From a virus: DNA of 64,000 nt. Of the stretch, positions 1 through 64,000 are shown in pieces; position 1 is the stretch's first letter; every line of letters begins with the position of its first letter. The notes under the pieces are model-generated. The model ran no database searches and had not been told where the DNA came from. It worked only from the letters and a program-made list of their open reading frames with translations. The stretch covers positions 1 to 64,000 of the IMG/VR virus record IMGVR_UViG_3300036760_000681; one strand, given 5' to 3'. The translations under genes were made by a program, and so were the position numbers.

Positions 1-153
1 CGGAAGGTTCTGGAGTACCTTCCACGCACCAGCCCAGCTGAACCCAAACGCGGCAAGCACTAGACCGACCCGCCCGAGCAGGGACAGAAAAGTGTCGGCC
101 TTGCCATACTGATCGAGCGCCGAAGTCGCCTTACGCCAAAGCGTGATTGCCAT
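1..153 (-). CDS. Small membrane protein, N-terminal part (runs off the left edge)
   Basis: The reading frame is open from an ATG at 153 to the window edge, giving 51 residues. It begins MAITLWRKATSALDQYGKAD and continues with a hydrophobic stretch (about residues 22-45) that could be one transmembrane helix. The family is not recognised. The next feature upstream on the strand is a tRNA gene. The 199 bases between them (154-352) show nothing I can name. Confidence 0.55.
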   Translation of the reverse strand, partial: MAITLWRKATSALDQYGKADTFLSLLGRVGLVLAAFGFSWAGAWKVLQNLP

Positions 154-352
154 GCCGTCGAACCTACGCCCCGACGCCAGACCGCACTAGAACCGCTAGC
201 GGTCATTTGTAACGATCGCTGGAGACCCAGCGCCCGAGAGAGCCCCGTCGTGGACGAGGCTCTTCGTGATGCGGAACGACGGTGTTTCGGTGTTCGCTGC
301 GGATTCAATACTTCTTGGGCTTGGGCTTCACGGCGCCTCCGTTGGAGTGAGT

Positions 353-423
353 TGCAGGGGCGGGATTTGCACCCGCGATCTTCTGGTTATGGGCCAGACG
401 AGTTAACTGCTCCTCCACCCTGC
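353..423 (-). tRNA. tRNA-Met (anticodon CAT)
   Basis: Read on the minus strand, this 71-nt segment folds as a tRNA. It has an acceptor stem GCAGGGT/CCCCTGC with one mismatch next to the core, a short D arm, and a 5-bp anticodon stem TCTGG/CCAGA holding the 7-nt loop CCCATAA. The T arm is GCGGG/CCCGC and the discriminator is A; CCA is not encoded. CAT normally means Met, although tRNA-Ile2 with a modified C34 cannot be excluded. Loop position 33 is C instead of the near-universal U. Confidence 0.8.
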
Positions 424-465
424 GTCGCGTTCCCGCTACCAGTGAGTCTTACTCACGCCGCCACG

Positions 466-645
466 TTATCGCCCCTCGCCCGACTTCGCAAGGTCGCTGC
501 CGCGGCGCGTCGTCGTGACCCGGAGCGTCGTCACGCCGCCCTGGGCGCAGTCCAGTTCGATCTTGCCGGTGAAGCCGTCGGCGAGCAGGCGGGCCAGTTC
601 CACGAGGGCCGCCGAGGCTGTCGCGGAGAGGTTCGGCTGGGTCAG
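466..645 (-). CDS. Small hypothetical protein (start uncertain)
   Basis: A frame of about 59 residues has a helix-like middle (ALVELARLLADGF) and an acidic/Thr-rich end. No ATG fits. A CTG at 645 overlaps the TGA of the preceding gene, like the ATGA junctions nearby; an in-frame ATG at 741 would overlap that gene by 100 nt. Function is unknown. Confidence 0.35.
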   Translation of the reverse strand: MTQPNLSATASAALVELARLLADGFTGKIELDCAQGGVTTLRVTTTRRGSDLAKSGEGR

Positions 646-911
646 CGAGGGTTCCCGGCCGCGCCGACCGTCGGCCGCAGCGCCGCCCACCAGCCCTTCG
701 CGTGGAGCCACATCTTCTTGTGAAACGGCGTTTCGAGCCACGCGATCTTCCGCTCGAGCGGCTGCACCTTGAGGCGGTACATCTGCTCCAGCGACGCCGC
801 CACCTTGAGTCCGATTTCTGCGTTAAAGACGGCCATCGCCCGCTCGAAGGTGGCGACGCGCACGGCGGCTTGGGGATCGGGGACGCCAGAGCGGCGCTTG
901 GGGGTGGTCAT
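642..911 (-). CDS. Hypothetical protein, 89 aa
   Basis: Starts at an ATG overlapping the previous stop (ATGA, 908-911). The product is basic and mostly helical, with amphipathic segments (about residues 20-60) suggesting a small coiled coil. No family is recognised. It lies two genes downstream of the large terminase and is probably cotranscribed with it. Confidence 0.6.
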   Translation of the reverse strand: MTTPKRRSGVPDPQAAVRVATFERAMAVFNAEIGLKVAASLEQMYRLKVQPLERKIAWLETPFHKKMWLHAKGWWAALRPTVGAAGNPR

Positions 912-1228
912 CGGGGCTCCTCTGGTTCGGGGGGCATAGCATCCTTGGAGATGTCCAACCACGACGTTCCTTGTGCGTGCCGGCGGTACGCTTCGGCGCG
1001 CTGAAGGCGGCCGATCGACTTGTTCTCGAAGGCAGCGAAATGGGCGAAGAGGTCGCGCGGCATCTCCTGGATCGTCTGCCGGGCGGCGCGCGGTTCCTCG
1101 CTCCGACCGTGCTCCACGCGGCTCATTCGCGTCGTGTGGTCGATCAACTTCTCGTTCTGCGCGATCAGTCGGTCGCGCTCGGCCACGACGGCGTCGAAGG
1201 CGCTGCGGGGAATCCAAGGCCATTTCAT
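908..1228 (-). CDS. Hypothetical coiled-coil protein, 106 aa
   Basis: Begins MKWPWIPRSAFDAVVAERD, then a heptad-like stretch (AERDRLIAQNEKLIDHTTR) typical of a short coiled coil after a membrane-proximal or Trp-rich N-terminus. The ATG overlaps the terminase stop codon (ATGA at 1225-1228), so translation is likely coupled. Proteins of this shape follow terminase genes in some phages; a specific role cannot be assigned. Confidence 0.65.
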   Translation of the reverse strand: MKWPWIPRSAFDAVVAERDRLIAQNEKLIDHTTRMSRVEHGRSEEPRAARQTIQEMPRDLFAHFAAFENKSIGRLQRAEAYRRHAQGTSWLDISKDAMPPEPEEPR

Positions 1229-4047
1229 GATGCGCGCCGCCTGAACTGCCGCCGAATCCGGCCCTCTTCCGCCTTGGCCCGCTGCGCCGCCCGCGCGAGG
1301 TACTTCTCGAGCCCGGTGTCGCGGTTGTGAGGCTTCTCGGTCGGCTTCGGGAACGCCGCCCGGTCGCCGCGCGAGATCAGCGCCCGCTCCCGGACGAAGT
1401 TACCGTAGGCCACGGCGTCCGACTCGTTGGGGCTGCGGCGCAGGCGCTTCCTCACCTCCGCCTTCTCCTCGACGATGATCTTGCCCGGCGAGTTCTCGTA
1501 GCGGTGCGCGAGCAGCTCCTCGAAGAGCTTTTCGTTCTTCTCGCAGGCGATCCGGCCCATGCGGAAGTCCTCGCGGAGCAGCCACAACACCTGGCTGCGC
1601 AGGTTGTCAAACCGCTCCGGGCTGACGACTCTGGCCCCGGCCGGCTGCACCTGGCCCTCGGCGTCCATTTCCGTCGCTTCCCAGCGCACATCCTCGTCGA
1701 TCATGGGGATCGCCTTGGCGTTCCCGGCGATCGGGCGCAGGCGCTTCAGGCCCATGCGGCGCATCATCTTGAAGACCGGCCCGCCCATGCCGGCTGAGTC
1801 CATGCCGATGTGCCGGCTGTCGATGCGCGTCGCGGGGGCCATGACCTCTTCGACGATATCTTCGCCGAGCTGGGTGGCGTCCGGGCACTGGAACGACGTG
1901 ACCTTGACCATGCAGGCGCCGAGCCAGCGCGACACCGCGGCCAGGTCGCCGGACTCCGAGTTGGCGAGGTCCACGCCCATCGCGGGCGGGCCAGTGCGGT
2001 AGGCGGGGTCGTTGTAGCGTTCGGCCGCGGCGTCGAGCCAGCTCCGCTGGAAGAGCGAGTTCGCGGCCTGCGCGGGCGCGACGCCGCGCACCTGGGCCAT
2101 GAAGATCGGATTGTCCGGATTCCCGTCCGCGTCGGCAAGGTCGCGCACCACGCTCTCGCGCGAGCGGCCGCCGGGAATGACGTCGCGATTGCAGACCACG
2201 TTCGGGAAGTCGTAGCCCGAGATGCGGATGGCCTTGACCCAGGAGCGCTTACCGAACATCGCCAGCGTGTCGTGCTGGTGCTCGGGGTTTCCAAGGCCCA
2301 GAATCGGGTTGAATGAGCCCGTCGCCGTCTTGACGATCGTCTCGATGAGCGCCTGCTCGACGCCCGGGAACTCCTCGACGACCCACAGCATCTTCGGCTG
2401 GTGGAAACCCTTGAGGTTCTGGGCGATCTCTTCGTCGGCCCCGACCCCAGCGCCGAACGCGGTGGCCGCCCAGACTTCCTGCTCGCCCTCGCCATCCCGC
2501 ATCCGCAGGTTGCCGCTCAGAATCTGGGCGCGTGGGAACTGGCGCTTGAAGGTCGGCCACAGAGCGCCGATGTACTTCCACATGTTTTTCAGCAGCAGGT
2601 CGCGCTTGGGCGCGATCGACATGACGATCGAGTCTTCGTGGATGCCGAGGAACGCCAGGGTGCCGCAGGCGCCGAGGACGTAGCTATTGTGTGTCACGAT
2701 GAAGTCGCGTGTTACGTAGAGTTGGTCGGGCGCGGCGACCCGGATGCAGACACACGGCTCTGTTCCGGCCGGCGCGACATACCGGATGGTCCGCGCGGGG
2801 TGACGGCGCCATGCTTTGACCCGCGCAAGTTTACGCCGAAGGCGAAACGGTGCCGTTCCGTCTGGAAGTCGTACGGCGACATGATGCGCGTCTCGATGGC
2901 GCTTTCGTCGGAAGTAAGATGGAGTCGTGGTCGTGCTCGCGAGGCCGCCGAGGGACCGAACCAGGAATACGACCGCCTCGGCCAACGCGGGTGAGGTCGA
3001 ACAGAACGACACGATCCCGCGGCGGTCGATCGTTCCGTCGGTATCGAGAAGTCCCTGGAGTAGCGCCAAGCGCTGTGCGGACGAGGACCAAAGGTACTCG
3101 CTCGGAACACGCTTCTCGTGGCTGAGTTTCCCCATGAGATCGACATCGCGCAGTTTGACCGTGAGGGGATTCTGGTATCCTTTGCGCCCCACAAGTCCGT
3201 GGTCATACGCAATGCGGCGGCGTTTCACGGTCACGCCGCAGGTCGCGACAACGGACGCAACGATCTCGCTGTCCGCAGAACTGATCGTTGGGTACGAACC
3301 GCGAAAGCATCCGTCACCCAGTAGTAGTCCCATCAGGTACGGATCAAGAGGTAGCTCGCGTTCCGGATACTGGGCTGGAGACGCGATTGGAATCCTCCAG
3401 GATAACTCTCGGTTCAACCCTTCAAGTTCCCGGGTCGTCGCGACGCGCCAGCCCCGACGACGATACGCATCCTTCTTCGATTGAACCACCCAGAGGTGGT
3501 CTCCGCTCGCCCTTGTCTGCGCGCCGTCGGCAAATCCGACCTCAAAAACTGGTATGGTGCCCTGTGGAAACACGCCAATGACCGTTGTCGGCAACCCGTT
3601 GCTGCCCATGACGAGGTCGCCGATGCGTAGGTCTCCGATAGGCCGCCATCCGGTCGGCGTGAGGACGGGTTCGTCGATTGGCTGGGCTTTCGAGGTGGTC
3701 GTTCCCGCGCTCACCGCACACGACTTCCCCGCGAAGATGGTTTCGAGCGCGGTGACGAGTGGATCCGGGTCGCCGTCCCACAGGTGCGGCCGACCCTGGT
3801 TGCCGACGGCTTCGCACTGGGGGCAGTAGCAGCAGGCGTACTCGGGGTTCAGGCTCCAGCGGATCGTCGGCTCGGGAACGTTGAGCTTGTTGACGATCCA
3901 GCCGACCGGGTCATTCGCGTACTCGACGTGCGCCCGGATACTCGATGCCCAGACGCCAGCACGCTTGCGGCGTTCCAGCTCGGCCTGCGCCTGGAGCTTG
4001 ATGCGCTCCGATTCGGCGGCGCTGACGGTGGCTTGCGGGGCGGTCAC
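1225..4047 (-). CDS. terL: Terminase large subunit, intein-containing precursor
   Basis: ATP-driven DNA-packaging motor and headful/cohesive-end nuclease. I start at GTG 4047, whose GTGA overlaps the previous stop, giving 940 aa; an upstream ATG at 4149 would overlap the zinc-ribbon gene by over 100 nt. The P-loop reads GTTTSK at residues 115-120 and is completed by Ser455 after intein removal. Walker B is LWVVEE at about 554-559. The RNase H-like nuclease acidic residues are D693 (GVDLA), D750 (GMDSAG) and D877 (NESDAV). Residues 121-454 are an intein, so the mature protein would be about 606 aa, a normal TerL length. Splicing is inferred, not shown. Confidence 0.95.
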   Translation of the reverse strand: MTAPQATVSAAESERIKLQAQAELERRKRAGVWASSIRAHVEYANDPVGWIVNKLNVPEPTIRWSLNPEYACCYCPQCEAVGNQGRPHLWDGDPDPLVTALETIFAGKSCAVSAGTTTSKAQPIDEPVLTPTGWRPIGDLRIGDLVMGSNGLPTTVIGVFPQGTIPVFEVGFADGAQTRASGDHLWVVQSKKDAYRRRGWRVATTRELEGLNRELSWRIPIASPAQYPERELPLDPYLMGLLLGDGCFRGSYPTISSADSEIVASVVATCGVTVKRRRIAYDHGLVGRKGYQNPLTVKLRDVDLMGKLSHEKRVPSEYLWSSSAQRLALLQGLLDTDGTIDRRGIVSFCSTSPALAEAVVFLVRSLGGLASTTTTPSYFRRKRHRDAHHVAVRLPDGTAPFRLRRKLARVKAWRRHPARTIRYVAPAGTEPCVCIRVAAPDQLYVTRDFIVTHNSYVLGACGTLAFLGIHEDSIVMSIAPKRDLLLKNMWKYIGALWPTFKRQFPRAQILSGNLRMRDGEGEQEVWAATAFGAGVGADEEIAQNLKGFHQPKMLWVVEEFPGVEQALIETIVKTATGSFNPILGLGNPEHQHDTLAMFGKRSWVKAIRISGYDFPNVVCNRDVIPGGRSRESVVRDLADADGNPDNPIFMAQVRGVAPAQAANSLFQRSWLDAAAERYNDPAYRTGPPAMGVDLANSESGDLAAVSRWLGACMVKVTSFQCPDATQLGEDIVEEVMAPATRIDSRHIGMDSAGMGGPVFKMMRRMGLKRLRPIAGNAKAIPMIDEDVRWEATEMDAEGQVQPAGARVVSPERFDNLRSQVLWLLREDFRMGRIACEKNEKLFEELLAHRYENSPGKIIVEEKAEVRKRLRRSPNESDAVAYGNFVRERALISRGDRAAFPKPTEKPHNRDTGLEKYLARAAQRAKAEEGRIRRQFRRRAS
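2686..3687 (-). other. Intein with LAGLIDADG homing endonuclease inside TerL
   Basis: A 334-residue in-frame insertion begins AQPIDEPVLTPTGWRPIGDL (block A) directly after the P-loop lysine and ends VTHN, followed by Ser+1. Block B is TRASGDH. Two LAGLIDADG-type helices, LMGLLLGDG and LLQGLLDTDG, each keep an aspartate, so the endonuclease may be active. The first residue is Ala rather than Cys/Ser, as in class 2 inteins that skip the N-terminal acyl shift. Insertion at the ATP-binding loop matches the usual intein preference for catalytic motifs. Confidence 0.9.
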
Positions 4048-4214
4048 TTGTAGCGGGCGATCGCTCCGATGCCCTTCATGGCCTTCTTCGCGCCACACTT
4101 GGCGCACTTCATGGCGCCGGCCTTCATCGGCATCCCGCACTGGGCGCACTCACCGGCCTCGGTGTCCTTCATGCCCTTCTTCTCGCCCGGCTCGCCCTTT
4201 TCCCACGGCTTCAT
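4044..4214 (-). CDS. Zinc-ribbon protein, 56 aa
   Basis: Contains CAQC and CAKC pairs separated by 11 residues inside a Lys/Gly/Met-rich chain, a treble-clef-like zinc ribbon covering most of the protein. The ATG at 4214 overlaps the previous stop (ATGA) and its own stop overlaps the terminase GTG, so it is translationally wedged between them. Likely a nucleic-acid or protein-binding accessory factor; the partner is unknown. Confidence 0.7.
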   Translation of the reverse strand: MKPWEKGEPGEKKGMKDTEAGECAQCGMPMKAGAMKCAKCGAKKAMKGIGAIARYK

Positions 4215-4441
4215 GGTCGCCCTCGGTGGTTGGTGACCGCCACGATGTGGCAGCAGTCTCTTCGCAACTCGCGCTTCTGACAACTACACCGATAATACTT
4301 TCCGTGGTCGGTGACAAGGTGGTCGAGCCCGTCCAGGTGTACGGTCCAGCGGTCGGGGAGGTCTTTGCGGGGCGGCCAGGCGGTAACGATGGGTCCGGGG
4401 AGATTCACCCCGGCGGGTTTCGAGAACGCCGACCAGGTCAC
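4211..4441 (-). CDS. SWIM-type zinc-finger protein, 76 aa
   Basis: The C-terminal half carries CSC at about residues 52-54 and CCHIV at 63-67, matching the CxC...CxH pattern of SWIM zinc fingers, which bind DNA or proteins. The N-terminal half resembles the short beta-rich lead-in usual in SWIM modules. It overlaps both neighbours by ATGA-type junctions. Role inferred only from the motif. Confidence 0.65.
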   Translation of the reverse strand: MTWSAFSKPAGVNLPGPIVTAWPPRKDLPDRWTVHLDGLDHLVTDHGKYYRCSCQKRELRRDCCHIVAVTNHRGRP

Positions 4442-4692
4442 GCCGCTTCACCGAAAACGGTGCAATCCTCCGCGTGCTCGAACGTGATCGCCGTGGCGCC
4501 CGGCGCGCGGCGCACCACGACTTTACACTTCCGGCAAGTGATGGTGCTATCGGTGATCTTGAGGTGGTGGCTCCGCGGCCGCCCGAAGGGCCGCTCGACA
4601 TGGCGAACCTTGAGGGGAACCGGGGGCTTCTGGGGTGGGAGCAGCGGCGGCCCGGGCGCCTCGAAGTTCGGCGGGCGGTTGCCGAGACTCAC
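4438..4692 (-). CDS. Small zinc-binding protein, 84 aa
   Basis: The N-terminal half is Pro-rich (PPNFEAPGPPLLPPQKPP). The C-terminal half has CRKC followed 25 residues later by a Cys near FEHAEDC, a possible single zinc site. I start at GTG 4692, which overlaps the stop of the 20-codon ORF upstream (GTGA). An ATG at 4779 in the same frame would overlap the preceding gene by 29 nt and gives a low-complexity N-terminus. Confidence 0.5.
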   Translation of the reverse strand: MSLGNRPPNFEAPGPPLLPPQKPPVPLKVRHVERPFGRPRSHHLKITDSTITCRKCKVVVRRAPGATAITFEHAEDCTVFGEAA

Positions 4693-4751
4693 AGCCAACT
4701 CTCCAATCTGGCGATTCGATGGCGGAGCGCCATCCACGCCCACGCCGGCAT
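4689..4751 (-). CDS. 20-residue mini-ORF linking two genes
   Basis: MPAWAWMALRHRIARLESWL is read from an ATG inside a TGATG junction with the preceding stop, and its own stop overlaps the next GTG (GTGA). The precise fit at both ends is the reason to list it. It may be a translational relay or a short amphipathic Trp-rich peptide. Chance remains possible. Confidence 0.35.
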   Translation of the reverse strand: MPAWAWMALRHRIARLESWL

Positions 4752-5017
4752 CACTGCACCGTCCGGCTCTGGCGCACAATCGACATCCGCGGCTCCACCA
4801 CAGCGCCCGTTAGGCCCTCGGCCTGATCCTCCTCGGCCTCCACGCGCTCCCGGTGCCGCGCATCGCTCACCCCGGCCTCGTGACCGTAGGTGAACCCTTT
4901 CCTGTAACCACGCCCGAAGGCCGCCTCGATGGTCAGGGGCGTCCCCTTCACGCAGGCTTTCCAGCCGGCCACAAAGCAGGCGGCGCAAGCCAGGACGATG
5001 AGCAGGGCGTCGATCAC
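4751..5017 (-). CDS. Small membrane protein, 88 aa
   Basis: The N-terminal segment IDALLIVLACAACFVAGW is one predicted transmembrane helix; the rest is charged and would be soluble. The ATG at 5017 overlaps the stop of the VRR-NUC gene (ATGA). Family not recognised. Confidence 0.65.
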   Translation of the reverse strand: MIDALLIVLACAACFVAGWKACVKGTPLTIEAAFGRGYRKGFTYGHEAGVSDARHRERVEAEEDQAEGLTGAVVEPRMSIVRQSRTVQ

Positions 5018-5340
5018 GGCATCCCTCGAATTAGGGCTACTTGAGCCGCGGCGGCGGCCAGCCCGCCCACCACGAAGTCCTCGGAGCAGTTGCGGCAGAG
5101 GTTCTGGAAGTCCACCTGATCCTCGCTCAACTTCCCGCCCTCGCGCTTGACCTCGTGAAACCAGAATGCGCCCCGGGCCGGCCAGAACACCAACAGATCG
5201 GGCAGGCCGAGCGCGACCTTCGAGCGGCGGGCTTGCGAGGTGCTGAGTACCCGGCAGCCAACTGTCCGATAGAACTTGACGACGGCGCGCTGGACGTCCT
5301 TCTCCAGCGGCGCGGGCAACTTCGGCGTGCGGAGCTTCAC
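5014..5340 (-). CDS. VRR-NUC domain nuclease, 108 aa
   Basis: A stand-alone VRR-NUC fold, as widespread in phages and related to Holliday-junction resolvase-like nucleases. Visible motifs are GLPDLLVF (about 45-52, catalytic Asp), FHEVKR (Glu-x-Lys) and a following Gln in EDQVDFQ. The size is typical for the single-domain phage form. It probably cleaves branched or flap DNA during replication or before packaging; the substrate is not shown by sequence. It sits 21 nt after the preceding stop. Confidence 0.85.
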   Translation of the reverse strand: MKLRTPKLPAPLEKDVQRAVVKFYRTVGCRVLSTSQARRSKVALGLPDLLVFWPARGAFWFHEVKREGGKLSEDQVDFQNLCRNCSEDFVVGGLAAAAAQVALIRGMP

Positions 5341-5361
5341 CGCTTGCCTCGCCTCACGGAC

Positions 5362-5640
5362 TCACCTTTGATCGACCTTCACGGCGCGCCACTTCAGGCC
5401 GCCGTTGTGTTTCGTGCGCACGTAACTGATATCCAGGTCGGGGCCCTCGTAGCAGTCGATAAGCCGAACCTCCGGCATCATCGCGGTCGCGACCCGGATG
5501 GCTCCGGTCATGTCACAGCAGTTCCCTACGGGAAGGTGCAGCGCCATGTGCCGCTCGCCGACCACCCTCCAGCAGATCCAGCAACACTGGAGCGTTTCGC
5601 TTCGTACATACGGAATCGCGGCCTCGAGGGGAATGGTCAC
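5362..5640 (-). CDS. Hypothetical protein with CxxC-type cysteines, 92 aa
   Basis: Starts at GTG 5640, overlapping the stop of the 38-residue gene (GTGA). Contains CCWIC and a later CC pair (residues about 19-42), possibly a metal site, then an alpha/beta C-terminus. An in-frame ATG much further upstream (5823) would overlap two genes and is rejected. Function unknown. Confidence 0.55.
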   Translation of the reverse strand: MTIPLEAAIPYVRSETLQCCWICWRVVGERHMALHLPVGNCCDMTGAIRVATAMMPEVRLIDCYEGPDLDISYVRTKHNGGLKWRAVKVDQR

Positions 5641-5753
5641 CGCCGCTTGCCCCGCCTCTTCGCACGACGGCGACGGCGGCGAAGTTCGTCGGAGGCCAGA
5701 AACCGCAACTGTACCAACTCGCGCCACGTCAGGGTTTTGACGGTGATCTTCAC
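5637..5753 (-). CDS. Basic microprotein, 38 aa
   Basis: Read from GTG 5753 inside a GTGA junction, ending in another GTGA junction. The sequence starts VKITVKTLTWRELVQLRFLA and ends in a dense Arg/Lys tail, so it may bind nucleic acid. It shares the KITV start with the upstream gene product. Both exact junctions argue that it is a gene. Confidence 0.5.
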   Translation of the reverse strand: MKITVKTLTWRELVQLRFLASDELRRRRRRAKRRGKRR

Positions 5754-6310
5754 CGCCCACCCCGCTTCTTCGGCTTCCATTCCGTGCGCCCGCGCTTCTT
5801 GAACTTCTTGATCTTCTCGGCATCGAAAGCGTCGATCATCGCCCCGTCGGACTCGGCGCGCGAGAGGCCCTTCTGCTCCGTCGCCTTCTGGGCGACGTGG
5901 TACGCTGCCGTCACCGCCGGCTCCTTAAGGAGTCTCGCGCCGAAGAACCGCTTGAACTCGCGGTGCATTTCCTCGCCCGTCGCCGGGTCGGGAACGAGAT
6001 GCCCGTCCTCGATCTCCGCGTTGAAGGCAACCACGGCCTCGTCGAACCAGCGGCGAAAGTGGGGCAGGGCCACCAGGCTCGGCGGGAGGGACTGCGCCTG
6101 CGTCCACGCCTCCTGGCGCCAGCGTTCGCCGGCGGCGGCGATAGCCGCCGTCTCGCGGTCGCACTCCGCGTCGAATCGGTCGATCTCGTCTTCGCCGCCC
6201 CACTCGCACCAGTCCGTCCAGAAGGCGCGCTCCTGCTCGCTGAGCGTCTCGCGGTCAAACTCGACCGAGTGGATGACGCCGTGTTGGGTGATTTCGACGG
6301 TGATCTTCAC
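5750..6310 (-). CDS. Paralogue of the scaffold C-terminal domain, 186 aa
   Basis: Residues about 67-140 align with residues 241-310 of the scaffold-like protein at 60481-61722, sharing ALP.F..WF, AV..FN.E, GH, H.EFKRFFG and P.V..AY, with about 30 identical positions in 70. The N-terminal 60 residues (beta-rich start, then acidic helices) and the basic KKFKKRGR tail are not shared. This links the gene, close to terminase, to capsid assembly. It might bind the same partner (portal, coat or terminase) as the scaffold. Role is inference. Confidence 0.7.
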   Translation of the reverse strand: MKITVEITQHGVIHSVEFDRETLSEQERAFWTDWCEWGGEDEIDRFDAECDRETAAIAAAGERWRQEAWTQAQSLPPSLVALPHFRRWFDEAVVAFNAEIEDGHLVPDPATGEEMHREFKRFFGARLLKEPAVTAAYHVAQKATEQKGLSRAESDGAMIDAFDAEKIKKFKKRGRTEWKPKKRGGR

Positions 6311-6675
6311 AGCCCCAGCGCCCGGTTGAGTTCCTGCAAGCCGTCGAAGGCCTCATTCAGTTCGCGCCGAATCTCGCAATGGTTCCCCGTCACACGCGCG
6401 GAGAACGACGGCACGGCGCTCGCGGCGTAGTTGTTTCCGCGCGCTCCTTCGTCGGCCCTTTCCGGCCGCGGCATGAGTGTCCTGCTCAGAATGGTCTGAA
6501 CGAAATTGGCCAGCTCGCCCGCCCTCGCGGCCAGCGCTTCGCTCTCCGTCGCGATCGACTCGAGTTCGCCGGGCGGGCGGGTGGCCGCGCCGAGACCTGG
6601 CGGCGCGGTGCGGGCCGTCATCTCGCTCTGTTGTCGGTAAAACTCGTCTTTGGTCTGGTAGGAGCGCTCGTTCAC
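6307..6675 (-). CDS. Coiled-coil hypothetical protein, 122 aa
   Basis: Starts at GTG 6675 and ends in an ATGA junction with the next gene. Residues about 38-65 (ELESIATESEALAARAGELANFVQTILSR) and the C-terminus form amphipathic helices; the middle is Gly/Ala-rich. It is the first clear gene of the leftward operon. Confidence 0.6.
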   Translation of the reverse strand: MNERSYQTKDEFYRQQSEMTARTAPPGLGAATRPPGELESIATESEALAARAGELANFVQTILSRTLMPRPERADEGARGNNYAASAVPSFSARVTGNHCEIRRELNEAFDGLQELNRALGL

Positions 6676-6783
6676 GAATCCTCCTGGTGGGTGCGCGGCA
6701 GGCCCGAACGGACCGGCGTCGCGAGGCTATCGTTATACTTTTTCTCTCTCCAGTCAATGTCGGCTCGGTGTCGCCAGTGTCGC

Positions 6784-6811
6784 GATATAGTGTATCGACG
6801 CCTCTTGACAA
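6784..6811 (-). promoter_or_regulatory. Possible promoter of the leftward terminase operon
   Basis: On the minus strand, TTGTCA (6811-6806) is followed after 16 nt by TATATC (6789-6784). A second weaker pair, TTGACT with TATAAC only 14 nt away, lies about 40 nt closer to the gene. The 286-nt divergent gap 6676-6961 holds no credible gene, so a promoter is expected here. Assignment by eye only. Confidence 0.4.
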
Positions 6812-6961
6812 ACCACGTCCACAGTGCGACAGTTACCTCCAGCACCCCACCTTCGGGTGGATCACGCGAGCCCCACCAAATTCCTCCGCCAGGGGTTGTC
6901 CGGTGGGGCTTCGTGCGTCCCCCTCTTGCGTAAAAAAAGAAGCCGTGCAAGATTGCCGTTC

Positions 6962-7240
6962 ATGACAAGCCCTGGCACGGTGTCTTCATTGCCCCCCGCA
7001 GTCCACGCGCCTTCCCCGGCCGCCCTCTTCGGCGGTCGTGACGACATCAGCGCCGTCCCAGGGACATCGCCAACCAGCCTGAACCTCGAGCCGCGCCGCG
7101 GGCCCATCAGCTACGGCTGCGGCCACACAATCGACGTCGGCTTCGGGCCAGCACGAACAGACCGCGACCCCTGCGAAGCCTGCCACCGCGCCGCCGGCAC
7201 CTGGCCGCGCGAAACCGTCATCCTGCCGAGGGGCGCGTGA
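6962..7240 (+). CDS. Small zinc-motif protein, 92 aa
   Basis: First gene of a short rightward pair. Residues about 55-85 contain YGCGHTIDVG and DPCEACHR, a CxH...CxxC pattern consistent with one zinc site. The start is ATG 6962; the frame is open further upstream but with low-complexity sequence. Its TGA overlaps the GTG of the DUF559 gene. Confidence 0.55.
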   Translation: MTSPGTVSSLPPAVHAPSPAALFGGRDDISAVPGTSPTSLNLEPRRGPISYGCGHTIDVGFGPARTDRDPCEACHRAAGTWPRETVILPRGA

Positions 7241-7854
7241 AGTCACGGCTCCATGCGCACGGAAGCCGGCGCAGTCCCTACGCGGACGGCCGGAAGCCGA
7301 GAACCGACGTCGAGCCGTGGTGGAACGCCATCGTCATCCCTGCGACGGGGCGCACCGCCACCGTCACCGGTCGAGGAACGCAGCGGCACAAGAAGCAGCC
7401 TGCCCGGCCCCGCTCCGCGCGCCTCGGCAAGTCCGACGCCCAGTTCGCCCACGAGGCCGAGAACGCCCGCCGGCACGACGAAGCGCTCCGGCGCCGCGCG
7501 GCGAAGCAGATGGCCGAGCGACCCACCACGGCCCGGGGCGACAAAGAGGCGTTTCGGCAACACCTGATCGCCCACCCCACTCCAGCCGAGGCCGCGCTCT
7601 TCGCCCACCTCCAGGCGTGGGGGATCCCTTTCGAGTTCCAGCCGCTCGTCAAAGGCTACATCCCTGACTTTCGGATCCTCCCAAGCCGCCTCCTCGTCGA
7701 ACTCGACGGGCCGATCCACGACGCACAGCAAGACAAAGACCGCGAGCGCGAGGGCCATCTCACCCGCCGCGGATGGCGGATCCTTCGCTTCACCAACGAT
7801 GCCCTCTTCTTGAATCCCGACGCCGTGCGACGCGCCATCGCCGAGGCAGCCTAG
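7237..7854 (+). CDS. DUF559 (Vsr-like) endonuclease domain protein, 205 aa
   Basis: Residues about 100-205 match the DUF559 pattern: HPTPAEAALFAHLQ, FEFQPLVKGYIPDF, LLVELDGPIH, then DREREGHLTRRGWRILRF. This fold is related to very-short-patch-repair nucleases, with the Asp of IPDF and the Glu/Asp of VELDG as candidate metal ligands. The N-terminal 95 residues are basic and low-complexity. Start GTG 7237 overlaps the previous stop. Biological role in phages is not established; DNA repair, degradation or selfish behaviour are possible. Confidence 0.8.
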   Translation: MKSRLHAHGSRRSPYADGRKPRTDVEPWWNAIVIPATGRTATVTGRGTQRHKKQPARPRSARLGKSDAQFAHEAENARRHDEALRRRAAKQMAERPTTARGDKEAFRQHLIAHPTPAEAALFAHLQAWGIPFEFQPLVKGYIPDFRILPSRLLVELDGPIHDAQQDKDREREGHLTRRGWRILRFTNDALFLNPDAVRRAIAEAA

Positions 7855-8354
7855 CCGAACCCTGAGAGTCCGCAGCGAGAGTGGGCGGGGGGCAGGCGTC
7901 TGATGTTCAGCCCGAACGCCACGGCGGCAGGTTGTTTCGACCTCCGACCGAGCACCAGCCGAATCGAGAGGGGCGGCCTATAGACCCGGTACCGACCGGA
8001 CACCGCCAGCCAGACCCCTACTCCGGCACCAGCGAAACCGCCACCGGCGAATACGTTTTCAAGGCTCTATGGTAAAAGTATTTAGGTGAGGTGCGTCCTC
8101 ACTACATCCTCTGACTCTCGAGCAGAACTCACCTCCCGGCACACCGCTCGCGACCCCTTCCCCTGGGTAGCCCCGAGGGCGCTCTGACGAGTCCGAGGCA
8201 CCAGAACAGTCGGCCAGAGGCACTCGGTTCTACCTACCAGCGATGAAGCCCGTTTTCTCCCAACCGCTGCGAAAAAAAAGAGCGCGCTGGCGTCCGGGGG
8301 ACCCTACCCGGCATGGGGGTGTCGCCCGTGCAACATTTCAGAGGGAGCAAACCG

Positions 8355-8600
8355 ATGCCCTGGCATAACCTTCAGGCCCGCGGACGGGCCAGCGTAACAC
8401 CCGTAACACCACCTTCCGGTTTACCTCTTACGCGGGCGCGTATCAGAAGTAATACGGAAAGTGCCGTTACGCCTGTTACACGCCTCTCGGTAGGGAAAAA
8501 CGGCGCTACGGCGGCTACCGCGCTCAAGTCCGCGCGGAGGTCGTACACTTGGCGGCCCGGGGGGCCCCGCCGGGGTGGGGGCTGCTCAGTTGGTTGGTGA
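8355..8600 (+). CDS. Questionable ORF with VTPVTP repeats, 81 aa
   Basis: ATG 8355 follows a fair ribosome-binding site (GAGGGAG 8 nt upstream). The translation has two Val-Thr-Pro-rich stretches (SVTPVTPPS, AVTPVTRLS) produced by the DNA repeats CGTAACAC and their inverted copies. Such VTP-repeat ORFs recur in phages and may simply reflect a DNA repeat. Low confidence that a protein is made. Confidence 0.3.
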   Translation: MPWHNLQARGRASVTPVTPPSGLPLTRARIRSNTESAVTPVTRLSVGKNGATAATALKSARRSYTWRPGGPRRGGGCSVGW

Positions 8601-8773
8601 CCGGTCGGTCGGTGGCTGCTCGCCTCTCATCGCCTCGCGCTGCGCCGAGCTCGCCCGCTGCGCGCCGCGGCCGCGCTTCCCTCCCCTCGCTACCTCCTTG
8701 CCTCGCGCTGCGCTGCGCTGGCCCCGCATCGCGTACCGCTACCGCGCTCGCCTCGCCCGCGCTGGCCCGCGCT

Positions 8774-8816
8774 GGCCAGGCATCGCACCCGGCCAGCCAG
8801 GTAGGCCAGGCATCGC
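8774..8816. repeat. Direct repeat of 13 bp in a GC-rich tract
   Basis: GGCCAGGCATCGC occurs at 8774-8786 and 8804-8816, 30 nt apart, next to a tandem CGCGCTGGCC (about 8759-8777) and several GCTGCGC runs. The surrounding 200 nt is highly repetitive and lacks a credible gene. Confidence 0.6.
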
Positions 8817-8949
8817 CGGCCAGGGGTTGCCAGGGCGCCCCTGTTATGGGGCGATGGGGTCAGACGGCTAAGTGATGGGCTAGCAACGGGCTACGGAAGG
8901 TGACTTCGTATAACTGGTCTTATGTTGAGCGGCATAGCCCTATTTCGCG

Positions 8950-9612
8950 CTACGCGCCTCGCTGCGCCCCGCGCGTTTCGGTAGGCTCCGGGAGGTGGGT
9001 AGCAGGCTCCGGGTCGGCGGCGCTCGGCGTTCCTGGGGCATCTTGGGAGGTCACCAGCTCGGCCGGCTCGCCCGGCGGCGGATCCCCCTTGCCGAGCTGC
9101 GCGCGCTTCGGCGCGCCGTTGAGTACCGCCAAGACATGCTCACCGCGCGCCAGGCGCTCGACCTGTTCGTCCCCCAGGCGGCCGATGTCCAGATGTGCGA
9201 TAACCCCGCTCACGTCCACCCGGTCCGACCATCCCATGTTCTTGAGCCCGAAGATGGCGCCGGCGGCGGCCCCGCCGGTATCCGCAGAGCGGAGCGCCGC
9301 CTCATAGTCCTGCTCGATCAGAGAACGCGCCTGTTTGATGGCGGTGGAATACTCTGGGTACGTTGATCCGTATTCGTTCAGTGCTTGCCGCCCCGACATG
9401 CCCAGGTAGAGGGCTAGTCCCGTCCAGAGAATCGGCGCCGGCGGGTCACAGGCCAGGCACTCGGCTACATACCGCTCGGCCAGGTCCACCAGCTCCGCCG
9501 GCGAGCTGATACTCCGCGGCCGGCCAGGTCGCCGGTTGGGGTTCGGATCGTTCGGGTCGAGTCCGGGGCCAGGCTGGTAGGGCGCGGCCGCGGCGCGGTG
9601 GGCGGCGGTCAT
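8950..9612 (-). CDS. terS: Terminase small subunit-like protein, 220 aa
   Basis: Likely DNA-recognition subunit of the packaging terminase. The core (about residues 35-135) has LALYLGMSGRQALNEYGS, AIKQARSLIEQDYEAALRS and AGAIFGLKNMGWSDRVDV. The last motif, AIFxLKNxxW, is the hallmark of gp3-like DNA-packaging proteins. N- and C-terminal tails are Pro-rich and disordered. Unusually, it is separated from terL by about 5 kb that includes opposite-strand genes. Confidence 0.85.
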   Translation of the reverse strand: MTAAHRAAAAPYQPGPGLDPNDPNPNRRPGRPRSISSPAELVDLAERYVAECLACDPPAPILWTGLALYLGMSGRQALNEYGSTYPEYSTAIKQARSLIEQDYEAALRSADTGGAAAGAIFGLKNMGWSDRVDVSGVIAHLDIGRLGDEQVERLARGEHVLAVLNGAPKRAQLGKGDPPPGEPAELVTSQDAPGTPSAADPEPATHLPEPTETRGAQRGA

Positions 9613-9647
9613 GGCTGAAGGATGCAGCGGTGGGCCCGGAAACGCCA

Positions 9648-9673
9648 GAGGGGCGGCGTGGTGGCCGCCCCTC
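9648..9673. terminator. Perfect 10-bp hairpin between lipoprotein and terS
   Basis: GAGGGGCGGC pairs with GCCGCCCCTC around a 6-nt GTGGTG loop. No U-run follows on either strand, so it is not a canonical intrinsic terminator; it may attenuate transcription or protect the mRNA end between the lipoprotein stop (9692) and the terS start (9612). Confidence 0.5.
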
Positions 9674-9691
9674 GCGTGGTTCCCGGTCTGG

Positions 9692-9958
9692 TCAGCGCGG
9701 CGGGATGGACAGGTAGATGCAGGCGTGCCCCGGTGGGCAGGGCGCCGGCGCGGTGCACACCTCCACCGTGGCGAGCGTCCGGCCGGTGGCGTTGTCGGTG
9801 AGCTGGCCGGCCGGCGTGCAGGGGTCAGTCGGGCCGGCGCAGGCGGCGAGGCACAGAGCCAGGGCGGCGAGGCTGGCCGCCTTGCGGAGCCGGGCGGCTT
9901 TGCGGGCGAGGTCGCGCGCGCGCCGGCTGGCGCTGCGCTTGGGGTCGGGGCGGTTCAC
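9692..9958 (-). CDS. Small lipoprotein, 88 aa
   Basis: A basic N-region (about 27 residues) precedes a hydrophobic stretch AASLAALALCLAACAG with an LAAC lipobox, so Cys at about residue 40 would be lipidated; the remainder is Thr/Pro/Cys-rich and outside the membrane. The first 27 residues closely match the separate 28-residue protein at 12242-12328. Start GTG 9958 overlaps the previous stop (GTGA). It could be a superinfection-exclusion or outer-spanin-type lipoprotein; undecided. Confidence 0.65.
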   Translation of the reverse strand: MNRPDPKRSASRRARDLARKAARLRKAASLAALALCLAACAGPTDPCTPAGQLTDNATGRTLATVEVCTAPAPCPPGHACIYLSIPPR

Positions 9959-10056
9959 AGTCCACCGTCCGCGTCGCTCGAAACGGTGGTGCCGTCGAAG
10001 GCGCCGCCGAAGTCGCCGGTTTCGGTGCACTGGCCGCCGACGCGGGGCGCGCTCAT
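9955..10056 (-). CDS. Microprotein, 33 aa
   Basis: MSAPRVGGQCTETGDFGGAF followed by an acidic Ser/Asp/Gly end. Both borders are exact stop-start overlaps (ATGA at 10053-10056, GTGA at 9955-9958). Low complexity and no homologue recognised. Confidence 0.45.
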   Translation of the reverse strand: MSAPRVGGQCTETGDFGGAFDGTTVSSDADGGL

Positions 10057-10253
10057 ATGAGCCCCGCGGCGACCAAGACGGACGGGCAACCGTGCTCGCA
10101 GTGGCCGTCCGGTTCAACTTCGCAGCCTTCCGAGCAGCAGGCCGGGCAGATACCGTCCATGCACTCTTCAAGGCTGAAGCCGGAATCCGCGAGCGCTTGG
10201 CGCGCGCTGATCCGGTACTCACCGCCGGCGCGGACCTTCACCGGCGCGCTCAC
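10053..10253 (-). CDS. Cysteine-rich zinc-binding protein, 66 aa
   Basis: Cysteines fall in ECMDGICPACCSEGCE and CEHGC (about residues 31-58), enough for one or two zinc sites. Start GTG 10253 overlaps the upstream stop. Many small zinc proteins occur in this genome; target unknown. Confidence 0.6.
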   Translation of the reverse strand: MSAPVKVRAGGEYRISARQALADSGFSLEECMDGICPACCSEGCEVEPDGHCEHGCPSVLVAAGLI

Positions 10254-10435
10254 GCCGCACGCTCGGCACTGGAGACGGCGATGAGGGACGGCCAGAGGCA
10301 GCGGGACAGCGCCAGGCGTTGCGGTGATCCGGTCGCCCAGTAGGCGGCGCGGAACGTCGAGCCGGCGGCCCACAGCTCGGCGCCAGTCTCGAGCGCGGTG
10401 CGGTAGGCGCGGCGGTTGAGCGGTACAGTTTGCAT
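10250..10435 (-). CDS. Hypothetical protein, 61 aa
   Basis: Starts at ATG 10435 behind a strong ribosome-binding site (GGGGGAG, 2 nt before the ATG). The product is helical (ETGAELWAAGSTFRAAYWAT). It is the first gene of a leftward operon leading to terS, close to a promoter-like sequence. Confidence 0.6.
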   Translation of the reverse strand: MQTVPLNRRAYRTALETGAELWAAGSTFRAAYWATGSPQRLALSRCLWPSLIAVSSAERAA

Positions 10436-10480
10436 AACTCCCCCGGTGAGACGGTGAACGGGCGGTAACATCGCCAGCAA

Positions 10481-10509
10481 TGCGTAACACTATCGTCCGC
10501 GCTTGTCAA
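10481..10509 (-). promoter_or_regulatory. Promoter-like sequence with overlapping CGTAACAC box
   Basis: A perfect TTGACA (10509-10504) is followed after 17 nt by a poor -10, TACGCA (10486-10481). The -10 overlaps a CGTAACAC motif (plus strand 10483-10490), and a related CGGTAACA lies at 10463-10470. A weak -10 under a candidate operator suggests control by a phage protein. The rest of the divergent gap to 10751 shows no clear rightward promoter. Confidence 0.45.
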
Positions 10510-10751
10510 GTAGGCCCCCGCCGCCCATCCCGCGCCGAGCACGAGCGACCGCCCCGGTTCCCGATTGGCCCGGCTGATTTCGTTGGCTGAAAAGCCGCAC
10601 CTGGCTACGTCAAGCCCCCAATTCCCGGACGCAGGTACGCCACGAAACGGCGACGGGCGGTCATTTCTGGCCGCCTAACGTAAAATCCATTCTTAGATTA
10701 GGTGTTGTCGGACGGATTCCCCGCCGACGGAAAACCCAGAGGAGGGGCAGA

Positions 10752-10946
10752 GTGAAAACGATCACCGTACTACCCAGCACTAGCCGCCGGGCGCTGACGC
10801 TCACCGAGGAAATGGCGCGGGAACATCGCCGGGTGGCAAAGCTGACGCGGGAGCGGGACGCTATCGGGCGGCGCCTGGCGCGGGCCCGGATGCGTTACAG
10901 CGTACTGAAGCGCATGGCGAACGACGACGCGCGGCGGGCTCTATGA
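10752..10946 (+). CDS. Basic coiled-coil protein, 64 aa
   Basis: First gene of the rightward small-gene operon. GTG 10752 follows GAGGAGGGG by a good spacing. Residues 18-55 are a continuous Arg/Lys/Glu-rich helix likely to form a coiled coil. The stop is embedded in ATGA with the next gene. Possible DNA-binding or regulatory role; not recognised. Confidence 0.6.
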   Translation: MKTITVLPSTSRRALTLTEEMAREHRRVAKLTRERDAIGRRLARARMRYSVLKRMANDDARRAL

Positions 10947-11285
10947 CCGACCTAACCGAATGACCCGAGCGCCGGCCTCACGCCGGCGCAGGCGCTCGCC
11001 GTGCTGCGCGCCAGCGATCACGGCTACCTCTGGCCGGCGTGGGCCGTGGCGATTGGCGCGGCCTACGGGCTGGAGGTTGAGCCACAGCGCCGCCGGAATG
11101 ACCCGGCCGCCTTCAAGGGGCTGGACGTGCCGGACACAGCGCCGGGCGCGCTGGTCGAGGGGTACGACGCCACCGACCTGGCCGAGCTGGTGGCGGGGCA
11201 CCTGAGCGGCGGAGCCTTCCGTCAAATCATGAACGGCCGCGGCTCGCGGCTGCGCTATGCGTGCGACGTGATCGAACGGGCGTAG
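10943..11285 (+). pseudogene. Frameshifted small gene (about 113 aa if repaired)
   Basis: ATG 10943 (ATGA junction) opens MTDLTE and meets TGA. The next frame continues smoothly as DPSAGLTPAQALAVLRASDH and runs to 11285. The span is 343 nt (3n+1), consistent with one extra base near 10960. If the break is real, a shorter product could start at GTG 11001. The rebuilt protein is Ala-rich and helical, family unknown. Confidence 0.5.
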
Positions 11286-11336
11286 CGGAAGTGAGGGGCG
11301 GGACGGGCCGCACCGAAACGGGCCCGCCTCCCCCTC

Positions 11337-11367
11337 TTGACTTCCCGCCGAAGCCGTGGCATATATC
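11337..11367 (+). promoter_or_regulatory. Possible internal promoter
   Basis: TTGACT (11337-11342) with CATATA at 17-nt spacing or TATATC at 19-nt spacing (11362-11367), 50 nt upstream of the next start codon. This is the only gap above 100 nt in this stretch of the operon besides 12329-12442. Confidence 0.4.
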
Positions 11368-11416
11368 CGGTGCGGTGAGACAGACCGCGCAGTATCACAC
11401 ACAGAAAGGCGGCAGT

Positions 11417-11749
11417 ATGGAAACCCGTAGGCGCCCACATTTCGAGCCGGACGCCGAGGCGTTCCCGGCCGAGCACTACACCGTCAGCGATTACCGGGGC
11501 GTGGCCGTCTACGTCCTGGGTTGGGAAACCGAGCCGGACGAAGAAACGGAATGGTCCGGGTACGAGAACCGAACCGGCCGCGCCGTCTACGTCATGGTGG
11601 GCGACGACCGCCGCTTGACGTGCGACCCCGAGGACTTGGCCCCGCTGGCCGAGGATGGCTTTTGCCGCGGCTGTGGGCAAACCGGCTGCGGGCACAACGT
11701 CGTGGAGTTGGACGAGCCCGACGACTTCGCCCGCGTGGTGATGCCATGA
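11417..11749 (+). CDS. Hypothetical protein with CxxC/CxH motif, 110 aa
   Basis: ATG 11417 is preceded by AAAGG. Very acidic overall; near the C-terminus CRGCGQTGCGHN could bind zinc. The stop overlaps the next ATG. Not recognised. Confidence 0.6.
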   Translation: METRRRPHFEPDAEAFPAEHYTVSDYRGVAVYVLGWETEPDEETEWSGYENRTGRAVYVMVGDDRRLTCDPEDLAPLAEDGFCRGCGQTGCGHNVVELDEPDDFARVVMP

Positions 11750-12066
11750 CCGCCCACACGCCGGGACCGTGGGGTGTCAGCGCGGAACTCCACAACCGAG
11801 ACGAGCGATTCATCCTGTCCGACGGCGAAGGTGGCCCGGTCATCGCTGCGGTCTGGCCGATGGGCGAGGACTTCGACGGCACGGACGACGGAACGCGCGA
11901 AGCCAACGCCCGCCTGGTCGCCGCCGCGCCGGAGTTGTTCGAGGCGCTGCGGGCAACCAGCGACGACCTCGCAGACTTGAGCGGCCTGCTGGCCGACAGA
12001 CACGCGGTGGTGCTCAACACCATCCGAGACCGCATTGACGCCGCGCTGGCCAAGGTGACGCCATGA
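11746..12066 (+). CDS. Conserved phage protein of the HTPGPW...ANARLIAAAPELL type, 106 aa
   Basis: N-terminal HTPGPW and the later EANARLVAAAPELFEAL are the signatures of a very common phage protein of unknown function, found in many temperate and lytic phages. A helical C-terminus follows. Overlaps both neighbours by ATGA junctions. Confidence 0.75.
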   Translation: MTAHTPGPWGVSAELHNRDERFILSDGEGGPVIAAVWPMGEDFDGTDDGTREANARLVAAAPELFEALRATSDDLADLSGLLADRHAVVLNTIRDRIDAALAKVTP

Positions 12067-12245
12067 AACTGTGTAATCGCTGCCTCGCCGACCACACCGA
12101 AATTGACGACTGCGCGAGCGGCGCCGAGCGGTGCGGCAACTGTGGCAATCCCGACCTGATCGAACGCGGCGCCCGGCTGGTCTGTGAGGCGTGCGGCGCC
12201 ACCTACACCCGCGCCGGCCGCTGGGCCGGCTGGGAGGAAGAGTGA
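12063..12245 (+). CDS. Zinc-ribbon protein, 60 aa
   Basis: Four Cys pairs: CNRC (4-7), CASGAERC, CGNC and CEAC (about 45-48), consistent with a zinc ribbon and an extra N-terminal knuckle. The ATG overlaps the previous stop and its TGA overlaps the next GTG. Confidence 0.65.
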   Translation: MKLCNRCLADHTEIDDCASGAERCGNCGNPDLIERGARLVCEACGATYTRAGRWAGWEEE

Positions 12246-12328
12246 AACACCCCGACCCCAAACGCTCGCCGGCCCGCAAGGCCCGCGACCTGGCCCGCGC
12301 CACGGCGCGGACGCTGAAAGGGAAGTAA
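12242..12328 (+). CDS. 28-residue basic peptide, paralogue of the lipoprotein N-terminus
   Basis: VKHPDPKRSPARKARDLARA is followed by TARTLKGK and stop. It matches the first 27 residues of the lipoprotein at 9692-9958 (about 17 identities, including PDPKRS and ARDLAR). GTG 12242 overlaps the previous stop. The conservation between two loci shows that this short frame is translated or was copied. Confidence 0.55.
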   Translation: MKHPDPKRSPARKARDLARATARTLKGK

Positions 12329-12442
12329 CGTCGCCTCGCCGCGCCGCCTCGTTCTCGGATGGCGGCTGAGGGGTTCGACTCCCCGAGCGGGGCTTGCAGG
12401 ACGGCGCCGGGCCGATCCCGGCAGACTGAATGGAGGCACCCT

Positions 12443-12898
12443 ATGTCCGTCCCGACGCTGCAAACACTGGCCGAAGAGGTCCGCGCCGGCTTCACGCTCG
12501 ACAAGCGGACCGATGGGTCCGAGTACTGGACCCGGCGCGACAAGTCGGAGCGATGGATCACCGACCTGTGCCACGAGGCGCACGGCGACATGATGCCCGA
12601 CGACGTGCGATATGAGTACATCGTTGACGCGCTCGACATTATCGCCGAGCACGGCGACGACGCCGACGCGGCGGAATCGCTCGACTCGAACGTGGACATC
12701 TACAACAGCGACCGCACCGCCTGGCTCGCCTCGCACAACGGCCGGCAGGAGTACGCCGATCGCGCCGTGAGTGACGGCCTGTGCGACGGCGCCGACATCA
12801 TGCAGACACTCGGCTGCGCGCAGTACCTCGAACGGGAAGAGGTCTACGGTTCGGTGTTGGCGTCCTTGCAGGCGCAACTTGAAGAGGTCGAGGCATGA
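12443..12898 (+). CDS. Hypothetical acidic protein, 151 aa
   Basis: ATG 12443 lies behind GGAGG. Long, Asp/Glu-rich and mainly helical, with features of a small soluble phage early protein (LDKRTDGSEYWTRRDKSERW near the start). It is preceded by a 114-nt gap containing a tRNA T-arm-like hairpin. Family not recognised with certainty. Confidence 0.65.
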   Translation: MSVPTLQTLAEEVRAGFTLDKRTDGSEYWTRRDKSERWITDLCHEAHGDMMPDDVRYEYIVDALDIIAEHGDDADAAESLDSNVDIYNSDRTAWLASHNGRQEYADRAVSDGLCDGADIMQTLGCAQYLEREEVYGSVLASLQAQLEEVEA

Positions 12899-13128
12899 CC
12901 CGCCCGACCTTCACCCCCGGCCGGCGCGTGGTGCTGCGCGCCGGCGCCCTGTTTGCCCGCGACCAACGGAATCAGCGCGTCCAGAACGGCGGCCTCAGCG
13001 TGACCGTGACCCGCGCCCATCAGTCCTATTTGCCCCATGCCGCGTATGAGTGGGAAGGGCTCGACGCGCACGGACGCCCGATCCTGTTCATGGCGACCGA
13101 CGCCGAACTCGTAGGTAACCTCCCATGA
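12895..13128 (+). CDS. Hypothetical beta-rich protein, 77 aa
   Basis: Looks like a small all-beta fold (SVTVTRAH, YEWEGLDAHGRPILFMA). Joined to both neighbours by ATGA overlaps. Function unknown. Confidence 0.6.
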   Translation: MTRPTFTPGRRVVLRAGALFARDQRNQRVQNGGLSVTVTRAHQSYLPHAAYEWEGLDAHGRPILFMATDAELVGNLP

Positions 13129-13439
13129 CCCGCCTTACCTCCCGCGCCGCCACCCTGGCCGGCTACACGCTCGCCCGCACCGACAGCGGCCGGACGCGCG
13201 TGATCGGCCCGGACGGCACGAAGTACGCGCCGTGCGACCCCTCGCGCGCTACGCTGGTGATCGTCCCCGGCGCCGCGGTGCCTGCCGAGCGCGACGCCGC
13301 CGGCAACTGCCGGACGTGCGGCGAGGCCGGTCGCTGCCCCGGCTGGCACGGGACGCCAGGCATCCTCCCGCTGACCCTGAAGGCAACCGAAATGCCGGCG
13401 GCCCTGCTGCTGGCGCTCACCGAAAGGCGGAAGGTATGA
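13125..13439 (+). CDS. Hypothetical protein with CxxC, 104 aa
   Basis: Beta-rich N-terminal half and a CRTCGEAGRCPGWHG segment (about residues 62-76) suitable for a single zinc. ATGA overlaps at both ends. Confidence 0.6.
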   Translation: MTRLTSRAATLAGYTLARTDSGRTRVIGPDGTKYAPCDPSRATLVIVPGAAVPAERDAAGNCRTCGEAGRCPGWHGTPGILPLTLKATEMPAALLLALTERRKV

Positions 13440-13606
13440 AGCCTCTCAAGATCGAATGCCCGCGCTGTGACGGCGACGGCGAAGAGCCCGGCGCCCCGGT
13501 TGATCTGGTAGACGGTACGGCGCTGTGCGGACTGTGCGACGGCCACGGTATGGTCAGTCAGGCGCGCGTCCGAGAGTACGAGCGGGAAGAAGGGGCGAGC
13601 GCATGA
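13436..13606 (+). CDS. DnaJ-type zinc-finger protein, 56 aa
   Basis: Two CxxCxGxG repeats, CPRCDGDG (about 9-16) and CGLCDGHG (about 31-38), form the complete pair needed for one DnaJ-like zinc centre. Stand-alone versions are common in phages and probably bind proteins. ATGA junctions on both sides. Confidence 0.7.
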   Translation: MKPLKIECPRCDGDGEEPGAPVDLVDGTALCGLCDGHGMVSQARVREYEREEGASA

Positions 13607-13887
13607 AACTCACCGGCAACCTGACCTGCGCGACGTGCGGCGAGCCGATCCGCGGCAGCGTCGAACGGCTGAACGGCTGCGCGTTGCTCGACGTGGACCC
13701 GAGCGGGGCCGCCGAGTACGCCGGGGAAACTGACGTGTGGTGGGACGAACAGCGCAGCGTATCGCGCGACCCGCGCCGCCTCGTGGTCATCTGCCCGAAC
13801 GCTCACGAGTGGACCGTGGGCGTCGAGCACGACGCGCCGCACCCCATCATGCGCGCCATTCTGGACGCTTCCGAGTCGCTCGCCTGA
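13603..13887 (+). CDS. Hypothetical zinc-binding protein, 94 aa
   Basis: Starts with CATCGEPI, and a further CPNAHEW near residue 65 may complete a treble-clef site. Central region is acidic and beta-like. Shares the A of its TGA with the next ATG (TGATG). Confidence 0.6.
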   Translation: MKLTGNLTCATCGEPIRGSVERLNGCALLDVDPSGAAEYAGETDVWWDEQRSVSRDPRRLVVICPNAHEWTVGVEHDAPHPIMRAILDASESLA

Positions 13888-14057
13888 TGCCCTGCCCCCG
13901 CTGCCACTACCGCGCCGGCCATGCGCCGGGCTGCCTGGACGCGAGCCCGACCGCGGCCGGTTGCGGCTACTACGTCCTGCTGTTCGCCGTCACCCTCGCC
14001 GCGCTGGCGTGGCTGTACGGCATCCTGATTTCACCCACACAGCGAGGTTTCCGATGA
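13887..14057 (+). CDS. Zinc-knuckle membrane protein, 56 aa
   Basis: N-terminal CPRCHYRAGHAPGC zinc knuckle, then a transmembrane helix GYYVLLFAVTLAALAWLYGI. Such a layout places a small metal-binding head on the cytoplasmic face. Role unknown. Confidence 0.65.
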   Translation: MPCPRCHYRAGHAPGCLDASPTAAGCGYYVLLFAVTLAALAWLYGILISPTQRGFR

Positions 14058-14311
14058 GCCCCACCGAAAAACAGATCGCCGCCCCGCGCTACCTCCAGAA
14101 CCGCGTGACCTCCGTCACGCCCCGCACCGGCGCATTTGCCGGGCTGGAGGTGTTCACCAACCGCCAGGGCGAGGGAATTTTTACCCGCCGGGCGGACGGA
14201 TCGCACCAGCAACACACCGGCACCGGCCAGACCCCGGCGTTCCGCTCGTCACGGCAGTTGGCCGCGTGGTTGCGACGCCACTACGCCGGTTACGAGGTGT
14301 CCCATGTCTGA
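14054..14311 (+). CDS. Hypothetical protein, 85 aa
   Basis: Basic, beta-rich N-terminal part and a C-terminal helix (RQLAAWLRRHYAGY). ATGA overlap with the previous gene; the following start lies 8 nt inside its end. Confidence 0.55.
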   Translation: MSPTEKQIAAPRYLQNRVTSVTPRTGAFAGLEVFTNRQGEGIFTRRADGSHQQHTGTGQTPAFRSSRQLAAWLRRHYAGYEVSHV

Positions 14312-14520
14312 CCTCACCGAACAACACAATGCGGGGAAACGGCATTGCCGTACTCGGCTATGGCGCAACGCATTGCCCCAAGGGACACCCACACGGCGGA
14401 TCGAACGCGTATCCGTCTGATGTTAGGGTGAACAATACTGCTTGTCGCGAATGCCGGAAGGCGCGCAACGCCGCCCGCCGCCGCAAGCGTCAACTGTCGA
14501 GACTGGAGGCCCCCCGATGA
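14304..14520 (+). pseudogene. Frameshifted HNH-type zinc-motif gene
   Basis: ATG 14304 reads MSDLTEQHNAG and then, in the GGGG run at 14331-14337, loses the frame. The alternative frame continues THCPKGHPHGG and ACRECRKARNAARRRKRQ, the usual zinc-binding C-terminal end of phage HNH proteins. The span is 217 nt (3n+1). A shorter product from ATG 14329 remains possible. The HNH core itself is absent, so it is at best a fragment. Confidence 0.5.
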
Positions 14521-14609
14521 CGGGCGACGAGGTACTCGTCTGCCTGCTCGGTATCGCTGTTCTGGCTAAGGCGTGGGACGCGATAGCGTGGTGGCGGGAA
14601 CGGCGGTAG
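14517..14609 (+). CDS. Single-helix membrane microprotein, 30 aa
   Basis: MTGDEVLVCLLGIAVLAKAW plus a short Trp/Arg tail. The ATG overlaps the preceding stop (ATGA) and the helix fits one membrane span with a positive cytoplasmic end. Last gene of the rightward operon. Confidence 0.5.
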   Translation: MTGDEVLVCLLGIAVLAKAWDAIAWWRERR

Positions 14610-14686
14610 CCCACGCGGGCGGCTTCGCACTGAGCCAGGCCGCCCGCGCCACCTCCCACCGCAGCGCGAACAGAAGCCACTGCGCG

Positions 14687-15159
14687 TCAGTCGCGAGCAA
14701 CACAGGATACCGCCCTTCTCTTCCGGTAAGACCGCGCCGCCGTGTTGGCGCACACGCGGCATACCCGTCGGCCCACGCGCAATCTGCCGGGCTGAAGATT
14801 GTCCGCGGTAAGTTTGTGACTGCGCTTACAGTACGTCTGCGCAGCGCACGCTGACGTGACCGTATCTCCCCGGAGCACGTTTTCGCGAACGCTGACGGGT
14901 CGGACGTGGGCCGGGTTGCAACAGGCTTTCGCGCACCGTTCCGGCATCAGAAAATGGTCGAGGTGCATACCTGGCGGAACGGGACCGACCTCGCGCTCAT
15001 ACCTGACGCGATGCGCAAGGCGATTCACGCCGTCAGCGTCGCATAGCCCTTGCGGTTGATGGCCCCGACCCAGATATGACAGCCTGAACCGTCCTCGATC
15101 CAGCCGGGCGAGTCCTTCCGCCGAGGAGACGGGTTCCACGCCACGAACACGCCGGTCAC
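14687..15159 (-). pseudogene. HNH endonuclease gene split by a frameshift
   Basis: The N-terminal frame (GTG 15159, after AGGGG) gives WIEDGSGCHIWVGAINRKGY and stops at 15025. The HNH core continues in another frame: HRVRYEREVGPVPPG, LDHFLM, CCNPAHVRPV, then REN and a CxxC tail. The intact gene at 27930-28430 has the same order in one frame. The span is 473 nt (3n+2), consistent with one lost base near 15030. An ATG-started C-terminal fragment could still be made. Confidence 0.7.
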
Positions 15160-15168
15160 TGTTGGCCC

Positions 15169-16107
15169 CTAACGAGGATCATCTTCGCTCCCGAGGTCAC
15201 AGACAAATCCGCGCTCGCACCACAACCGAACCGTCCGGTCCCGCGCCGCGTCGAGCAGTCGGTGCTTCCGACAGGTTACCCGCATCACGTTCGGTTCCTC
15301 CAGGTCGCGCAGCGTTTGCCGACCGAGCCGGATATCCTTGAGGTTGATCTTCGCGTCGGCCCGGAGGGCGCGAGACAGTACGAGCACCACGTCGGCTTCT
15401 TCCGCAATCGCGGAGGTTTCTTTGATCCGGTCCAGGTGTGGCGCCGTGTAGCGGTCGAGCACGTCATTCCCTGAGCGGTTGAGCTGCGCCGCGGCGATTA
15501 GGGCCACCTGGTACTCGCGCGCCAAGTCCTTCAAGGCCCGGCCCAGGTCGGTCCACTGCACCCGCGCATCGTGGCCGCCGCTGATGGCGAGCCGGTGGAT
15601 GTGGTCGAGCATGACCGTTGTGGCGCCGAAACTCTCGACGGCCCACTGGACCCCGGCGCGGATCTGCTCGAACGTGCACCGCCGACCGGGAAGGAACTGC
15701 ACCGGCTCCGCGAGTTGGTCCCACAACACCGCGTCGAACTCTTCTTGCGCGCCGCGGGGAAGGTCGGCCCACTTGTTCAGCGCAACGATTTCCCACGGCA
15801 GGCCGACGCGCAGGCAGGCCCATTGTCGCCTCGCCTGTTCCGGGTCAATCTCGAGCGGGACGTAGAGGACGCCGACACCCTTGCGGGCCATATCGTCAAG
15901 CTGGGAAAGTTGCAGCGTGGACTTGCCCTGGCCTATGCCCGCCGCCAGTACGATCAGGTTGCCGGGCACCATCGGCCCTAGGAGTCGGTGCAGGTCGGGC
16001 CAGCGCCAACGGGGGCAGTGGGCATAGTCGCGGCCGCGCACGGCGCCGGCGGACGTCAGTTGATCCGAGGCGAGGGACCACGGGTCCTTGAGGTCGTCGG
16101 TCGTCAT
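15169..16107 (-). CDS. DnaB-like replicative helicase domain protein, 312 aa
   Basis: RecA-fold ATPase likely unwinding DNA at the phage fork. Walker A is AGIGQGKST (about 56-64), Walker B VMLDHIH (about 165-171), and the sensor-like AAAQLNRSG follows near 207. It corresponds to the DnaB C-terminal motor only; the N-terminal collar is missing, as in many phage versions. ATG 16107 overlaps the 25-codon ORF upstream. Loader and primase partners are not obvious; the DUF1376 gene at 20.6 kb may be the loader. Confidence 0.85.
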   Translation of the reverse strand: MTTDDLKDPWSLASDQLTSAGAVRGRDYAHCPRWRWPDLHRLLGPMVPGNLIVLAAGIGQGKSTLQLSQLDDMARKGVGVLYVPLEIDPEQARRQWACLRVGLPWEIVALNKWADLPRGAQEEFDAVLWDQLAEPVQFLPGRRCTFEQIRAGVQWAVESFGATTVMLDHIHRLAISGGHDARVQWTDLGRALKDLAREYQVALIAAAQLNRSGNDVLDRYTAPHLDRIKETSAIAEEADVVLVLSRALRADAKINLKDIRLGRQTLRDLEEPNVMRVTCRKHRLLDAARDRTVRLWCERGFVCDLGSEDDPR

Positions 16108-16181
16108 CGCACCTCGGTCAGCGTCAGGATCACCACGGTCGTTGGGGCTTTCTTCTGGGCAACTGTTTTTGGGTCGCTCAC
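16104..16181 (-). CDS. 25-residue microprotein
   Basis: VSDPKTVAQKKAPTTVVILT continues LTEVR and stop. GTG 16181 overlaps the methyltransferase stop (GTGA), and its TGA overlaps the helicase ATG (ATGA), so it fills the gap exactly. It may act mainly as a translational bridge. Confidence 0.45.
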   Translation of the reverse strand: MSDPKTVAQKKAPTTVVILTLTEVR

Positions 16182-17509
16182 CGAGAGTCCCCCTCCACCC
16201 GCTCGATGGCCCGGAAGATCGCCAGCGGTATCCAGGGCACGATGGCGTTGCCCACCAGCCGGCACCCCGCCGCCCGGTTGGGCATTCCCGAAACAACCGG
16301 CCATGAGGTCATCCAGCCTTCCGCTTCCGGCGCGAAGTCGGTCGTTTCGTGGGCGAGGTCGCCGGCCCTGAAGCCTCCTCCACCGCCGGACATTCGGTTG
16401 CCGCTTCCTCGCGGCGTGGCGTCGTGCGCTTGGGGCGTTGTCCACGGAACACCGGCTCGTCCAGCCAGTCCACCGGCAGGCCCATCAGCCACAAACCGAA
16501 TCTGGGATTGTAGGCCGCCCGAGAGCCCGTCAACGCCCGCGCCTGATTTCCGATGCCCATCGTCTCCAGAACGGCATCCGGGTTCCCGGCTTTCTCCGCT
16601 CGGGTTCGATGCCCCCGATTCGGTGCGTCGGGGGCTGTGTCCGGCGTCGCCCATGCCTTCACCTCGCCCGGCAGCAGCAGTTCTTCCCGCGTCTCCTGCC
16701 CCACCTGTCGGCGCCGCTCGCCGCTGAAGCCCGCTGGCGTCTGCCACGGCGTCACCGGGGACGAGTCGGACGGTGCCATCGGCTCCCCGAACAGCGATGG
16801 CGTCGGACCAGGGTCGCCGAATTGGTTGGCCTGGCGTCCGAGTTGATCGTCCCGCTTCCGCAGCGATCCGTCCGGGTTCGTCGCTTCCACGGCCATCCCC
16901 GGCAAGTCTTTCCAGTCCCGCGCCGAGGGCGTGGCCCAACTCGCCAACGTGTTCGGCAAGTCGTTCTCCTCGCCCTTCATGCTGCGGCCCGATGGCCTCT
17001 TCCAGTCGCGGGCCTGCGGCGTCGGATAGATGAGCGACGATCCAGACCCGTTCTCTCTTGTGGGGGGCGCCCACATCGGCAGCGGCGACACGGAACCAGC
17101 TCGCATCGTACCCGAGGCGGGCCAGGTCTCCGAGTACTTCCCCGAAGGCAGCGCCTCCGTTGACTGAAAGAAGTCCGGGGACATTTTCGAGTAGCGCCCA
17201 GCGCGGTCGAAGCGCCCCAAGGCATCGTGCAACTTCGGGCCAGAGCCATCGCTCGTCCCCGGTGCCGCGTCGCCGGCCAGCGGTCGAAGCTGGCTGACAA
17301 GGAAATCCTCCAACGACGATATCGGGTCGCTCAACGTGACTCCAATCAATCAGCGTGACATCGCCCAGGTTCGGCGCGTCGGGGAAGTGGTGCGCCATTG
17401 TCTTGCAGGCCCACGGTTCGATCTCGATGTAGGCCGTCGTCTGCCAGCCGACCCACCGGGCCGCCAAGTCGAAGCCTCCCAACCCGGAAAACAGGCTGAG
17501 AACTCTCAT
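16178..17509 (-). CDS. C5-cytosine DNA methyltransferase, 443 aa
   Basis: Transfers methyl from AdoMet to C5 of cytosine. Motif I is FSGLGG (7-12), motif IV GGFPCQPAS with catalytic Cys71, motif VI ENV (108-110), motif VIII HKRERVWIVAH, and motifs IX-X end in GCRLVGNAIVP. A long Gly/Ser-rich target-recognition region (about 190-350) separates VIII and IX. No cognate endonuclease adjoins it, so protection of phage DNA from host restriction is likely. ATG 17509 overlaps the preceding stop. Confidence 0.92.
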   Translation of the reverse strand: MRVLSLFSGLGGFDLAARWVGWQTTAYIEIEPWACKTMAHHFPDAPNLGDVTLIDWSHVERPDIVVGGFPCQPASTAGRRRGTGDERWLWPEVARCLGALRPRWALLENVPGLLSVNGGAAFGEVLGDLARLGYDASWFRVAAADVGAPHKRERVWIVAHLSDAAGPRLEEAIGPQHEGRGERLAEHVGELGHALGAGLERLAGDGRGSDEPGRIAAEAGRSTRTPGQPIRRPWSDAIAVRGADGTVRLVPGDAVADASGLQRRAAPTGGAGDAGRTAAAGRGEGMGDAGHSPRRTESGASNPSGESREPGCRSGDDGHRKSGAGVDGLSGGLQSQIRFVADGPAGGLAGRAGVPWTTPQAHDATPRGSGNRMSGGGGGFRAGDLAHETTDFAPEAEGWMTSWPVVSGMPNRAAGCRLVGNAIVPWIPLAIFRAIERVEGDSR

Positions 17510-18008
17510 CTCTCCACCCCGTGGGGCGCCGAGCAGGACGGAGAACGGGTCACGTTTCGATCTCCATTTGTCCGAATGCGAATGATTTGCGACTTGTCGC
17601 GCGACCACGAGGATGGCTTGCCGTCCTTGCTGCGCCCCGTCACGACCCACCCGTCCGCCTCGCGGCTCTCGTCGCCCAACTGCTTCATGAGCGCGTACAT
17701 CTCGTCGCTCCACGGCGTTCCCCATTTGGAAATCGGCGCCGCTTCGTCGGGACCGCCTGACAGTCTCTGTAACGAGCGGACGCCACGCGGGAAGCGCGTT
17801 CATTTCCGCCATGCGCCCGCGCCACTCAGGCATCAGCTTCAGCAGTCGGTAACAGCGCCCGAAGTCACCACAGTCTGTAGGGCACGTCCTCGAGAGCGCC
17901 TTCCTCGGACAGCCCCATCATGACGCGCCAGATGGACTTACTCGACATGCCCGTATCGTCGCCCACAATCCAGGCGAGGGCCTTGCGTGAGGGGGTGCGG
18001 GGGGTCAT
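17506..18008 (-). pseudogene. Conserved phage protein broken by two frameshifts
   Basis: Three frames together make one known phage protein type. Frame one (ATG 18008, 47 codons) has DTGMSSKSIWRVMMG; frame two has DFGRCYRLLKLMPEWRGRM; frame three has WSDEMYALMKQL and DGWVVTGRS. Homologues known to me carry these motifs in this order in a single frame. The span is 503 nt (3n+2), matching two one-base insertions (near 17880 in CCC and near 17770). The outer start and stop both keep ATGA junctions with neighbours. Confidence 0.65.
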
Positions 18009-18148
18009 GGCTCCCCCACCCTCTCAGCCCGCCCTCGGGGCTGGTGTTCCCAGAAGCCGATGCGCCCGAAGAAGTAGCCCCACGCGAAGCCGCCCACGAA
18101 GAACAGCGCGAAGCCGAACACCGCCACGAAGAAGGAAAACGGTTTCAT
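18005..18148 (-). CDS. Membrane microprotein, 47 aa
   Basis: MKPFSFFVAVFGFALFFVGG, then FAWGYFF and a charged tail: one or two membrane spans rich in Phe. Its stop overlaps the next ATG. Function unknown. Confidence 0.6.
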   Translation of the reverse strand: MKPFSFFVAVFGFALFFVGGFAWGYFFGRIGFWEHQPRGRAERVGEP

Positions 18149-19198
18149 CTACGGTTCCCCTTGGGGCGAAAGAGAGGGAACAGCGCTACCCAGAAGGGGC
18201 GCGAACAACGACCCCTGTGCCGCCGCGTCCGCGATGCGCTTCTCGGCCAGTGTGACGTAGGCGGGATTCAACTCGATGCCGACGAAGCGGCGACCGTGAT
18301 TCACCGCGACCGCGCCCGTTGTCCCACTTCCGGTGAAGGGGTCGAGCACCGTGTCACCGACCGCCGAGCCCGCGAGGATGCACCGCTCGGCCAGTTTCTC
18401 GGGGAAGGTGGCAAAGTGGGCTTCGGGATAGGGCTGGGTGGCGATGCTCCAGACCGTGCGGGCGTTGCGGGTGCCGCGCTCGTCACCGTCCGAGGCGTCC
18501 CACCGTGCGTTGAAGCCCGCATGGCGGCGACCGTGGCCGTCTTGTTTCAGCGCCCGCGCCTCGGCAGATTGCTGGCGTCCGTTGCCGTTCGTGCCCGTCT
18601 TGCCCTCGGTGAACGTGCTGCCCGCCGCGCCCTTGACGACGGGCTCCGCAATCGCCGCCGCATCGTAGAAGTACCGCTCCCGCTTCGACAGCAGGAACAG
18701 GTATTCATGCGCCTTCGTCGGTCGGTCGGTCACGCTCTCCGGCATCGGGTTCGGCTTTGACCAGATGATGTCGCTTCGCAGATACCAGCCGTCGGCTTGC
18801 AACGCGAAAGCCACGCGCCACGGGATGCCGACGAGATCCTTCGGCTTCAGCCCGGGCACTGCGGCACTTGGCCCGACGCTCAGGCTTCCGTGGTTTGACT
18901 GCTGCTTGTCGAACGGCGAGTCAACGGGATTGCCGCCCCGCCCGCCACCGCAGTACGAATCACCAATCACCAGCCACAGCGTGCCGTCCTCGGCCAGCAC
19001 CCGCCGCACCTCGCGGAACACCGCTACCAGGTTGGCGGCGTAAGCCTCTGGCGTGGCTTCGAGGCCGAGTTGTCCGCTCACCCCGTAATCCCGCAGACCC
19101 CAGTATGGAGGCGAAGTAACGCAGCAGCGGGCGCACCCATCGGGTAACGCTTTGAGCGAGATCAGCGCATCGCCGCAGACCACGTCCCATTGCCTCAT
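18149..19198 (-). CDS. SPPY-type DNA methyltransferase, 349 aa
   Basis: Beta-class amino methyltransferase: catalytic TSPPYWGLRDYG at 28-39 precedes the AdoMet-binding DPFTGSGTTG and FVGIELNP near the C-terminus. SPPY is most typical of N4-cytosine enzymes, though N6-adenine activity cannot be excluded. The central region (about 170-270) would read the target. Together with the C5 enzyme, the phage could carry two different modifications. No restriction partner is nearby. Confidence 0.9.
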   Translation of the reverse strand: MRQWDVVCGDALISLKALPDGCARCCVTSPPYWGLRDYGVSGQLGLEATPEAYAANLVAVFREVRRVLAEDGTLWLVIGDSYCGGGRGGNPVDSPFDKQQSNHGSLSVGPSAAVPGLKPKDLVGIPWRVAFALQADGWYLRSDIIWSKPNPMPESVTDRPTKAHEYLFLLSKRERYFYDAAAIAEPVVKGAAGSTFTEGKTGTNGNGRQQSAEARALKQDGHGRRHAGFNARWDASDGDERGTRNARTVWSIATQPYPEAHFATFPEKLAERCILAGSAVGDTVLDPFTGSGTTGAVAVNHGRRFVGIELNPAYVTLAEKRIADAAAQGSLFAPLLGSAVPSLSPQGEP

Positions 19199-19203
19199 GT
19201 GTT

Positions 19204-19374
19204 TTACTCCCCACCCGCAGAGACCGACCGAGAGGACGACAACGTGATGGGCGGCAGGCGCAACGCCGCACGCACGGCCAGCTCCACTTGCTGGTCATTG
19301 ATGCACCGAATGCCGTTCAGCCACACCGGATAGCGGGCCACCTTCTTGCGTGGGGTGCGGGCCTTCGGGGTCAT
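19204..19374 (-). CDS. Hypothetical protein, 56 aa
   Basis: Starts in a TGATG junction with the upstream gene. N-terminal basic TPKARTPRKKVARYPVW, then an amphipathic helix (DQQVELAVRAALRL). Unknown function. Confidence 0.55.
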   Translation of the reverse strand: MTPKARTPRKKVARYPVWLNGIRCINDQQVELAVRAALRLPPITLSSSRSVSAGGE

Positions 19375-19673
19375 CACGCGCCCGTAGACTCGGGAACCAG
19401 CAGCAACTCGCGTTCCCTGGCAACTGCCGGACGCGGGCCGTACTTGTACTGCATCTCCACGACCTTGAGCATCTTGCCGCCCGCATTGCAGGCCGCCGCC
19501 CCGGTCTCGGGGGACACCCGCCCGCTGATGAGGTCGGCCATGAGCGCGGACATCATCTCCGCGAACTGATGGCCGGTGCGGACGCCGCGCTCGGCAATGG
19601 CGAGGCTTCGGGGCGTGTCCCGGAGAGCATCCGCTTCACCGCTCGCAGCTTCGATCTTCCGGCGCTGATCCAT
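19374..19673 (-). CDS. Hypothetical protein, 99 aa
   Basis: ATG 19673 sits behind AAGGAGAA. Mostly helical. The central segment FAEMMSALMADLISGRVSPETGAA resembles small phage proteins of unknown function encoded near replication genes. Its 5' part overlaps the upstream gene by 121 nt, far more than other junctions here. Confidence 0.6.
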   Translation of the reverse strand: MDQRRKIEAASGEADALRDTPRSLAIAERGVRTGHQFAEMMSALMADLISGRVSPETGAAACNAGGKMLKVVEMQYKYGPRPAVARERELLLVPESTGA

Positions 19674-20080
19674 TGTGATTCTCCTTCAGGATTGAGTGGG
19701 CCTTCGTAGTACCAGCGGCGCAACAGTGCTTTGCGCTTCGCCTTGATGTCCGGTCGCTTGATCCATTCACGCGCAAGGCCGTTGTAGTGTTCGCGCCGAT
19801 GCTCGGCACAGAGTTGTCCGTAGACCGAACCGTTGCCCGCGTGGCGCACCATCCTTGCCGGAGCGCCGCAGACCTTGCACTTTCCGCTGTTCACCTTGCT
19901 GGCCGATCCGCGACCACGGGTCGCCACTCCCATTTCTTTCATGGCGCGTTCGACACTCTTATGCGTGACGCCGAATACTTCGGCCATCTCCGGCAGCGTC
20001 ATCTCGTCGCCCCAGTACATCGCCGTCAGCAACACCCGGTCGCGGGGAATGACGATGCCGTGATTGCCCGTCCTAGCCAT
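19553..20080 (-). CDS. HTH and zinc-finger DNA-binding protein, 175 aa
   Basis: Residues about 27-50 (MTLPEMAEVFGVTHKSVERAMKEM) form a helix-turn-helix of the homeodomain/NUMOD-like kind. CKVCGAPA at about 68 and LCAEHRREH at about 92 give a zinc site. This mix is common in phage homing-endonuclease relatives. The last 40 residues overlap another gene, and a one-base shift would end the protein near 19690, so the C-terminus may be wrong. Confidence 0.6.
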   Translation of the reverse strand: MARTGNHGIVIPRDRVLLTAMYWGDEMTLPEMAEVFGVTHKSVERAMKEMGVATRGRGSASKVNSGKCKVCGAPARMVRHAGNGSVYGQLCAEHRREHYNGLAREWIKRPDIKAKRKALLRRWYYEGPLNPEGESQWISAGRSKLRAVKRMLSGTRPEASPLPSAASAPAISSRR

Positions 20081-20098
20081 GGGTGCGGGCCTTCGGGC

Positions 20099-20602
20099 TC
20101 ACAGGCCCAACGCCTTCATCGCCTCGGGCAGCGCCGCCACCGTCTGCGCCTTGCAGGCGTCGAGGTCAATCCCACCGCAGGCGTAGGCCAGCAGCCGACG
20201 AGATTGCCATGTTTTTTCAGCGGCCCTCGCATCGGCCCCAGCGCACCCCGCAGCCCACGCAGCGGCACTCGCAGTGGTCTCCGCAGCGGCCCACCCCGCA
20301 GCGGTCTCCGCAGCGGCCCACCACGCGGCCCTCGCAGCGGCCTCCGCAGCCCACACAGCGGCCCAGACGTTCGGGTTGACCAACTCGAAGGCGCGGGCGC
20401 GGGCGATGATGATGGCGGCGGATACCCGCTTGTCGTGCGCGTGATGCTTGACGTGCGCCGCACAGTCGGCGGCGAACAGCCGCAGCGTCTGCTCGTTCAG
20501 GCCCGTCAGCCGTGGACCGATGCAGCCCGACCGCGCCACCACCTTCTTGTTGTCGGCCACCACGATCTCTGGGTAGCCTTTGAGGTTCGGGGGGCGCGTC
20601 AC
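20099..20602 (-). CDS. Ala/Trp-rich repeat protein, 167 aa
   Basis: GTG 20602 overlaps the previous stop. An N-terminal part (LNEQTLRLFAADCAAHVKHH) precedes about 60 residues of Ala-rich repeats (WAAVWAAEAAARAAWWAA and similar), then a short LLAYACGGIDL end. It resembles the alanine-rich helical proteins often annotated as Imm5-like putative immunity proteins in phages and actinobacteria, but no function is shown. The DNA carries matching CGCAGCGG-type tandem repeats. Confidence 0.6.
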   Translation of the reverse strand: MTRPPNLKGYPEIVVADNKKVVARSGCIGPRLTGLNEQTLRLFAADCAAHVKHHAHDKRVSAAIIIARARAFELVNPNVWAAVWAAEAAARAAWWAAAETAAGWAAAETTASAAAWAAGCAGADARAAEKTWQSRRLLAYACGGIDLDACKAQTVAALPEAMKALGL

Positions 20603-21393
20603 CGGCTCACCAGGGCGCGACGCAGGGCCTCTGCGGTCTCGGGGCTCGGGTCGCCCCCGGCCGTCAACCTGAGTACGCTGTCGCCCTCTGGGGCGTCCCA
20701 CGGCTCGGCGTAGTGCCGGTCCCGGCCGAAGAAGGTCGCGGCCATCTTGACGTACTCGGTCCCCTCCTTGTCGGTCGCCCGCATGAAGGCGGCGTAGCGC
20801 ACGGTGCCGGCGGACATGATCGAAGCTTCATCAGCGCCGTACTGTGCCAGCCGGGCCCGCCACTGCTTCAGGGCCGCGCCGCGGGAGTTGCCGCCGACGC
20901 GCTTGGGGTAGGCGGCCATCGCGGCAGCGAAGTCATCCGGTTCCTCGTCAGAGCGCGGAGCGCGAGAAGTAGTTGTAGTTACAGAAGTTGCAGAAGCAGA
21001 AGCAACTGCAATGCTAGGGCTACCCTTCGGCGTACCCTCAATTTCTACTACCGGCTCCGACAAGGCTACCATTCGGCCACCCTTGGCACCGTGAAGGGAC
21101 TGTTTGAGGCGGTACTGCTCCTGCTTGACCCGCTCGCGCTCCAGCCTCGGGTTGATCCGCCGTCCGTCGCTGGCCGGGAAGTGTGGCTCGATCTGGGGCC
21201 AGAGCCGGGCAAAGGCGGCCCGTGAGACGTTGAGGAGGCGCTGGAGGGTCACGACGTCGTCCGGGAGTGGCCCGTCGGCCCACTGGTGGCAGAGGAGCCG
21301 CAGGTAGCCGCCCTGGGCCTCGAGTGTGAGGTGCGCCGTCCCCATCGCCCAGTCGCGGGCGTAGAGCTGGAAAGCCGGAGGCTTGTTGGCCAC
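20599..21393 (-). CDS. DUF1376-type phage replication protein, 264 aa
   Basis: The N-terminal domain (PPAFQLYARDWAMGTAHLTL, GYLRLLCHQW, LPDD) is a clear DUF1376 winged-helix unit, used by phage replication initiators or helicase loaders. The C-terminal half (about 150-235) has AAYPKRVGGNSRGAALKQW, a domain frequent in helicase-loading proteins. Start GTG 21393 is two bases after the upstream stop. It likely cooperates with the DnaB-like helicase. Confidence 0.8.
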   Translation of the reverse strand: MANKPPAFQLYARDWAMGTAHLTLEAQGGYLRLLCHQWADGPLPDDVVTLQRLLNVSRAAFARLWPQIEPHFPASDGRRINPRLERERVKQEQYRLKQSLHGAKGGRMVALSEPVVEIEGTPKGSPSIAVASASATSVTTTTSRAPRSDEEPDDFAAAMAAYPKRVGGNSRGAALKQWRARLAQYGADEASIMSAGTVRYAAFMRATDKEGTEYVKMAATFFGRDRHYAEPWDAPEGDSVLRLTAGGDPSPETAEALRRALVSR

Positions 21394-21394
21394 A

Positions 21395-21586
21395 TCATGC
21401 AGCCTTTCCGGCAGGCACAAAGAGGAAGCGCCTGCTGATGGTTCGGGAGGCTTGATCCCCGCCGCTCGCCGTAAAGCGGAGACGGGGCATCCCGAGATCA
21501 GACAGGCGCTCGAACTGCGTCACCGAAGCAAGCACTCCGGCACTCCTCAATTTACGGGTACAAGGTCTGGCGTCAAGAGTCTGCAT
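21395..21586 (-). CDS. Hypothetical protein, 63 aa
   Basis: ATG 21586 overlaps the end of the 36-codon gene above. Basic, beta-rich sequence ending RFLFVPAGKAA. Unknown. Confidence 0.5.
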   Translation of the reverse strand: MQTLDARPCTRKLRSAGVLASVTQFERLSDLGMPRLRFTASGGDQASRTISRRFLFVPAGKAA

Positions 21587-21683
21587 CGGTGCCCCTCGCC
21601 GCGCGGATGAAATCGTCCGGCGCCGCATAAGACGCCAACCGTGATGCGATGCGGGCCTTCAGGTCGGCAAGAGAGTCAGTCAT
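21573..21683 (-). CDS. Microprotein, 36 aa
   Basis: MTDSLADLKARIASRLASYA then an acidic tail; one amphipathic helix. ATG 21683 lies 8 nt inside the previous gene. Too short to classify. Confidence 0.45.
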   Translation of the reverse strand: MTDSLADLKARIASRLASYAAPDDFIRAARGTDADS

Positions 21684-22188
21684 CCTTCAATCCTTGCTGT
21701 AGGCCGTTTAACGAAATGAGCGCGTAGTCGTAATTAGCGGCGATGGGGTCACCCCACGCGTCCTTGCCCACGAGACAGTCAGCGCAGAGGTACGCGGCCC
21801 GGTCGGCCCGCGCCTTGCCGCAGTAGACGCACCAGCCCGGCCCATTGACCCATACCCCATCCACCCACCGACCGCCCTTGTTGTCCGCGCCGTAATCGCA
21901 ATAACGAACGAGGATATCCGACCAGTCGTCCTCGGAGCGGACCTGCGCGAGTGCCTCGGTCGCAACCATGGCCAAGTCGCGCATCTGCACGTCCAGTACG
22001 CAGCTGGTGACACGCAGCGACGACTCGCTCTTGCGGCAACTGACGGAAATCTCGAACCCCCGAACCTGCGTGTGACCACAAAGGCACCCATCGGAACCCA
22101 TCAGGTCGCGCAGGCCGCCCGCCGTGATGAACCTCACGACCGCCTCGGCGTCCGATTCGTAACCGGGCCGCTCCCCTTGGTCGCTCAT
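21676..22188 (-). CDS. Hypothetical zinc-containing protein, 170 aa
   Basis: An acidic alpha/beta N-terminal domain (with CLCGHTQVRGFEI near residue 36) and a C-terminal zinc ribbon, CVYCGKARADRAAYLCADC (about 119-137). ATG 22188 overlaps the 28-codon gene stop. Confidence 0.6.
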   Translation of the reverse strand: MSDQGERPGYESDAEAVVRFITAGGLRDLMGSDGCLCGHTQVRGFEISVSCRKSESSLRVTSCVLDVQMRDLAMVATEALAQVRSEDDWSDILVRYCDYGADNKGGRWVDGVWVNGPGWCVYCGKARADRAAYLCADCLVGKDAWGDPIAANYDYALISLNGLQQGLKDD

Positions 22189-22271
22189 GGCGTAGATGCC
22201 TCCTGAATACGCGCCGCGTGGCGACGTCGGGCATCCACGGCCTTAACGGCTTCCTCGAAGGGGTCGCTCAT
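22185..22271 (-). CDS. 28-residue microprotein
   Basis: MSDPFEEAVKAVDARRRHAA plus eight residues, a single amphipathic helix. ATGA junctions at both ends. Confidence 0.5.
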   Translation of the reverse strand: MSDPFEEAVKAVDARRRHAARIQEASTP

Positions 22272-22679
22272 TCGGCCTCCCTGGTCGGGGACGCGAGCGC
22301 CGACAAGATGTCCGTCGCGATGCTCAGGAAGTCGTCGTCCTCCCACCACGATTCTCCGCGCGGGCCGTTTGGACCTTCGATTCCATGCAGGGAGGCCGCT
22401 CGCTCGTTGATGGCTTCCCACGCTTGCTGAGCACCACTGCAAGTGCTTCGGCCAGCCGTTCGCGGGAGAGCGCTGGAGCGCGCAACACATTTCCGCGTAG
22501 CCCAACACCGCCGCGAGATGGTCGCGTCCCGCATGAATAGCACGACGCGGGAGTCCCGACGCGCGCCGCTCGGCTCGCTCGACTTCATCGCCGCGAATCG
22601 AGCAGAGCACATGCGGCCCGACGCCACACACCGGACAGCCAACGCGCAGGGCGAGGTCGTTGTCTCGGTCAGCGGTCAT
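22268..22679 (-). pseudogene. Zinc-motif gene with two probable frameshifts
   Basis: ATG 22679 starts MTADRDND and a typical phage zinc module CPVCGVGPHVLCSIRGDE then HAGRDHLAAVLG. A coherent continuation (RERLAEALAVVLSK) is in a second frame, and AWEAINERAASLHGIEG to the stop at 22268 in a third. The span is 412 nt (3n+1), equal to two lost bases. The final stop keeps an ATGA junction, supporting one ancestral gene. Confidence 0.5.
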
Positions 22680-23055
22680 CGGACAGCGCCTCCAGGATAG
22701 CGTCAACCAGCGACTTCGTGAGTGCGGGGATGTGAACGCCGAGCGCGGGAACGTTCGCCTGCATCCACAGAAATGTGACGTGTTCCACCGCCTCTCGCGA
22801 CAGCGGGGCCACGGACTGGAATCGTGGCGACCAATACGGCGCATCGTCCCATTCGAAGGCGCTTCCGTCCGCGAACGAGGACGAGGACACCAGCAATTCG
22901 ACAGTTGGGCCGCGACGCCGCGCGTCGTGAATCGTCAGGTCTGTCACGGCATCAAGTGGCACCACCGCACGCCATCCCTTCGCCGCCATGTCTGCGACCA
23001 ACTCCTGCGCGACCGCCAGAATCCGGAGCGGGGCTCGCTCGCCGGAAGCGGTCAT
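22669..23055 (-). CDS. Hypothetical protein, 128 aa
   Basis: ATG 23055 follows GGAGACA. Begins MTASGERAPLRILAVAQELV; the start region (CGATGACCGCTTCC) is the same as in the repeated intergenic cassettes just upstream. Alpha/beta fold likely; family unknown. Confidence 0.6.
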   Translation of the reverse strand: MTASGERAPLRILAVAQELVADMAAKGWRAVVPLDAVTDLTIHDARRRGPTVELLVSSSSFADGSAFEWDDAPYWSPRFQSVAPLSREAVEHVTFLWMQANVPALGVHIPALTKSLVDAILEALSDDR

Positions 23056-23177
23056 CGGGGTGTCTCCTTGGTGGCGATGTGGCCGCACAACGAGCAACCC
23101 TGCCCGAGATACTGGCCGTGCCAATCGTACAGCGGGCCGACGACACCGATGGCCCCGCACTTCTCGCAGGCGCTCAT
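23052..23177 (-). CDS. Zinc-knuckle protein, 41 aa
   Basis: MSACEKCGAIGVVGPLYDWH then CSLCGH: a compact CxxC/CxxC ribbon. ATG 23177 is one base after the stop of the 8-codon relay ORF and has a strong GGAGGAGGG site. Its first 13 codons are duplicated at the start of the 23360-23926 gene. Confidence 0.6.
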   Translation of the reverse strand: MSACEKCGAIGVVGPLYDWHGQYLGQGCSLCGHIATKETPR

Positions 23178-23210
23178 GCTAGCCCTCCTCCAGGGAAGCG
23201 GTCATCGGGC
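23138..23210 (-). repeat. 73-bp direct repeat, copy 1
   Basis: Identical to 23887-23959. Contains the end of the upstream gene (CGATGA), the 8-codon relay ORF at 23179-23205, GGAGGAGGG, and the first 13 codons (MSACEKCGAIGVV) of the next gene. Confidence 0.9.
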
Positions 23211-23363
23211 CTTCCCGCGCATAGCAAGCAGCGCTGCGACGAGGGCCACACAGGCCATGACGCCGGCCAGTACGCGCTCGCTGGTGCTGAGACCGAACGA
23301 CCCCGCCGCAACCAAGGCGAGCACCACGGCACAGCACAACGGAATCATCGGATTGTCGCTCAT
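23202..23363 (-). CDS. Two-helix membrane protein, 53 aa
   Basis: MSDNPMIPLCCAVVLALVAA, a short turn, then VLAGVMACVALVAALLA: two membrane spans with an outward or inward hairpin, small holin-like topology. ATGA junctions both sides. No lysis genes adjoin, so a holin role is only a possibility. Confidence 0.6.
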   Translation of the reverse strand: MSDNPMIPLCCAVVLALVAAGSFGLSTSERVLAGVMACVALVAALLAMRGKAR

Positions 23364-23926
23364 GTTCCTGCCTCCGGCCGCTCGGGGGCGCTCGGGGGCT
23401 CTGCCGGAGACGCGCCACGCACACGGCCAGTTGCGCCACATCGCTCACATTGCTCCTGCCTTGAGTAGCCGTCATCGCTGGTCTGCAACCTGTACCAGCC
23501 AAAGCCGCCGCAGTAACTGCAAACCGCATACTCGGTTGTCCTCTCGGCTTGCGGCACCGACCGCTCCTCGCCGCACGACTCGCAGACCTCGGGCGTGCCT
23601 GCCACCACGGGCGGCAACCAGTGATGCGTGTGCGGCACCGACCGCAGGGCGTCCGCCAGAAACTCTTGAAGCATGTCGTGATACCGAAAGGCCCACATAG
23701 AGAGCCGAACGTCATCCCTGTCGTCGGGCAACTCATCTAACATGTCTCGCAAAGTCTTTGGCTTTGTCATCGCTCTACATCCCAGACCGCTGATAGGGAA
23801 TGGTTCCGCGATAGAAACCGTGTTCCTCGCTGCTCGCTCCCACCCCCGACCGTAGCGACAAATACAGCGGCAATGATGTATGCCGGCGACGACACCGATG
23901 GCCCCGCACTTCTCGCAGGCGCTCAT
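23360..23926 (-). CDS. Zinc-finger protein with repeat-derived N-terminus, 188 aa
   Basis: From ATG 23926 (strong GGAGGAGGG) the frame begins MSACEKCGAIGVVAG, the duplicated segment, and then continues into a different protein. An internal ATG at 23770 (MTKPKTLRDMLDELP) was probably the original start but has a weak site. The C-terminal half has CESCG, CSYCGGFG and CERCGATG, the last two forming a DnaJ-type zinc pair. Confidence 0.6.
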   Translation of the reverse strand: MSACEKCGAIGVVAGIHHCRCICRYGRGWERAARNTVSIAEPFPISGLGCRAMTKPKTLRDMLDELPDDRDDVRLSMWAFRYHDMLQEFLADALRSVPHTHHWLPPVVAGTPEVCESCGEERSVPQAERTTEYAVCSYCGGFGWYRLQTSDDGYSRQEQCERCGATGRVRGASPAEPPSAPERPEAGT

Positions 23927-23959
23927 GCTAGCCCTCCTCCAGGGAAGCGGTCATCGGGC
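23887..23959 (-). repeat. 73-bp direct repeat, copy 2
   Basis: Perfect copy of 23138-23210, including the relay ORF (23928-23954). It has placed a new strong translation start in front of the 23360-23926 gene. A third, shorter version of the cassette lies at 24320-24357 with one difference. Confidence 0.9.
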
Positions 23960-24325
23960 GTTCCCCGCCGCCGTGCGCGCATCTCGAAACGCCTGCATCA
24001 AACCCACGGGCTCGGGCTTCGGCTCATCGTCGTCTACTAGCGAGTCGAGGCCGACGCTCAACCCCGCTTGCGCCGCGACGATCATCGCGTTGAACTTCCC
24101 GAGCATCCGCGCCTCGTAGATGATGCGCTCGTACTCGGGTGAGCCTTCGCCGTAGTGTGTTGCCAACGCGGCAATGGCGCCTTTGAACTGCGGCTCGAAG
24201 TCCAGCACCGTCCAGTGATTCGCTGCCGCTTTCATTGCGGCTGCCACGTTCTCGGGCAGCGTTGCATCGGCCTTCAACGCCGCACGGGCTTCGTGAATCA
24301 CCAAGGCTATCAGTGTGTCGCTCAT
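23951..24325 (-). CDS. Hypothetical acidic helical protein, 124 aa
   Basis: MSDTLIALVIHEARAALKAD onward is almost wholly helical, ending in an acidic DDDEPKPEP linker. ATG 24325 is one base after the third relay ORF. No family recognised. Confidence 0.6.
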   Translation of the reverse strand: MSDTLIALVIHEARAALKADATLPENVAAAMKAAANHWTVLDFEPQFKGAIAALATHYGEGSPEYERIIYEARMLGKFNAMIVAAQAGLSVGLDSLVDDDEPKPEPVGLMQAFRDARTAAGNAR

Positions 24326-24326
24326 G

Positions 24327-24353
24327 CTAGCCCTCCTCCGGGGAAGCGGTCAT
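24327..24353 (-). promoter_or_regulatory. Relay mini-ORF cassette, third copy
   Basis: An 8-codon ORF MTASPEEG starts 3 nt after the upstream stop, carries GGAGGAGGG within it, ends at TAG and is followed after one base by the ATG of the next gene. Two other copies (23179-23205 and 23928-23954) read MTASLEEG and overlap the upstream stop as ATGA. It probably passes ribosomes from one gene to the next. Confidence 0.6.
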
Positions 24354-24356
24354 CGG

Positions 24357-24479
24357 CTACCACCACTTCCGAATGAAGTGAATCGCCACCCACGCCGCCG
24401 CGACAATCACCGCGAGGTAGACGACGACGACCGCGACGCTCACGCCTATGGCAGTCTTTTTGGGCATGGTCATTTTCAT
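24357..24479 (-). CDS. Single-pass membrane microprotein, 40 aa
   Basis: Basic start MKMTMPKKTAIG, a Val-rich span (VSVAVVVVYLAVIVAAAW) and the end FIRKWW. Typical small inner-membrane peptide; function unknown. Confidence 0.55.
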   Translation of the reverse strand: MKMTMPKKTAIGVSVAVVVVYLAVIVAAAWVAIHFIRKWW

Positions 24480-24480
24480 T

Positions 24481-24813
24481 TCAGTCCTCGTTTGGCGGGG
24501 GCGCAGAGCCCTCCGCGTTCGGGATCAACTTGTGGCGCGTCGCAAACTTCGCGGCGCATGAATCGCACAGAAACAACTCTCGCTCGCCCACCCGACCCGC
24601 TCGGCCGGTGATGTACCGATAGGTGGCCCGGTGGGTGACGGTGCCGCCGACGCGCGACGTGCCGAAGCTCTGCGTCTCGACAACGTGCATACCTGGGCAA
24701 CGCAGTCCGTTGGTGCAAGTCATCTCCGCGATTGTGTAGCCGCCCGACATGAAGTGATGGCTCGCCTTCTCGTCGGGCGCGACGGTTTCGAGGTGATGGC
24801 CCCATGCGCTCAT
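24481..24813 (-). CDS. Hypothetical zinc-site protein, 110 aa
   Basis: ATG 24813 (ATGA). Contains CTNGLRCPG (about 32-40) and LCDSCAAKF (about 87-95), which could form one zinc ribbon, between beta-rich segments. Unknown role. Confidence 0.6.
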   Translation of the reverse strand: MSAWGHHLETVAPDEKASHHFMSGGYTIAEMTCTNGLRCPGMHVVETQSFGTSRVGGTVTHRATYRYITGRAGRVGERELFLCDSCAAKFATRHKLIPNAEGSAPPPNED

Positions 24814-25199
24814 GTCGTCTCCGCGTTCGGGGTGGACTGCGGGGTCTCCTTGGGGGACAGCGACGACGGGCCATATCGCCACTCGAAGTTTTCTTCGAGC
24901 CCGAAGCCGAGCAGCACGGGGCCGACGTGCAGGTAGACCGACAGCTCGGGCGGAAACCAGTATCCAAGGCTCACCTCGACGCCAAGACCCCATCGCTTCC
25001 AGACAACTTCCCCGACCCACAGCCAGTGCCACCGCTTGCCGTAGCGTTCGGGCGGCAACGGCGTGTGATCGCCAGCCTCGTAGGCCGACCAGAAATCGGT
25101 GGACGTGGACGGCGACTCGTCGCGCGGCGTCCCTGGTTCCTGCCGTCCGTCCGTCGTGGGGGCGCTCATCGGGTCGTGGCTCCTTGAGGGGTTGGTCAT
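24810..25199 (-). CDS. Hypothetical protein, 129 aa
   Basis: Polar, disordered N-terminal 40 residues, then a Trp/Tyr/Gly-rich beta region (KRWHWLWVGEVVWKRWG) and a Ser/Thr-rich tail. ATG 25199 overlaps the previous stop; ATG 25169 has a better ribosome site and may be used instead. Confidence 0.55.
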   Translation of the reverse strand: MTNPSRSHDPMSAPTTDGRQEPGTPRDESPSTSTDFWSAYEAGDHTPLPPERYGKRWHWLWVGEVVWKRWGLGVEVSLGYWFPPELSVYLHVGPVLLGFGLEENFEWRYGPSSLSPKETPQSTPNAETT

Positions 25200-25534
25200 G
25201 CCACCGCCATCGCGTACCGACACCCGCACCGACACGCCTCCGTGGCGCGACCCAGGCCGTCCGAATCGAACCGCTTGAACTCCCGACACGTCGGACACCG
25301 CAACGTCCGATCCACGATGCCCGCGTTCGTCACGTTCGATGCTCGCAATCGCGCTGCCCCCACCGGGCGGCCCTTGAGCTTGCCCGCCGCCTTCATCGCC
25401 CGAATCGTGGCCTTCATCCGGCACGACTGATTGCAATAGGGTGCGCCCGAGGCCCGCACGTCCTGCATCGTCCTGGTGGGCGCATCGCACCAGCCGCATG
25501 GCCCGACGACCTCCCGCATCACGGCAACGCTCAT
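25196..25534 (-). CDS. Double zinc-finger protein, 112 aa
   Basis: N-terminal CGWCDAPT with APYCNQSC, a basic linker (MKATIRAMKAAGKLKGR), then CPTCREFKRF with CRCGC. Two separate treble-clef-like fingers around a basic helix suggest nucleic-acid binding. ATGA junctions. Confidence 0.6.
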   Translation of the reverse strand: MSVAVMREVVGPCGWCDAPTRTMQDVRASGAPYCNQSCRMKATIRAMKAAGKLKGRPVGAARLRASNVTNAGIVDRTLRCPTCREFKRFDSDGLGRATEACRCGCRYAMAVA

Positions 25535-25926
25535 GCCGCACCCGGCAGCGACAACTGCGGGCGGTATTGCCAATGATGCGTGAACGTCCGCAGACGTTCC
25601 TTCGTCCACATCGGGAAGGCGCTGTCCGCTGAGTCGGCACCGATTTCCATCGCGTGCTCCAGCTTCGCAAGCGTACCAGCTCGCCCGTAGTGAAACCGCA
25701 GACCGTTCGCGTGGGCGAGGTCGCACCACTCTTTCGCTTGCGCCTTGAACCCGTTGTCGCCGCCGAGGAAGATGCCCGCAAATCCATCAAGCACGGGTCG
25801 CACATCGGCCAGCGTCATGCCGTTTTGCACGGCCGCCCGGGCCGCCTGCCTGCGCACCAGCGCCCGGATACCGAGGCAGCACAGCGCCATGCCGACTAGG
25901 GCGTTGACGACGACGAGGCCCATCAT
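25531..25926 (-). CDS. Membrane-anchored remnant of a TGT/DpdA-like TIM-barrel family, 131 aa
   Basis: An N-terminal hydrophobic helix (LVVVNALVGMALCCLGI) is followed by IFLGGDNGFK, GLRFHYGRAGTLAKL and EIGADSADSAFPMW. The latter three correspond to the C-terminal strands of a phage protein family that I associate with tRNA-guanine-transglycosylase/DpdA-like barrels (GGD..FK, H.GR..S..R, G.DS.D). The rest of the barrel is absent, so it is unlikely to be an active enzyme. Family assignment is from memory. Confidence 0.45.
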   Translation of the reverse strand: MMGLVVVNALVGMALCCLGIRALVRRQAARAAVQNGMTLADVRPVLDGFAGIFLGGDNGFKAQAKEWCDLAHANGLRFHYGRAGTLAKLEHAMEIGADSADSAFPMWTKERLRTFTHHWQYRPQLSLPGAA

Positions 25927-26435
25927 CCGTTCGCCAAGGCGGCGCGCAGGCGCTCGCCGTCCTCCTGGGTGAGCGTGACGGGCTCATGGCCGGCCACCTC
26001 GAAGGTGACCGACTCGACGCCGCTCCCCGGCTCCGGGGCGAGGTTGGCCGCCAACTCAGTGAGGCTCGGCAGCGCCGGCTGGTCGTCCAGCATCGGGGCG
26101 ATGCGCGTCTGCACGTCCTCCGCCGTATCCTCGCACTCGATGGTCCAGTCCTCGCGGCCGATCGCGGTGGCGGCGTTCGCCGCGGCCTTGAGCGCCGCGA
26201 TGTAGAGCCCGACCGCCGTCCGAGCCAGGTCGCGCTGCTTGCCGCTGAACTCGCTGACGCCGGTGAAGTCGTCGATCTTCCGGGGCAGCACTTCGTCCAG
26301 CTCGCCGATGTCGGCCTGGACGACCTTCGCCGCCTTCGTCTGGTGGACCTTCTCGAGCGCCTCGGCCTTGCTCGTCAGGTTCCGGGACAGTATCCGCAGC
26401 GCCGTCTTGACGTGTTCGCGATCGGACAGATTCAC
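25923..26435 (-). CDS. Hypothetical protein of the recombination operon, 170 aa
   Basis: GTG 26435 overlaps the YqaJ stop. Largely helical N-terminal 120 residues (LSRNLTSKAEALEKVHQTKA) and a beta-rich C-terminus (VTFEVAGHEPVTLT). Proteins in this position next to YqaJ/ERF pairs are common but uncharacterised. Confidence 0.6.
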   Translation of the reverse strand: MNLSDREHVKTALRILSRNLTSKAEALEKVHQTKAAKVVQADIGELDEVLPRKIDDFTGVSEFSGKQRDLARTAVGLYIAALKAAANAATAIGREDWTIECEDTAEDVQTRIAPMLDDQPALPSLTELAANLAPEPGSGVESVTFEVAGHEPVTLTQEDGERLRAALANG

Positions 26436-27127
26436 GGGACGATTCCTTGGTCGGGGAGGAGGCCGGTGAGGTCGATCTTCGGTGTGCCACTCTCGGCGGT
26501 GAGCAAGGGGATGATGGGGACGTATCCGGTCTTCAGGATGATCTCCTTGGCCTCGGCGAGCCGGTCGGTGAACTCCGAGAGCGCCGAGCGCAGGGCGGCG
26601 ATGAACGGCTCGTCCCGGCCGAACCGCCGCTCGACCTTCGGCAGCACCGGGTTGAAGTACAGCCGGTCCCACCACTCGCGATCCGAGACGAGCAGGCAGC
26701 CCTGGATCTGTGCGCGGAAGTCTTCGTTGAGCGGGTCGAGAAGTTGCGCGACGTGGTTCTTCGCGTTCAGACATTTCACTTCGACCCCTCCGTCGTCGCC
26801 CACCAAGCCGTCCGGCGAGCAGCCGATCAGCCCGTCGTCGGTCGTCAAGAAACCCACCCGATCCACGTCCACGTCATGGGTCATTTCATACCAAGAAATG
26901 GCATCGGGCTCAAGTTCTTTTCCGCGCTCCATGAACGTGCTCGACACGTCGTCTACGGGGCGCCCGAGCATCCATTCCGCGATCAGTTCCGCGAGGTAGT
27001 CGTCGGCCTGCGAGCTGAGTTTCATCGTCTTCTGGGTGACGATCTTCGAGAACCGCGAGGCCGTCGCGACGCCAAGCCGGGAAATGATCCACAGGGGGTC
27101 GCCCTGAACACAGTCGATCCGCTTCAT
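26432..27127 (-). CDS. YqaJ-like viral recombinase / exonuclease, 231 aa
   Basis: 5'-3' exonuclease of the lambda Exo type, producing single strands for annealing. Visible are GVATASRFSKIV (about 16-27), ERGKELEPDAISWYE (about 65-79), the metal site SPDGLV...GGVEVKC (about 102-116) and QIQGCLLV. Size is typical. Its ATG 27127 overlaps the stop of the ERF gene, forming the classic exonuclease-annealase pair. Confidence 0.9.
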   Translation of the reverse strand: MKRIDCVQGDPLWIISRLGVATASRFSKIVTQKTMKLSSQADDYLAELIAEWMLGRPVDDVSSTFMERGKELEPDAISWYEMTHDVDVDRVGFLTTDDGLIGCSPDGLVGDDGGVEVKCLNAKNHVAQLLDPLNEDFRAQIQGCLLVSDREWWDRLYFNPVLPKVERRFGRDEPFIAALRSALSEFTDRLAEAKEIILKTGYVPIIPLLTAESGTPKIDLTGLLPDQGIVP

Positions 27128-27933
27128 GTGCCCTCCGAACGGTCGGCCTTCGCTTCTTTCGCCTTCCGCACCCGCTCCAGCTCGGCCAGCACGCCGTCGT
27201 AGCGCGCGGCCGGCAGGTCGGTCAGCTTCTCGACGCCGAGCCATTTCATGAACCGCGCCTTGTTCGTGCCGTTGCTCTCCATCACCTCGGCGATGGTGTC
27301 AGCCTGGTCCTGGGTGACGCGGGGGCTGTGGTCGATCGCCACGCCGTCGGTGTCCGGCTCTCCGGTCGTGATTCCGAGGCTCTGGCACAGCGTCTTGCGC
27401 TGGCCGAACGTCATCGCGGCGCCCACTTTCTGGGCCGGGGACATGGCGCTCGGGTTGTCCACCGGCAGCACCGTGGACGACGGCACCGTGTGGCCGCTCC
27501 GGTGCCGGACGTGGCAGATCACGGTGAGATAGTTGCCCTCGATCTTCGTGTCCCACGAGTACGACAGTCCGTGCTTGTGCAGGTAGGGCGCGACGTGCTT
27601 CGCGACCACGTCCAACTCAGCGTACTTGTAACTCATCTCGGCGCCGGACTTCGTCGCGAACTTCGCCGTCTTGTTCTTCGGGGCGGGCGGACACTCTGCC
27701 TGGAACGCCGCCATCGCGTCGAAGAACTCACGGGCCGCATTGCGGTCTTCGACGTGCTCGCGCAGCGCGATCAACTCCTTCAGCTTGGCGATGTCGAGAT
27801 CCTTGTCCACGGCCATCTGGAGTAGCACGTCGATGTCGTCGGCGTTGTGCGTCAGGGCGCGGGGGGTCGGCGCCACCAGCGCCATCGGCGCCTCGACGAC
27901 GATTTCGTGGGGCTCTTGCTGCGTGTCGGTCAT
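27124..27933 (-). CDS. ERF-family single-strand annealing protein, 269 aa
   Basis: The ERF core is FFDAMAAFQAECPPAPKNKT, YKYAELDVVAKHVAPYL, then GLSYSW and later GAAMTFGQRKTLCQSLGI. It anneals complementary single strands during recombination and genome circularisation. The C-terminal 60 residues form a helical domain. Stop-start overlap with the YqaJ gene couples the pair. The start follows an HNH gene whose TGA overlaps. Confidence 0.9.
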   Translation of the reverse strand: MTDTQQEPHEIVVEAPMALVAPTPRALTHNADDIDVLLQMAVDKDLDIAKLKELIALREHVEDRNAAREFFDAMAAFQAECPPAPKNKTAKFATKSGAEMSYKYAELDVVAKHVAPYLHKHGLSYSWDTKIEGNYLTVICHVRHRSGHTVPSSTVLPVDNPSAMSPAQKVGAAMTFGQRKTLCQSLGITTGEPDTDGVAIDHSPRVTQDQADTIAEVMESNGTNKARFMKWLGVEKLTDLPAARYDGVLAELERVRKAKEAKADRSEGT

Positions 27934-28430
27934 GCTGCTGCCCTCCGGACCTTTCTGGCGTGGTATCCGGCTCGCGATGTGGCATTGTGACAGGTGCGGC
28001 AATACCGCTGGCCGCGGCGCAGGTTGGCCGGATCGAGGTTGTCGCCGGACAGCGAGTGGCCAGCGGGACAGTGCGTCTTCGCGGCACAGGCGGCGGCAAC
28101 CGAGTTGCCCCGCAGGGTATTTTCGCGGTGCGTGACGGGGCGAACGTGGGCCGTGTTGCAGCAAGGCCGGTTGTCGCAGAAAAAGTGGTCCATCTCCATG
28201 TCGGGCGGGACTGGCCCGACCTCGCGCTCGTACCGCAGGCGATGAACCAGGTGCTTGCGTCCATTGAACCAGACGATCCCATAGCCGTCCTTGTTGCGCT
28301 GTCCCTGCCAGATATGGCACCCGCGCTCGTCTTCGACCCACCCGAGGCGGTCGGAGCGACGGAGTGACCCTTCTGTTCCGGTCAACCTGACGAGCCCCGT
28401 GCCGGGGCCGCCCAACTCTTGATCCTTCAT
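27930..28430 (-). CDS. HNH homing endonuclease (intact), 166 aa
   Basis: Order: WVEDERGCHIWQGQRNKDGY, HRLRYEREVGPVPPD, MDHFFCD, CCNTAHVRPVTHREN, then CPAGH and CRTC zinc pairs. The HNH residues are H of MDHF, N of the AHV region and the downstream H. It lies in the recombination operon between exonuclease and ERF with ATGA overlaps, so it is inserted as a free-standing gene. The frameshifted gene at 14.7-15.2 kb is its close relative. Confidence 0.85.
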   Translation of the reverse strand: MKDQELGGPGTGLVRLTGTEGSLRRSDRLGWVEDERGCHIWQGQRNKDGYGIVWFNGRKHLVHRLRYEREVGPVPPDMEMDHFFCDNRPCCNTAHVRPVTHRENTLRGNSVAAACAAKTHCPAGHSLSGDNLDPANLRRGQRYCRTCHNATSRAGYHARKVRRAAA

Positions 28431-29095
28431 GATTCCAGCGCCTTTCGGAGATAGGGGTCCACGTCGGGCTGGCGCAGAAACCAGTCCTTGTAGTCGCGCG
28501 GCACGTCGGCCATCGGCAGGCTCTTGTGCTTGCCCACGGGCATGATCGTCGGGACGCGCGCCACTTCGGACAGCGCCCACAGGTCGGCCCACGACTCGGG
28601 CTTGACCGGCAGGGTGTCCAGAATGTGGCCGAGAATGATGCGGCAGACGAACACGTCGTTCTCGGCGCTGTGGGCGCCCTTGAGCAGCGTCCGGGCGCTC
28701 GGGCGCTCCAGCAGGTAGAGGAGCGCGCCCTGCTTGTGCGAGTCCACGGCGGGCCACAGCGCGCGCGCCAGGGCGAGGGTGCAGATGCGCTTGATGTCCG
28801 GCTTGCCGATGGCGCCCCAGTCGAAGTCGATGTTGTGGCCGACGAGGTAGTCGCAGGCCGGTAGGGATGCCGACGACCACGGCTCGCACTCGGCCAAGTC
28901 TTCGTCCATGATGTGGTGCGTCGCCAGCGCGCCGAGGTCGATCGGTTTCGAGGGGCGATAGCGGTACGAGCGGATGGGGAGCTCGTCCCCAGCCTTGAAG
29001 TCGGCCAGTGGTGGCACGTAGCACCACGCCGCCTCGACGATCTCCGGCTCTTTCGTGCCGGTCGTCTCGCTGTCGAACAGGAGGGCGTCAGGCAT
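28427..29095 (-). CDS. DEDD-family 3'-5' exonuclease, 222 aa
   Basis: ExoX/DNA polymerase III epsilon-like fold. Motif I DSETTG (8-13), motif II GHNIDFDW (about 87-94), motif III HSAENDVFVC (about 142-151, H and D). All catalytic acids are present. It probably trims DNA in recombination or replication; no polymerase gene is seen in the window. ATGA overlap with the following HNH gene. Confidence 0.85.
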   Translation of the reverse strand: MPDALLFDSETTGTKEPEIVEAAWCYVPPLADFKAGDELPIRSYRYRPSKPIDLGALATHHIMDEDLAECEPWSSASLPACDYLVGHNIDFDWGAIGKPDIKRICTLALARALWPAVDSHKQGALLYLLERPSARTLLKGAHSAENDVFVCRIILGHILDTLPVKPESWADLWALSEVARVPTIMPVGKHKSLPMADVPRDYKDWFLRQPDVDPYLRKALES

Positions 29096-29294
29096 ACTTC
29101 ACCAGCCGGTCGTCCGGCGGCCCGTTCTCGCCTTCGCAGGCGCGGCAGTCGTCGCCCTCGCGGTGGCTGGGTTTCTGCTGGCGACCGCAGGATGGGCAAT
29201 GAAAGCCCCCGGATTCCGCGTCGTGCTCGGCGCTGATCGAACAGTTGCCGATGGGGTTGCACCGGGCGCCACATTCCGCGCAATGTTTATTCAT
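29088..29294 (-). CDS. Zinc-ribbon protein, 68 aa
   Basis: CAECGARC, then CPSCG and CRAC: two ribbons in a short acidic protein. ATG 29294 overlaps the true (shifted-frame) stop of the HNH gene before it, and its end overlaps the exonuclease start by 8 nt. Confidence 0.6.
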   Translation of the reverse strand: MNKHCAECGARCNPIGNCSISAEHDAESGGFHCPSCGRQQKPSHREGDDCRACEGENGPPDDRLVKYA

Positions 29295-29741
29295 GCTGCG
29301 ATTCTCCGGTAGTAGTAGCGCAGGGCCGCGGCTCGGTTGCATTCACGACAAAACACTTGACGTGCAAGCGCCGCGCTTAAGGGTGTAGGTGTTCTCGTCG
29401 GAGCACGGGTGGCCGTTGCGACACTGACGCTTGTTCGCGTTGACGTTCCGGCCGCGCGCCACGCAATCCCTGACGTTCTGCTTCTGCGTTCCCACGTAGA
29501 GATGCGCTGGATTTACACACGCCGGATTGTCGCAGTGGTGGCACACCTGGGGGCCTTTTGGCACGGGTCCGATGAAGTGCTCATAGGAGAACCGATGCGC
29601 CCCGACCTTCTTCCATGTGCCACGCACGCGCACATGGAAGATGCCGTAACCGAAGGCTGTTTTCCCGCGCGTCCACCGCCAGCAACCAGGGCTCGGAGAC
29701 TTGGCGATCGCTCGCAGGAAACGGTCGATCGGCGGAACCAT
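29291..29741 (-). pseudogene. HNH endonuclease gene with C-terminal frameshift
   Basis: ATG 29741 reads GCWRWTRGKTAFGYGIF, VGAHRFSYEHFIGPVPKG, CHHCDNPACVNPAHLYVG and CRNGHPCSDENTY, a complete HNH core, then ends early at 29343. Without one base the frame continues RQVFCRECNRAAALRYYYRR to a TGA overlapping the next ATG. The core may still be active. The span is 451 nt (3n+1). Confidence 0.7.
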
Positions 29742-29749
29742 TGGCTTGC

Positions 29750-30053
29750 TCAAAGAGTTACGTTCGCGTTGATCGGGCCGACGCGCACGTCCGTCGCGCC
29801 CCTCGACCACGGCGTCGCTGTCGTGCTCGTCCTCGAGGTCGAGTTGGCCGACGCGCAACTGCACCGACAGGCCGGCGTCGTGCGCGACCTTCAGCGCCTC
29901 AGTCAGTTCACTGGCACACCGACGCACCCTCGCCGCCGCCTTCTTCGCCGAAGCGGTGGGATCAGCCGCTTTGGCGCGCTTCGGCTCTGCGGTGGCGGTC
30001 TCGGCGGGCCGCTCGCCCCCTTCTGCCCAGGTCTTCTTCACATCGGTCTTCAT
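29750..30053 (-). pseudogene. Small gene frameshifted at a G run, about 100 aa
   Basis: ATG 30053 gives a Lys/Ala-rich N-terminus and a well-formed middle (VRRCASELTEALKVAHDAGL, SVQLRVGQLDLEDEH). At GGGG near 29810 the frame runs into the HNH gene. Removing one G gives ATDVRVGPINANVTL and a stop at 29750, 8 nt before the HNH start. Family unknown. Confidence 0.5.
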
Positions 30054-30295
30054 GCCTTCTCCTCGGGTGTCCAACTGCGTGAACCGTTGCGCGTCTGTCC
30101 CCTCAGTTTCGCGTTGCTCGCGTCGCGAATCCGCTGAATCTCGGCGGCGGGCAGTTTCATCGTCGCCGCGTAAATGGCCTTGATTGCGCGCCCGATCCGC
30201 ACCGGGTCCGGACGGCGGTATCCCGCGGCGGCGGCGACCAGTTCGGGGGTTGGTGCGACGTGCAGCCGCGCCAGCGCCTTGCTGCTGTGGTTCAT
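30050..30295 (-). CDS. Hypothetical protein, 81 aa
   Basis: Basic, helical: MNHSSKALARLHVAPTPELV and IGRAIKAIYAATMKLPAAEIQ. ATGA overlaps on both sides. Unknown role. Confidence 0.55.
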   Translation of the reverse strand: MNHSSKALARLHVAPTPELVAAAAGYRRPDPVRIGRAIKAIYAATMKLPAAEIQRIRDASNAKLRGQTRNGSRSWTPEEKA

Positions 30296-30514
30296 GCGAA
30301 TGGCTCCCCGACCTGCTGATGGGTCTTCAGAATCGCGATCTCGTGATTGAGCGCACGGGCGCGCAGCACCAGGGCCGCGACTTCCGCTTCCTTCTGCACG
30401 ATCGCCGCCTAGGTCGCCGATCCCGTTGCCGCCGGCAGCCTTGCCCTGCTCGCGCTCGAGACGCTGGATGGCCTCGGGGCTCACGGTCATCTCCGCATCC
30501 TCTTTCCGGCTCAT
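30292..30514 (-). pseudogene. Coiled-coil gene with a one-base frameshift
   Basis: ATG 30514 (ATGA) reads MSRKEDAEMTVSPEAIQRLE; near 30405 the coherent continuation AIVQKEAEVAALVLRARALN then HEIAILKTHQQ lies in another frame, ending at 30292 in an ATGA junction. The span is 223 nt (3n+1). Repaired, it is a 73-residue coiled-coil protein. Confidence 0.55.
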
Positions 30515-30618
30515 CGAATCCGTCCGAGCATGAACAGGACGAAAGCGGTGAAGATCGCCAAGAACATGACGATGGCCATGAGGCAGCCCGCGGAGCCCTT
30601 GATCTCGTCGTCGTTCAT
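30511..30618 (-). CDS. Membrane microprotein, 35 aa
   Basis: MNDDEIKGSAGCLMAIVMFL then AIFTAFVLFMLGRIR: an acidic tip and one long hydrophobic helix. Overlaps both neighbours by ATGA. Confidence 0.55.
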   Translation of the reverse strand: MNDDEIKGSAGCLMAIVMFLAIFTAFVLFMLGRIR

Positions 30619-30818
30619 AGACCCCGGCACCGGATGCAGTTGAGCAGGTGTTCCGACGCCTCCCGATCGGACTGTTCCTGTCGCCAGAGTCGGGCTGCCG
30701 CCGCCTGATCGCGCAGCGCATCCTCACGCGCGCCACAGGCAATCATCGCCATACCCAGCGCGCCGACCGTAGCGCCGACGAACAGACCCGCGAGGAAGGT
30801 GGCCACTTTACGACGCAC
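30615..30818 (-). CDS. Membrane-anchored or lipoprotein-like protein, 67 aa
   Basis: GTG 30818. A basic start, FLAGLFVGATVGALGMAMIAC hydrophobic region with a lipobox-like MIAC, then a charged helix (LRDQAAAARLWRQEQSDREA) and a CIRC end. Could be a lipoprotein or simple anchor with coiled coil. Confidence 0.55.
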   Translation of the reverse strand: MRRKVATFLAGLFVGATVGALGMAMIACGAREDALRDQAAAARLWRQEQSDREASEHLLNCIRCRGL

Positions 30819-30999
30819 TCGCCTTCTTGATGGCCGCGTACCGCGCGATGATCTCGTCCAGGCTCATCGAGCGCAGGAGCAGGCTGTGGTCGCGTTCGCC
30901 GGTCGCCGCCGCCACGGCGCGGGCAGCCCGCTTTTCTTCGGGGGTGACGGCCAGGTTGATCCGGGCCGCGCGGGTTTCGTTCTTTGTTGCGGCGGGCAC
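30808..30999 (-). CDS. Ribbon-helix-helix protein, 63 aa
   Basis: RAARINLAVTPEEKRAARAV fits the beta-strand and first helix of CopG/Arc-type DNA-binding proteins, followed by a second helix and DEIIARYAAIKKA. GTG 30999 follows AGGAA. As the first gene after the repeat-rich interval 31000-31327, it is a good candidate for binding operators there. Confidence 0.65.
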   Translation of the reverse strand: MPAATKNETRAARINLAVTPEEKRAARAVAAATGERDHSLLLRSMSLDEIIARYAAIKKASAS

Positions 31000-31327
31000 A
31001 GGTGGTTCCTTTCGTTGGTGTCATGAACTACGCGACTGAGTTGGGTGCTTCCCTGTTGCTGCCGCCGTCCCGAGGACGCCCCGCAAACGTGGGCGCCGCG
31101 ACGATTTCGCGCCGCGTCAGACTGATGGCGGATTTGAAGCCGCTTTCACCGTTCACCGTGTCACCGTTCAAAGCTTGAACGTTCACCGTTCAGCGCCTCA
31201 ACTTTGAAGTGGTGGAGTGGGCGGCACTCCGGCTATTCCGCATGAGGCCCGTTCGACGGGCGGGAGTGGGGTTGCCCCCAAGGTGTTCGCGTTTCCTCGC
31301 TGCGCTACCGAAAGCACCCGTTGATCC
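31000..31327. other. Intergenic region of 328 nt with repeats
   Basis: No gene is credible here. Besides the CACCGTTCA array and the inverted repeat listed separately, it holds several G+C-rich stretches. It separates the end of the coiled-coil gene from the RHH gene and probably contains the promoter for the long leftward early/middle operon. Confidence 0.5.
31147..31192. repeat. CACCGTTCA repeat array with inverted repeat (operator-like)
   Basis: CACCGTTCA occurs three times in one orientation (31147-31155, 31162-31170, 31184-31192), with a partial CACCGTG at 31154-31160. Between copies two and three, CGTTCAA (31165-31171) and TTGAACG (31175-31181) form an inverted repeat. Spacing is 15 and 22 nt. 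It lies about 150 nt upstream of the RHH gene. Confidence 0.65.
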
Positions 31328-31864
31328 TCAGACCACGACGTTGGTCGTGGCGTTCTTCAGCGACAACTGCCCGTCCAGTCCGCCCTTGATCGTTTCCAGC
31401 CGCTCGATTTCGTCGGCCAGCGCCTTTTCGTCGATGTTCACCAGCACATCCTGAAGGGTGGACGCCGACTGGCCGACCGGCACGACGGTCATCTGCTTCT
31501 GCGCGCACTGCGCCCGCACCTGCTGGAGTTGGTTGCGGAGCTGCGTGTAGAACGCCTCGCGTCCCGGCAGCACTTCGCGCCGCCACGTCAGCCAGTCGGC
31601 TAGCGTCTTGGTCACGTCGCCCGCCGTGATCGTCGTCGCGTGGTTCACGGTCTGAATCGCCGCGCGCAACGCGACGATCCGCGACTCCAGGTCGGCAATC
31701 GCCTGCATCTCGCGGGCGATGAATCCCGCCGAGCCGCCCGACTCGCTGGCGAGCGGGTCCTTGAGCCCGTCCTGCCGCGCGACATACTGCCCGATGCTCG
31801 CGCGCTTCTTCACGATGCGCGCCTGTACGGTCTTGATCTCCGCCAATGCTTCGGTGATGGTCAT
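31328..31864 (-). CDS. Conserved coiled-coil phage protein, 178 aa
   Basis: MTITEALAEIKTVQARIVKK, GFIAREMQAIADLESRIVAL, and TLADWLTWRREVLPGREAF define a helical protein seen in many phages beside replication genes; function unknown to me. The C-terminus is a second coiled coil. ATG 31864 is 55 nt from a strong promoter. Confidence 0.7.
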   Translation of the reverse strand: MTITEALAEIKTVQARIVKKRASIGQYVARQDGLKDPLASESGGSAGFIAREMQAIADLESRIVALRAAIQTVNHATTITAGDVTKTLADWLTWRREVLPGREAFYTQLRNQLQQVRAQCAQKQMTVVPVGQSASTLQDVLVNIDEKALADEIERLETIKGGLDGQLSLKNATTNVVV

Positions 31865-31919
31865 GCCTTGGCCCTTTCGCTTCAGTATCATGAGTGTTGA
31901 TGAGTAACACGAAGGCGCA

Positions 31920-31947
31920 AGTATAGCACCCGCGTTGCGGGCGTCAA
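31920..31947 (-). promoter_or_regulatory. Strong sigma70-type promoter with palindromic spacer
   Basis: TTGACG (31947-31942), 16-nt spacer, TATACT (31925-31920). The spacer contains CCCGCAACGCGGG, a 5-bp inverted repeat around AAC that could be an operator. GTAACAC lies 10 nt downstream. It drives the gene at 31328-31864 and possibly the operon beyond. Confidence 0.7.
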
Positions 31948-32018
31948 TAGCGGGATGGTGTCGGGGTGGTGGCGAGAAGGTGACCAACGCAAACGCCCAC
32001 CCGAAGGTGAGCCGTTCA

Positions 32019-32102
32019 TGGAGCTGTGGGGAATCGAACCCCGTCCAATCGACGATCTGGTGCAGCGATACGAGCGTGGCCCTTTTACGTCCGGCCAGCC
32101 CC
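32019..32102 (-). ncRNA. tRNA/tmRNA-like element (possible att site)
   Basis: The minus strand reads a T arm GGGG-TTCGATT-CCCC and a 3' acceptor strand CAGCTCC, which pairs fully with GGGGCTG 84 nt upstream (one G-U). The D and anticodon arms cannot be drawn convincingly, so it is not a normal tRNA. The 3' part looks like the end of tRNA or tmRNA genes, sites that phage integrases often use. No integrase is in the window. Confidence 0.45.
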
Positions 32103-32107
32103 GTTCC

Positions 32108-32689
32108 CTACGGTAGCAAGTGCCCAGCAAGTACGCCAGCCCCGGCGATCGCCACGTCGAACAGGACGGAATGGCCCGCTCGGAGGTGCGTCACGGCCCC
32201 GGCGAGCTGGAGGACGACGCGATCGCGCTGTGCGCGGGCCTCAGAAGCCTCTGCCAGCGCGTGACTTGTGGCCTCGCGGAGCACTAGAATCAGCCGACTG
32301 ACGCTATCGGCGGCTACCGAGTCGTCATGGAGGTGGCCAGCCAAAGCCGAGCCAAACGCAACCAAAGAGGCCCGGAGCGCCACCACGCCAGCCGAATCCA
32401 GGGTCAGAACGGTATCCACGGACGGTAGGAGGCCTGGCAAGGCGGCGCCTGACGCCTGCGCACGGCCCTGCGCCCTGCCGGCCGCCCCAGCGGCCTCCGC
32501 GACCCTTGCCGAGTCGGCGAGCCTCTGGAGGTCAGCCAGACTATCGGAGACTTGGGCAGCCTCCCGGTCCATCGCCACGCTGTCGCGGTAGGCATCGCGG
32601 AGGTGGGCACTTCCCCGACCCCCCAACAGGTAGCCCGCGCCGAACAGGCCTAGGGCGAGCAGGACGGCCCCGACGACCGACAGCTTCAC
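32108..32689 (-). CDS. Membrane-anchored coiled-coil protein, inner-spanin candidate, 193 aa
   Basis: An N-terminal membrane helix (LSVVGAVLLALGLFGAGYLLGG) and a long periplasmic-type helical region (VAMDREAAQVSDSLADLQRL, ARVAEAAGAAGRAQ). A hydrophobic C-terminal segment (FDVAIAGAGVLAGHLL) is unusual for spanins. It follows endolysin, lipoprotein and holin-like genes, so a lysis role is plausible. GTG 32689 overlaps the previous stop. Confidence 0.5.
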   Translation of the reverse strand: MKLSVVGAVLLALGLFGAGYLLGGRGSAHLRDAYRDSVAMDREAAQVSDSLADLQRLADSARVAEAAGAAGRAQGRAQASGAALPGLLPSVDTVLTLDSAGVVALRASLVAFGSALAGHLHDDSVAADSVSRLILVLREATSHALAEASEARAQRDRVVLQLAGAVTHLRAGHSVLFDVAIAGAGVLAGHLLP

Positions 32690-32949
32690 TTCTTCCTTCG
32701 GATCGGGGTCACGCGCTCGACCACGTTCCGGTCGGCCCGCATCTGCTGGAACAGGTTGAGCTCGCAATTGTCCACATCAAGCCCCCGCCGGATGGCGTCC
32801 TCGCGCATCCGCTGCACGACGGCGATGCGGTTGAGTTCGGCGTCATGCCGGTCCTCGAGCGTGACCCGGTCGGCTTGCACCTTCAGCCAGGCGGTGCCCC
32901 AGACAAGGCCGGCACCAAGCAGGCCGCCCAGGAGCATCCCGCCGACCAC
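32686..32949 (-). CDS. Small membrane-anchored helical protein, 87 aa
   Basis: One membrane helix (VVGGMLLGGLLGAGLVWGTA) and a charged helical tail typical of an Rz-like inner spanin. The start is uncertain: GTG 32949 is used here; the frame extends further upstream. Lies in the lysis cassette. Confidence 0.5.
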   Translation of the reverse strand: MVGGMLLGGLLGAGLVWGTAWLKVQADRVTLEDRHDAELNRIAVVQRMREDAIRRGLDVDNCELNLFQQMRADRNVVERVTPIRRKK

Positions 32950-32957
32950 CGTCGCGT

Positions 32958-33158
32958 TCAGGTGCTCACCATTGGTGAGGAGTAGAACCGTTCGTAGAGG
33001 TGGCCCGGCTTCGGTGCCGCGTCCCACCCATCACAGGCGGCTTCTTGACATACATCGTGCGACGGCTCGTAGCGACCCCGTTGAAGCTTCGGCCGGCCAC
33101 AGACCCGACAGGTCGGGGTAGCGAAACACTTGGCGCCGCACCCCGCTTGCTGGCTCAT
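32958..33158 (-). CDS. Cysteine-rich protein, 66 aa
   Basis: CGAKC, CRVCGRPK and later CQEAACDGW give up to two zinc sites. ATG 33158 overlaps the lipoprotein stop. An odd member of a lysis cassette; unknown role. Confidence 0.55.
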   Translation of the reverse strand: MSQQAGCGAKCFATPTCRVCGRPKLQRGRYEPSHDVCQEAACDGWDAAPKPGHLYERFYSSPMVST

Positions 33159-33439
33159 CGCCCGGAGTCCGGCAGGAGGACGCCAGCGAACGCGCGAGTC
33201 GTCCAGCCGACGATGAACCGGGTCTGGCCGGGGTCCCGGGCGACGATCTTGGCGTACCGCTTCATCTGCTGCTCGGCGAGGCGGAAGAGGACGCGCTGTT
33301 CGGCAGCGCGGGCCCGGAGGCTGTCCACGACGAGGCGTAGACTGTCACAGGCGACGGCAACCGTTGGCGGCGGGACGGGCCTCGAGCACGCGCCGAGGCC
33401 AGCCAGAAGCGCGAGTACGACCAGCACCCTACGCACCAC
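33155..33439 (-). CDS. Lipoprotein, outer-spanin (Rz1-like) candidate, 94 aa
   Basis: A basic start, hydrophobic VLVVLALLAGLGACSRPVPP with a GLGAC lipobox and Pro-rich sequence after the Cys, then a helical tail. Signal, lipobox and Pro-rich stretch beside an endolysin match Rz1-type outer spanins, though 94 aa is longer than usual. Overlaps the endolysin end by 11 nt. Confidence 0.6.
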   Translation of the reverse strand: MVRRVLVVLALLAGLGACSRPVPPPTVAVACDSLRLVVDSLRARAAEQRVLFRLAEQQMKRYAKIVARDPGQTRFIVGWTTRAFAGVLLPDSGR

Positions 33440-33833
33440 GGCGGGCCTCCTCCAAGAACTTCTTCGCGGTACCGACACCCTGATTAACCCCAATGTCATA
33501 CGCCTTCTCGGCGATCATCTGGCTCGGCTCGCTGTCCAAGTCGAGCGGATCCCAGTAGCGGGCCTTGTAGAGCGCCGCCACCAGCTCGGCCAGCTTTCCG
33601 TCGGCCATGAGCGCGGCGTCAAGCCGCTGGCGGGCGGGCTTCGGGAGATCAACCGAACTCGCGTCGCCGATGACCTTCTTCTTCGCGGCGTCCACGATGG
33701 CCCAGCCGGGCCAGTCGGGCCAGTCGCGGCGAGTGATGCCGGCCCACGTTTCTCCACCACGGTCGATTCTGTCGTTTGCGTAGCCGGCCTCGTGCGCGCT
33801 CGTCTTGGTGTGGGCCTTGAGGAAGTCGCTCAC
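33429..33833 (-). CDS. GH108 endolysin (N-acetylmuramidase), 134 aa
   Basis: Degrades peptidoglycan at lysis. The N-terminal HEAGYANDRIDRGGETWAGI carries the GH108 E-x(n)-GG-T pattern, with Glu15 as catalytic acid, followed by RRDWPDW. The C-terminal part (EKAYDIGVNQGVGTAKKF) is the family's companion domain. No signal peptide, so it needs the holin. GTG 33833 overlaps the holin-like gene stop. Slightly shorter than typical members (about 160-180). Confidence 0.88.
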   Translation of the reverse strand: MSDFLKAHTKTSAHEAGYANDRIDRGGETWAGITRRDWPDWPGWAIVDAAKKKVIGDASSVDLPKPARQRLDAALMADGKLAELVAALYKARYWDPLDLDSEPSQMIAEKAYDIGVNQGVGTAKKFLEEARRGA

Positions 33834-34294
33834 GGCGCGGCCTTGGCTTTGAGGAACGGGATCCGGTCGATGATCTTGTCGATGAGGCCACCGAAACCGA
33901 GGAAGCGGAAGAACGCTTCGACTGGCTCCGGGTTGAGCAGGCCGACGCCGGCCAGGAGAATCAACCCCGGCAGCACGAAGGCGACCATGTCGCCCCACAC
34001 CATGCCGCGATCCGCCTTCAGGAGCCGACCGGCGAGCGCGACCTTCTCCTGCCAGAGCCACACGCAGCCACCCGCTGCCGCCGGCAGGCCGAGCAGGAAA
34101 TTGCGCACAACTTTGACGACGAATGTCACGGTTGGGCTAACCCCCTCCTTCGCCTCCCGACGCCGTTTGTTCGTCACGTTGATCGCCGCCTGCACCCGCG
34201 TTGCACCCTTCGCTTCGATGAGCGCCTGCATCTGCTGCTGTGTCCCGCTGCCACCGCGTTGCGTCAGGTTGGCATTGTCGTCGGCATCGCTCAT
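33830..34294 (-). CDS. Holin-like membrane protein, 154 aa
   Basis: A polar N-terminal 55 residues, one hydrophobic segment (NFLLGLPAAAGGCVWLW), a second (MVAFVLPGLILLAGVGLL) and a basic C-terminus. Two or three spans immediately upstream of the endolysin fit a holin. ATG 34294 overlaps the preceding gene stop. Confidence 0.6.
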   Translation of the reverse strand: MSDADDNANLTQRGGSGTQQQMQALIEAKGATRVQAAINVTNKRRREAKEGVSPTVTFVVKVVRNFLLGLPAAAGGCVWLWQEKVALAGRLLKADRGMVWGDMVAFVLPGLILLAGVGLLNPEPVEAFFRFLGFGGLIDKIIDRIPFLKAKAAP

Positions 34295-34632
34295 CGGTTC
34301 TCCTGCTGGCAGGCTGCGGCCTCGGTTGTCAGCATCCGCATCAGCGTCGGCTCGGCGGGTTTCGGCGTGGCCATGATGGCCAGCACGAGGCACTGCCGAC
34401 GCGCGAACTTCAACTCCCACTTGGCTCGTACCGAGTCGCGGGCCGCCGCTTGGGCGACCGCCAGTTCGACGTTCGTCAGCCGACCACCCACGGCGAGCCG
34501 ATCGGCCACGACCGCGCCCGTGATGCCCATCATCGCAATGAGCGTGGCGAGTGTGCGCAGCGCGTTGCCGCTGACCCTGAACCCTTCGGACGGTAGACCG
34601 ACCATACGTTCCCAGCCTTTCGAGACGCTCAA
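34291..34632 (-). CDS. Membrane-anchored protein of the lysis region, 113 aa
   Basis: A hydrophobic helix (TLATLIAMMGITGAVVADRL) near residue 30-50, then a charged helix and a hydrophobic CLVLAIMA patch. TTG 34632 is the longest start; ATG 34605 has a better ribosome site (AAAGG). May be an accessory holin or antiholin; not recognised. Confidence 0.5.
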   Translation of the reverse strand: MSVSKGWERMVGLPSEGFRVSGNALRTLATLIAMMGITGAVVADRLAVGGRLTNVELAVAQAAARDSVRAKWELKFARRQCLVLAIMATPKPAEPTLMRMLTTEAAACQQENR

Positions 34633-34679
34633 TTACTCACCCGCGCGACCGGATTGTCCATTAGGTAGTTGCCCTAGGG

Positions 34680-37600
34680 TCATCGGGCGAGCGCCGGAGC
34701 GCGGTACTTCTGGCGCTCGGCAACGCGCTTCAGTCGCAGCGTCCGCAGCCACAACTTCTGCTCGTCCGGCGTCCCCAGGCCGTAGATCTCCTCGGCCTCG
34801 TCGAGTGTCAGTTGCTTGAAGCGTCCCAGGGTAGGGTTCTCCCGGCTCTGGCGCCAGAGGTTCTGAGCCTGTACAGCGCTCATTTCGTGCGCCCGGACGG
34901 CGCGCTGGAGATCGGGTCGGCCCCGTGTCCCGCTGCGGAGCCCTTCGAGCATGTCGGTTCGGCGCTGTGCCGTGGCCTGTTCCTGCGGGGTGCGACCCTC
35001 CGCCCGACGCCCGCCGAGGTACTCCATCATGCGGTTCTGGGCGTCGGTGCGCACATCCTCCCGCCGGGCCGGCGTGACGCCGACGAAGGACGGCAGACCG
35101 CCCGCCACACCCCCGGTGCGGCGCTTGACCTCGGCCACGTTGCGGATGCCGATCGGTACGAATTGAGTACCGATGTACTTGGCAACCTGCTCCGCCTGCG
35201 TCACGATCGGGTCGTGTTCGTTGCGAATCTTGTCGCCGTAGTAGTCCTGGTTCTGGAGCATCCCCATAATCATCCCGATCTCGGGGTGCAACTTGTGCGT
35301 GACCGTGCCGATCGGATGGCGCGAGTAGGCGGCGATGTCCTTCATGTAACTCGGCAACTGCACCCGCTCGATGTTGCCTTCGCGGTCCACTTGCCCGGTC
35401 GGCGGATAGAAGTAGTCCTTCAGCGTCTCCGGCCCGTGGCCCGTGTAGAGATAGGTCATGGTAGCGCCCATCAGGCCGACCGTGATGGGCAAGGCGAGCA
35501 AGTAATCGCTGCGCGAGCTCGCCTGAAGCCGAGCTAGGTCGAGCGCGCCGCCGCCGAGTTCCCTGATCGTACCCAAATTCCAGCCGACGGCGCGCACCGA
35601 GGCCATCGACAAGTCCTTCAGGGTCCGATTCCAGAACAGGTTGTCGTAGACCATCTGGCCGAGCCGGTTGTCCACCGAGTCCCAGGAACGCTGAAGCACC
35701 GCCTTGGCCTCATCCACCGTGGCGGTCGCCGGCAACTTCTCCATCTCGTAGCGCGCCAGATCAAAGAAGACGCCGAGCTTCTGCCGCGGCACGGCATACT
35801 CCATGATCGGCCGCGCCAACTGCTCGAGCAGCGCGGGCCCGAACGCGCCCAGCGCCGCGCCGACCAAGGCGTTGCGTCCGCGATACTCTTCGTCTGAGGC
35901 GGCGCCGATGGCAGCGCCGGCGCCCGCGCGGACAGCCAGTGCCTTGAGTCCCTTGCCGGTGCGCACCGCTTCCAGGAGCGTATGACCGGCATCGGTGCGG
36001 TAGAAGGTGTCCATCTTCACCCGACCGCCGGCCAACTCAAGCGAGTTCACCGCCTCGGCAAGCGCCTGGTCTCCGGTGCCACGCAGGTAGGCCTTCAGCA
36101 ATCGGTCGCCGCGAATCAGGTTGGTGAGTGGCGCGACGGGAGTCGAGAGCGCCGTCACGGCCGCACGCAGCGGCTCGCCGCCACGCAGTTGCCGGATTCC
36201 GAGCGCCATGCGTGAAGTCGCCGCGTCCACGGAGGTAAAGCCCAAGTGGAACGCCGACAAGCCGAGTTGTGCCTGGTTCAGTGTGTTGCCGAGTCCCATG
36301 TAGGCGTCGTAGATCGGGTTGCCGCGCAGCCCCGGCGAGAGGTGGTTGTTCAGTACGTTCGCCACGGCCTCCGGCGCCCAGTATTCGCCCATGATCCGCC
36401 GGCCAGGCACCGTGACCTCGCCCGGCTCGATGTTCGCGCCCTCGGGCAAGGTCACCGCGCCCTCGCGGGGGCCGAACACGGTGGCGATGGAATCGTTGAT
36501 GCGAGCGTAGCCGTCGGGAATGGTCCCGCCGGCGCGGACGTAGCGCAGGAGCCCCTGCCCTTTCAGTTCCGCGAAGGTGCGCTGCGCCATCAGGTAGCGG
36601 CGCATCTCGCGGATCTTGAGCATCGTGAGGTCGAGCGGATTCGTCGTAACCGGCGTCAGGCCGGCCGCCACGCCGTCGGCCGTGGTCGGAATGGTCCGCT
36701 GCTTCAGGAACGCCCGCGAGCCCTGCAACGGCCGGCGACTGAGGATCTGCGCGACCACCCCGCCCGCCCGATCCGGCTGCTCCCAGATGTGCGGGAAGTA
36801 GTGCTCGATGAAGTTCTCGAGTTTGCCGGTGCCGAGTTGCTGTATCTGGACCCGCGCCCGGTCGAGTTCGACGCGAATGTGGTTGGCCGCCGGCTGCAAC
36901 GCCTTCGGCAGCGCGGCCACCTGGTTCGTCTCAATCGCGTCGATGAAGGCGTAGCGTTCGGTGTCGTGTAGCGGCTCGACGACCTGTCGGAACGTCCGCA
37001 GCGCCTCGGCCACGCGCTCTATGTCGTGCGCCTGAGAGCCGAGTTGCGCCCGGAGCGTCCGCGCGGCCATCGCCGCCTCGGGCGAACGCAACTGCGGGGC
37101 CAAGGTCTTGGCGATGCTCTGGCCGACCCGCGACACGCCGAAGCGTTCAACGCCGGCCCGGAGGATGCCCGGAGCGTTGGCGAGCCCGGCGCCGGCCAGC
37201 GCGCCCAAGGCCGCGCCGCGGAGCGGGTCATCCTTGTTCGTGACTGCCCCAACTGCCGCCCCACCCGCCGCGCCCGCGAGGGTGCGCAGCACGACCGGGT
37301 GCGCGCCGCCCGTCTCGTCCGGCGGCCCAGCGGACGATTGCTCGGCGTCGCCCAGAATCGACTTGATGCTCGCATCGGCCATGTGCGCGGGCGCTTCCCA
37401 GCGACCGATCCGGTAGCCGGTCTGCGTGTCGATCACGTCAGACTCGGCGGCGCGGAATAGTTCGCCGCGGGCGTCCTTGTAGAGTTCGTAACGCTGTCCG
37501 GCGGCGTTCGTGAAGAAGGCGACGTGGCCCTTCGACTTCACCGGCTCGGCGGTGGCCTGCGGCGTCAACTCCAGCGGCGTCTCGCCCGCCGGCGTCGTAC

Positions 37601-40600
37601 TCGGGCGCTCGGCAGCCAGTCGCGCCGTCTCCTCGGGCTGAATCTTCCCGGCCTTCAAACGCTCGGCGGGGCGCCCGGCGCTCTCGGGCAAGAGGCTCGT
37701 CTGTTCGCGCCCGATCCGGGCGTCCGGGCCGAGAAGATCGGTCTGGACGGCGAAGTTGTCGTGCGGGGCGCCGGCCTCGACGTTGGTCGCAGTCGGCTCC
37801 ATCGCCGCCAACTTCGCCTTTGCCTCGGCTAGTCCGGGCACCGTGAGGCCTTGACCGGAGGCAGCTTCCATCATGCGGACGCGAGCCGTGAGCCCTTCGA
37901 GGTCGTCGGGGAGCGGCGAGCGGACGGGTGGGGGCTCGCTGCGGGCGACGGCAGTGCCGGGGGCCGCCGCGGTAGCACGGTGTGCACGGCCAGCCTGTTC
38001 GGCCCCGAGCGCCATCATGTCGGCCTTCTCTTCGGCCGTCAACTTGCCAATCTTCGCGAGCGTGGCGCGCATCTCACTGATGTCGGCGTCCGTCAGTAGC
38101 CGGACGTTTACTTCCGGGTCGGACGGGAGGTAGATCGGCTCCTCATTCTGACCCTGGGTGCGCACTTCGATGCCAGCCTCGCGCGCCTGCTTGTTCACGC
38201 GGGCGACGGACAACTCGTCGAGCGCCACGCCGGGTGCCGGGGTGGGTGCGGCTGGTCTGCTCTCAGGGCGCACGACGGGCTCAACCGCCGGTTCCTGCAA
38301 GAGAGGGGCTCGGCCCACGTCCGGCTGGTTCCCGGTGGAACTCGGTACACCACCTGAACCGAAATCCTGAGCGACGACACGCTGACGGTCTCCCCAAAGC
38401 CTGTCGGGCACCTGTTTCGTGGCCTGGGCAATGGCCGTCGCTTCCTCTGAGGTGACGAACCTGCCCCGATCGGTGACGTAGCCGCTTTCCATGCCCTCAG
38501 GGATGAGGCCGTCGGGCTGGGCATCCTGCGCCTTGGTCATCGCCTCGACGTGAATCTGGCCCTCGTAAACGGTGCCATCGGCGAGTTTCACGGCGGCTGA
38601 CCTGATACGTTCGCCGCCAATCGGCGCGGACGTTTCAGGAACAGGCACCGGGGTCTGCGGTGCCCCGAATATGCCTTCCTGTGCGGGGTCGATGAACGGC
38701 GGGGCTACGGCTTCGGAGTTTTCGCCTGCTCCAGACTTTGCAGGTACAGCCGCGCCGCCCGCGCCGCTTGCTCCCAATCCACCGAGGTCGAGTTCGGCTC
38801 GGATGACGCCGGGGATTTGTTTGTGGGCATCGCGGACGATGTCGGCGAAATTGGCTTCTCCACTGGCGAATCTCCTCGCGCTGTCGGTTATCAGCGTACT
38901 CATGGGGCCACTGCGCGTATAGGAACGCTGGAACATCTCTTCCAGAAGCGCGGACTGTTCCGCCGTCGCCTTCGCGGCGTCCACGTCAACGAACGACTGT
39001 CCGATCTTGCCCACATCCTCAGCGTGCGTCCCGCGCGTGAGGTAGGTGGCGAGGCGCTTGTCGGCGAGAATCCGGTTTCTCAGGGCATCGACGATTTCCG
39101 CCTTGGGGCCGACCAAGGACAACCGTTCGGCCGCGTCGTTGAAGATGACGCCCTGGTCGGTATCGACCGGAGCAGCGACGGTCTCCTCGGCGCGGAACTG
39201 GCGGGCGATCTCTCGCATCTGGCCGTCCGTGTACTTCCGCTTCGTCTTCCGGGCGTAGGCAAGCGCCTGCCGCTGGAGGTCGGGGGCGCTCGCCAGCTCG
39301 TCGCCGATGGCGATGGCCCAACCTTCGGGCAGTTTGCCGCTCAACGCCTGCGCGTACAGGTCCGGCGTCAGGCCAGCGAGGGCACTCCCATCCCGGCCCA
39401 GGGCGTCCTTCACGTTCACGCCGAGGTCGGCAAGATCCTGCCGCGTCCGGCCCGTCTCGCGCATCCACGCCGCCATGTCGAACGGCGTTCCGTTGCCTTG
39501 GGCGATGTTGATGAGTGCGCCCGCCGCCTTGGCGTCCGCTGCCGTGGCCACCGGCAGCCGGAAGACGTTCGCGTGCGTCTGACCGAGCCGCTGGGAGTTG
39601 TTGGCGCGATTGTTCCCGTTCACGACGTATTCGTAGCCGTCGGCCGGGTCGATCCAAGTCGCCAGATTCTCGCTCGCGCCGACCAGTTGGTTGTACCGCG
39701 AGACGCCGGCCATCCGGTTCTTCTTGTCTCGACGCCACTGGAACCGCGCTTCGTCTACCCGGATGCCGTTCGGGTCGTACCAGGCATAGGGCCGCTGGAC
39801 GACGGGAAGCAGGCCTACATCCTCCACCCGGAACGGCGCGCCCGGCGCCCGGCTCGGCACCTCGGGCGTCGCCATGACCCGCGCCCGCTCGGCTTCGATC
39901 TGCTGGCGCTCGGCGAGGACGTCGGGGTTGAGACCCGGCTCGGCTGGCCTGGCTGGCGGCGCGCCCTCGGGCCGCTGGATGAAGGACGGAATCTCGACGG
40001 GGGTTTCGACCACTGTCGGCCCGTAGTCCGCCAGAACGCCCGATGCCGCCGTTTCGCCGGTTCTCTGGTTCCTCCAGAGGTCGCCGTCGGCCCGTTGCCA
40101 CCGACCACTGAGGGCCGGTGAGCGGGGCGCCTGCACGTCAACCGTCGTGCCGCGCGGCAAGTCGGCGAGGGCCACGGGTTCCTGTGGGGCCGCTGGACGC
40201 ACGGGCTCCACGGCGGAGGCCGATGGCCTGACGAGGGGCTCGGGGGCCGCGGCGGGGCGGGTAGGCTCACCACCGCCGCCACCGCCACCGCCTCGGAACA
40301 GGCGCGCAGCCAGACCCGGAACTTCCCCGGCCGCCCCGAAAGCGCCACCCATCTCGAGTCCGGCCCTCATGCCGCCCGTCATCCGTTCGGGAATCTGCTC
40401 TGGGCGTCCTTCGGCGACCGCTGAGCCCGTCTCGAAGGTGCCGAACTTGGCGGCGTCCGTCAGGGCGCGCTCGCCCACCCGACCGATCGCCCCAAGGACG
40501 CCCGGCACGCGACCAACGAAGCCCGGAGACTTGTTCAGAACGGATCCGCCTGGCACCGCCGAGGCGGCCGTCCACCCACCCGCCAACTCGGTGAGGCCGC

Positions 40601-41348
40601 CGATAGTGGAACCGACGGTGCGCATCGCACGGCCGATAGGCCCTTCGTTCTGACCCGCCGCTGCTTCTTGTTCGGCGACCGCTTCCTTGCCGTACGCCTC
40701 CCCGGCCAAGGTGCGGTCAATGGACTCGACGATCGGGGTTGCCAGCCTCCGACCAATGGCCGACACGATGCCTGATCCTGGAATAGCGTTCGCGATCGGC
40801 GACGCCTCCACGGCCTGTCCGGCGGCGACTGCGGCCCGCGCGGGGAGGCCCACAAACAGGTCGCGGACCCCGCGGACACCGCCGGCCACGAACCTGACTG
40901 GCAGGTTACCCGAGAGGCCTGTCTCGAACTCCCGTGCGCTGGCCTGTTCCGGCGTCTCGGCCACGGCGCCGACGTTGGGCATGGCCCGTGATGCAGCGGC
41001 CACTTCCGCGTTCCCGGTGAAGTTGCTGCGCGCGAGGTCGCGACGGCGCCGGAACTCGGCGCGCGCCGCCTCATCGGACAGGCCCGAGGCGACGAGTTGG
41101 CGAATCTGATCGCCGCCGTACGGCGTGGGATTCAAGTCAACCGAGGCGGCGTCGATGGTCGGACGCGCGACGGTCAGCGCGGGGAACGAGGCAACCTGCG
41201 TCGGGGCGATTTCCCGTACCGGACCCTTGCGGACGCGGGCGAGAACGGCGAGCGGATCCTCGTCTTCCGGCGACGGCACGGCGCTGCGCTGCCGCACCCG
41301 TCTCAGAACATCGAGCGGGGACTCTTCCTGGTAATTCTGAAACGCCAC
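34680..41348 (-). CDS. Giant internal virion / polyvalent protein, 2222 aa
   Basis: Probably ejected into the cell with the DNA. Low-complexity Pro/Ala linkers separate modules. About 505-760 is a ParB/DdrB-like domain (VSRYNQLVGASENLATWIDP, NGNNRANNSQRLGQ). Glycine-zipper hydrophobic segments lie near 1366 (AGGAAVGAV...GAALGALAGAG) and 1816 (AGAGAAIGAA...GAALGAFG), suited to membrane insertion. The region 1430-2220 is helical without known motifs (LENFIEHYFPHIWEQ). Such mosaics fit large polyvalent proteins or podovirus ejection proteins; no transglycosylase motif was found. Fully intact over 6.7 kb. Confidence 0.75.
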   Translation of the reverse strand: MAFQNYQEESPLDVLRRVRQRSAVPSPEDEDPLAVLARVRKGPVREIAPTQVASFPALTVARPTIDAASVDLNPTPYGGDQIRQLVASGLSDEAARAEFRRRRDLARSNFTGNAEVAAASRAMPNVGAVAETPEQASAREFETGLSGNLPVRFVAGGVRGVRDLFVGLPARAAVAAGQAVEASPIANAIPGSGIVSAIGRRLATPIVESIDRTLAGEAYGKEAVAEQEAAAGQNEGPIGRAMRTVGSTIGGLTELAGGWTAASAVPGGSVLNKSPGFVGRVPGVLGAIGRVGERALTDAAKFGTFETGSAVAEGRPEQIPERMTGGMRAGLEMGGAFGAAGEVPGLAARLFRGGGGGGGGEPTRPAAAPEPLVRPSASAVEPVRPAAPQEPVALADLPRGTTVDVQAPRSPALSGRWQRADGDLWRNQRTGETAASGVLADYGPTVVETPVEIPSFIQRPEGAPPARPAEPGLNPDVLAERQQIEAERARVMATPEVPSRAPGAPFRVEDVGLLPVVQRPYAWYDPNGIRVDEARFQWRRDKKNRMAGVSRYNQLVGASENLATWIDPADGYEYVVNGNNRANNSQRLGQTHANVFRLPVATAADAKAAGALINIAQGNGTPFDMAAWMRETGRTRQDLADLGVNVKDALGRDGSALAGLTPDLYAQALSGKLPEGWAIAIGDELASAPDLQRQALAYARKTKRKYTDGQMREIARQFRAEETVAAPVDTDQGVIFNDAAERLSLVGPKAEIVDALRNRILADKRLATYLTRGTHAEDVGKIGQSFVDVDAAKATAEQSALLEEMFQRSYTRSGPMSTLITDSARRFASGEANFADIVRDAHKQIPGVIRAELDLGGLGASGAGGAAVPAKSGAGENSEAVAPPFIDPAQEGIFGAPQTPVPVPETSAPIGGERIRSAAVKLADGTVYEGQIHVEAMTKAQDAQPDGLIPEGMESGYVTDRGRFVTSEEATAIAQATKQVPDRLWGDRQRVVAQDFGSGGVPSSTGNQPDVGRAPLLQEPAVEPVVRPESRPAAPTPAPGVALDELSVARVNKQAREAGIEVRTQGQNEEPIYLPSDPEVNVRLLTDADISEMRATLAKIGKLTAEEKADMMALGAEQAGRAHRATAAAPGTAVARSEPPPVRSPLPDDLEGLTARVRMMEAASGQGLTVPGLAEAKAKLAAMEPTATNVEAGAPHDNFAVQTDLLGPDARIGREQTSLLPESAGRPAERLKAGKIQPEETARLAAERPSTTPAGETPLELTPQATAEPVKSKGHVAFFTNAAGQRYELYKDARGELFRAAESDVIDTQTGYRIGRWEAPAHMADASIKSILGDAEQSSAGPPDETGGAHPVVLRTLAGAAGGAAVGAVTNKDDPLRGAALGALAGAGLANAPGILRAGVERFGVSRVGQSIAKTLAPQLRSPEAAMAARTLRAQLGSQAHDIERVAEALRTFRQVVEPLHDTERYAFIDAIETNQVAALPKALQPAANHIRVELDRARVQIQQLGTGKLENFIEHYFPHIWEQPDRAGGVVAQILSRRPLQGSRAFLKQRTIPTTADGVAAGLTPVTTNPLDLTMLKIREMRRYLMAQRTFAELKGQGLLRYVRAGGTIPDGYARINDSIATVFGPREGAVTLPEGANIEPGEVTVPGRRIMGEYWAPEAVANVLNNHLSPGLRGNPIYDAYMGLGNTLNQAQLGLSAFHLGFTSVDAATSRMALGIRQLRGGEPLRAAVTALSTPVAPLTNLIRGDRLLKAYLRGTGDQALAEAVNSLELAGGRVKMDTFYRTDAGHTLLEAVRTGKGLKALAVRAGAGAAIGAASDEEYRGRNALVGAALGAFGPALLEQLARPIMEYAVPRQKLGVFFDLARYEMEKLPATATVDEAKAVLQRSWDSVDNRLGQMVYDNLFWNRTLKDLSMASVRAVGWNLGTIRELGGGALDLARLQASSRSDYLLALPITVGLMGATMTYLYTGHGPETLKDYFYPPTGQVDREGNIERVQLPSYMKDIAAYSRHPIGTVTHKLHPEIGMIMGMLQNQDYYGDKIRNEHDPIVTQAEQVAKYIGTQFVPIGIRNVAEVKRRTGGVAGGLPSFVGVTPARREDVRTDAQNRMMEYLGGRRAEGRTPQEQATAQRRTDMLEGLRSGTRGRPDLQRAVRAHEMSAVQAQNLWRQSRENPTLGRFKQLTLDEAEEIYGLGTPDEQKLWLRTLRLKRVAERQKYRAPALAR

Positions 41349-41351
41349 GGT

Positions 41352-42191
41352 CTACCTGACCGTGAAATAGCGTTGGGCGTAGGGCCGCCCCGAGTCCGCC
41401 ACGACCTTATCGTACTCGTCTTGACTGACGGGAATCAGTCCTGAAGTCGGTGCCGCGCCGCCACGAGTCAGCGCCTCCTGCCGGGCCGCGAACCGCGCGT
41501 CCACGCCCTGCAACGAGTCGCGGCGCATGACCTGAGTCGAGTCTTGGGCCGTCGCAACGTCGGGAAGTGTGGCGCCCGCGCCATACGTCCGATCAAGGCC
41601 AGCGGTGACCCCGCTCAAAACCCTGGCGTTGTCGTCGCGCTGCGTCGAAATCCGCTGGAACTCGCGCTGCTGCTCGGCGGTGAGGCGAGCGCCGATGTTC
41701 CCGACCCCGCGAAAGCGCCGGTTCGCTAGGTCAGCGTAGGCGCGTTCGCGCTCGGTCTGCGCAGCCGCGCGGGCCGCCTCGGTGTTACGATAGGCGATGT
41801 CGGCGGCGTTCTCCGGCCGCAGTTCAGGGCGCTGGACGTACGCCCGGCCACCGGCCACGGAGACGTAATCCGGGTTGGGACCGGCGGCGACGCCCGCAGA
41901 TGGCGGTGCCACGTTGATGTCGGAATCCAGCGCGCCAACCGTCGCTTCGTTCGACATCGTTCCGGGCAGGGACGGGATGGCTGCCCGCGTGGGAATCGAA
42001 CCCATCCCGCCGCCGCGCTCGGCGACGGTGAGCGAGAGCGTGTCGTCAAGCCCCCGACGGCGCAGCGCCTCCTCGGCGTCGTAGCGCTTCTGCTCCTCGC
42101 TCTGCGCCCGCTGGCGCGTGAGGAGGGCCCCGATGTTCTCCAGCCCGCTCCCGGCGGCTCGCCACGCGAGCGCCCTGCCCATGCTGCCCAT
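41352..42191 (-). CDS. Virion-associated protein, 279 aa
   Basis: Helical N-terminal 50 residues, disordered centre, and an Arg/Gln-rich helical region (ERERAYADLANRRFRG, LTAEQQREFQRISTQRDDNA). Lies directly before the giant internal protein, the usual place of ejection or core proteins. Specific role unknown. Confidence 0.6.
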   Translation of the reverse strand: MGSMGRALAWRAAGSGLENIGALLTRQRAQSEEQKRYDAEEALRRRGLDDTLSLTVAERGGGMGSIPTRAAIPSLPGTMSNEATVGALDSDINVAPPSAGVAAGPNPDYVSVAGGRAYVQRPELRPENAADIAYRNTEAARAAAQTERERAYADLANRRFRGVGNIGARLTAEQQREFQRISTQRDDNARVLSGVTAGLDRTYGAGATLPDVATAQDSTQVMRRDSLQGVDARFAARQEALTRGGAAPTSGLIPVSQDEYDKVVADSGRPYAQRYFTVR

Positions 42192-42200
42192 GACGACCCC

Positions 42201-42965
42201 CTAGTACAGTGGTGCGGCGCCCGGGGCGCTGCGAGTGGCCTGCCAGTCGGCGAAACGCGGCCGCGGTGTGAGCCGTCGCCGCTGAAACTCCTCATTCAGT
42301 GCCGCTTGCCGGTCGAGAACTTCGCCTTCCTGTTGCCCGCTGTAGATGTTCGCGACCTGTCCGGCCGCGCCCAGAACCAACGGCGTGTTCTTGGGGTTGG
42401 TCAGGAAGCGGCCAACGCCAGCGAGCGACCGACCGGCCGGGGCCGTGACCGTACTGAGGCCCGGGCCCGTGCCGCCGACGAGCGAGTTGAAGGCGAGTTT
42501 GCCGACGCCGCCCAGCGCTCCGCCACGCAGCGCCGCACCAGTAATCGGCGTCTCGTCGAGGCCCGTGGCTGACTCCAGCCCGCCGATACCGGCACCGATG
42601 GCGCCAGCTGCGATCGGGCCGATGCCGGGGATGAACGCCGCAGCGGCCGGCGCCAACTTCGCCAGTGTGCCGCCCGTCCAGTCCTTGTGTGTCGCCTGCG
42701 CCTGCTGCGACAGGGATTGAGCGCGGCCCTGGTCGCCGTTCAGGAGCGCCTGAGCGTAGGCCCGTGTCGCGGCCATCTCGGCGGCCTTGTGTGGGTTCCC
42801 GAAGTCGGCTTCGCCGTTGATGCCGAAGTAGCGCTTCGAGTCGGCGGCGGTCATCCGGCCACCAGCGGCGATCCGCCCGAGGACGTCGCGCGGGAGGCTC
42901 TCCATCGCCGCGAAGACCGACGGATTTCCAGATGGACTTTGAGAATGCCTTCCGAAGAGACTCAT
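42201..42965 (-). CDS. Glycine-zipper internal virion protein, 254 aa
   Basis: A polar N-terminal half with helical AAEMAATRAYAQALLNGDQG, then hydrophobic Gly/Ala segment AAAAFIPGIGPIAAGAIGAG and further Gly-rich zippers. Similar to small ejection proteins that form a channel in the envelope. Probably works with the two neighbours. Confidence 0.6.
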   Translation of the reverse strand: MSLFGRHSQSPSGNPSVFAAMESLPRDVLGRIAAGGRMTAADSKRYFGINGEADFGNPHKAAEMAATRAYAQALLNGDQGRAQSLSQQAQATHKDWTGGTLAKLAPAAAAFIPGIGPIAAGAIGAGIGGLESATGLDETPITGAALRGGALGGVGKLAFNSLVGGTGPGLSTVTAPAGRSLAGVGRFLTNPKNTPLVLGAAGQVANIYSGQQEGEVLDRQAALNEEFQRRRLTPRPRFADWQATRSAPGAAPLY

Positions 42966-42986
42966 GGCGTTACCTTTCTTGCTCGC

Positions 42987-44888
42987 CTACGGAGTATAGT
43001 ACCCGCCGAGCATGTTCTGTGGGTTCAGCGGAACCGAAGTCGCTCCGTTGCCGCCCGGCACGACGCCGTTGCGGATGTAGGCGTCCCACTCGGGCGCGGT
43101 CCACTGGCCGGAGTTCGGCGGAAGCGCGCCGCGACCGCTCGTCTGCCACCACATCGTGTACTGCCCCGGGTTCCAGCCCGTCGTGTCGGGCAGTTGTGGC
43201 TGTCCCGGCTGTCCCGGCTGCGGCGGCGGCGTGACCGGTCCACCCGGAGGAGTCGGCGGCTGAGGCGGCGGGGTAAAGGGTGGCGGCTGGTTTGTCGCAT
43301 CGTCGGCCGCCTTCTTTTTCGCAGCATCTTCTGCCGCTTTCCGCGCTGCCTTTTCCGCGTCCGTCTCGTCTTTGTAGTTTCGCGCCGGATCGGTCTCCAC
43401 GACCCACTTCCTGAAGTCGAGATCGGCGTCGAACTGCCGCTTCTGCTCGTCGAGTTGCCGCTGAGAGTACGACAACTGCGCTGTCCGATACGCTTGGTCA
43501 AGCGACATGCCCTGCTGGGTGAGCATGTTGGCTTCGGCGCGGAACTTCGCATCCTGGGAGAGCGCCGCGTACTTGTAGGCGTTGTCCTGGCTCATGCCCT
43601 GCCGCGTGAGGTCCTGCGCCGACTGCGTGAGCATCCGCTCCTGATCGAGACTCGCCTGCCGGAACGCTTGGTCGGCCGACATCCCCTGCTGCTGGAGGTC
43701 GAGCGCCCGGCTGCGCAGGCCAGCGTCCACCGCGGCCCGGGCATTCTCGGACTGGAGCGCGGCGGTGAACTGCTGGTTCTGTTGCATCCGCACCATCATC
43801 TGCTCGCCAAAGGTCTTGGCGAACTGGTCCTGCTGGGCGAGGAACTGCTGCTGGTTCAAGCCCATCGTCGCGGCGAACTGCGCGGCCCGCTGGTCGAGTT
43901 CGTTGGACTGAAGCCGAACCTGCAAGGCCATACCCTCGCGGGCGAGGTCGGCCTGTGCCTGATTCTGCGCCTCCTGAATGTCCATCGAACGCCCGGCCTG
44001 CGCCGCCTGTTGCTGAATCTGCTGGGCGCGCTGGTCGAGATCCTGCTGGCTGATGTTGAGCGTCTGAGCGAACTGGCTGCCCTGCTGCGTGAGCCGCTGC
44101 TGCTCGAGCGCTTGCGTGGCCTGGTCCCGGGCCTCGGTGATGTCAAGTTGACGGCCCTGTAAGGCGGCGTCCTGCTGCAACTGTCGCGCTTTGAGGTCGA
44201 TCTCCTGCTGCGTGAAACCCGTCGTCGCGCCGAACTCGCGCTTCTGTTCGGCGAGTTTGGCTTCGTCGAGCGCCTGGGCGCGGGCCGGAAGGCCAGCGTT
44301 CTCCCCCGAGGCGACCGTCGCGAGGCCGGTGTTCGCGGCGCTCTGCCGGTCCAGGGCGTTGGCGTTGGCGACCATCGTCAGGAGGTCGGCCTCCTGTTGC
44401 TGCCGGTTCCGCTGAAGGTCGGACTCGAGGTTGCGAACCTGTTCCCCTTCGTAACTGGAGCCAATGAGGCCGCGCGACTGCGCCCACTCGCCGATACCGC
44501 GCTTGGCGTCCGCTTCGGCTTTGGCGAGTCGGGAATCCCCGGCGGCGCGCACCGCAGCGGGCACGTCGGCCAGGAAGCGGTTCGGCTGGTTCAGGCCCTC
44601 GCTGGCGAACTGATTCACCTGACCGCGCAGGGCGTTGAGGTCGGGTGGCGTGGGCGGTGGCATCGGCGGCGGCGGCGCCACGCCCGAGGGAATGCCGTAG
44701 GACGAGGTCTTCGGGGCGGGCGAGGCCGCGCCGGTCGGCACGTCAGGCGCGTTCGCGGTCGGTGAGCCGGGGGCCGCGCCGCTGGGCGACGTGCCGCCCG
44801 CCCCGCCCTGGGCGGCGTCGGCAGCCTGCTGGTCCTCGAGCAACTTCTTCTGCGCTGTCTCTTCGGGCGTCATGTACGATGCGGTCAT
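42987..44888 (-). CDS. Long coiled-coil virion protein with tandem repeats, 633 aa
   Basis: Residues about 130-500 are Gln-rich coiled coil. Repeats of about 33 residues share QQGMSxDQAxRxAxL (QQGMSADQAFRQASL, RQGMSQDNAYKYAAL, QQGMSLDQAYRTAQL). Both ends are Pro/Gly-rich. It is likely a rod in the virion core or a tail needle-like part; the order beside ejection proteins favours the core. Confidence 0.65.
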   Translation of the reverse strand: MTASYMTPEETAQKKLLEDQQAADAAQGGAGGTSPSGAAPGSPTANAPDVPTGAASPAPKTSSYGIPSGVAPPPPMPPPTPPDLNALRGQVNQFASEGLNQPNRFLADVPAAVRAAGDSRLAKAEADAKRGIGEWAQSRGLIGSSYEGEQVRNLESDLQRNRQQQEADLLTMVANANALDRQSAANTGLATVASGENAGLPARAQALDEAKLAEQKREFGATTGFTQQEIDLKARQLQQDAALQGRQLDITEARDQATQALEQQRLTQQGSQFAQTLNISQQDLDQRAQQIQQQAAQAGRSMDIQEAQNQAQADLAREGMALQVRLQSNELDQRAAQFAATMGLNQQQFLAQQDQFAKTFGEQMMVRMQQNQQFTAALQSENARAAVDAGLRSRALDLQQQGMSADQAFRQASLDQERMLTQSAQDLTRQGMSQDNAYKYAALSQDAKFRAEANMLTQQGMSLDQAYRTAQLSYSQRQLDEQKRQFDADLDFRKWVVETDPARNYKDETDAEKAARKAAEDAAKKKAADDATNQPPPFTPPPQPPTPPGGPVTPPPQPGQPGQPQLPDTTGWNPGQYTMWWQTSGRGALPPNSGQWTAPEWDAYIRNGVVPGGNGATSVPLNPQNMLGGYYTP

Positions 44889-44910
44889 CTATCGCTCCTC
44901 GCCAGCCAAT

Positions 44911-46050
44911 CTAGGGAATCGTCTGCAACATGCCACAGCTACCGGCCTTCACCGTCACGGTGCTGGCGTTGATCTCGCTTCGCACGCGCGCCTGCAAGGT
45001 GCCATTCGCGCTCGGCGTACACTGTCCGCTGATGATGGCGAGGTAATTGGTGTTCGCCGCCTGAACGCCCGTGCCGATCACTAGGTCGTCGCTCGCCGTG
45101 ATCCAGCCCTGCCACTCGCCCGCGGCCGCATCGGCGGCAATCGGGATCAGCGCTTTCGCCGCGAAGACCGTCATCGCCGGGAACGTGACGGACAACCCGA
45201 TGCCCGTGGTGGTGGCCGCGCTCTGGAAAACGATCCGAAACTCGAAGGCGTAGGTCACGCTGGCCGTCAGGGCGAAACTCAACCCGGCGATGTCGCTCGG
45301 CGTGGTACTGGAACTGTTGGCCGTGTCGCCCGTCGCACGGCAGGTTGCCGGGCCGCCGGGGCCGGCTGGCCCCTGAATACCTTGCGTCCCCTGCGCGCCA
45401 GCGTTGCCCTGTATCCCCTGCGGTCCCTGCGGTCCCTGCGGTCCCGGTACGGTCGAGTCCGCGCCGGCTGGACCCTGTGGACCTGTCGTTCCGACCGCGC
45501 CGTCCGAACCTGCTGGTCCCGTAGGACCGGCCGGGCCTTGAACCCCTTGGATGCCCTGCGCTCCCGCGGCCCCCGCAGTTCCTTGTGCACCGGCGGCGCC
45601 GGCTGGCCCTTGGGGACCCGGAACGACCGAGTCGGCCCCTGCGGGCCCCTGGGGCCCTTGCGCACCGACCGGCCCCGTAGCGCCATCGAGCCCGGGGGCG
45701 CCCGGACTTCCAGCGGGTCCCTGTGGACCTTGCTGGCCCAGTGCGCCGTCGGAACCTGAGACGCCTTGAGGGCCCGCGTCTCCGGCCGGACCCTGTGCAC
45801 CGACAGAGCCGGGAGGTCCCTGTGGTCCAGTGGACCCATCGGCGCCGGGCGGTCCGGAGATACCCTGCGGACCTGGCGCCCCATCGGCCCCTGTGGGGCC
45901 TTGTGGTCCGACCCCTCCCGCGCCCCCAGAGCCCGAACAGATCGCCTTCAGCGCATCGTATCCCTGAATGGGTAGGTAGACGACCTCGCGCTCGATGGAC
46001 CCGCCGCCTGACGGCATGATGAAGATTCGGATGAACCGCGTGTCGTCCAT
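44911..46050 (-). CDS. Collagen-like tail fibre protein, 379 aa
   Basis: A 38-residue head (possible attachment segment) leads into about 195 residues of Gly-X-Y repeats rich in GPQGPAG/GAQG, forming a collagen-like triple helix, and a C-terminal beta domain (about 245-379) that could trimerise and bind the host. Such fibres are common in phages of many hosts. Confidence 0.85.
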
Positions 46051-46052
46051 GT

Positions 46053-46652
46053 TCAGCTCACACTCACGCCCGTCGCGTTCGCATTGACGACGGTAGCGTG
46101 GATACGACAGGTATGATTGGCACTGGCGCCACTGCCCTTCGTGATCGTCACCTTGACCGTGAAGCTGTTGCTCGCGCCCACGGCGCCCACAACCGCCGAC
46201 ATCGCCGCGGTGACCGTGATCGTCGCCCCGCCCGCCACCACCGCGCTCGCGGCGCCGTAGGCCGCCGAAATGCCGGCCACTGCGTTGACGCCCGCTGTCC
46301 GGGCGATGGCGATGTCGTAGGCCACGACGCCGGTCGCCTCGTTCGCCCCGATCGCGCCGCCGGCGCCGAGCGAGCCTGCGAGCATCACCCGCACCAGGGC
46401 GCTGTGCGCCGCGTTGGGCACGGTGATCGTCAGGACATCCGTGGCCGTGGCGTCCGCGATGGCGGTGACGGCCTTGGTCAGTTCGGCCTTGCTGGTCACC
46501 GCGCCGGAGAGGCCGCTGAGGATCTGCGTCCGAAGCTGCGCGACGGTCGCCTTCTTGGTGACGGCGGCGTTGTTGTCTACCGGCAGCACGGCGGTATCGT
46601 CGAGCGCCGCCGCCAGCACGGCGACAAGGCCGGTGATGGTTACGTCCGCCAT
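46053..46652 (-). CDS. Beta-rich tail/fibre-associated protein, 199 aa
   Basis: Starts [20 protein letters not shown] with [16 protein letters not shown], a common adaptor start in tail-fibre proteins, then alanine/valine-rich beta repeats. Two bases upstream of the collagen-like gene. Confidence 0.6.
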
Positions 46653-46653
46653 G

Positions 46654-47157
46654 TCAGGCTCCGCTCAGGGCCAGCCGGCGCCCCGTGTCGGTGGTCAGGA
46701 ACGCGGCGGTGTCCGTGAGCAGGCTCCCGCTGTCCCACACCTCAGCATCCGCCAGCCACGGCATCAGGATCGCCATGTTGTCCGGGCGACCGTTCTGACC
46801 ATCGAAGAGCACGGTGTTTCCCGCGCCGTCCTTCGCCCACGGAACCAGGAACACGACGTAGCCGGTGCCCGCGGTGACCGGGATGATGCGATCCTGAAGC
46901 CGGTCGGCCCGGCAGTCTACGAGGTCGCTCGAGACGTAGAAGTTCGGGTCGTACGTCATCCCGCCTTCCCCGGCATCGCTCGACTGGACGTGGACCTGCA
47001 CCTTCTCAACACCGAGCGGCGCACGAAAGCGCACCCGGAGCGTCACGCCATCGCTCCCGACGCCGACGATCGTCGGCTCGCGGCGACCGAGTTCGGCGTT
47101 GAGGTATCCGACCAGGTAGGTCAGGTAGGCGTCGCCGGCGGGCGGCTGGCGCAACAT
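46654..47157 (-). CDS. Structural protein, 167 aa
   Basis: Alpha-helical start (GDAYLTYLVGYLNAELGRRE), then an all-beta domain (VTLRVRFRAPLGVEKVQVHV). Located between fibre and tail-tube-like genes; shares one base with the upstream stop. Not recognised. Confidence 0.55.
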   Translation of the reverse strand: MLRQPPAGDAYLTYLVGYLNAELGRREPTIVGVGSDGVTLRVRFRAPLGVEKVQVHVQSSDAGEGGMTYDPNFYVSSDLVDCRADRLQDRIIPVTAGTGYVVFLVPWAKDGAGNTVLFDGQNGRPDNMAILMPWLADAEVWDSGSLLTDTAAFLTTDTGRRLALSGA

Positions 47158-48815
47158 CAGGCGACCTGCTCACGCAAGAGTTCGGCGGTGATCCCGATCA
47201 GCGAGATTTTGATATCATCCGTGGTCTTCACCGTGACCTGGGGCGTGTCGGACTTGAAGTCCGCCGCCGTGCTGGCCCGGAACGCCGAGCCGTCCGTCGA
47301 AGCGTTGATGGCGACCGTGCGCGTCGTGTTGCCGATCACCACGGTCACCGTCGCGGCGGCGTCGGCAATCGCGGCGATGTGCAGCCGCCGCGTCCGCTTC
47401 CTCTGGCGCGGGCGGCCCATGATGAACGGCCGAGTGATGATCTGCATTTCCACGGGCACGCCGCCGGTGCCGTCGCTCACCGTGTCGTCCGTGTCCACGC
47501 CATCGTGGCGCCGCACAAAGCCATCGTAGCCGGCCGAGTACAGCACGCTCGGGCGATCGGCGCTCGGCGCCGTGAACAGGGTGGCGGGAGTGGTGTCGTT
47601 GAAGGCGCTCTGGAGGTAGCCGTCGGCGTCCTCCGACAGCGAGACGCCATTGCCGACCGTCGAGGCGATGACCAGATAGCCGTCGGCGTCGTCGTCGGCG
47701 TCGTTCCCGACCCCGGCGGCCGCCGTCAGGTAGCCATCGGCGTCCACGGCAAGCAGGAGGTTGGTCGAGGAACCCAGGTAGCGGTCCACCGCGCTCGCCG
47801 AGCGCGGGCCGCGACGCTGATACTGCGCGTTCTGGAGAAGGTTCTGCACCAGCACTCGGTTGTTGCGGACGCCGTTGGTTGAGAGCGCGACATGATAGTT
47901 CTGCTCGATCGCGTCATAGGCGCCGCTCGGCAGGCCCGGGTTGGTCGCGAGGCTGGCCCAGTCGAGGCTCTGCATGAAGACCGGGATGTTCCGGCTGATG
48001 TTGACGATGCCTGCGCCCGCCGAGTAGTACTCAACGCCACGCTTGGAGAGCCAGCAGGCACCGGTGTCCCCCACGGGGACGGCGGTGCGGAAGAAGGGGC
48101 AGCCGACCGAGCGCGAGAACCCCGTCGCGCCCACGGCGACGACCACGGTCTGTTCGCCGAAGCCATCGGTGTAGGCCGTTTCGTCATCCGAGAACACGAG
48201 GAGATGCGCACCGACCTGAAGCATCCCGGTCGGGGGCCGCAAGACCTGGATCGTCAGGCCATCCGGCGAGGCCCACGTCGCCGGGTCGGCAATCGCGCTG
48301 GCCTGCACCAGAACGCCGCTGTGGCCGCTCGCGTAGAGCCGCCCGTTGAACGCCTCGACGTACTTGACCCCGGCGGGCGGTCCCACGAGGTCGGTGAGCG
48401 TTGTGCCGTTCCAGTCCTTGACCGAGGTCTGGCCGTTCGCGCAGTACAGGTGGTTCGTCGCGCCGACGCGCATAAAGGCGAAGTCGTAGTACGCCGACGC
48501 GAGCGTGAGGCCGTTGGTGATGTCGGTCCAGTTCGCGCCCTGGTCGCTACTCATCCATGCCGTCGCGCCGAAGAACACGATCATCTGCTTTGTGCCGCCC
48601 GCCGTGACGAACTCCGAGGCGCCGTAGCCGATGCTGGCATTCAGCAGCGTCGGGTGGGTCCGAATCGAACCGTGCCGGCGGCCAGCGGTCGAGTCGGGCT
48701 CGAGGCGCGCGTTCAAGAGGCTGCTGACCGCGTTCTTGGGCATGGCAGTCGGCGCCGCGCCGTCAACCATGCCGAAGCTCAGGTCCACGGTTTCCTCGTG
48801 CAGCAGCTGCGCCAT
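47157..48815 (-). CDS. Tail hub/stabilisation-like beta protein, 552 aa
   Basis: Begins LSFGMVDGAAPTAMPKNAVS, the typical start of podovirus tail-stabilisation (gp12-like/tailspike adaptor) beta-propeller proteins, with repeated Trp/Gly blades. Residues about 355-410 hold three DADGYL repeats (VDADGYLTAA, DDADGYLVIA, EDADGYLQSA) that look like acidic metal-binding loops. Family assignment by shape only. Confidence 0.55.
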   Translation of the reverse strand: MAQLLHEETVDLSFGMVDGAAPTAMPKNAVSSLLNARLEPDSTAGRRHGSIRTHPTLLNASIGYGASEFVTAGGTKQMIVFFGATAWMSSDQGANWTDITNGLTLASAYYDFAFMRVGATNHLYCANGQTSVKDWNGTTLTDLVGPPAGVKYVEAFNGRLYASGHSGVLVQASAIADPATWASPDGLTIQVLRPPTGMLQVGAHLLVFSDDETAYTDGFGEQTVVVAVGATGFSRSVGCPFFRTAVPVGDTGACWLSKRGVEYYSAGAGIVNISRNIPVFMQSLDWASLATNPGLPSGAYDAIEQNYHVALSTNGVRNNRVLVQNLLQNAQYQRRGPRSASAVDRYLGSSTNLLLAVDADGYLTAAAGVGNDADDDADGYLVIASTVGNGVSLSEDADGYLQSAFNDTTPATLFTAPSADRPSVLYSAGYDGFVRRHDGVDTDDTVSDGTGGVPVEMQIITRPFIMGRPRQRKRTRRLHIAAIADAAATVTVVIGNTTRTVAINASTDGSAFRASTAADFKSDTPQVTVKTTDDIKISLIGITAELLREQVA

Positions 48816-48819
48816 CGGG

Positions 48820-49230
48820 TCAGCCCTCGTCCATCAGGTACAGCGGTCCGAGGTCGGCGACGATCGCACCGAGGGCCGTGCAGTTGGCGCCGCCCTCTTT
48901 CCCGGCGCCCTCTTTTGGGAGGTCTGTTTCCCGCAAAGCGAACTGCATCGGCAGTTCGACCTCGATCTCCTCATTGTCCACGGCGGTCTGCGCCGATGCG
49001 ATGCGCATGGCCATGATCTGTTCCTGCGTCCCGGTCAACTCGGTGCCCTCGGGCAGCGCGTCGATCAGCGCCAGCGCGACCTTGCGCTTCACGTCTTCGA
49101 GCGGCTCGACGAGCGGGGCCAGGACGCGCAGCAGTCGCGCGACCTTGAGGTCCGCGCCGAGGTTCGCCATGCGGCGGTTGCCGAGCATCACCAGCGCGGT
49201 CCGGATCCGTTGCAGTTCACCGTTCGTCAC
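48820..49230 (-). CDS. Structural-operon protein, 136 aa
   Basis: GTG 49230 follows AAGGAGAG. Mostly helical (LQRIRTALVMLGNRRMANLG, EDVKRKVALALIDALPEG), ending in a short beta segment. Unknown; may be an assembly factor or minor tail protein. Confidence 0.55.
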   Translation of the reverse strand: MTNGELQRIRTALVMLGNRRMANLGADLKVARLLRVLAPLVEPLEDVKRKVALALIDALPEGTELTGTQEQIMAMRIASAQTAVDNEEIEVELPMQFALRETDLPKEGAGKEGGANCTALGAIVADLGPLYLMDEG

Positions 49231-49243
49231 TTGCTCTCCTTGG

Positions 49244-50380
49244 TCATGGGGCGCTGAGAACGCCATTGGCGTCGGCGACGACGGTGCGAGAGCCGGAGCC
49301 AGCCAGGCTGGCCCAGGCCGGCGAGCCCGTGATAGCGGCCGGCATGGCCAAAGTACCGACGAGCGTTGTCGTGGTGCCAACCAGAGTCACCAGGACTGTT
49401 CCGCCAACCCTGAAGGTGTACCTGGGATTCGTACCAACCGCGTCCAAGGTGACGGCACCCGTTGACGAGTTCTTGAGGTCGAGATGGTTGCTGCCATCAT
49501 ACTGAAAGGCGGAATTAATTGCCCCCGTCGTCGTGACGACCAGCGCGTTTGTTGTCGAACCAGCGCCAATGGCTAGCGCGGTTAGCGTCCCGACGCTTGT
49601 GATCGCCGCCTGCGCGGCCCCTGTTACCGTGGCGGCGCTGCCCGAGACGTTCCCTGTGACGTTCATGACCTGCGCACTGGACCACGTCGGCGCGCCGGTG
49701 ATCGTCGCGCCCGTCAGCGTCAGCGTCTGGCCGCTGGTGACCGTGAGTCCCGCGTTGGCGGAGAGGAGGGCACTGAACGCCCCCGTCGTCGCCGTGAGTG
49801 CGCCCATCGAGACGGCGTTCGCAAATGTCGCCCCAGTCGCCGTAAGCGCCAGCACTCGCGTTGCGCCGACGACCAAACCGTAGGTTGAAGTAAACGTCAC
49901 ATCGTTGTTGCCACCGATGGTCACGCCGTAGGCGGTCAGGCTACCACTCAGCAGCCCGCCGCTGAATGTCCCTGTCGTCGCCGTGAGCGCGCCCATTGTG
50001 ATCGCGACACCCGTCGCTGTGAGCGTCCCCGTGATCGTCGGACTCGCCAGCGTCAGGCCCGCGAGCGTCGAGGCCCACTGCGGCACGGTGCCGCTGGACT
50101 GAAGCACGGTGTTCGCCGCGCCGATCGCCAGCGAGTCGAGACGCTTGACGCCCGTGACCCCGCCGGCAACGGCGTACAGGATGTCACCTGCCGTCAGCGC
50201 CGCCGAGTAATACTTGCCGTTGAGGTCCACCGCCGCCTTGCGCGCGGCCGTGGTCGGGCCGTTGAGCACGTCGAGCAGCAGCTTGTTCGCCGACGAGCGC
50301 GCGGATAAGAACGAAAGTGTATGCGGCTTATCTTCGTTCGAGCTCTGCTGTTGAGCGCTGATTCCGTAGAGTAATGCCAT
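49244..50380 (-). CDS. Tail fibre protein with Ala/Thr beta repeats, 378 aa
   Basis: From about residue 90, short repeats of the form TLTATGV, ALTATTGTFSG and SVGTLTALAIG build a beta-stranded shaft typical of trimeric phage fibres. The last 60 residues (YTFRVGGTVLVTLVGTTTTL) may be a tip. Immediately downstream of the plus-strand RHH-HNH cassette. Confidence 0.75.
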   Translation of the reverse strand: MALLYGISAQQQSSNEDKPHTLSFLSARSSANKLLLDVLNGPTTAARKAAVDLNGKYYSAALTAGDILYAVAGGVTGVKRLDSLAIGAANTVLQSSGTVPQWASTLAGLTLASPTITGTLTATGVAITMGALTATTGTFSGGLLSGSLTAYGVTIGGNNDVTFTSTYGLVVGATRVLALTATGATFANAVSMGALTATTGAFSALLSANAGLTVTSGQTLTLTGATITGAPTWSSAQVMNVTGNVSGSAATVTGAAQAAITSVGTLTALAIGAGSTTNALVVTTTGAINSAFQYDGSNHLDLKNSSTGAVTLDAVGTNPRYTFRVGGTVLVTLVGTTTTLVGTLAMPAAITGSPAWASLAGSGSRTVVADANGVLSAP

Positions 50381-50383
50381 CAG

Positions 50384-50418
50384 TTGACTCCTACCGCATA
50401 TTGCGGTAGATTCGTGGC
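50384..50418 (+). promoter_or_regulatory. Promoter-operator of the RHH-HNH cassette
   Basis: TTGACT (50384-50389), 17-nt spacer, TAGATT (50407-50412). A perfect inverted repeat CTACCGCA-TAT-TGCGGTAG (50391-50409) fills the spacer. The ATG of the RHH gene at 50419 is 7 nt after the -10, where transcription would start, predicting a leaderless message. Confidence 0.7.
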
Positions 50419-50556
50419 ATGAAGAAACTCGCCACTAGTTACCGTCTCAGCCCTGAGTGCCTTCGCCTGATCCGACAACTCGCGAAGAAGCTCGGGCTGT
50501 CCCAGTCGTCCGTTGTCGAGACCGCCGTCCGCGCGCTGTCCGAGAAGGCGCGCTAG
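50419..50556 (+). CDS. Ribbon-helix-helix repressor-like protein, 45 aa
   Basis: KKLATSYRLSPECLRLIRQL and GLSQSSVVETAVRALSEKA fit strand-helix-helix of CopG/Arc dimers. The gene lies directly behind a palindromic promoter it probably binds, and three bases before the HNH gene. It stands against the transcription of the whole late operon. Confidence 0.75.
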   Translation: MKKLATSYRLSPECLRLIRQLAKKLGLSQSSVVETAVRALSEKAR

Positions 50557-50559
50557 CCC

Positions 50560-51174
50560 GTGTTCGACCTCGACCGACTGCCCGAGCGGTTCCGTAGCAA
50601 GTTCGTTGTCAATCGAAAGACCGGATGTTGGGACTGGGCCGCCGGTAAAACGGCGGAGGGTTATGCCGCTTACTATGTCGGTGGAGGGAGAGCGGCTGCG
50701 CGACACGAATTGGGTCATAGATTTGTGTATGAATGCCTGGTGGGGAGAATCCCCAAAGGACTCACGCTGGACCACTTGTGCCGAAACAGGGCTTGCGTGA
50801 ATCCGAAGCATCTTGAACCCGTGACCCATCGCGTCAATATCCTCCGAGGTACTGGTGCCTCGGCCAGGAACGCTCGCAAGAAGCAGTGCAAGTACGGACA
50901 CCCCTTCGTCGGGAAGAACCTCGTGTTCGACAGTTATGGACGCCGTCACTGTCGAATCTGCGACCGTCGGGCCAATGCGAAGCGTGGCGCGAGGTATCGA
51001 GGAAGCGCGCTCGGCGTCGCGACGCGCAAGGCGTACCATGCCCGCACAGTTCTCCGCCGACGCAGGTATCACCAGCGGTATCGTGCGAAGAATCTCGCCC
51101 GCATACGGGCCTACAAGCGCGACTGGCAGCGCGCTCATCGCGCACGCCAGAAGGCCAAGTCGAAGCAACCGTAG
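50560..51174 (+). CDS. HNH homing endonuclease, 204 aa
   Basis: Core: RKTGCWDWAAGKTAEGYAAY, LGHRFVYECLVGRIPKG, LDHLCRNRACVNPKHLEPVT and HRVNILRG; then CKYGHPF and CRICDRR zinc pairs and a basic tail of about 60 residues. Start GTG 50560. Only distantly like the two minus-strand HNH groups. With the RHH gene it forms a probable mobile unit inserted between late genes. Confidence 0.88.
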   Translation: MFDLDRLPERFRSKFVVNRKTGCWDWAAGKTAEGYAAYYVGGGRAAARHELGHRFVYECLVGRIPKGLTLDHLCRNRACVNPKHLEPVTHRVNILRGTGASARNARKKQCKYGHPFVGKNLVFDSYGRRHCRICDRRANAKRGARYRGSALGVATRKAYHARTVLRRRRYHQRYRAKNLARIRAYKRDWQRAHRARQKAKSKQP

Positions 51175-51189
51175 CGTCACGTCAGCCTC

Positions 51190-51525
51190 CTACTTGGTCA
51201 GCAACTTGACGACCCGAGCCGCGCCCTCGGCAGACCCGGACACCAGTTTGATGTACGGGAACGGAGCTAGGGCGTCCGCTTCGGCGCCCGAGAGCCCGTA
51301 GCCACGGCTCGCCGCGACGGCGACGGACACGGCAGTTCCATCGCTGTCGTAGATCGGCACGAACGTTCCCGTGGCAGTGTCACAGCCAGTGAACGTGATG
51401 GTTGTGCCGGTCAATGCGGCCGGGGTGATAAGGCCGACGATGAACTTCCCGCCGACACGCAACGCCTGAGACGTAGTACCGCCGCTGGCGATGTTGGCGC
51501 TCTGGGACACGGGCTTCGGGTACAT
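51190..51525 (-). CDS. Small structural protein, 111 aa
   Basis: Beta-rich (GGKFIVGLITPAALTGTTIT, TFVPIYDSDGTAVSV) and similar in shape to small phage proteins encoded with fibre or decoration genes. Just left of a break caused by the RHH-HNH insertion. Confidence 0.6.
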   Translation of the reverse strand: MYPKPVSQSANIASGGTTSQALRVGGKFIVGLITPAALTGTTITFTGCDTATGTFVPIYDSDGTAVSVAVAASRGYGLSGAEADALAPFPYIKLVSGSAEGAARVVKLLTK

Positions 51526-51534
51526 GATCTCCTC

Positions 51535-51951
51535 CTAGTAGCCCATGCGCCGCAGGCGCCGGGTGATACTGGTACTGCCGAACACGCCAACGACATTCGA
51601 TGCCTCGCCGGCACTGGCGCCGCCGACCACGACGATGCGATAAGCATAGCGATGCTTCGCGGTGAAGGGACCGGCGTCGCCGGTGTAGGATTCCACGTCG
51701 GCCGCGACGGTGTCGATCTCGGCGAACGCGCCGCCAGCCGTCACGTCGCGCCGCTCGATGGAATACCCGGTTTCGTCTCCGACGCTCGTCTGGGACCAGG
51801 TCAGGTTAACCTGGGGTCCGGCAACAACGATCGCCGACAAGTTGACCGGAACAGGAATGACGAAACCAGTGCCCGGTACGATGGCCCACGAACCGAACCC
51901 GAACCCGACTGCGCCAGCCCCTACCGGGGTTCCTCGAAAGGTGACGATCAC
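51535..51951 (-). CDS. Fibronectin type III-like structural protein, 138 aa
   Basis: Residues about 35-125 read as one FN3 domain: VNLSAIVVAGPQVNLTW, TGYSIERRDV, YTGDAG and HRYAYRIVVV. Such domains decorate phage tails and capsids. A short Gly/Val N-terminus and an RRLRRMGY tail flank it. Confidence 0.7.
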   Translation of the reverse strand: MIVTFRGTPVGAGAVGFGFGSWAIVPGTGFVIPVPVNLSAIVVAGPQVNLTWSQTSVGDETGYSIERRDVTAGGAFAEIDTVAADVESYTGDAGPFTAKHRYAYRIVVVGGASAGEASNVVGVFGSTSITRRLRRMGY

Positions 51952-53255
51952 GCCTGAACGGGCGCCAGGAAGATGATGTTCGGCACCGCACCAGCCGCTG
52001 TGAACCTCAAACCCACGGCGTCTGCGTTGAGATCCGCCGCCGCGAGGTCGATCACGTAGACGCCCGTGGTTCCGATTTCAGCCACCGCGTTAGCACAACT
52101 GCCAAACGCCGCGCCGGCCAGCGACCGAGTCGCGGTAACGGTGAGTCCCGTTTTCAGAGTCGTGGGGTCCGTGCCGTCGTACATCGGGAACGTGAAGTCG
52201 GCAAAGGCTGTGTTCTTCTTGATGCCCTGTACGTTGCCGAGAAGCGCGGTCGCCTTGTGCGTCGCCGGATCGTAGCCCGTGTCGGCGAAGTCCTTGAGGT
52301 CGGTTGCGCTCTGCGCGCCGCCCAGCATCCACCGCAGATCGGCGGGGATCGGGCTGGAGACAGAGCCCGGTGCCGTCGCGTAGACGATGTACTTGATCGT
52401 CCCGGTCGGCGTCTGCGTCCACGCATCCACCAGCGCCGTGTCGGTGCTGCTCACCCAGTCGGTGATAATGCGCCGCTCGTGGAAGCCGTTGGTCGAGGAA
52501 TAGACGTGGACGGTCGCGCCGATGATGACGTCGTCCGTGATGGCCGTCGCCGCCGCCAGTTGGATGTGCGTGGCATCCACACTCTGCGCCGTGCCGATCG
52601 CGACGATGCCCAGCAAGTCGTAGATATCATCGGCAATCGCGGTGCCATTCCATGCCGTGGCGTTGGCCTTCGCAGCCACCACCAGGAGATCGGTCTGGAG
52701 AATGTCGTAGGTCGTGTCGGTGCTCGGCGTCGTCTCCCAGTTCGGGATCACGGTGAACGCACCGCTCGATACGGTGTGTGTCGCGATAACCCGCGCCTGG
52801 TTGTTCGCACCACCCGTGCCGCCGCCACCCGTGCCGCCTGTGGTGCGGATGATCGCACCGACGAGGCTGTAGCCTGGCAAACCGCTGGCCTGCAACGTCC
52901 CACCGCCTGCACTGCCCGCCGCCAAGGTGCCGGTACTCAGGATCGGCAACTCGCGCGGGTACAATTCCAGGCTCGTTGGCAATGCGCCGGTGCTGCCGAG
53001 ATAATAGCCAACGACGCTGCCGTTGGTTTCGGCGCCCGTGAGCGTGATGATCCCGCTGCCGCGATTGGTGCCGGCGGACGTCAGTTCTTCCGCGCAGTCC
53101 GCGAAGTTCCCGTTGTCCAGCGAGAACTCGGAATCCGGCGTACTGGGCGCAATGAGCGTCCCATCGGTCGCGCTCCTCAGCACGGGGCACTGGAACGTGA
53201 AGCGCGCGTTCTTGACCGGATAGGGCAGACTCGCGTGGGATGCATGAACGGCCAT
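51948..53255 (-). CDS. Tail/fibre structural protein, 435 aa
   Basis: All-beta, Gly/Thr-rich. The end contains TGVYVIDLAAADLNADAVGL then RFTAAGA, a module repeated in many phage fibre and appendage proteins. A Gly-rich loop (GGTGGGGTGGANN) lies near residue 140. ATGA overlap with the FN3 gene. Confidence 0.65.
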   Translation of the reverse strand: MAVHASHASLPYPVKNARFTFQCPVLRSATDGTLIAPSTPDSEFSLDNGNFADCAEELTSAGTNRGSGIITLTGAETNGSVVGYYLGSTGALPTSLELYPRELPILSTGTLAAGSAGGGTLQASGLPGYSLVGAIIRTTGGTGGGGTGGANNQARVIATHTVSSGAFTVIPNWETTPSTDTTYDILQTDLLVVAAKANATAWNGTAIADDIYDLLGIVAIGTAQSVDATHIQLAAATAITDDVIIGATVHVYSSTNGFHERRIITDWVSSTDTALVDAWTQTPTGTIKYIVYATAPGSVSSPIPADLRWMLGGAQSATDLKDFADTGYDPATHKATALLGNVQGIKKNTAFADFTFPMYDGTDPTTLKTGLTVTATRSLAGAAFGSCANAVAEIGTTGVYVIDLAAADLNADAVGLRFTAAGAVPNIIFLAPVQA

Positions 53256-53274
53256 GATTCAACTCCTCTGAGCG

Positions 53275-53919
53275 TTAACGCCCGCTGTGTACGATCTGCC
53301 CGCTGTGCCGCAATCGACCGGGAACCACAACCAACTTCGGGCTAAACGAGGCCGCCGGATCAGATGCTGACCAGGTGTCGAGTGTCCGTGAATTGGACGC
53401 GGCACCGTACCGCGTGAACACACCCGCATAGCCCTTACCGCTGTGCGCGGAATCGGTGACGCTGATCCGCTGCACGCCCCCGATATGCACCGAAATCGTC
53501 GTGCCCGAAAACCGCAGAATGACCGTGCGGGATGTCGTCGGATTGTCCCCGACATAGTTCCCCAACGTCGTGTAACTGCCCGAGACGCGCTTCCACAGTT
53601 CCCAGCCGGTCGCGTTGTCAATGTAGTACGCCCCGTACCCATCGCCGCTCGTGGTCGTCGTCATCCGCCCCATGATGCCAGGCATCGCGGAATTGCCGGC
53701 CGTGGCATCGAAAATGGTAGCCTGCACGTCGTAATCGGCGTTCGTGGCTTGGGCCGCGTTCCAGGCATACGCCCCGAAACTGCCGGTGTTGGTCGCCCGG
53801 ACGGCGTTGCTGATGATCTGCATTTGTTCCACGGCCCCAGCGTCCCGCGTCCAGTTCGCGCTGTACGTGGGCAGCACGTTGCCATCGGTGCCGGTGAAAT
53901 TGTCAGAGGCCCAGCTCAT
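53275..53919 (-). CDS. Concanavalin/LamG-like fibre protein, 214 aa
   Basis: MSWASDNFTGTDGNVLPTYS, GIMGRMTTTTSGDGYGAYYI, WELWKRVSGSYTTLGNY and TISVHIGGVQRISVTDSA are strand patterns of jelly-roll lectin/glucanase domains. Probably a carbohydrate-binding part of the adsorption apparatus. It abuts the spike gene. Confidence 0.7.
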   Translation of the reverse strand: MSWASDNFTGTDGNVLPTYSANWTRDAGAVEQMQIISNAVRATNTGSFGAYAWNAAQATNADYDVQATIFDATAGNSAMPGIMGRMTTTTSGDGYGAYYIDNATGWELWKRVSGSYTTLGNYVGDNPTTSRTVILRFSGTTISVHIGGVQRISVTDSAHSGKGYAGVFTRYGAASNSRTLDTWSASDPAASFSPKLVVVPGRLRHSGQIVHSGR

Positions 53920-56070
53920 TTAGTATGGGCTCCCGTTGCCAAGCAGGTTCCAGATGTAATGCGTCAGCGTCTCGCCGTTCGCGCAAAAACCCCGCGTCGA
54001 GTCGGCCCGCATGGCGGTGCGGATGGCTGTTTCGTTTGGCCACGGCCAGAGATTCGTGCTGCCGAGCGTGTCGTAACCCGCATCATCGGCGCAGTAACCA
54101 TCCGTGCCGTACCGCTTTTCGATGGTGGCGCCGATATCCGAGCCACTGAGCCCCGCCCCTTTCAGCGCCGAAGCGGCCTCAATGCGGAGCGGGTAGAGCA
54201 GCGAATGCGGCGTACCGTCGTTCAACGGATCAGTCGTGACGGCATTGGTCGCGGTCGCCTGCAAGTAGCCGCTGGACCATGTGCCGTACACGTCTACATA
54301 ATCCGCCGCGAACACGCTGTTGATGTGCGAGCGCCCGGTGCCACGCACGACCACATTGCGGACGTAACCCGTCGCGGTCGGGGCTACCCGCAGGCCATCC
54401 ACGCTGTTGTTCTGGCCGATGATCGTCACGCGGTTGACGCGAATGTCTTCCGACGTGTTCAGGTCGCCGAAGTTGACGCCATTGGCCGCCGAGTTCGCCG
54501 CGACGAAATCGGTCATCGTCCACATGGGCGTCAGGAGTGTCCCGGCGTTATCAGCTTCGTGTGTGTGGGCCGAGTCTTCGGAGGCGATAGACCCGCAACC
54601 CAACAGGGCGTTCTGGCCGAATGTCTGCCCCGCCGTATGATGCGCACAGGCGAAGTCAGCATAGGGCGAACCACTCGCCAGCACTCGGTCGAGGCTGAAG
54701 ACGTTTTCCAGCGCCACACCCGAGGACTCGTAAACCGTAATCCCCACGCACGGCGCGCTCGGCCCAAATACATAGCCGCCGTCGCCACGGATCAGCACCC
54801 GGCGCCATACGCTGTTGTGCGCACGGTAGTTGATGGCGATCAGTCGTTCAGCACCCCACACCCAACAATCCTCGATCAGGTTATAGGTGTTGCCCCAACT
54901 CCCGTCGCCCGTGCCCACGCCAAGCACGTTCCCGCTGCCGCTCGATGCCGAACGGAACCCGCAGTCCTTGACGTAGCAATAGGAGGTGTTGTAGAGGTTC
55001 CCCGCGCCGCCAGTCGCGCCGTGGTCAAATGTGATGCCCCGAATCGTCGCATAGGATTGTTTGGTAGACGACGAGCCGAGCCACAGGAACGGCAACGTCA
55101 CATAGCCGGGGCCATTGACCGAGGTGACGAGCGTTCGCGCGTTTTTCGATGCACCGTTCGGCGGATGGCCGCTCTTGGCATCCGCATTGCCGGCGCCGTC
55201 AATGGTGCCGTTGGTCGCCACCGTGTAGGTGCCATCCAGCAAGCCTAACGTCTGGCCCGCCGACAACTGACTGAAGGCATACGCGAAGGTCAGATAGGGC
55301 GCACCGATGGTTCCCGCCGCCCCGTTGTTGCCGGTGGGGCTGATGTATTTGTCTGCGGTGACGGGGTAGACACTGGCGCTCGTCACCGTGAACGTGGGCA
55401 TCGTCGTCGTCACCGCCTGACCGCCGATCGTGGCGCTCATCGTGGTCGCGGTGCCTTCGGTCGTCGGGGTCACGGGTGCGGTATACGTCCCATTCCCCAC
55501 ATCGGTCGTGCTGCCCACGGTGATGACGGACGTGCCGCCGCTGTGACCGAACACCACCGTCGAGCCGCCTGCCGTCAGGTTGTTGCCCGCCGCGTCCTTG
55601 CCCTGCAACGTCACGGTGGCGTTCGACCCGCCCGCTGCAACGGAAGCCGCCGACAGCGTAACCGTACTCACCGTGCGGTCGATCGCGCCCGGCGTCACCG
55701 AGCAGGAGGTCGAGCTACCGGCGGGGGTGCCATCCAGTGTCATGTTCAACGTCTGAGCGGTGCCGGCCAGTATACCCGTATAGGTACAGGTATAGGTGCC
55801 GTTGTTGTTGTTCGTGACCGCAGACAGCGTACCCGTCGAGGTGCCGCCCGCCTTGGTCGCGGCCACGGTCGTCACGCCGCCGGAGTCGGAGAGGTTCTGC
55901 CCGGTGGCGTTGCGGAGTTGCAGGGTCAGGGTGATGGCCGCACCCGATGCGACCGTCGCCGCCGACCGGGTGACGACCGACATGCTGGCATCTGCGCCAG
56001 CCGCAACCGCTACCGCGTCGGGTGTGCGTGACTTGGGCGAGGCCGGGCCGCCGCCGACGAGGGCGATCAC
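53920..56070 (-). CDS. Tail spike with Ig-like and beta-helix domains, 716 aa
   Basis: GTG 56070 overlaps the connector stop (GTGA). Two Big-1/invasin-like Ig domains (about 30-135 and 135-245; SVVTRSAATVASGAAITLTL, STVTLSAASVAAGG) precede a right-handed beta-helix (about 250-700) starting DKYISPTGNNGAAGTIGAPY and holding many short repeats. The pectate-lyase-like helix usually binds or cleaves surface polysaccharide. Catalytic residues cannot be assigned. Confidence 0.8.
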   Translation of the reverse strand: MIALVGGGPASPKSRTPDAVAVAAGADASMSVVTRSAATVASGAAITLTLQLRNATGQNLSDSGGVTTVAATKAGGTSTGTLSAVTNNNNGTYTCTYTGILAGTAQTLNMTLDGTPAGSSTSCSVTPGAIDRTVSTVTLSAASVAAGGSNATVTLQGKDAAGNNLTAGGSTVVFGHSGGTSVITVGSTTDVGNGTYTAPVTPTTEGTATTMSATIGGQAVTTTMPTFTVTSASVYPVTADKYISPTGNNGAAGTIGAPYLTFAYAFSQLSAGQTLGLLDGTYTVATNGTIDGAGNADAKSGHPPNGASKNARTLVTSVNGPGYVTLPFLWLGSSSTKQSYATIRGITFDHGATGGAGNLYNTSYCYVKDCGFRSASSGSGNVLGVGTGDGSWGNTYNLIEDCWVWGAERLIAINYRAHNSVWRRVLIRGDGGYVFGPSAPCVGITVYESSGVALENVFSLDRVLASGSPYADFACAHHTAGQTFGQNALLGCGSIASEDSAHTHEADNAGTLLTPMWTMTDFVAANSAANGVNFGDLNTSEDIRVNRVTIIGQNNSVDGLRVAPTATGYVRNVVVRGTGRSHINSVFAADYVDVYGTWSSGYLQATATNAVTTDPLNDGTPHSLLYPLRIEAASALKGAGLSGSDIGATIEKRYGTDGYCADDAGYDTLGSTNLWPWPNETAIRTAMRADSTRGFCANGETLTHYIWNLLGNGSPY

Positions 56071-56750
56071 CAGTGGTTCCCGAAACGCGCGGCCTTGGCG
56101 AACTGCCGCGGCTGCTTGGTCTGTCGCGCGATGCCGCGCACCCGCTCGCGCCACCGCATTAACGCTACCTCAATCTTTCGCTCCATTGCGTTGTCTCCAG
56201 GCAACCAATTTTCCGCCATTGCCAGGTTGGCTGCCTCGGCCACGATCAGGTAGCGGGCGTCGAGCGGGAAGTCGATCGTGGTACTCGCGTTCCACACGGG
56301 ATGCCGATAGTGGTAGTCCAGGTACAGCGTCGTCGGCGGGGTCGCCTGGCGGCCGAGCCACAGTTGCTCGCCGCGAACGTAGATGGCGTTGCCGCGCATC
56401 GTGCCGTCATCGTCGTCGATCAGCGTGCCCCATCGGTCGCCGTTGGCCTCGACGAGCGGCGAGACGCGGTTGTTGCCGAAGGCGCGGAGGAAGTCAGTCG
56501 GTAGGGCCACGTAGCGCCCCCCGTCCGCCGCGTCTGTGCCGCTGAACGTGAGGGCGGCGCTGCGCTGCCGCCACCCTCCGTAGCCCATCTTGAGCATCCA
56601 CCGTTGCGCGTCCCGACAGCCCATCGTCAGGAACGTGTAGACCACGTCATCCACCGCCTCGCCGTGTGCGACGAGGGCCGGGTCATCGGATTCCGTCCCG
56701 GTGAGCCGGTAGAAGGCGTCTACCGCCTGGTCAACGGTGGTGATGTCCAC
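56067..56750 (-). CDS. Head-tail connector/adaptor protein, 227 aa
   Basis: A helical protein (TVDQAVDAFYRLTG, WRQRSAALTF, LPTDFLRAFGNNRV, ARYLIVAEAANLAMAENWLP) of the type that follows capsid genes in podovirus-like phages and docks under the portal. Helical C-terminus with WRERVRGIA. Assignment from order and pattern. Confidence 0.6.
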   Translation of the reverse strand: MDITTVDQAVDAFYRLTGTESDDPALVAHGEAVDDVVYTFLTMGCRDAQRWMLKMGYGGWRQRSAALTFSGTDAADGGRYVALPTDFLRAFGNNRVSPLVEANGDRWGTLIDDDDGTMRGNAIYVRGEQLWLGRQATPPTTLYLDYHYRHPVWNASTTIDFPLDARYLIVAEAANLAMAENWLPGDNAMERKIEVALMRWRERVRGIARQTKQPRQFAKAARFGNHW

Positions 56751-56756
56751 GTCGCC

Positions 56757-57404
56757 CTAGATCTCCGGGGTCGCTTCGGCGTCGGCCTTCGCGTCGGCCT
56801 TCGCCTCGTTCATGGCCTTCTGGGCCTCGCCGGCGGTCACCTTGTTCCCCTTGAACACCGAGCCGTCGGAGAGCCGGAAGTTCTGTCCGGCGATGTGCAC
56901 CGGGTACTGCACGGCCTCCACGGGCTCCGGGGCTGACACGGGAACGACCGGCACGGCCGCCGTGAACGTGGCGGTGGGCGCCGGCGCGAGCCGGGCGATC
57001 ACGTCGTCCACGGAGAGACCGCGGTCCACCAGGGCCTCGGCCAGCGCCCCGCCGCCCATCGCGGTGACCTTCTGCGCGCGCTCGGCGGCCTTGAGTTCAG
57101 CCTCGGTCGGGAACCGGAACGGCATCTTCTCGACGTTGCCGTTCATCTGATCGACGAGGGTGAACATCTCCTCGTGCTGGAAGACGACCGGCTTGCGCAG
57201 CGGCACAAGCGGCTCGGCGTTCAGCGGATTCTTCCGCCACATCTGCTCGCCGGTCTCGGGGTCGATCTTCGGCTCCGACCGGCTGCGTGTCGTGGTCATC
57301 GTGTAGATCTGGCGCCCGTCCGGCGTGATGCCGGCTGCCTTCGCGCCCAGCGGGGGAATCAGGTCCGCTCGGATCGGCTTGGTAGGCTGCAACGTCCCTC
57401 TCAT
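56757..57404 (-). CDS. Structural-operon protein, 215 aa
   Basis: Basic beta-like start, Pro/Val-rich linker (TATFTAAVPVVPVSAPEPVE) and an Ala/Lys/Glu helical tail. Located between the capsid-associated beta-helix gene and the connector. Function unknown. Confidence 0.5.
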   Translation of the reverse strand: MRGTLQPTKPIRADLIPPLGAKAAGITPDGRQIYTMTTTRSRSEPKIDPETGEQMWRKNPLNAEPLVPLRKPVVFQHEEMFTLVDQMNGNVEKMPFRFPTEAELKAAERAQKVTAMGGGALAEALVDRGLSVDDVIARLAPAPTATFTAAVPVVPVSAPEPVEAVQYPVHIAGQNFRLSDGSVFKGNKVTAGEAQKAMNEAKADAKADAEATPEI

Positions 57405-57979
57405 GACTGCTCCTTGGTAGCGGCCTCGGGGCCGGCGCCGGACGGCGCGGACTGACGAAACCGTGTGCGAATGTCTTTCAGCACCCCGACGAAGGGGATA
57501 CCGAGAACCGACCGGCGCTTATCCAGTGCCATGTCGCGGGCGCCTGCGCGAGCTTCAGTGCGCGTCTTCTCGCGCACGGCGGCGTTGGCGTCCTGTGTCT
57601 TCTGGAACTGCTCGGACAGGGACGCGAACTGGCCGCGGCCCCACATGTTGCCCTTTTCCAGGAACTGCTTCACGCCGCCCGACCCCAGGGCCTCGAGGTC
57701 GTAGGGAGCGTAGCCGCCCTTGCCGTCCGGCTCATGAAGCCAGACCTGTTCGACCGGCGGCTCGTCCACCTTGCCCTGCTTGAACAGGCCGAGCCGGGGG
57801 TCGTCGTCCCGCAAACTGAGGCGCACCGTCCACGTCCCGGCGGCGATGCGCCCGTTCAGAAAGCGCGTCGGGATGAACCGCACGGTCGCGTGACGGCCAT
57901 GAGCGCGGGCGTACAGCTCGACTTCGTCCGCGATCTCGACCGGCGCGACCGGCAGTCCATCCCGACGAAAGGCGATCAT
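57401..57979 (-). CDS. Structural-operon protein, 192 aa
   Basis: ATG 57979 shares a TGATG junction with the previous gene. Beta-rich domain (DEVELYARAHGRHATVRFIP, AGTWTVRLSLRDDDPRLGL) then helices. Possibly a head completion protein; not recognised. Confidence 0.5.
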   Translation of the reverse strand: MIAFRRDGLPVAPVEIADEVELYARAHGRHATVRFIPTRFLNGRIAAGTWTVRLSLRDDDPRLGLFKQGKVDEPPVEQVWLHEPDGKGGYAPYDLEALGSGGVKQFLEKGNMWGRGQFASLSEQFQKTQDANAAVREKTRTEARAGARDMALDKRRSVLGIPFVGVLKDIRTRFRQSAPSGAGPEAATKEQS

Positions 57980-58965
57980 CAGGCGCCCGGTACCTGGATG
58001 GACTGGCCATCCGGCGAGTAGGTCGCCTTGACGACGGTGCTGTTGTTGTACCAGACGTCGCCCGTGCCCGGACGGTAGTCCGTGGTATCGTATAGCCCCA
58101 TCATGACGTTCTCGGTCACGACGTTGCCGACGCCGGTGTTCAGGTCCACGTAGAGCCCGGTGCCCTTCACGGTGCCGAACGTGTTGCCCTTGAGGAGCGA
58201 GCCGTTGAGCGCCATGACGATGTGACGCTCGTTGCCTTCGGTCGAGCAGTCGGGCTGGAAGAAGTTGTTGAGAATCCGCCACCGGCGCGTGGCCGCGACC
58301 CCGGTGTTCGCCACGGTGATGAGGCCGGCCGCGCTCGTGGTGGCGTCGAGCGTCTCGAAGACGCAGTCCTTGACCGTGACGTTGAACGTTCCGTCACTGT
58401 CCTCGATGCCCCGCAGTCCGTTGCGGAAGTCGCAGTTGGCGATGATGGCGTGCCCGGCGTCGTACTCGGAGGTGCCCGAAGACGAGTTGCGGACGAGCCG
58501 GATCGCGGCGGCATCCACCGGCGCGTCGAACAGGATGTTGTGGAACTGCCAGCCGCGGCCCCGTACGCTGATGAGCGGCGTGACGGCGGTCGGTGAGGCA
58601 GGCGGGCGGATGCAGGCCGAGCCGGGATGGTACGCCGAGGTCGGCTGGTCGGGGTGGTGCTGGCCGCCGACGCCGATGATCTGGACGTCGAACTTGAGGT
58701 TCGAGCAGATCAGCCCCTCTTCCCGAATGTTCCCGGTGATGAAGATGCGGTCGAGCGTGTTGCAGACCGCGAGGGCCTCGGCGAGCGTGCGGAACGGCCG
58801 ATCATCCGACTTGCCCACGCCCCACTTCTTCTTGGGCACGAACACGTCGGCGTTCGGGTCGACGAACCAGTCCTGGCCCACCGTCGGGATCAGCGCGCCG
58901 CCATAGACGGGGACGCCGAAGGCGATCAGGGGCTCGGTGCGGATACGTGTGCGGTCGCGTGCCAT
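57979..58965 (-). CDS. Beta-helix head/tail protein next to the capsid gene, 328 aa
   Basis: About 60-320 has repeating short strands (FRTLAEALAVCNTLDRIFIT, HAIIANCDFRNGLRGIEDSD, TVKDCVFETLDATTS, WRILNNFF) of a right-handed parallel beta-helix. Immediate position after the major capsid gene suggests a head-decorating or neck fibre. Start ATG 58965 has GAGGAGG. Confidence 0.65.
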   Translation of the reverse strand: MARDRTRIRTEPLIAFGVPVYGGALIPTVGQDWFVDPNADVFVPKKKWGVGKSDDRPFRTLAEALAVCNTLDRIFITGNIREEGLICSNLKFDVQIIGVGGQHHPDQPTSAYHPGSACIRPPASPTAVTPLISVRGRGWQFHNILFDAPVDAAAIRLVRNSSSGTSEYDAGHAIIANCDFRNGLRGIEDSDGTFNVTVKDCVFETLDATTSAAGLITVANTGVAATRRWRILNNFFQPDCSTEGNERHIVMALNGSLLKGNTFGTVKGTGLYVDLNTGVGNVVTENVMMGLYDTTDYRPGTGDVWYNNSTVVKATYSPDGQSIQVPGA

Positions 58966-59060
58966 GTGGCAATCCTCCTCGTGAGGCTCGGGGCTGCTCT
59001 GTGCCCGTCAACGCCTCGGTGCTTTCGCGGGACGATTCCCGCCCTTCAGGTGGTCCGGAT

Positions 59061-59080
59061 GGCGGGGCCGAAGCCCCGCC
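59061..59080 (-). terminator. Stable UUCG hairpin after the capsid gene
   Basis: On the minus strand GGCGGGGC-TTCG-GCCCCGCC is a perfect 8-bp stem with the extra-stable C(UUCG)G loop, in the 162-nt gap after the capsid gene. No U-run follows, so it more likely attenuates or protects the capsid mRNA end than terminates alone. Confidence 0.6.
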
Positions 59081-59103
59081 CTCGGGTCGTACGCTACGCT
59101 GCT

Positions 59104-59126
59104 AAGTCGTTATATATCAACGACTT
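59104..59126. terminator. Inverted repeat directly behind the capsid stop
   Basis: AAGTCGTT-ATATATC-AACGACTT, 8-bp stem with a 7-nt A/T loop, one nucleotide after the capsid stop codon on the minus strand. Together with the GC-rich hairpin 40 nt on, it could reduce transcription of genes beyond the capsid. Confidence 0.55.
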
Positions 59127-59127
59127 A

Positions 59128-60447
59128 TCAGTAATTCGGAACCGGCGAGAAATCGGCCGTTGTGAGATCGGTCGTGATGCCCGTCAGCGCGCCGTTCACG
59201 CCGCGGTTCGTGCAGAACGTCTGCATGTACTCCGCGACGAACGCTTCCTTGCCGTCGAAGTCGGCGATGCGCGCCCACTGGTTGCCATCTTCGGCCCAGA
59301 AGTCGGCTTCGCCGCCCAGGTTGGCGCGGACGAGGTTGTCCTTGCAGATCGTCATCGCGACGTCGTGATAGAAGTTGCCGTCCGCGACGAGCGGCAGGCC
59401 GGAGACGGTGACGCCCGAGTACCCACCCAGGAGATCGCCGCCGGTGTACGCCTGCTGCTGGTAGCCCATCATGCCGCGCGCGACCTGCGCAATGGCCGAG
59501 GGGAAGGTGATGAGGACGTCCGTGGCCGGTGTCACCGGGAAGCCGCGCTTCTGGCCCAACTGAAGCCAGTGCTCGGTCAGTTCGAGGTGGTCGAAGGTCA
59601 CCGACGCCTTGCGGAACGGCTTGCTCCGCGGGTACGTCGCTTCGGCGATGTTGAACACCGTCGAGAGCGCAGCGGACGGATCGACGATCGTGCCGAGACC
59701 GTTCGGGCCGAGGTTGCGCTCGAGCTCGAAGTAGTCGCGGGTGATGACGCTGGTGGTGGCGAAGTACACCAGATCGTCGGCCACGGCGGCCGGCGTACCG
59801 GATTCCGTCTCCCACGACGCGACCATCGTGATTGCGCGCGTCGAGTAGTTGATCGAGGAGATCACGCCCGCGCCGCCGACGGCCGACGTCGAGACGTCAT
59901 ACCAGCCGATGATCGACCCTTCCGCTAGCATCGTGAGCGGGTCGGTGTCGGTGTTGCCGTAGGCGTCGTTGATCGTGAAGACCGTCGTGCTCGTCCGGGT
60001 CTCCACCTTGCCGATCAGGGCCGAGCTGGCGCCGATCGAGTGGCGGATCTCCATGTACTTCCACGAATCCCAGAGGATGTCGTAGAGCCGCGTGCCGAAG
60101 TCGGCAAACGCGCCGGGACCGGACGCCTGCTTCTCGATCAGGCTGTCGGCCGCGATGCGCCGGTAGCGCCGGATCGGGGTGATGCGCCCCTGCACCGGGT
60201 CGAGACCCTGGTGGTCGGGGATCATGCCGCTGGTGGCCATGCCACCGGTCGGGTGTCGGAAGTCGGCGGCGAAGACCATGTGCTGGCCTTCGAGCCGGTA
60301 TTCCTTCGGGCCGGCGTTGCGGAACAACTGCGAGGCCGGTGATTCGACCCGCACGTTCGGCAGCACCTTGCCTACGAAGATGTCGTGTGTCAGACCCGTG
60401 AGGTCGGTCATCGCCTCAAGGTTGGTCTGCTGAGAACCGAGTGCCAT
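59128..60447 (-). CDS. Major capsid protein (HK97-fold candidate), 439 aa
   Basis: Order portal-scaffold-capsid, length and sequence character identify it. An N-terminal segment MALGSQQTNLEAMTDLTGLT, DIFVGKVLPNVRVESPAS, a beta-rich E-loop-like part (RLEGQHMVFAADFRHPTGGM), a helical spine (ELTEHWLQLGQKRGF) and an A-domain-like end. No protease gene is visible. Start has GAGGAG 9 nt upstream. Confidence 0.8.
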   Translation of the reverse strand: MALGSQQTNLEAMTDLTGLTHDIFVGKVLPNVRVESPASQLFRNAGPKEYRLEGQHMVFAADFRHPTGGMATSGMIPDHQGLDPVQGRITPIRRYRRIAADSLIEKQASGPGAFADFGTRLYDILWDSWKYMEIRHSIGASSALIGKVETRTSTTVFTINDAYGNTDTDPLTMLAEGSIIGWYDVSTSAVGGAGVISSINYSTRAITMVASWETESGTPAAVADDLVYFATTSVITRDYFELERNLGPNGLGTIVDPSAALSTVFNIAEATYPRSKPFRKASVTFDHLELTEHWLQLGQKRGFPVTPATDVLITFPSAIAQVARGMMGYQQQAYTGGDLLGGYSGVTVSGLPLVADGNFYHDVAMTICKDNLVRANLGGEADFWAEDGNQWARIADFDGKEAFVAEYMQTFCTNRGVNGALTGITTDLTTADFSPVPNY

Positions 60448-60480
60448 TGTATGCTCCTCGCCGGCTCAAGGCCGGCGCTG

Positions 60481-61722
60481 CTAGCGTCCTGGGTAGCGCC
60501 GGGCGGATTCCTCCGCCACGCTGTCCCGTATCTGTCGGCGAACCTGCGTGGCAGGCGTTCCGGCGGGGACGGCGTCCCGGCCCTCCGCGCTGCCTGGTGA
60601 CGTGGGACGCTCGCGGCCGGCGGTGGGCAGGCTTCCCAGCGGATGCGGGGGCGCCCCTCCACGCTTGGCGGCAAGGTCTTTCATGTGCTGCTCGACGGCA
60701 TCCTTGCGGATGCGTTCGACTTCGGCGGCCTTGGTCGCGGCCTCGTTGGCGGCGGCCTGTTGGCGCTGCTGGTCCCGGGCCTCGAGGCCGGCGTAGGCGT
60801 CCCGAACGGACGGCTGCGCGACCAACATGGAGCCGAAGAACCGCTTGAACTCGGTGTGCAGATCGTCACGGTTCTTGGCGTTGGGGAAGTGGCCCAACTC
60901 CAGTTCGGAGTTGAACGACTCCACGGCCGCCTCGAACCACTGGTTGAACCCGGGCAGTGCGGTGACGTGCGCCGGCATCGTCTTCGCCTCGGCGTACGCC
61001 TCGCTCTTCCACGCCTGACCGGCCTGCTCGACCTCCTGTGCCTCGATGGTGCCCAGGCGCCCATCGTAGTCCTCGCGGGCCACTTGGTCCATCTCGGCCT
61101 TGACGCCCGCCCGGTAACGATCGGCGACGTCCTGGCCGTAGGTCTCGAGGAGTTCGGTGTACTTGGCCTCGGCCTCGGCGAACTTCGGGTCGGCGGCGAG
61201 CTTGTCGCGGGTGCTCTCGCGGGACTGGAGTTCGATCACCTGGCGCTGGAGGTCATGCGAGCGCTGGCGCTCGGTCTCGAGTTCCTGCCGGCGGGTGAAC
61301 GAGGTGCCATTCAGCACGGTGCGGAGAAACTGCTCCTCCTCGGCCGTGGCCGCCGTGAGCGCGTCGAGTCGCTGGCCGGGGCGCAGCGCGGGATGGTTCG
61401 GGTCGATCGCCACGCGAATCGGCGCGGGCGCCGTGACTTCGGGCGCCGCGGCGACGGGCTCCGTGGCGGGCGCCTCGCCCGGCGTCGGCTCCGTGACTGC
61501 CGGCGCGTCAGCCGCAGCCTGCGCCTCGCTCGCCTTCTCGATGGCCCCGATCACCTGGTCACGCGCATCGCGCCGGGACAGGGGGCCGGTCTTCGCCGGT
61601 TCAGTCGCCGCGGGCTGCTCGGGCGGGATGGCCGGAGCGACAGGCGCCACCGTGGTCGTCGCGGGCGGCGCCGGCGGCGTGGCGGTGGTATCGACTGGTA
61701 CGGCAACGGCTGGTGCGGTCAT
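60481..61722 (-). CDS. Scaffold / capsid assembly protein, 413 aa
   Basis: Pro/Ala/Thr-rich disordered N-terminal 100 residues, a long coiled coil (about 125-240: RRQELETERQRSHDLQRQVI), then a conserved domain (241-310: ALPGFNQWFEAAV, FKRFFG) and a Gln/Ala helical end. Position between portal and capsid is classic for scaffolds. The 241-310 domain recurs in the protein at 5750-6310. ATG follows GAGGAA. Confidence 0.75.
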   Translation of the reverse strand: MTAPAVAVPVDTTATPPAPPATTTVAPVAPAIPPEQPAATEPAKTGPLSRRDARDQVIGAIEKASEAQAAADAPAVTEPTPGEAPATEPVAAAPEVTAPAPIRVAIDPNHPALRPGQRLDALTAATAEEEQFLRTVLNGTSFTRRQELETERQRSHDLQRQVIELQSRESTRDKLAADPKFAEAEAKYTELLETYGQDVADRYRAGVKAEMDQVAREDYDGRLGTIEAQEVEQAGQAWKSEAYAEAKTMPAHVTALPGFNQWFEAAVESFNSELELGHFPNAKNRDDLHTEFKRFFGSMLVAQPSVRDAYAGLEARDQQRQQAAANEAATKAAEVERIRKDAVEQHMKDLAAKRGGAPPHPLGSLPTAGRERPTSPGSAEGRDAVPAGTPATQVRRQIRDSVAEESARRYPGR

Positions 61723-61791
61723 CGTGTTCCTCGTGCGTTCAGGCTGACCCAGCGCGGCATTCGCGGCGCTCGGCGCAGGCCCGGTGAATCG

Positions 61792-64000
61792 TCAGCGCGC
61801 GGTCGCGGCAATGGACGGCGCGCCGCCGTCTTCGTTCGGCTGTCCCTGTGGCTGCTGGCCCTGACCGCCCCGCATCAACTGGAGCGGCGCGCCCGGCTTC
61901 TGGGCGGGCCCGGGCAACCCGGGCGTCTGAGCCATCATGGCCTGCCACTGGAAGTACATCTCCTGGCGCATCCCAGCGGCGGTGCGGGCGATGATGTCGG
62001 CCGACTCGTCCTGGGTGACCTCCGACAGGGCGCCGAGGTGGGCTTCGAGGTCGTCGTCGCGCAGCCGGCGATACTTGGTGTCGATGTACTGGAACAACTG
62101 CTGCGCCGCCTGCTGGACGGCGGGGCTATTGGGGTCAGTCTCCTGCAAGCCCGACTGCTCCCGGAACTGCCGGGTGAGGTCGTGGAACGCTTGGGAAATC
62201 GTCCGGGCCCGACGGCGCTGCACGGCCTTGGGGTTCCCGGCGACATCAAAGACCATCGGGTTCGGGTAGAGCCGCCGCGCCTCTTCGGTGAGCAGGAACG
62301 GCTGGCCGTCCGCGCCGCGGGTCTGCATGAGTTCGAGCACTTCTTGAGCGCGCAACTCGGGACTCGGCCCGAAGGCGTTGACGAGCTTGTAGTTCGGCGG
62401 GCCGTCCGAGACCTTGGTGTTGTCGATGTAGCCGTCGGCCAAGTAGCCGTACTCGTCACTGGCGATCGGGACGAGCCACGCCACGTCGCCGTAGCGCTTG
62501 AACTGCTTCCAGCACCCCCGCATGAAGTCGCAGGCGGCGCGACGGAAGCGCATGTTCACCGGACCGTGGATGGTGTTGTCGGCCTGCTGGAGCGCCACGA
62601 TGGCCCGGTAGGCCATCCGGCTTCCGGGCGACTCGCCTCGGGACACGGCCTGGTAGCCGCCGCCGGTGTAGATCGAGCGCCGGAGGTCTTCGATTTCCTT
62701 GTCGAGCCCCTGGAGGATGTAGGCCGGCCATTCCATCGGCCGCGGCCTCACGTTCCCCATTGAGGGCTCGATCTCCATGACGTTGTAGCCGCCCACGTCC
62801 ATCATGTCCGAGTCCAAGGCACCGCAGGGAATGATGATCGGGGCCTCGATGCCGCGGTTCAGGTACTCCCAGCGCTTCGAGCGGGCGAGGTTCAAGTCCA
62901 CCTGGATCGGGTCAATGTCCTCGATCCACGGCTTGCCGTGCACGTCTTCGCCGCGGTAGCCGGAGTAGAAGTTCGTGAAGGAGAAGTCGCCCGCCGGGAG
63001 CGGCTGCTCGACGAGCAGGACGGCGTTGCCCTCGCCAGTCTGGCCGGTGCGCAGGTCCACGGCGCCCGGCAGAGCGGCCAACCGCAGGAGGCCCTCGGGC
63101 CAGTCCGCATCGACGCCCGGCAGCACTTCCTGGCAGAGCAGGACGATCAACTCCTCTTCGCCCTCTTCGTGGCGGCGGCGGTCGATCACGCCCGAGCCGT
63201 GGATGCCGAGGCCGGCGCTGTTCCAACTCTGGGCGATGCGCTGGAAGTTGGCCGCCGAAGGGATCCGCGTGGACCCTTCGAGTTTCTCGGCGCCGGCGAC
63301 GTGGCCGAAGGCCGAGCGCACCAGTTCGGCGGGCAAGACGCGGGTGTAGGAGGCCCGGTGGATCGAGCCGCGCTTGGCGGCGGCGTCGAACACGGTATCG
63401 AAGGGGTTCCCGACCCAGCAGTCGAGCATCCCGGGGGTCGGATTGAGCGCCCGGCCGATCTGACCCTCGTCGCTGTCGGCGGCGCCGTACTCGACCGACT
63501 CGTACTGGTCGTGCCGGTCGTCGCGCCAGTAGCGGTGCATCGGGCAAAAGCCCGTCGCCATCGACATATACAGGGCGTCGGCAAAGAGGCCGTTCAGGTC
63601 TTGCTGGTCGGCGATGTGGTTGGCCAGGATGGTGTCGATCACCGCCCGCTCGCGGGAGCGGCGGTCCGACAGGGCTTCGGAGAAGTACCGCAGCGCCATC
63701 GTCGTGTGGTGGGCTACTGCGTTGTCTACGACGAGCCGGAGCAGGTTCTCTGTTTTCCGGAACTCCGAGAGTATCCGGGGAATCTCGACCCGCTGGCCCC
63801 GGAAGATGTCGGCCCACTGGAAGTCGCCGGTGCCGTCGATGTGAATGAGGAGCTTTTCGGAGAGCAGGTCGCGTTGCTGCCGAGCTCTCAGGCCGGCGAC
63901 ATGCATCCGCACCATGCGCTGCGCCGCGTCGGTGCGGGAGCGGCGCTGCTGGGCGAGGGCGTCAACTTGATTGGTGGCGGGAAGGGGCGAAACGACGGGC
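61792..64000 (-). CDS. Portal protein (start beyond the window)
   Basis: The frame is open to the right edge, adding at least 28 residues before the ATG at 63915, so the N-terminus is missing; at least 735 aa, comparable to P22-type portals (about 725). Helical N-terminal part, ALYMSMATGFCPMHRYWRDD, a beta clip region, long helix near 400-470 (LQGLDKEIEDLRRSIYTGGG), and a Gln/Pro/Gly-rich C-terminus. Forms the dodecameric gate for DNA. Confidence 0.85.
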   Translation of the reverse strand, partial: PVVSPLPATNQVDALAQQRRSRTDAAQRMVRMHVAGLRARQQRDLLSEKLLIHIDGTGDFQWADIFRGQRVEIPRILSEFRKTENLLRLVVDNAVAHHTTMALRYFSEALSDRRSRERAVIDTILANHIADQQDLNGLFADALYMSMATGFCPMHRYWRDDRHDQYESVEYGAADSDEGQIGRALNPTPGMLDCWVGNPFDTVFDAAAKRGSIHRASYTRVLPAELVRSAFGHVAGAEKLEGSTRIPSAANFQRIAQSWNSAGLGIHGSGVIDRRRHEEGEEELIVLLCQEVLPGVDADWPEGLLRLAALPGAVDLRTGQTGEGNAVLLVEQPLPAGDFSFTNFYSGYRGEDVHGKPWIEDIDPIQVDLNLARSKRWEYLNRGIEAPIIIPCGALDSDMMDVGGYNVMEIEPSMGNVRPRPMEWPAYILQGLDKEIEDLRRSIYTGGGYQAVSRGESPGSRMAYRAIVALQQADNTIHGPVNMRFRRAACDFMRGCWKQFKRYGDVAWLVPIASDEYGYLADGYIDNTKVSDGPPNYKLVNAFGPSPELRAQEVLELMQTRGADGQPFLLTEEARRLYPNPMVFDVAGNPKAVQRRRARTISQAFHDLTRQFREQSGLQETDPNSPAVQQAAQQLFQYIDTKYRRLRDDDLEAHLGALSEVTQDESADIIARTAAGMRQEMYFQWQAMMAQTPGLPGPAQKPGAPLQLMRGGQGQQPQGQPNEDGGAPSIAATAR

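Follow-up and report, generated by a model that had tools for sequence, protein, structure and literature searches.

A putative mobile homing-nuclease cassette with a CopG-like autorepressor in a phage late operon

How would a nuclease gene that faces head-on into the late genes of a phage be expressed, and how might it have come to lie there? The question is raised by two plus-strand genes in a 64-kb stretch of DNA (hereafter the window), out of a 67,061-base virus record, in which the late genes called between 34.7 and 63.9 kb all lie on the minus strand. A first-pass annotation had described the pair as a ribbon-helix-helix (RHH) gene and an HNH endonuclease gene set against about 30 kb of late genes, with a palindrome filling the promoter spacer; upon re-reading, its coordinates proved exact throughout, the TTGACT-N17-TAGATT promoter with its perfect 8+8 palindrome was confirmed to the base, and the head-on arrangement held for every called gene of that region. 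We consider it probable, from comparison with related loci, that the two genes form a mobile cassette for a homing nuclease, controlled by a CopG-like autorepressor that acts on the palindrome; the promoter would be open when the cassette enters a naive cell, and closed later.

Layout of the cassette and its two proteins

The cassette consists of the following features:

50384–50389, plus strand: -35 hexamer TTGACT, identified by sequence reading, largely within the spacer between Shine-Dalgarno and start codon of the minus-strand late gene B
50391–50409: perfect 8+3+8 palindrome CTACCGCA-TAT-TGCGGTAG, the predicted RHH operator
50407–50412, plus strand: -10 hexamer TAGATT, with 17 nt between it and the -35 and 6 nt between it and the ATG, a leaderless geometry
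50419–50556, plus strand: RHH gene for a 45-aa CopG-type ribbon-helix-helix protein, a predicted autorepressor (from profiles and a model)
50560–51174, plus strand: HNH gene for a 204-aa HNH_3 homing-type endonuclease, with a GTG start (from profiles and catalytic residues)

The right arm of the palindrome shares the first three bases (TAG) of the -10 hexamer, and the ATG at 50419, which has no Shine-Dalgarno (SD) sequence, stands 6 nt past the -10, a reading of spacing only; the cassette transcript is predicted to start at about 50419. By itself, the match to the two hexamers is weak, with 3 instances found versus 1.3 expected in 11 kb; the combination of promoter, 6–7 nt and ATG occurs nowhere else in the 64 kb on either strand, and the window contains just 5 perfect 8+8 palindromes with a loop of 3–5, that of the cassette occurring once. 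The RHH stop is separated from the HNH GTG by 3 nt. Read on the minus strand, the palindrome adjoins the SD of gene B, the late gene with its start at 50380, a feature which the first-pass annotation had missed.

The RHH protein scored 20.2 bits against the Pfam profile RHH_1 (PF01402), slightly below the cut-off of 20.5, and matched PHROG 3887 (1.4e-7); when a profile of 13 RHH relatives was compared with the PDB, only CopG of pMV158, likewise 45 aa long, was matched (E 5e-4). The predicted model (pLDDT 92.8) has helices at residues 12–25 and 29–44, and is of a monomer; the N-terminal strand forms only in the dimer. A structure search with this model placed CopG-DNA complexes at the top, followed by Arc and antitoxin RHH domains, with E-values that were weak throughout, as is expected at 45 residues. 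Judged by profile and model, the protein appears to be a minimal RHH fold of ~45 aa, closest to CopG of pMV158.

The HNH protein matched PF13392 (41.3 bits), PHROG 826 (7.9e-41) and the PADLOC homing-endonuclease model ('HEase'); its catalytic residues H72, N81 and H84 are invariant across 12 relatives, and the C/H metal-binding residues seen in the relatives are retained. Three more HNH relatives lie on the minus strand of the window (14735–15028, 27876–28334 and 29388–29723), none of them with an RHH gene; the match at 27876 contains one internal TGA.

Empty and filled alleles of the insertion site

The cassette is bordered by two late genes and a short repeated motif:

51190–51525, minus strand: flanking late gene A, 111 aa, whose homologues flank an empty site in the phage L086 and the cassette in the phage L097
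49244–50380, minus strand: flanking late gene B, 378 aa, tail-fibre-like, with N-terminal homologues in L086 and L097
50388–50394: first flanking copy of CTCCTAC, read from the sequence; on the minus strand GTAGGAG, the SD of gene B
51187–51193: second flanking copy of CTCCTAC, read from the sequence; the stop codon TAG plus GAG of gene A

Because CTCCTAC, comprising stop codon and SD, is present at both borders, joining the flanks of the cassette gives a compact operon junction between genes A and B, AAG-TAG-GAG-TCAACTG-ATG; the insertion keeps the stop of gene A and the SD of gene B intact. The promoter thus spans the edge of the cassette, the -35 hexamer lying mostly within the gene B leader.

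The first-pass annotation had taken the cassette for an insertable unit, and a relative that lacks it was found, with a precise empty site: in L086 (capsid 78% and portal 63% identical), the homologues of genes A and B lie 30 nt apart, and no RHH or HNH relative is present in the L086 record. In L097, a more distant phage (capsid 57% and portal 55% identical), the homologues of the same two genes enclose an RHH gene and, directly after it, an HNH_3 gene (52 bits), both head-on to their neighbours; the L097 and window HNH proteins are 42% identical over the full length. The comparison covers three phages, with one precise site that is empty in L086 and filled in the window and in L097. A search for relatives by way of gene B returned the same three phages only, and the major capsid protein of the window had no match among 50,697 deposited phage records. 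The late region of the window also holds a minus-strand ORF of 2222 aa (34680–41348).

Position of the predicted operator and partner genes among RHH relatives

Relatives were searched from two seeds, the RHH of the window and one from a plasmid, giving a sample of ~15 distinct RHH loci; the scans of IMG/VR and of genomes used exact degenerate patterns, by which divergent members are missed. When 14 RHH relatives were aligned on the -10 hexamer, some of these hexamers being assigned by spacing or geometry, 73 of 126 pairs (58%) were complementary at axis -7, versus 12–33% at 27 other axes; ten RHH-free leaderless HNH promoters gave 24 of 90 (27%) at axis -7. Swapping half-sites between loci left 58.3 ± 4.0 pairs versus the 73 observed (1/5000 shuffles, or 17/5000 when the window was left out). 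As swapped half-sites retain this many pairs, part of the dyad signal is a shared consensus (approximately GTAnnGC...GCnnTAC), and part is locus-specific pairing. Scoring of dyads at free positions yielded z = 4.4 in the RHH set versus 0.1 in the RHH-free set; the dyads at L098, L099, L096 and L125 are weak. The proposal that the palindrome is the RHH operator gains from this comparison, in that the dyad axis is fixed across the relatives, which at the level of sequence is the symmetric operator in its own promoter that marks a CopG-type regulator, and which would tie the palindrome to the RHH gene and not to gene B. All but one of the 14 relatives lack an SD leader, the exception being L100, and the distance from -10 to start codon is exactly 6 nt in 10 of these 13; a leaderless-type promoter is thereby supported, in which, as suggested earlier, the start codon would fall where transcription is predicted to begin.

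A blind scan of IMG/VR with the pattern TTGACNNGTANNGCNNNNNGCNNTACNNTN{6,7}ATG returned nine contigs with four distinct sequences, namely the known RHH of L095, one new RHH (six contigs) and two other genes (L129 and L130), which are not RHH starts. In these last two, operator-like palindromes with leaderless geometry stand before the non-RHH genes (L129, 1634–1671; L130, 1616–1654, reverse complement).

Leaderless starts appear, from a count of -10 hexamers 5–7 nt before a plausible start, to be enriched in free-standing HNH genes, with 9 of 63 non-redundant HNH_3 loci versus 10 of 364 control ORFs; as a rule for HNH_3 genes they were rejected, given only 9/63. A spacer palindrome was also considered as a general feature of antisense HNH genes, and the idea was dropped, the RHH-free leaderless HNH promoters being without a dyad at -7. 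Short palindromes between -35 and -10 (GTTGCGCAAC and CCACTT-GCGT-AAGTGG) were noted at two RHH-free HNH genes with leaderless-type promoters (L011, 3940–3980, and L056, 3930–3974); the HNH gene of L011 is antisense and adjoins the SD of the next minus-strand gene.

The genes that follow the RHH belong to several classes. An HNH_3 gene follows at L097; GIY-YIG genes with NUMOD3 at L090 (after a 71-aa ORF), L093 and L125 (the last identified by inspection of its translation); T5orf172/MUG113, a known phage homing nuclease of GIY-YIG type (PMC10448857), at L098 and L099; and TnpB at L091 (the same as L092), L094 and L095. At L101 an IS110-like transposase lies 360 nt away, and non-nuclease or unclear genes follow at L087 (a plasmid transfer region), L096, L100, L124 (DNA methylase) and L126. 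RHH and partner appear mostly to be translationally coupled, stop and start overlapping or lying at most 3 nt apart in the close pairs. Grouping of the RHHs by similarity does not follow partner class, in a 45-aa tree of weak support; that of the window shares 61% identity with a GIY-YIG-linked RHH and 49% with the other HNH-linked RHH. Because some relatives precede non-nuclease genes, the RHH is best read from these loci as a portable autoregulator which is not tied to HNH, and control of a nuclease would be one use among others (L087, L096, L100, L124 and L126 representing the rest).

All five RHH-HNH and RHH-GIY-YIG cassettes (the window, L097, L090, L093 and L125) are oriented against their flanking genes, at three distinct sites, two of which are beside portal-like or terminase genes; the T5orf172 cassettes are not opposed to theirs. 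Among 100 upstream ORFs of ~80 HNH-relative loci, no RHH was found except that of the window, and apparent RHH matches of 67% and 50% in the upstream-ORF alignment were rejected as out-of-frame junk. Searching phage records with the RHHs by tblastn gave no matches, as expected because the RHH is just 45 aa; a search of 396 genomes of the phylum yielded one further RHH, ahead of a DNA methylase. The first-pass annotation had held that an HNH gene joined to its own RHH repressor is not known as a standard arrangement; no earlier report was found in the open-access literature, but the arrangement is not unique, as a second RHH-HNH pair was found in L097, and RHHs also stand before GIY-YIG, T5orf172 and TnpB genes.

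Alternative readings, proposed mechanism and known systems

The palindrome might instead be a 5' hairpin of the gene B late mRNA on the minus strand, the plus-strand promoter fit being a coincidence; the minus-strand stem adjoins the gene B SD (TAGGAG) and is predicted to reach -16.6 kcal/mol in 56 nt. Yet in RHH relatives of other gene contexts the dyad keeps its position with respect to the -10, the palindrome of L097 is 14 nt away from the gene B SD, and the cassette-free junction of L086 is without such a palindrome, so that we regard a hairpin as very unlikely. A toxin-antitoxin or defence system, in which the RHH would be the antitoxin and the HNH the toxin, is highly improbable. An operon that begins with an RHH gene and has a palindromic operator is the usual layout for type II antitoxins, and the relative L095 weakly matches RelB/DinJ; however, the 45-aa RHH as modelled stops at the second helix and lacks a toxin-binding tail, the HNH matches homing families including 'HEase' and not a known toxin family, empty and filled alleles occur at one precise site, and the same type of RHH lies ahead of unrelated nucleases.

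Homing nucleases often have swappable DNA-binding domains (PMC10448857), and RHHs are coupled to nucleases of several classes; the RHH could accordingly be a separate DNA-binding subunit, serving to target or tether the nuclease and not mainly to repress, a role made distinctly unlikely by the presence of RHHs before RNA-guided TnpB and non-nuclease genes and by the position of the conserved site in the RHH's own promoter. That the window and L097 share the site, with an HNH divergence (42%) similar to that of other genes, would also suit a regulator-nuclease pair that is old and has been inherited vertically in this phage group, lost in L086 and without recent homing. We find such a history rather unlikely in view of the precise empty junction, the HNH_3 family, and the RHHs of the window and L097, which are not nearest relatives (49%; the window's is 61% identical to that of a GIY-YIG partner).

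The reading that we prefer, a homing cassette under its own RHH repressor, would operate as follows. When phage DNA enters a repressor-free cell, the promoter would be open and a burst of RHH and HNH would ensue, the repressor being made from an mRNA that begins at or beside its ATG, and the HNH homing endonuclease from the translationally coupled second gene. HNH would then cut uninserted, co-infecting phage genomes at the gene A/gene B junction, and recombination would fill the cut junction with the cassette. As RHH accumulates, its dimers would occupy the palindrome, which lies between the -35 and -10 hexamers, and so switch the operon off; late transcription running head-on through the cassette may be a second brake. 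The first-pass annotation had supposed a unit that stays silent until copied and would thereby spare late transcription; release on entry into a repressor-free cell, of the kind shown for CopG of pMV158, appears to fit better than silence until copying.

The CopG-RepB operon of pMV158/pLS1, in which RepB is a nicking initiator, is alike in that a 45-aa RHH comes first in the operon and a symmetric element lies in its own promoter. It differs in its partner, the cassettes pairing with homing nucleases (HNH, GIY-YIG) or with TnpB, in the location of the cassette site in phage late operons, and in its promoter, copG having an SD whereas the cassette promoter is of leaderless type; the identity is ~28%. 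CopG autorepresses copG-repB, and rapid establishment in a recipient cell requires that this repression be relieved (PMC5717011).

How free-standing homing nucleases are kept from harming their phage and can still spread is known mostly from T4. There, I-TevI binds its promoter and thereby keeps its own expression down, and the intergenic, free-standing homing gene segD lies antisense to late genes that are essential (PMC2988022). Nuclease expression would in the cassette, as for I-TevI, be restrained by repression at its own promoter; I-TevI represses itself, whereas the cassette has a separate RHH as predicted repressor, and segD is without a recognised promoter, whereas the cassette has one. 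The C proteins of type II restriction-modification systems are, as is predicted of the RHH, small DNA-binding regulators of nuclease genes; they have palindromic operators at the promoter and a leaderless transcript (PMC4824078), but are helix-turn-helix activator-repressors; the modelled fold of the RHH is not helix-turn-helix, and the cassette has no methylase partner and late structural-type genes as neighbours. In type V-K CRISPR-associated transposons (CASTs), the RHH proteins Arc_1 and Arc_2 (53–72 aa) lie beside cas12k, CvkR and cas12k are leaderless, and palindrome-binding repression has been shown for CvkR (PMC9938897). These regulators (CvkR, Arc_1 and Arc_2) differ in their divergent orientation, their transposon setting and the lack of a shared operon with a homing nuclease. 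Cluster O mycobacteriophages have HNH genes between late genes, present or absent by genome, 1–3 bp past the stop codon (PMC4351075); they differ in that no regulator gene is reported and there is no head-on RHH operon.

A broader proposal, on which we are evenly divided, is that a CopG-like RHH with a leaderless palindromic promoter constitutes a portable controller, attached repeatedly to unrelated mobile nucleases (HNH, GIY-YIG, T5orf172 and TnpB), which gives a self-limiting burst in a naive cell and repression where a copy is held. In the open-access literature, no earlier description was found of homing nucleases or TnpB under the control of an RHH protein, and nothing relevant joined RHH/CopG with TnpB, homing endonuclease or GIY-YIG except the CAST regulators. 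If true, a separate, swappable repressor would be a common solution for several unrelated nuclease classes, RNA-guided TnpB included. Sharp predictions would follow, namely one operator position, release on entry, and cross-immunity between elements with matching operators; the layout would also allow such cassettes to be recognised from their DNA sequence, and would supply a small, regulated promoter-repressor pair for laboratory work.

Some RHH loci have further features of their own. One phage (L091/L094, also L092/L122) carries two RHH-TnpB cassettes ~4 kb apart. In L101, an Acidobacteria MAG, ~360 nt of short degenerate tandem repeats (3117–3473) lie between the RHH and the IS110-like transposase. 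On plasmid pSTJ2 (L087), an RHH gene with the same promoter-operator layout (3998–4138) lies in a conjugation gene cluster and overlaps an unknown 240-aa gene.
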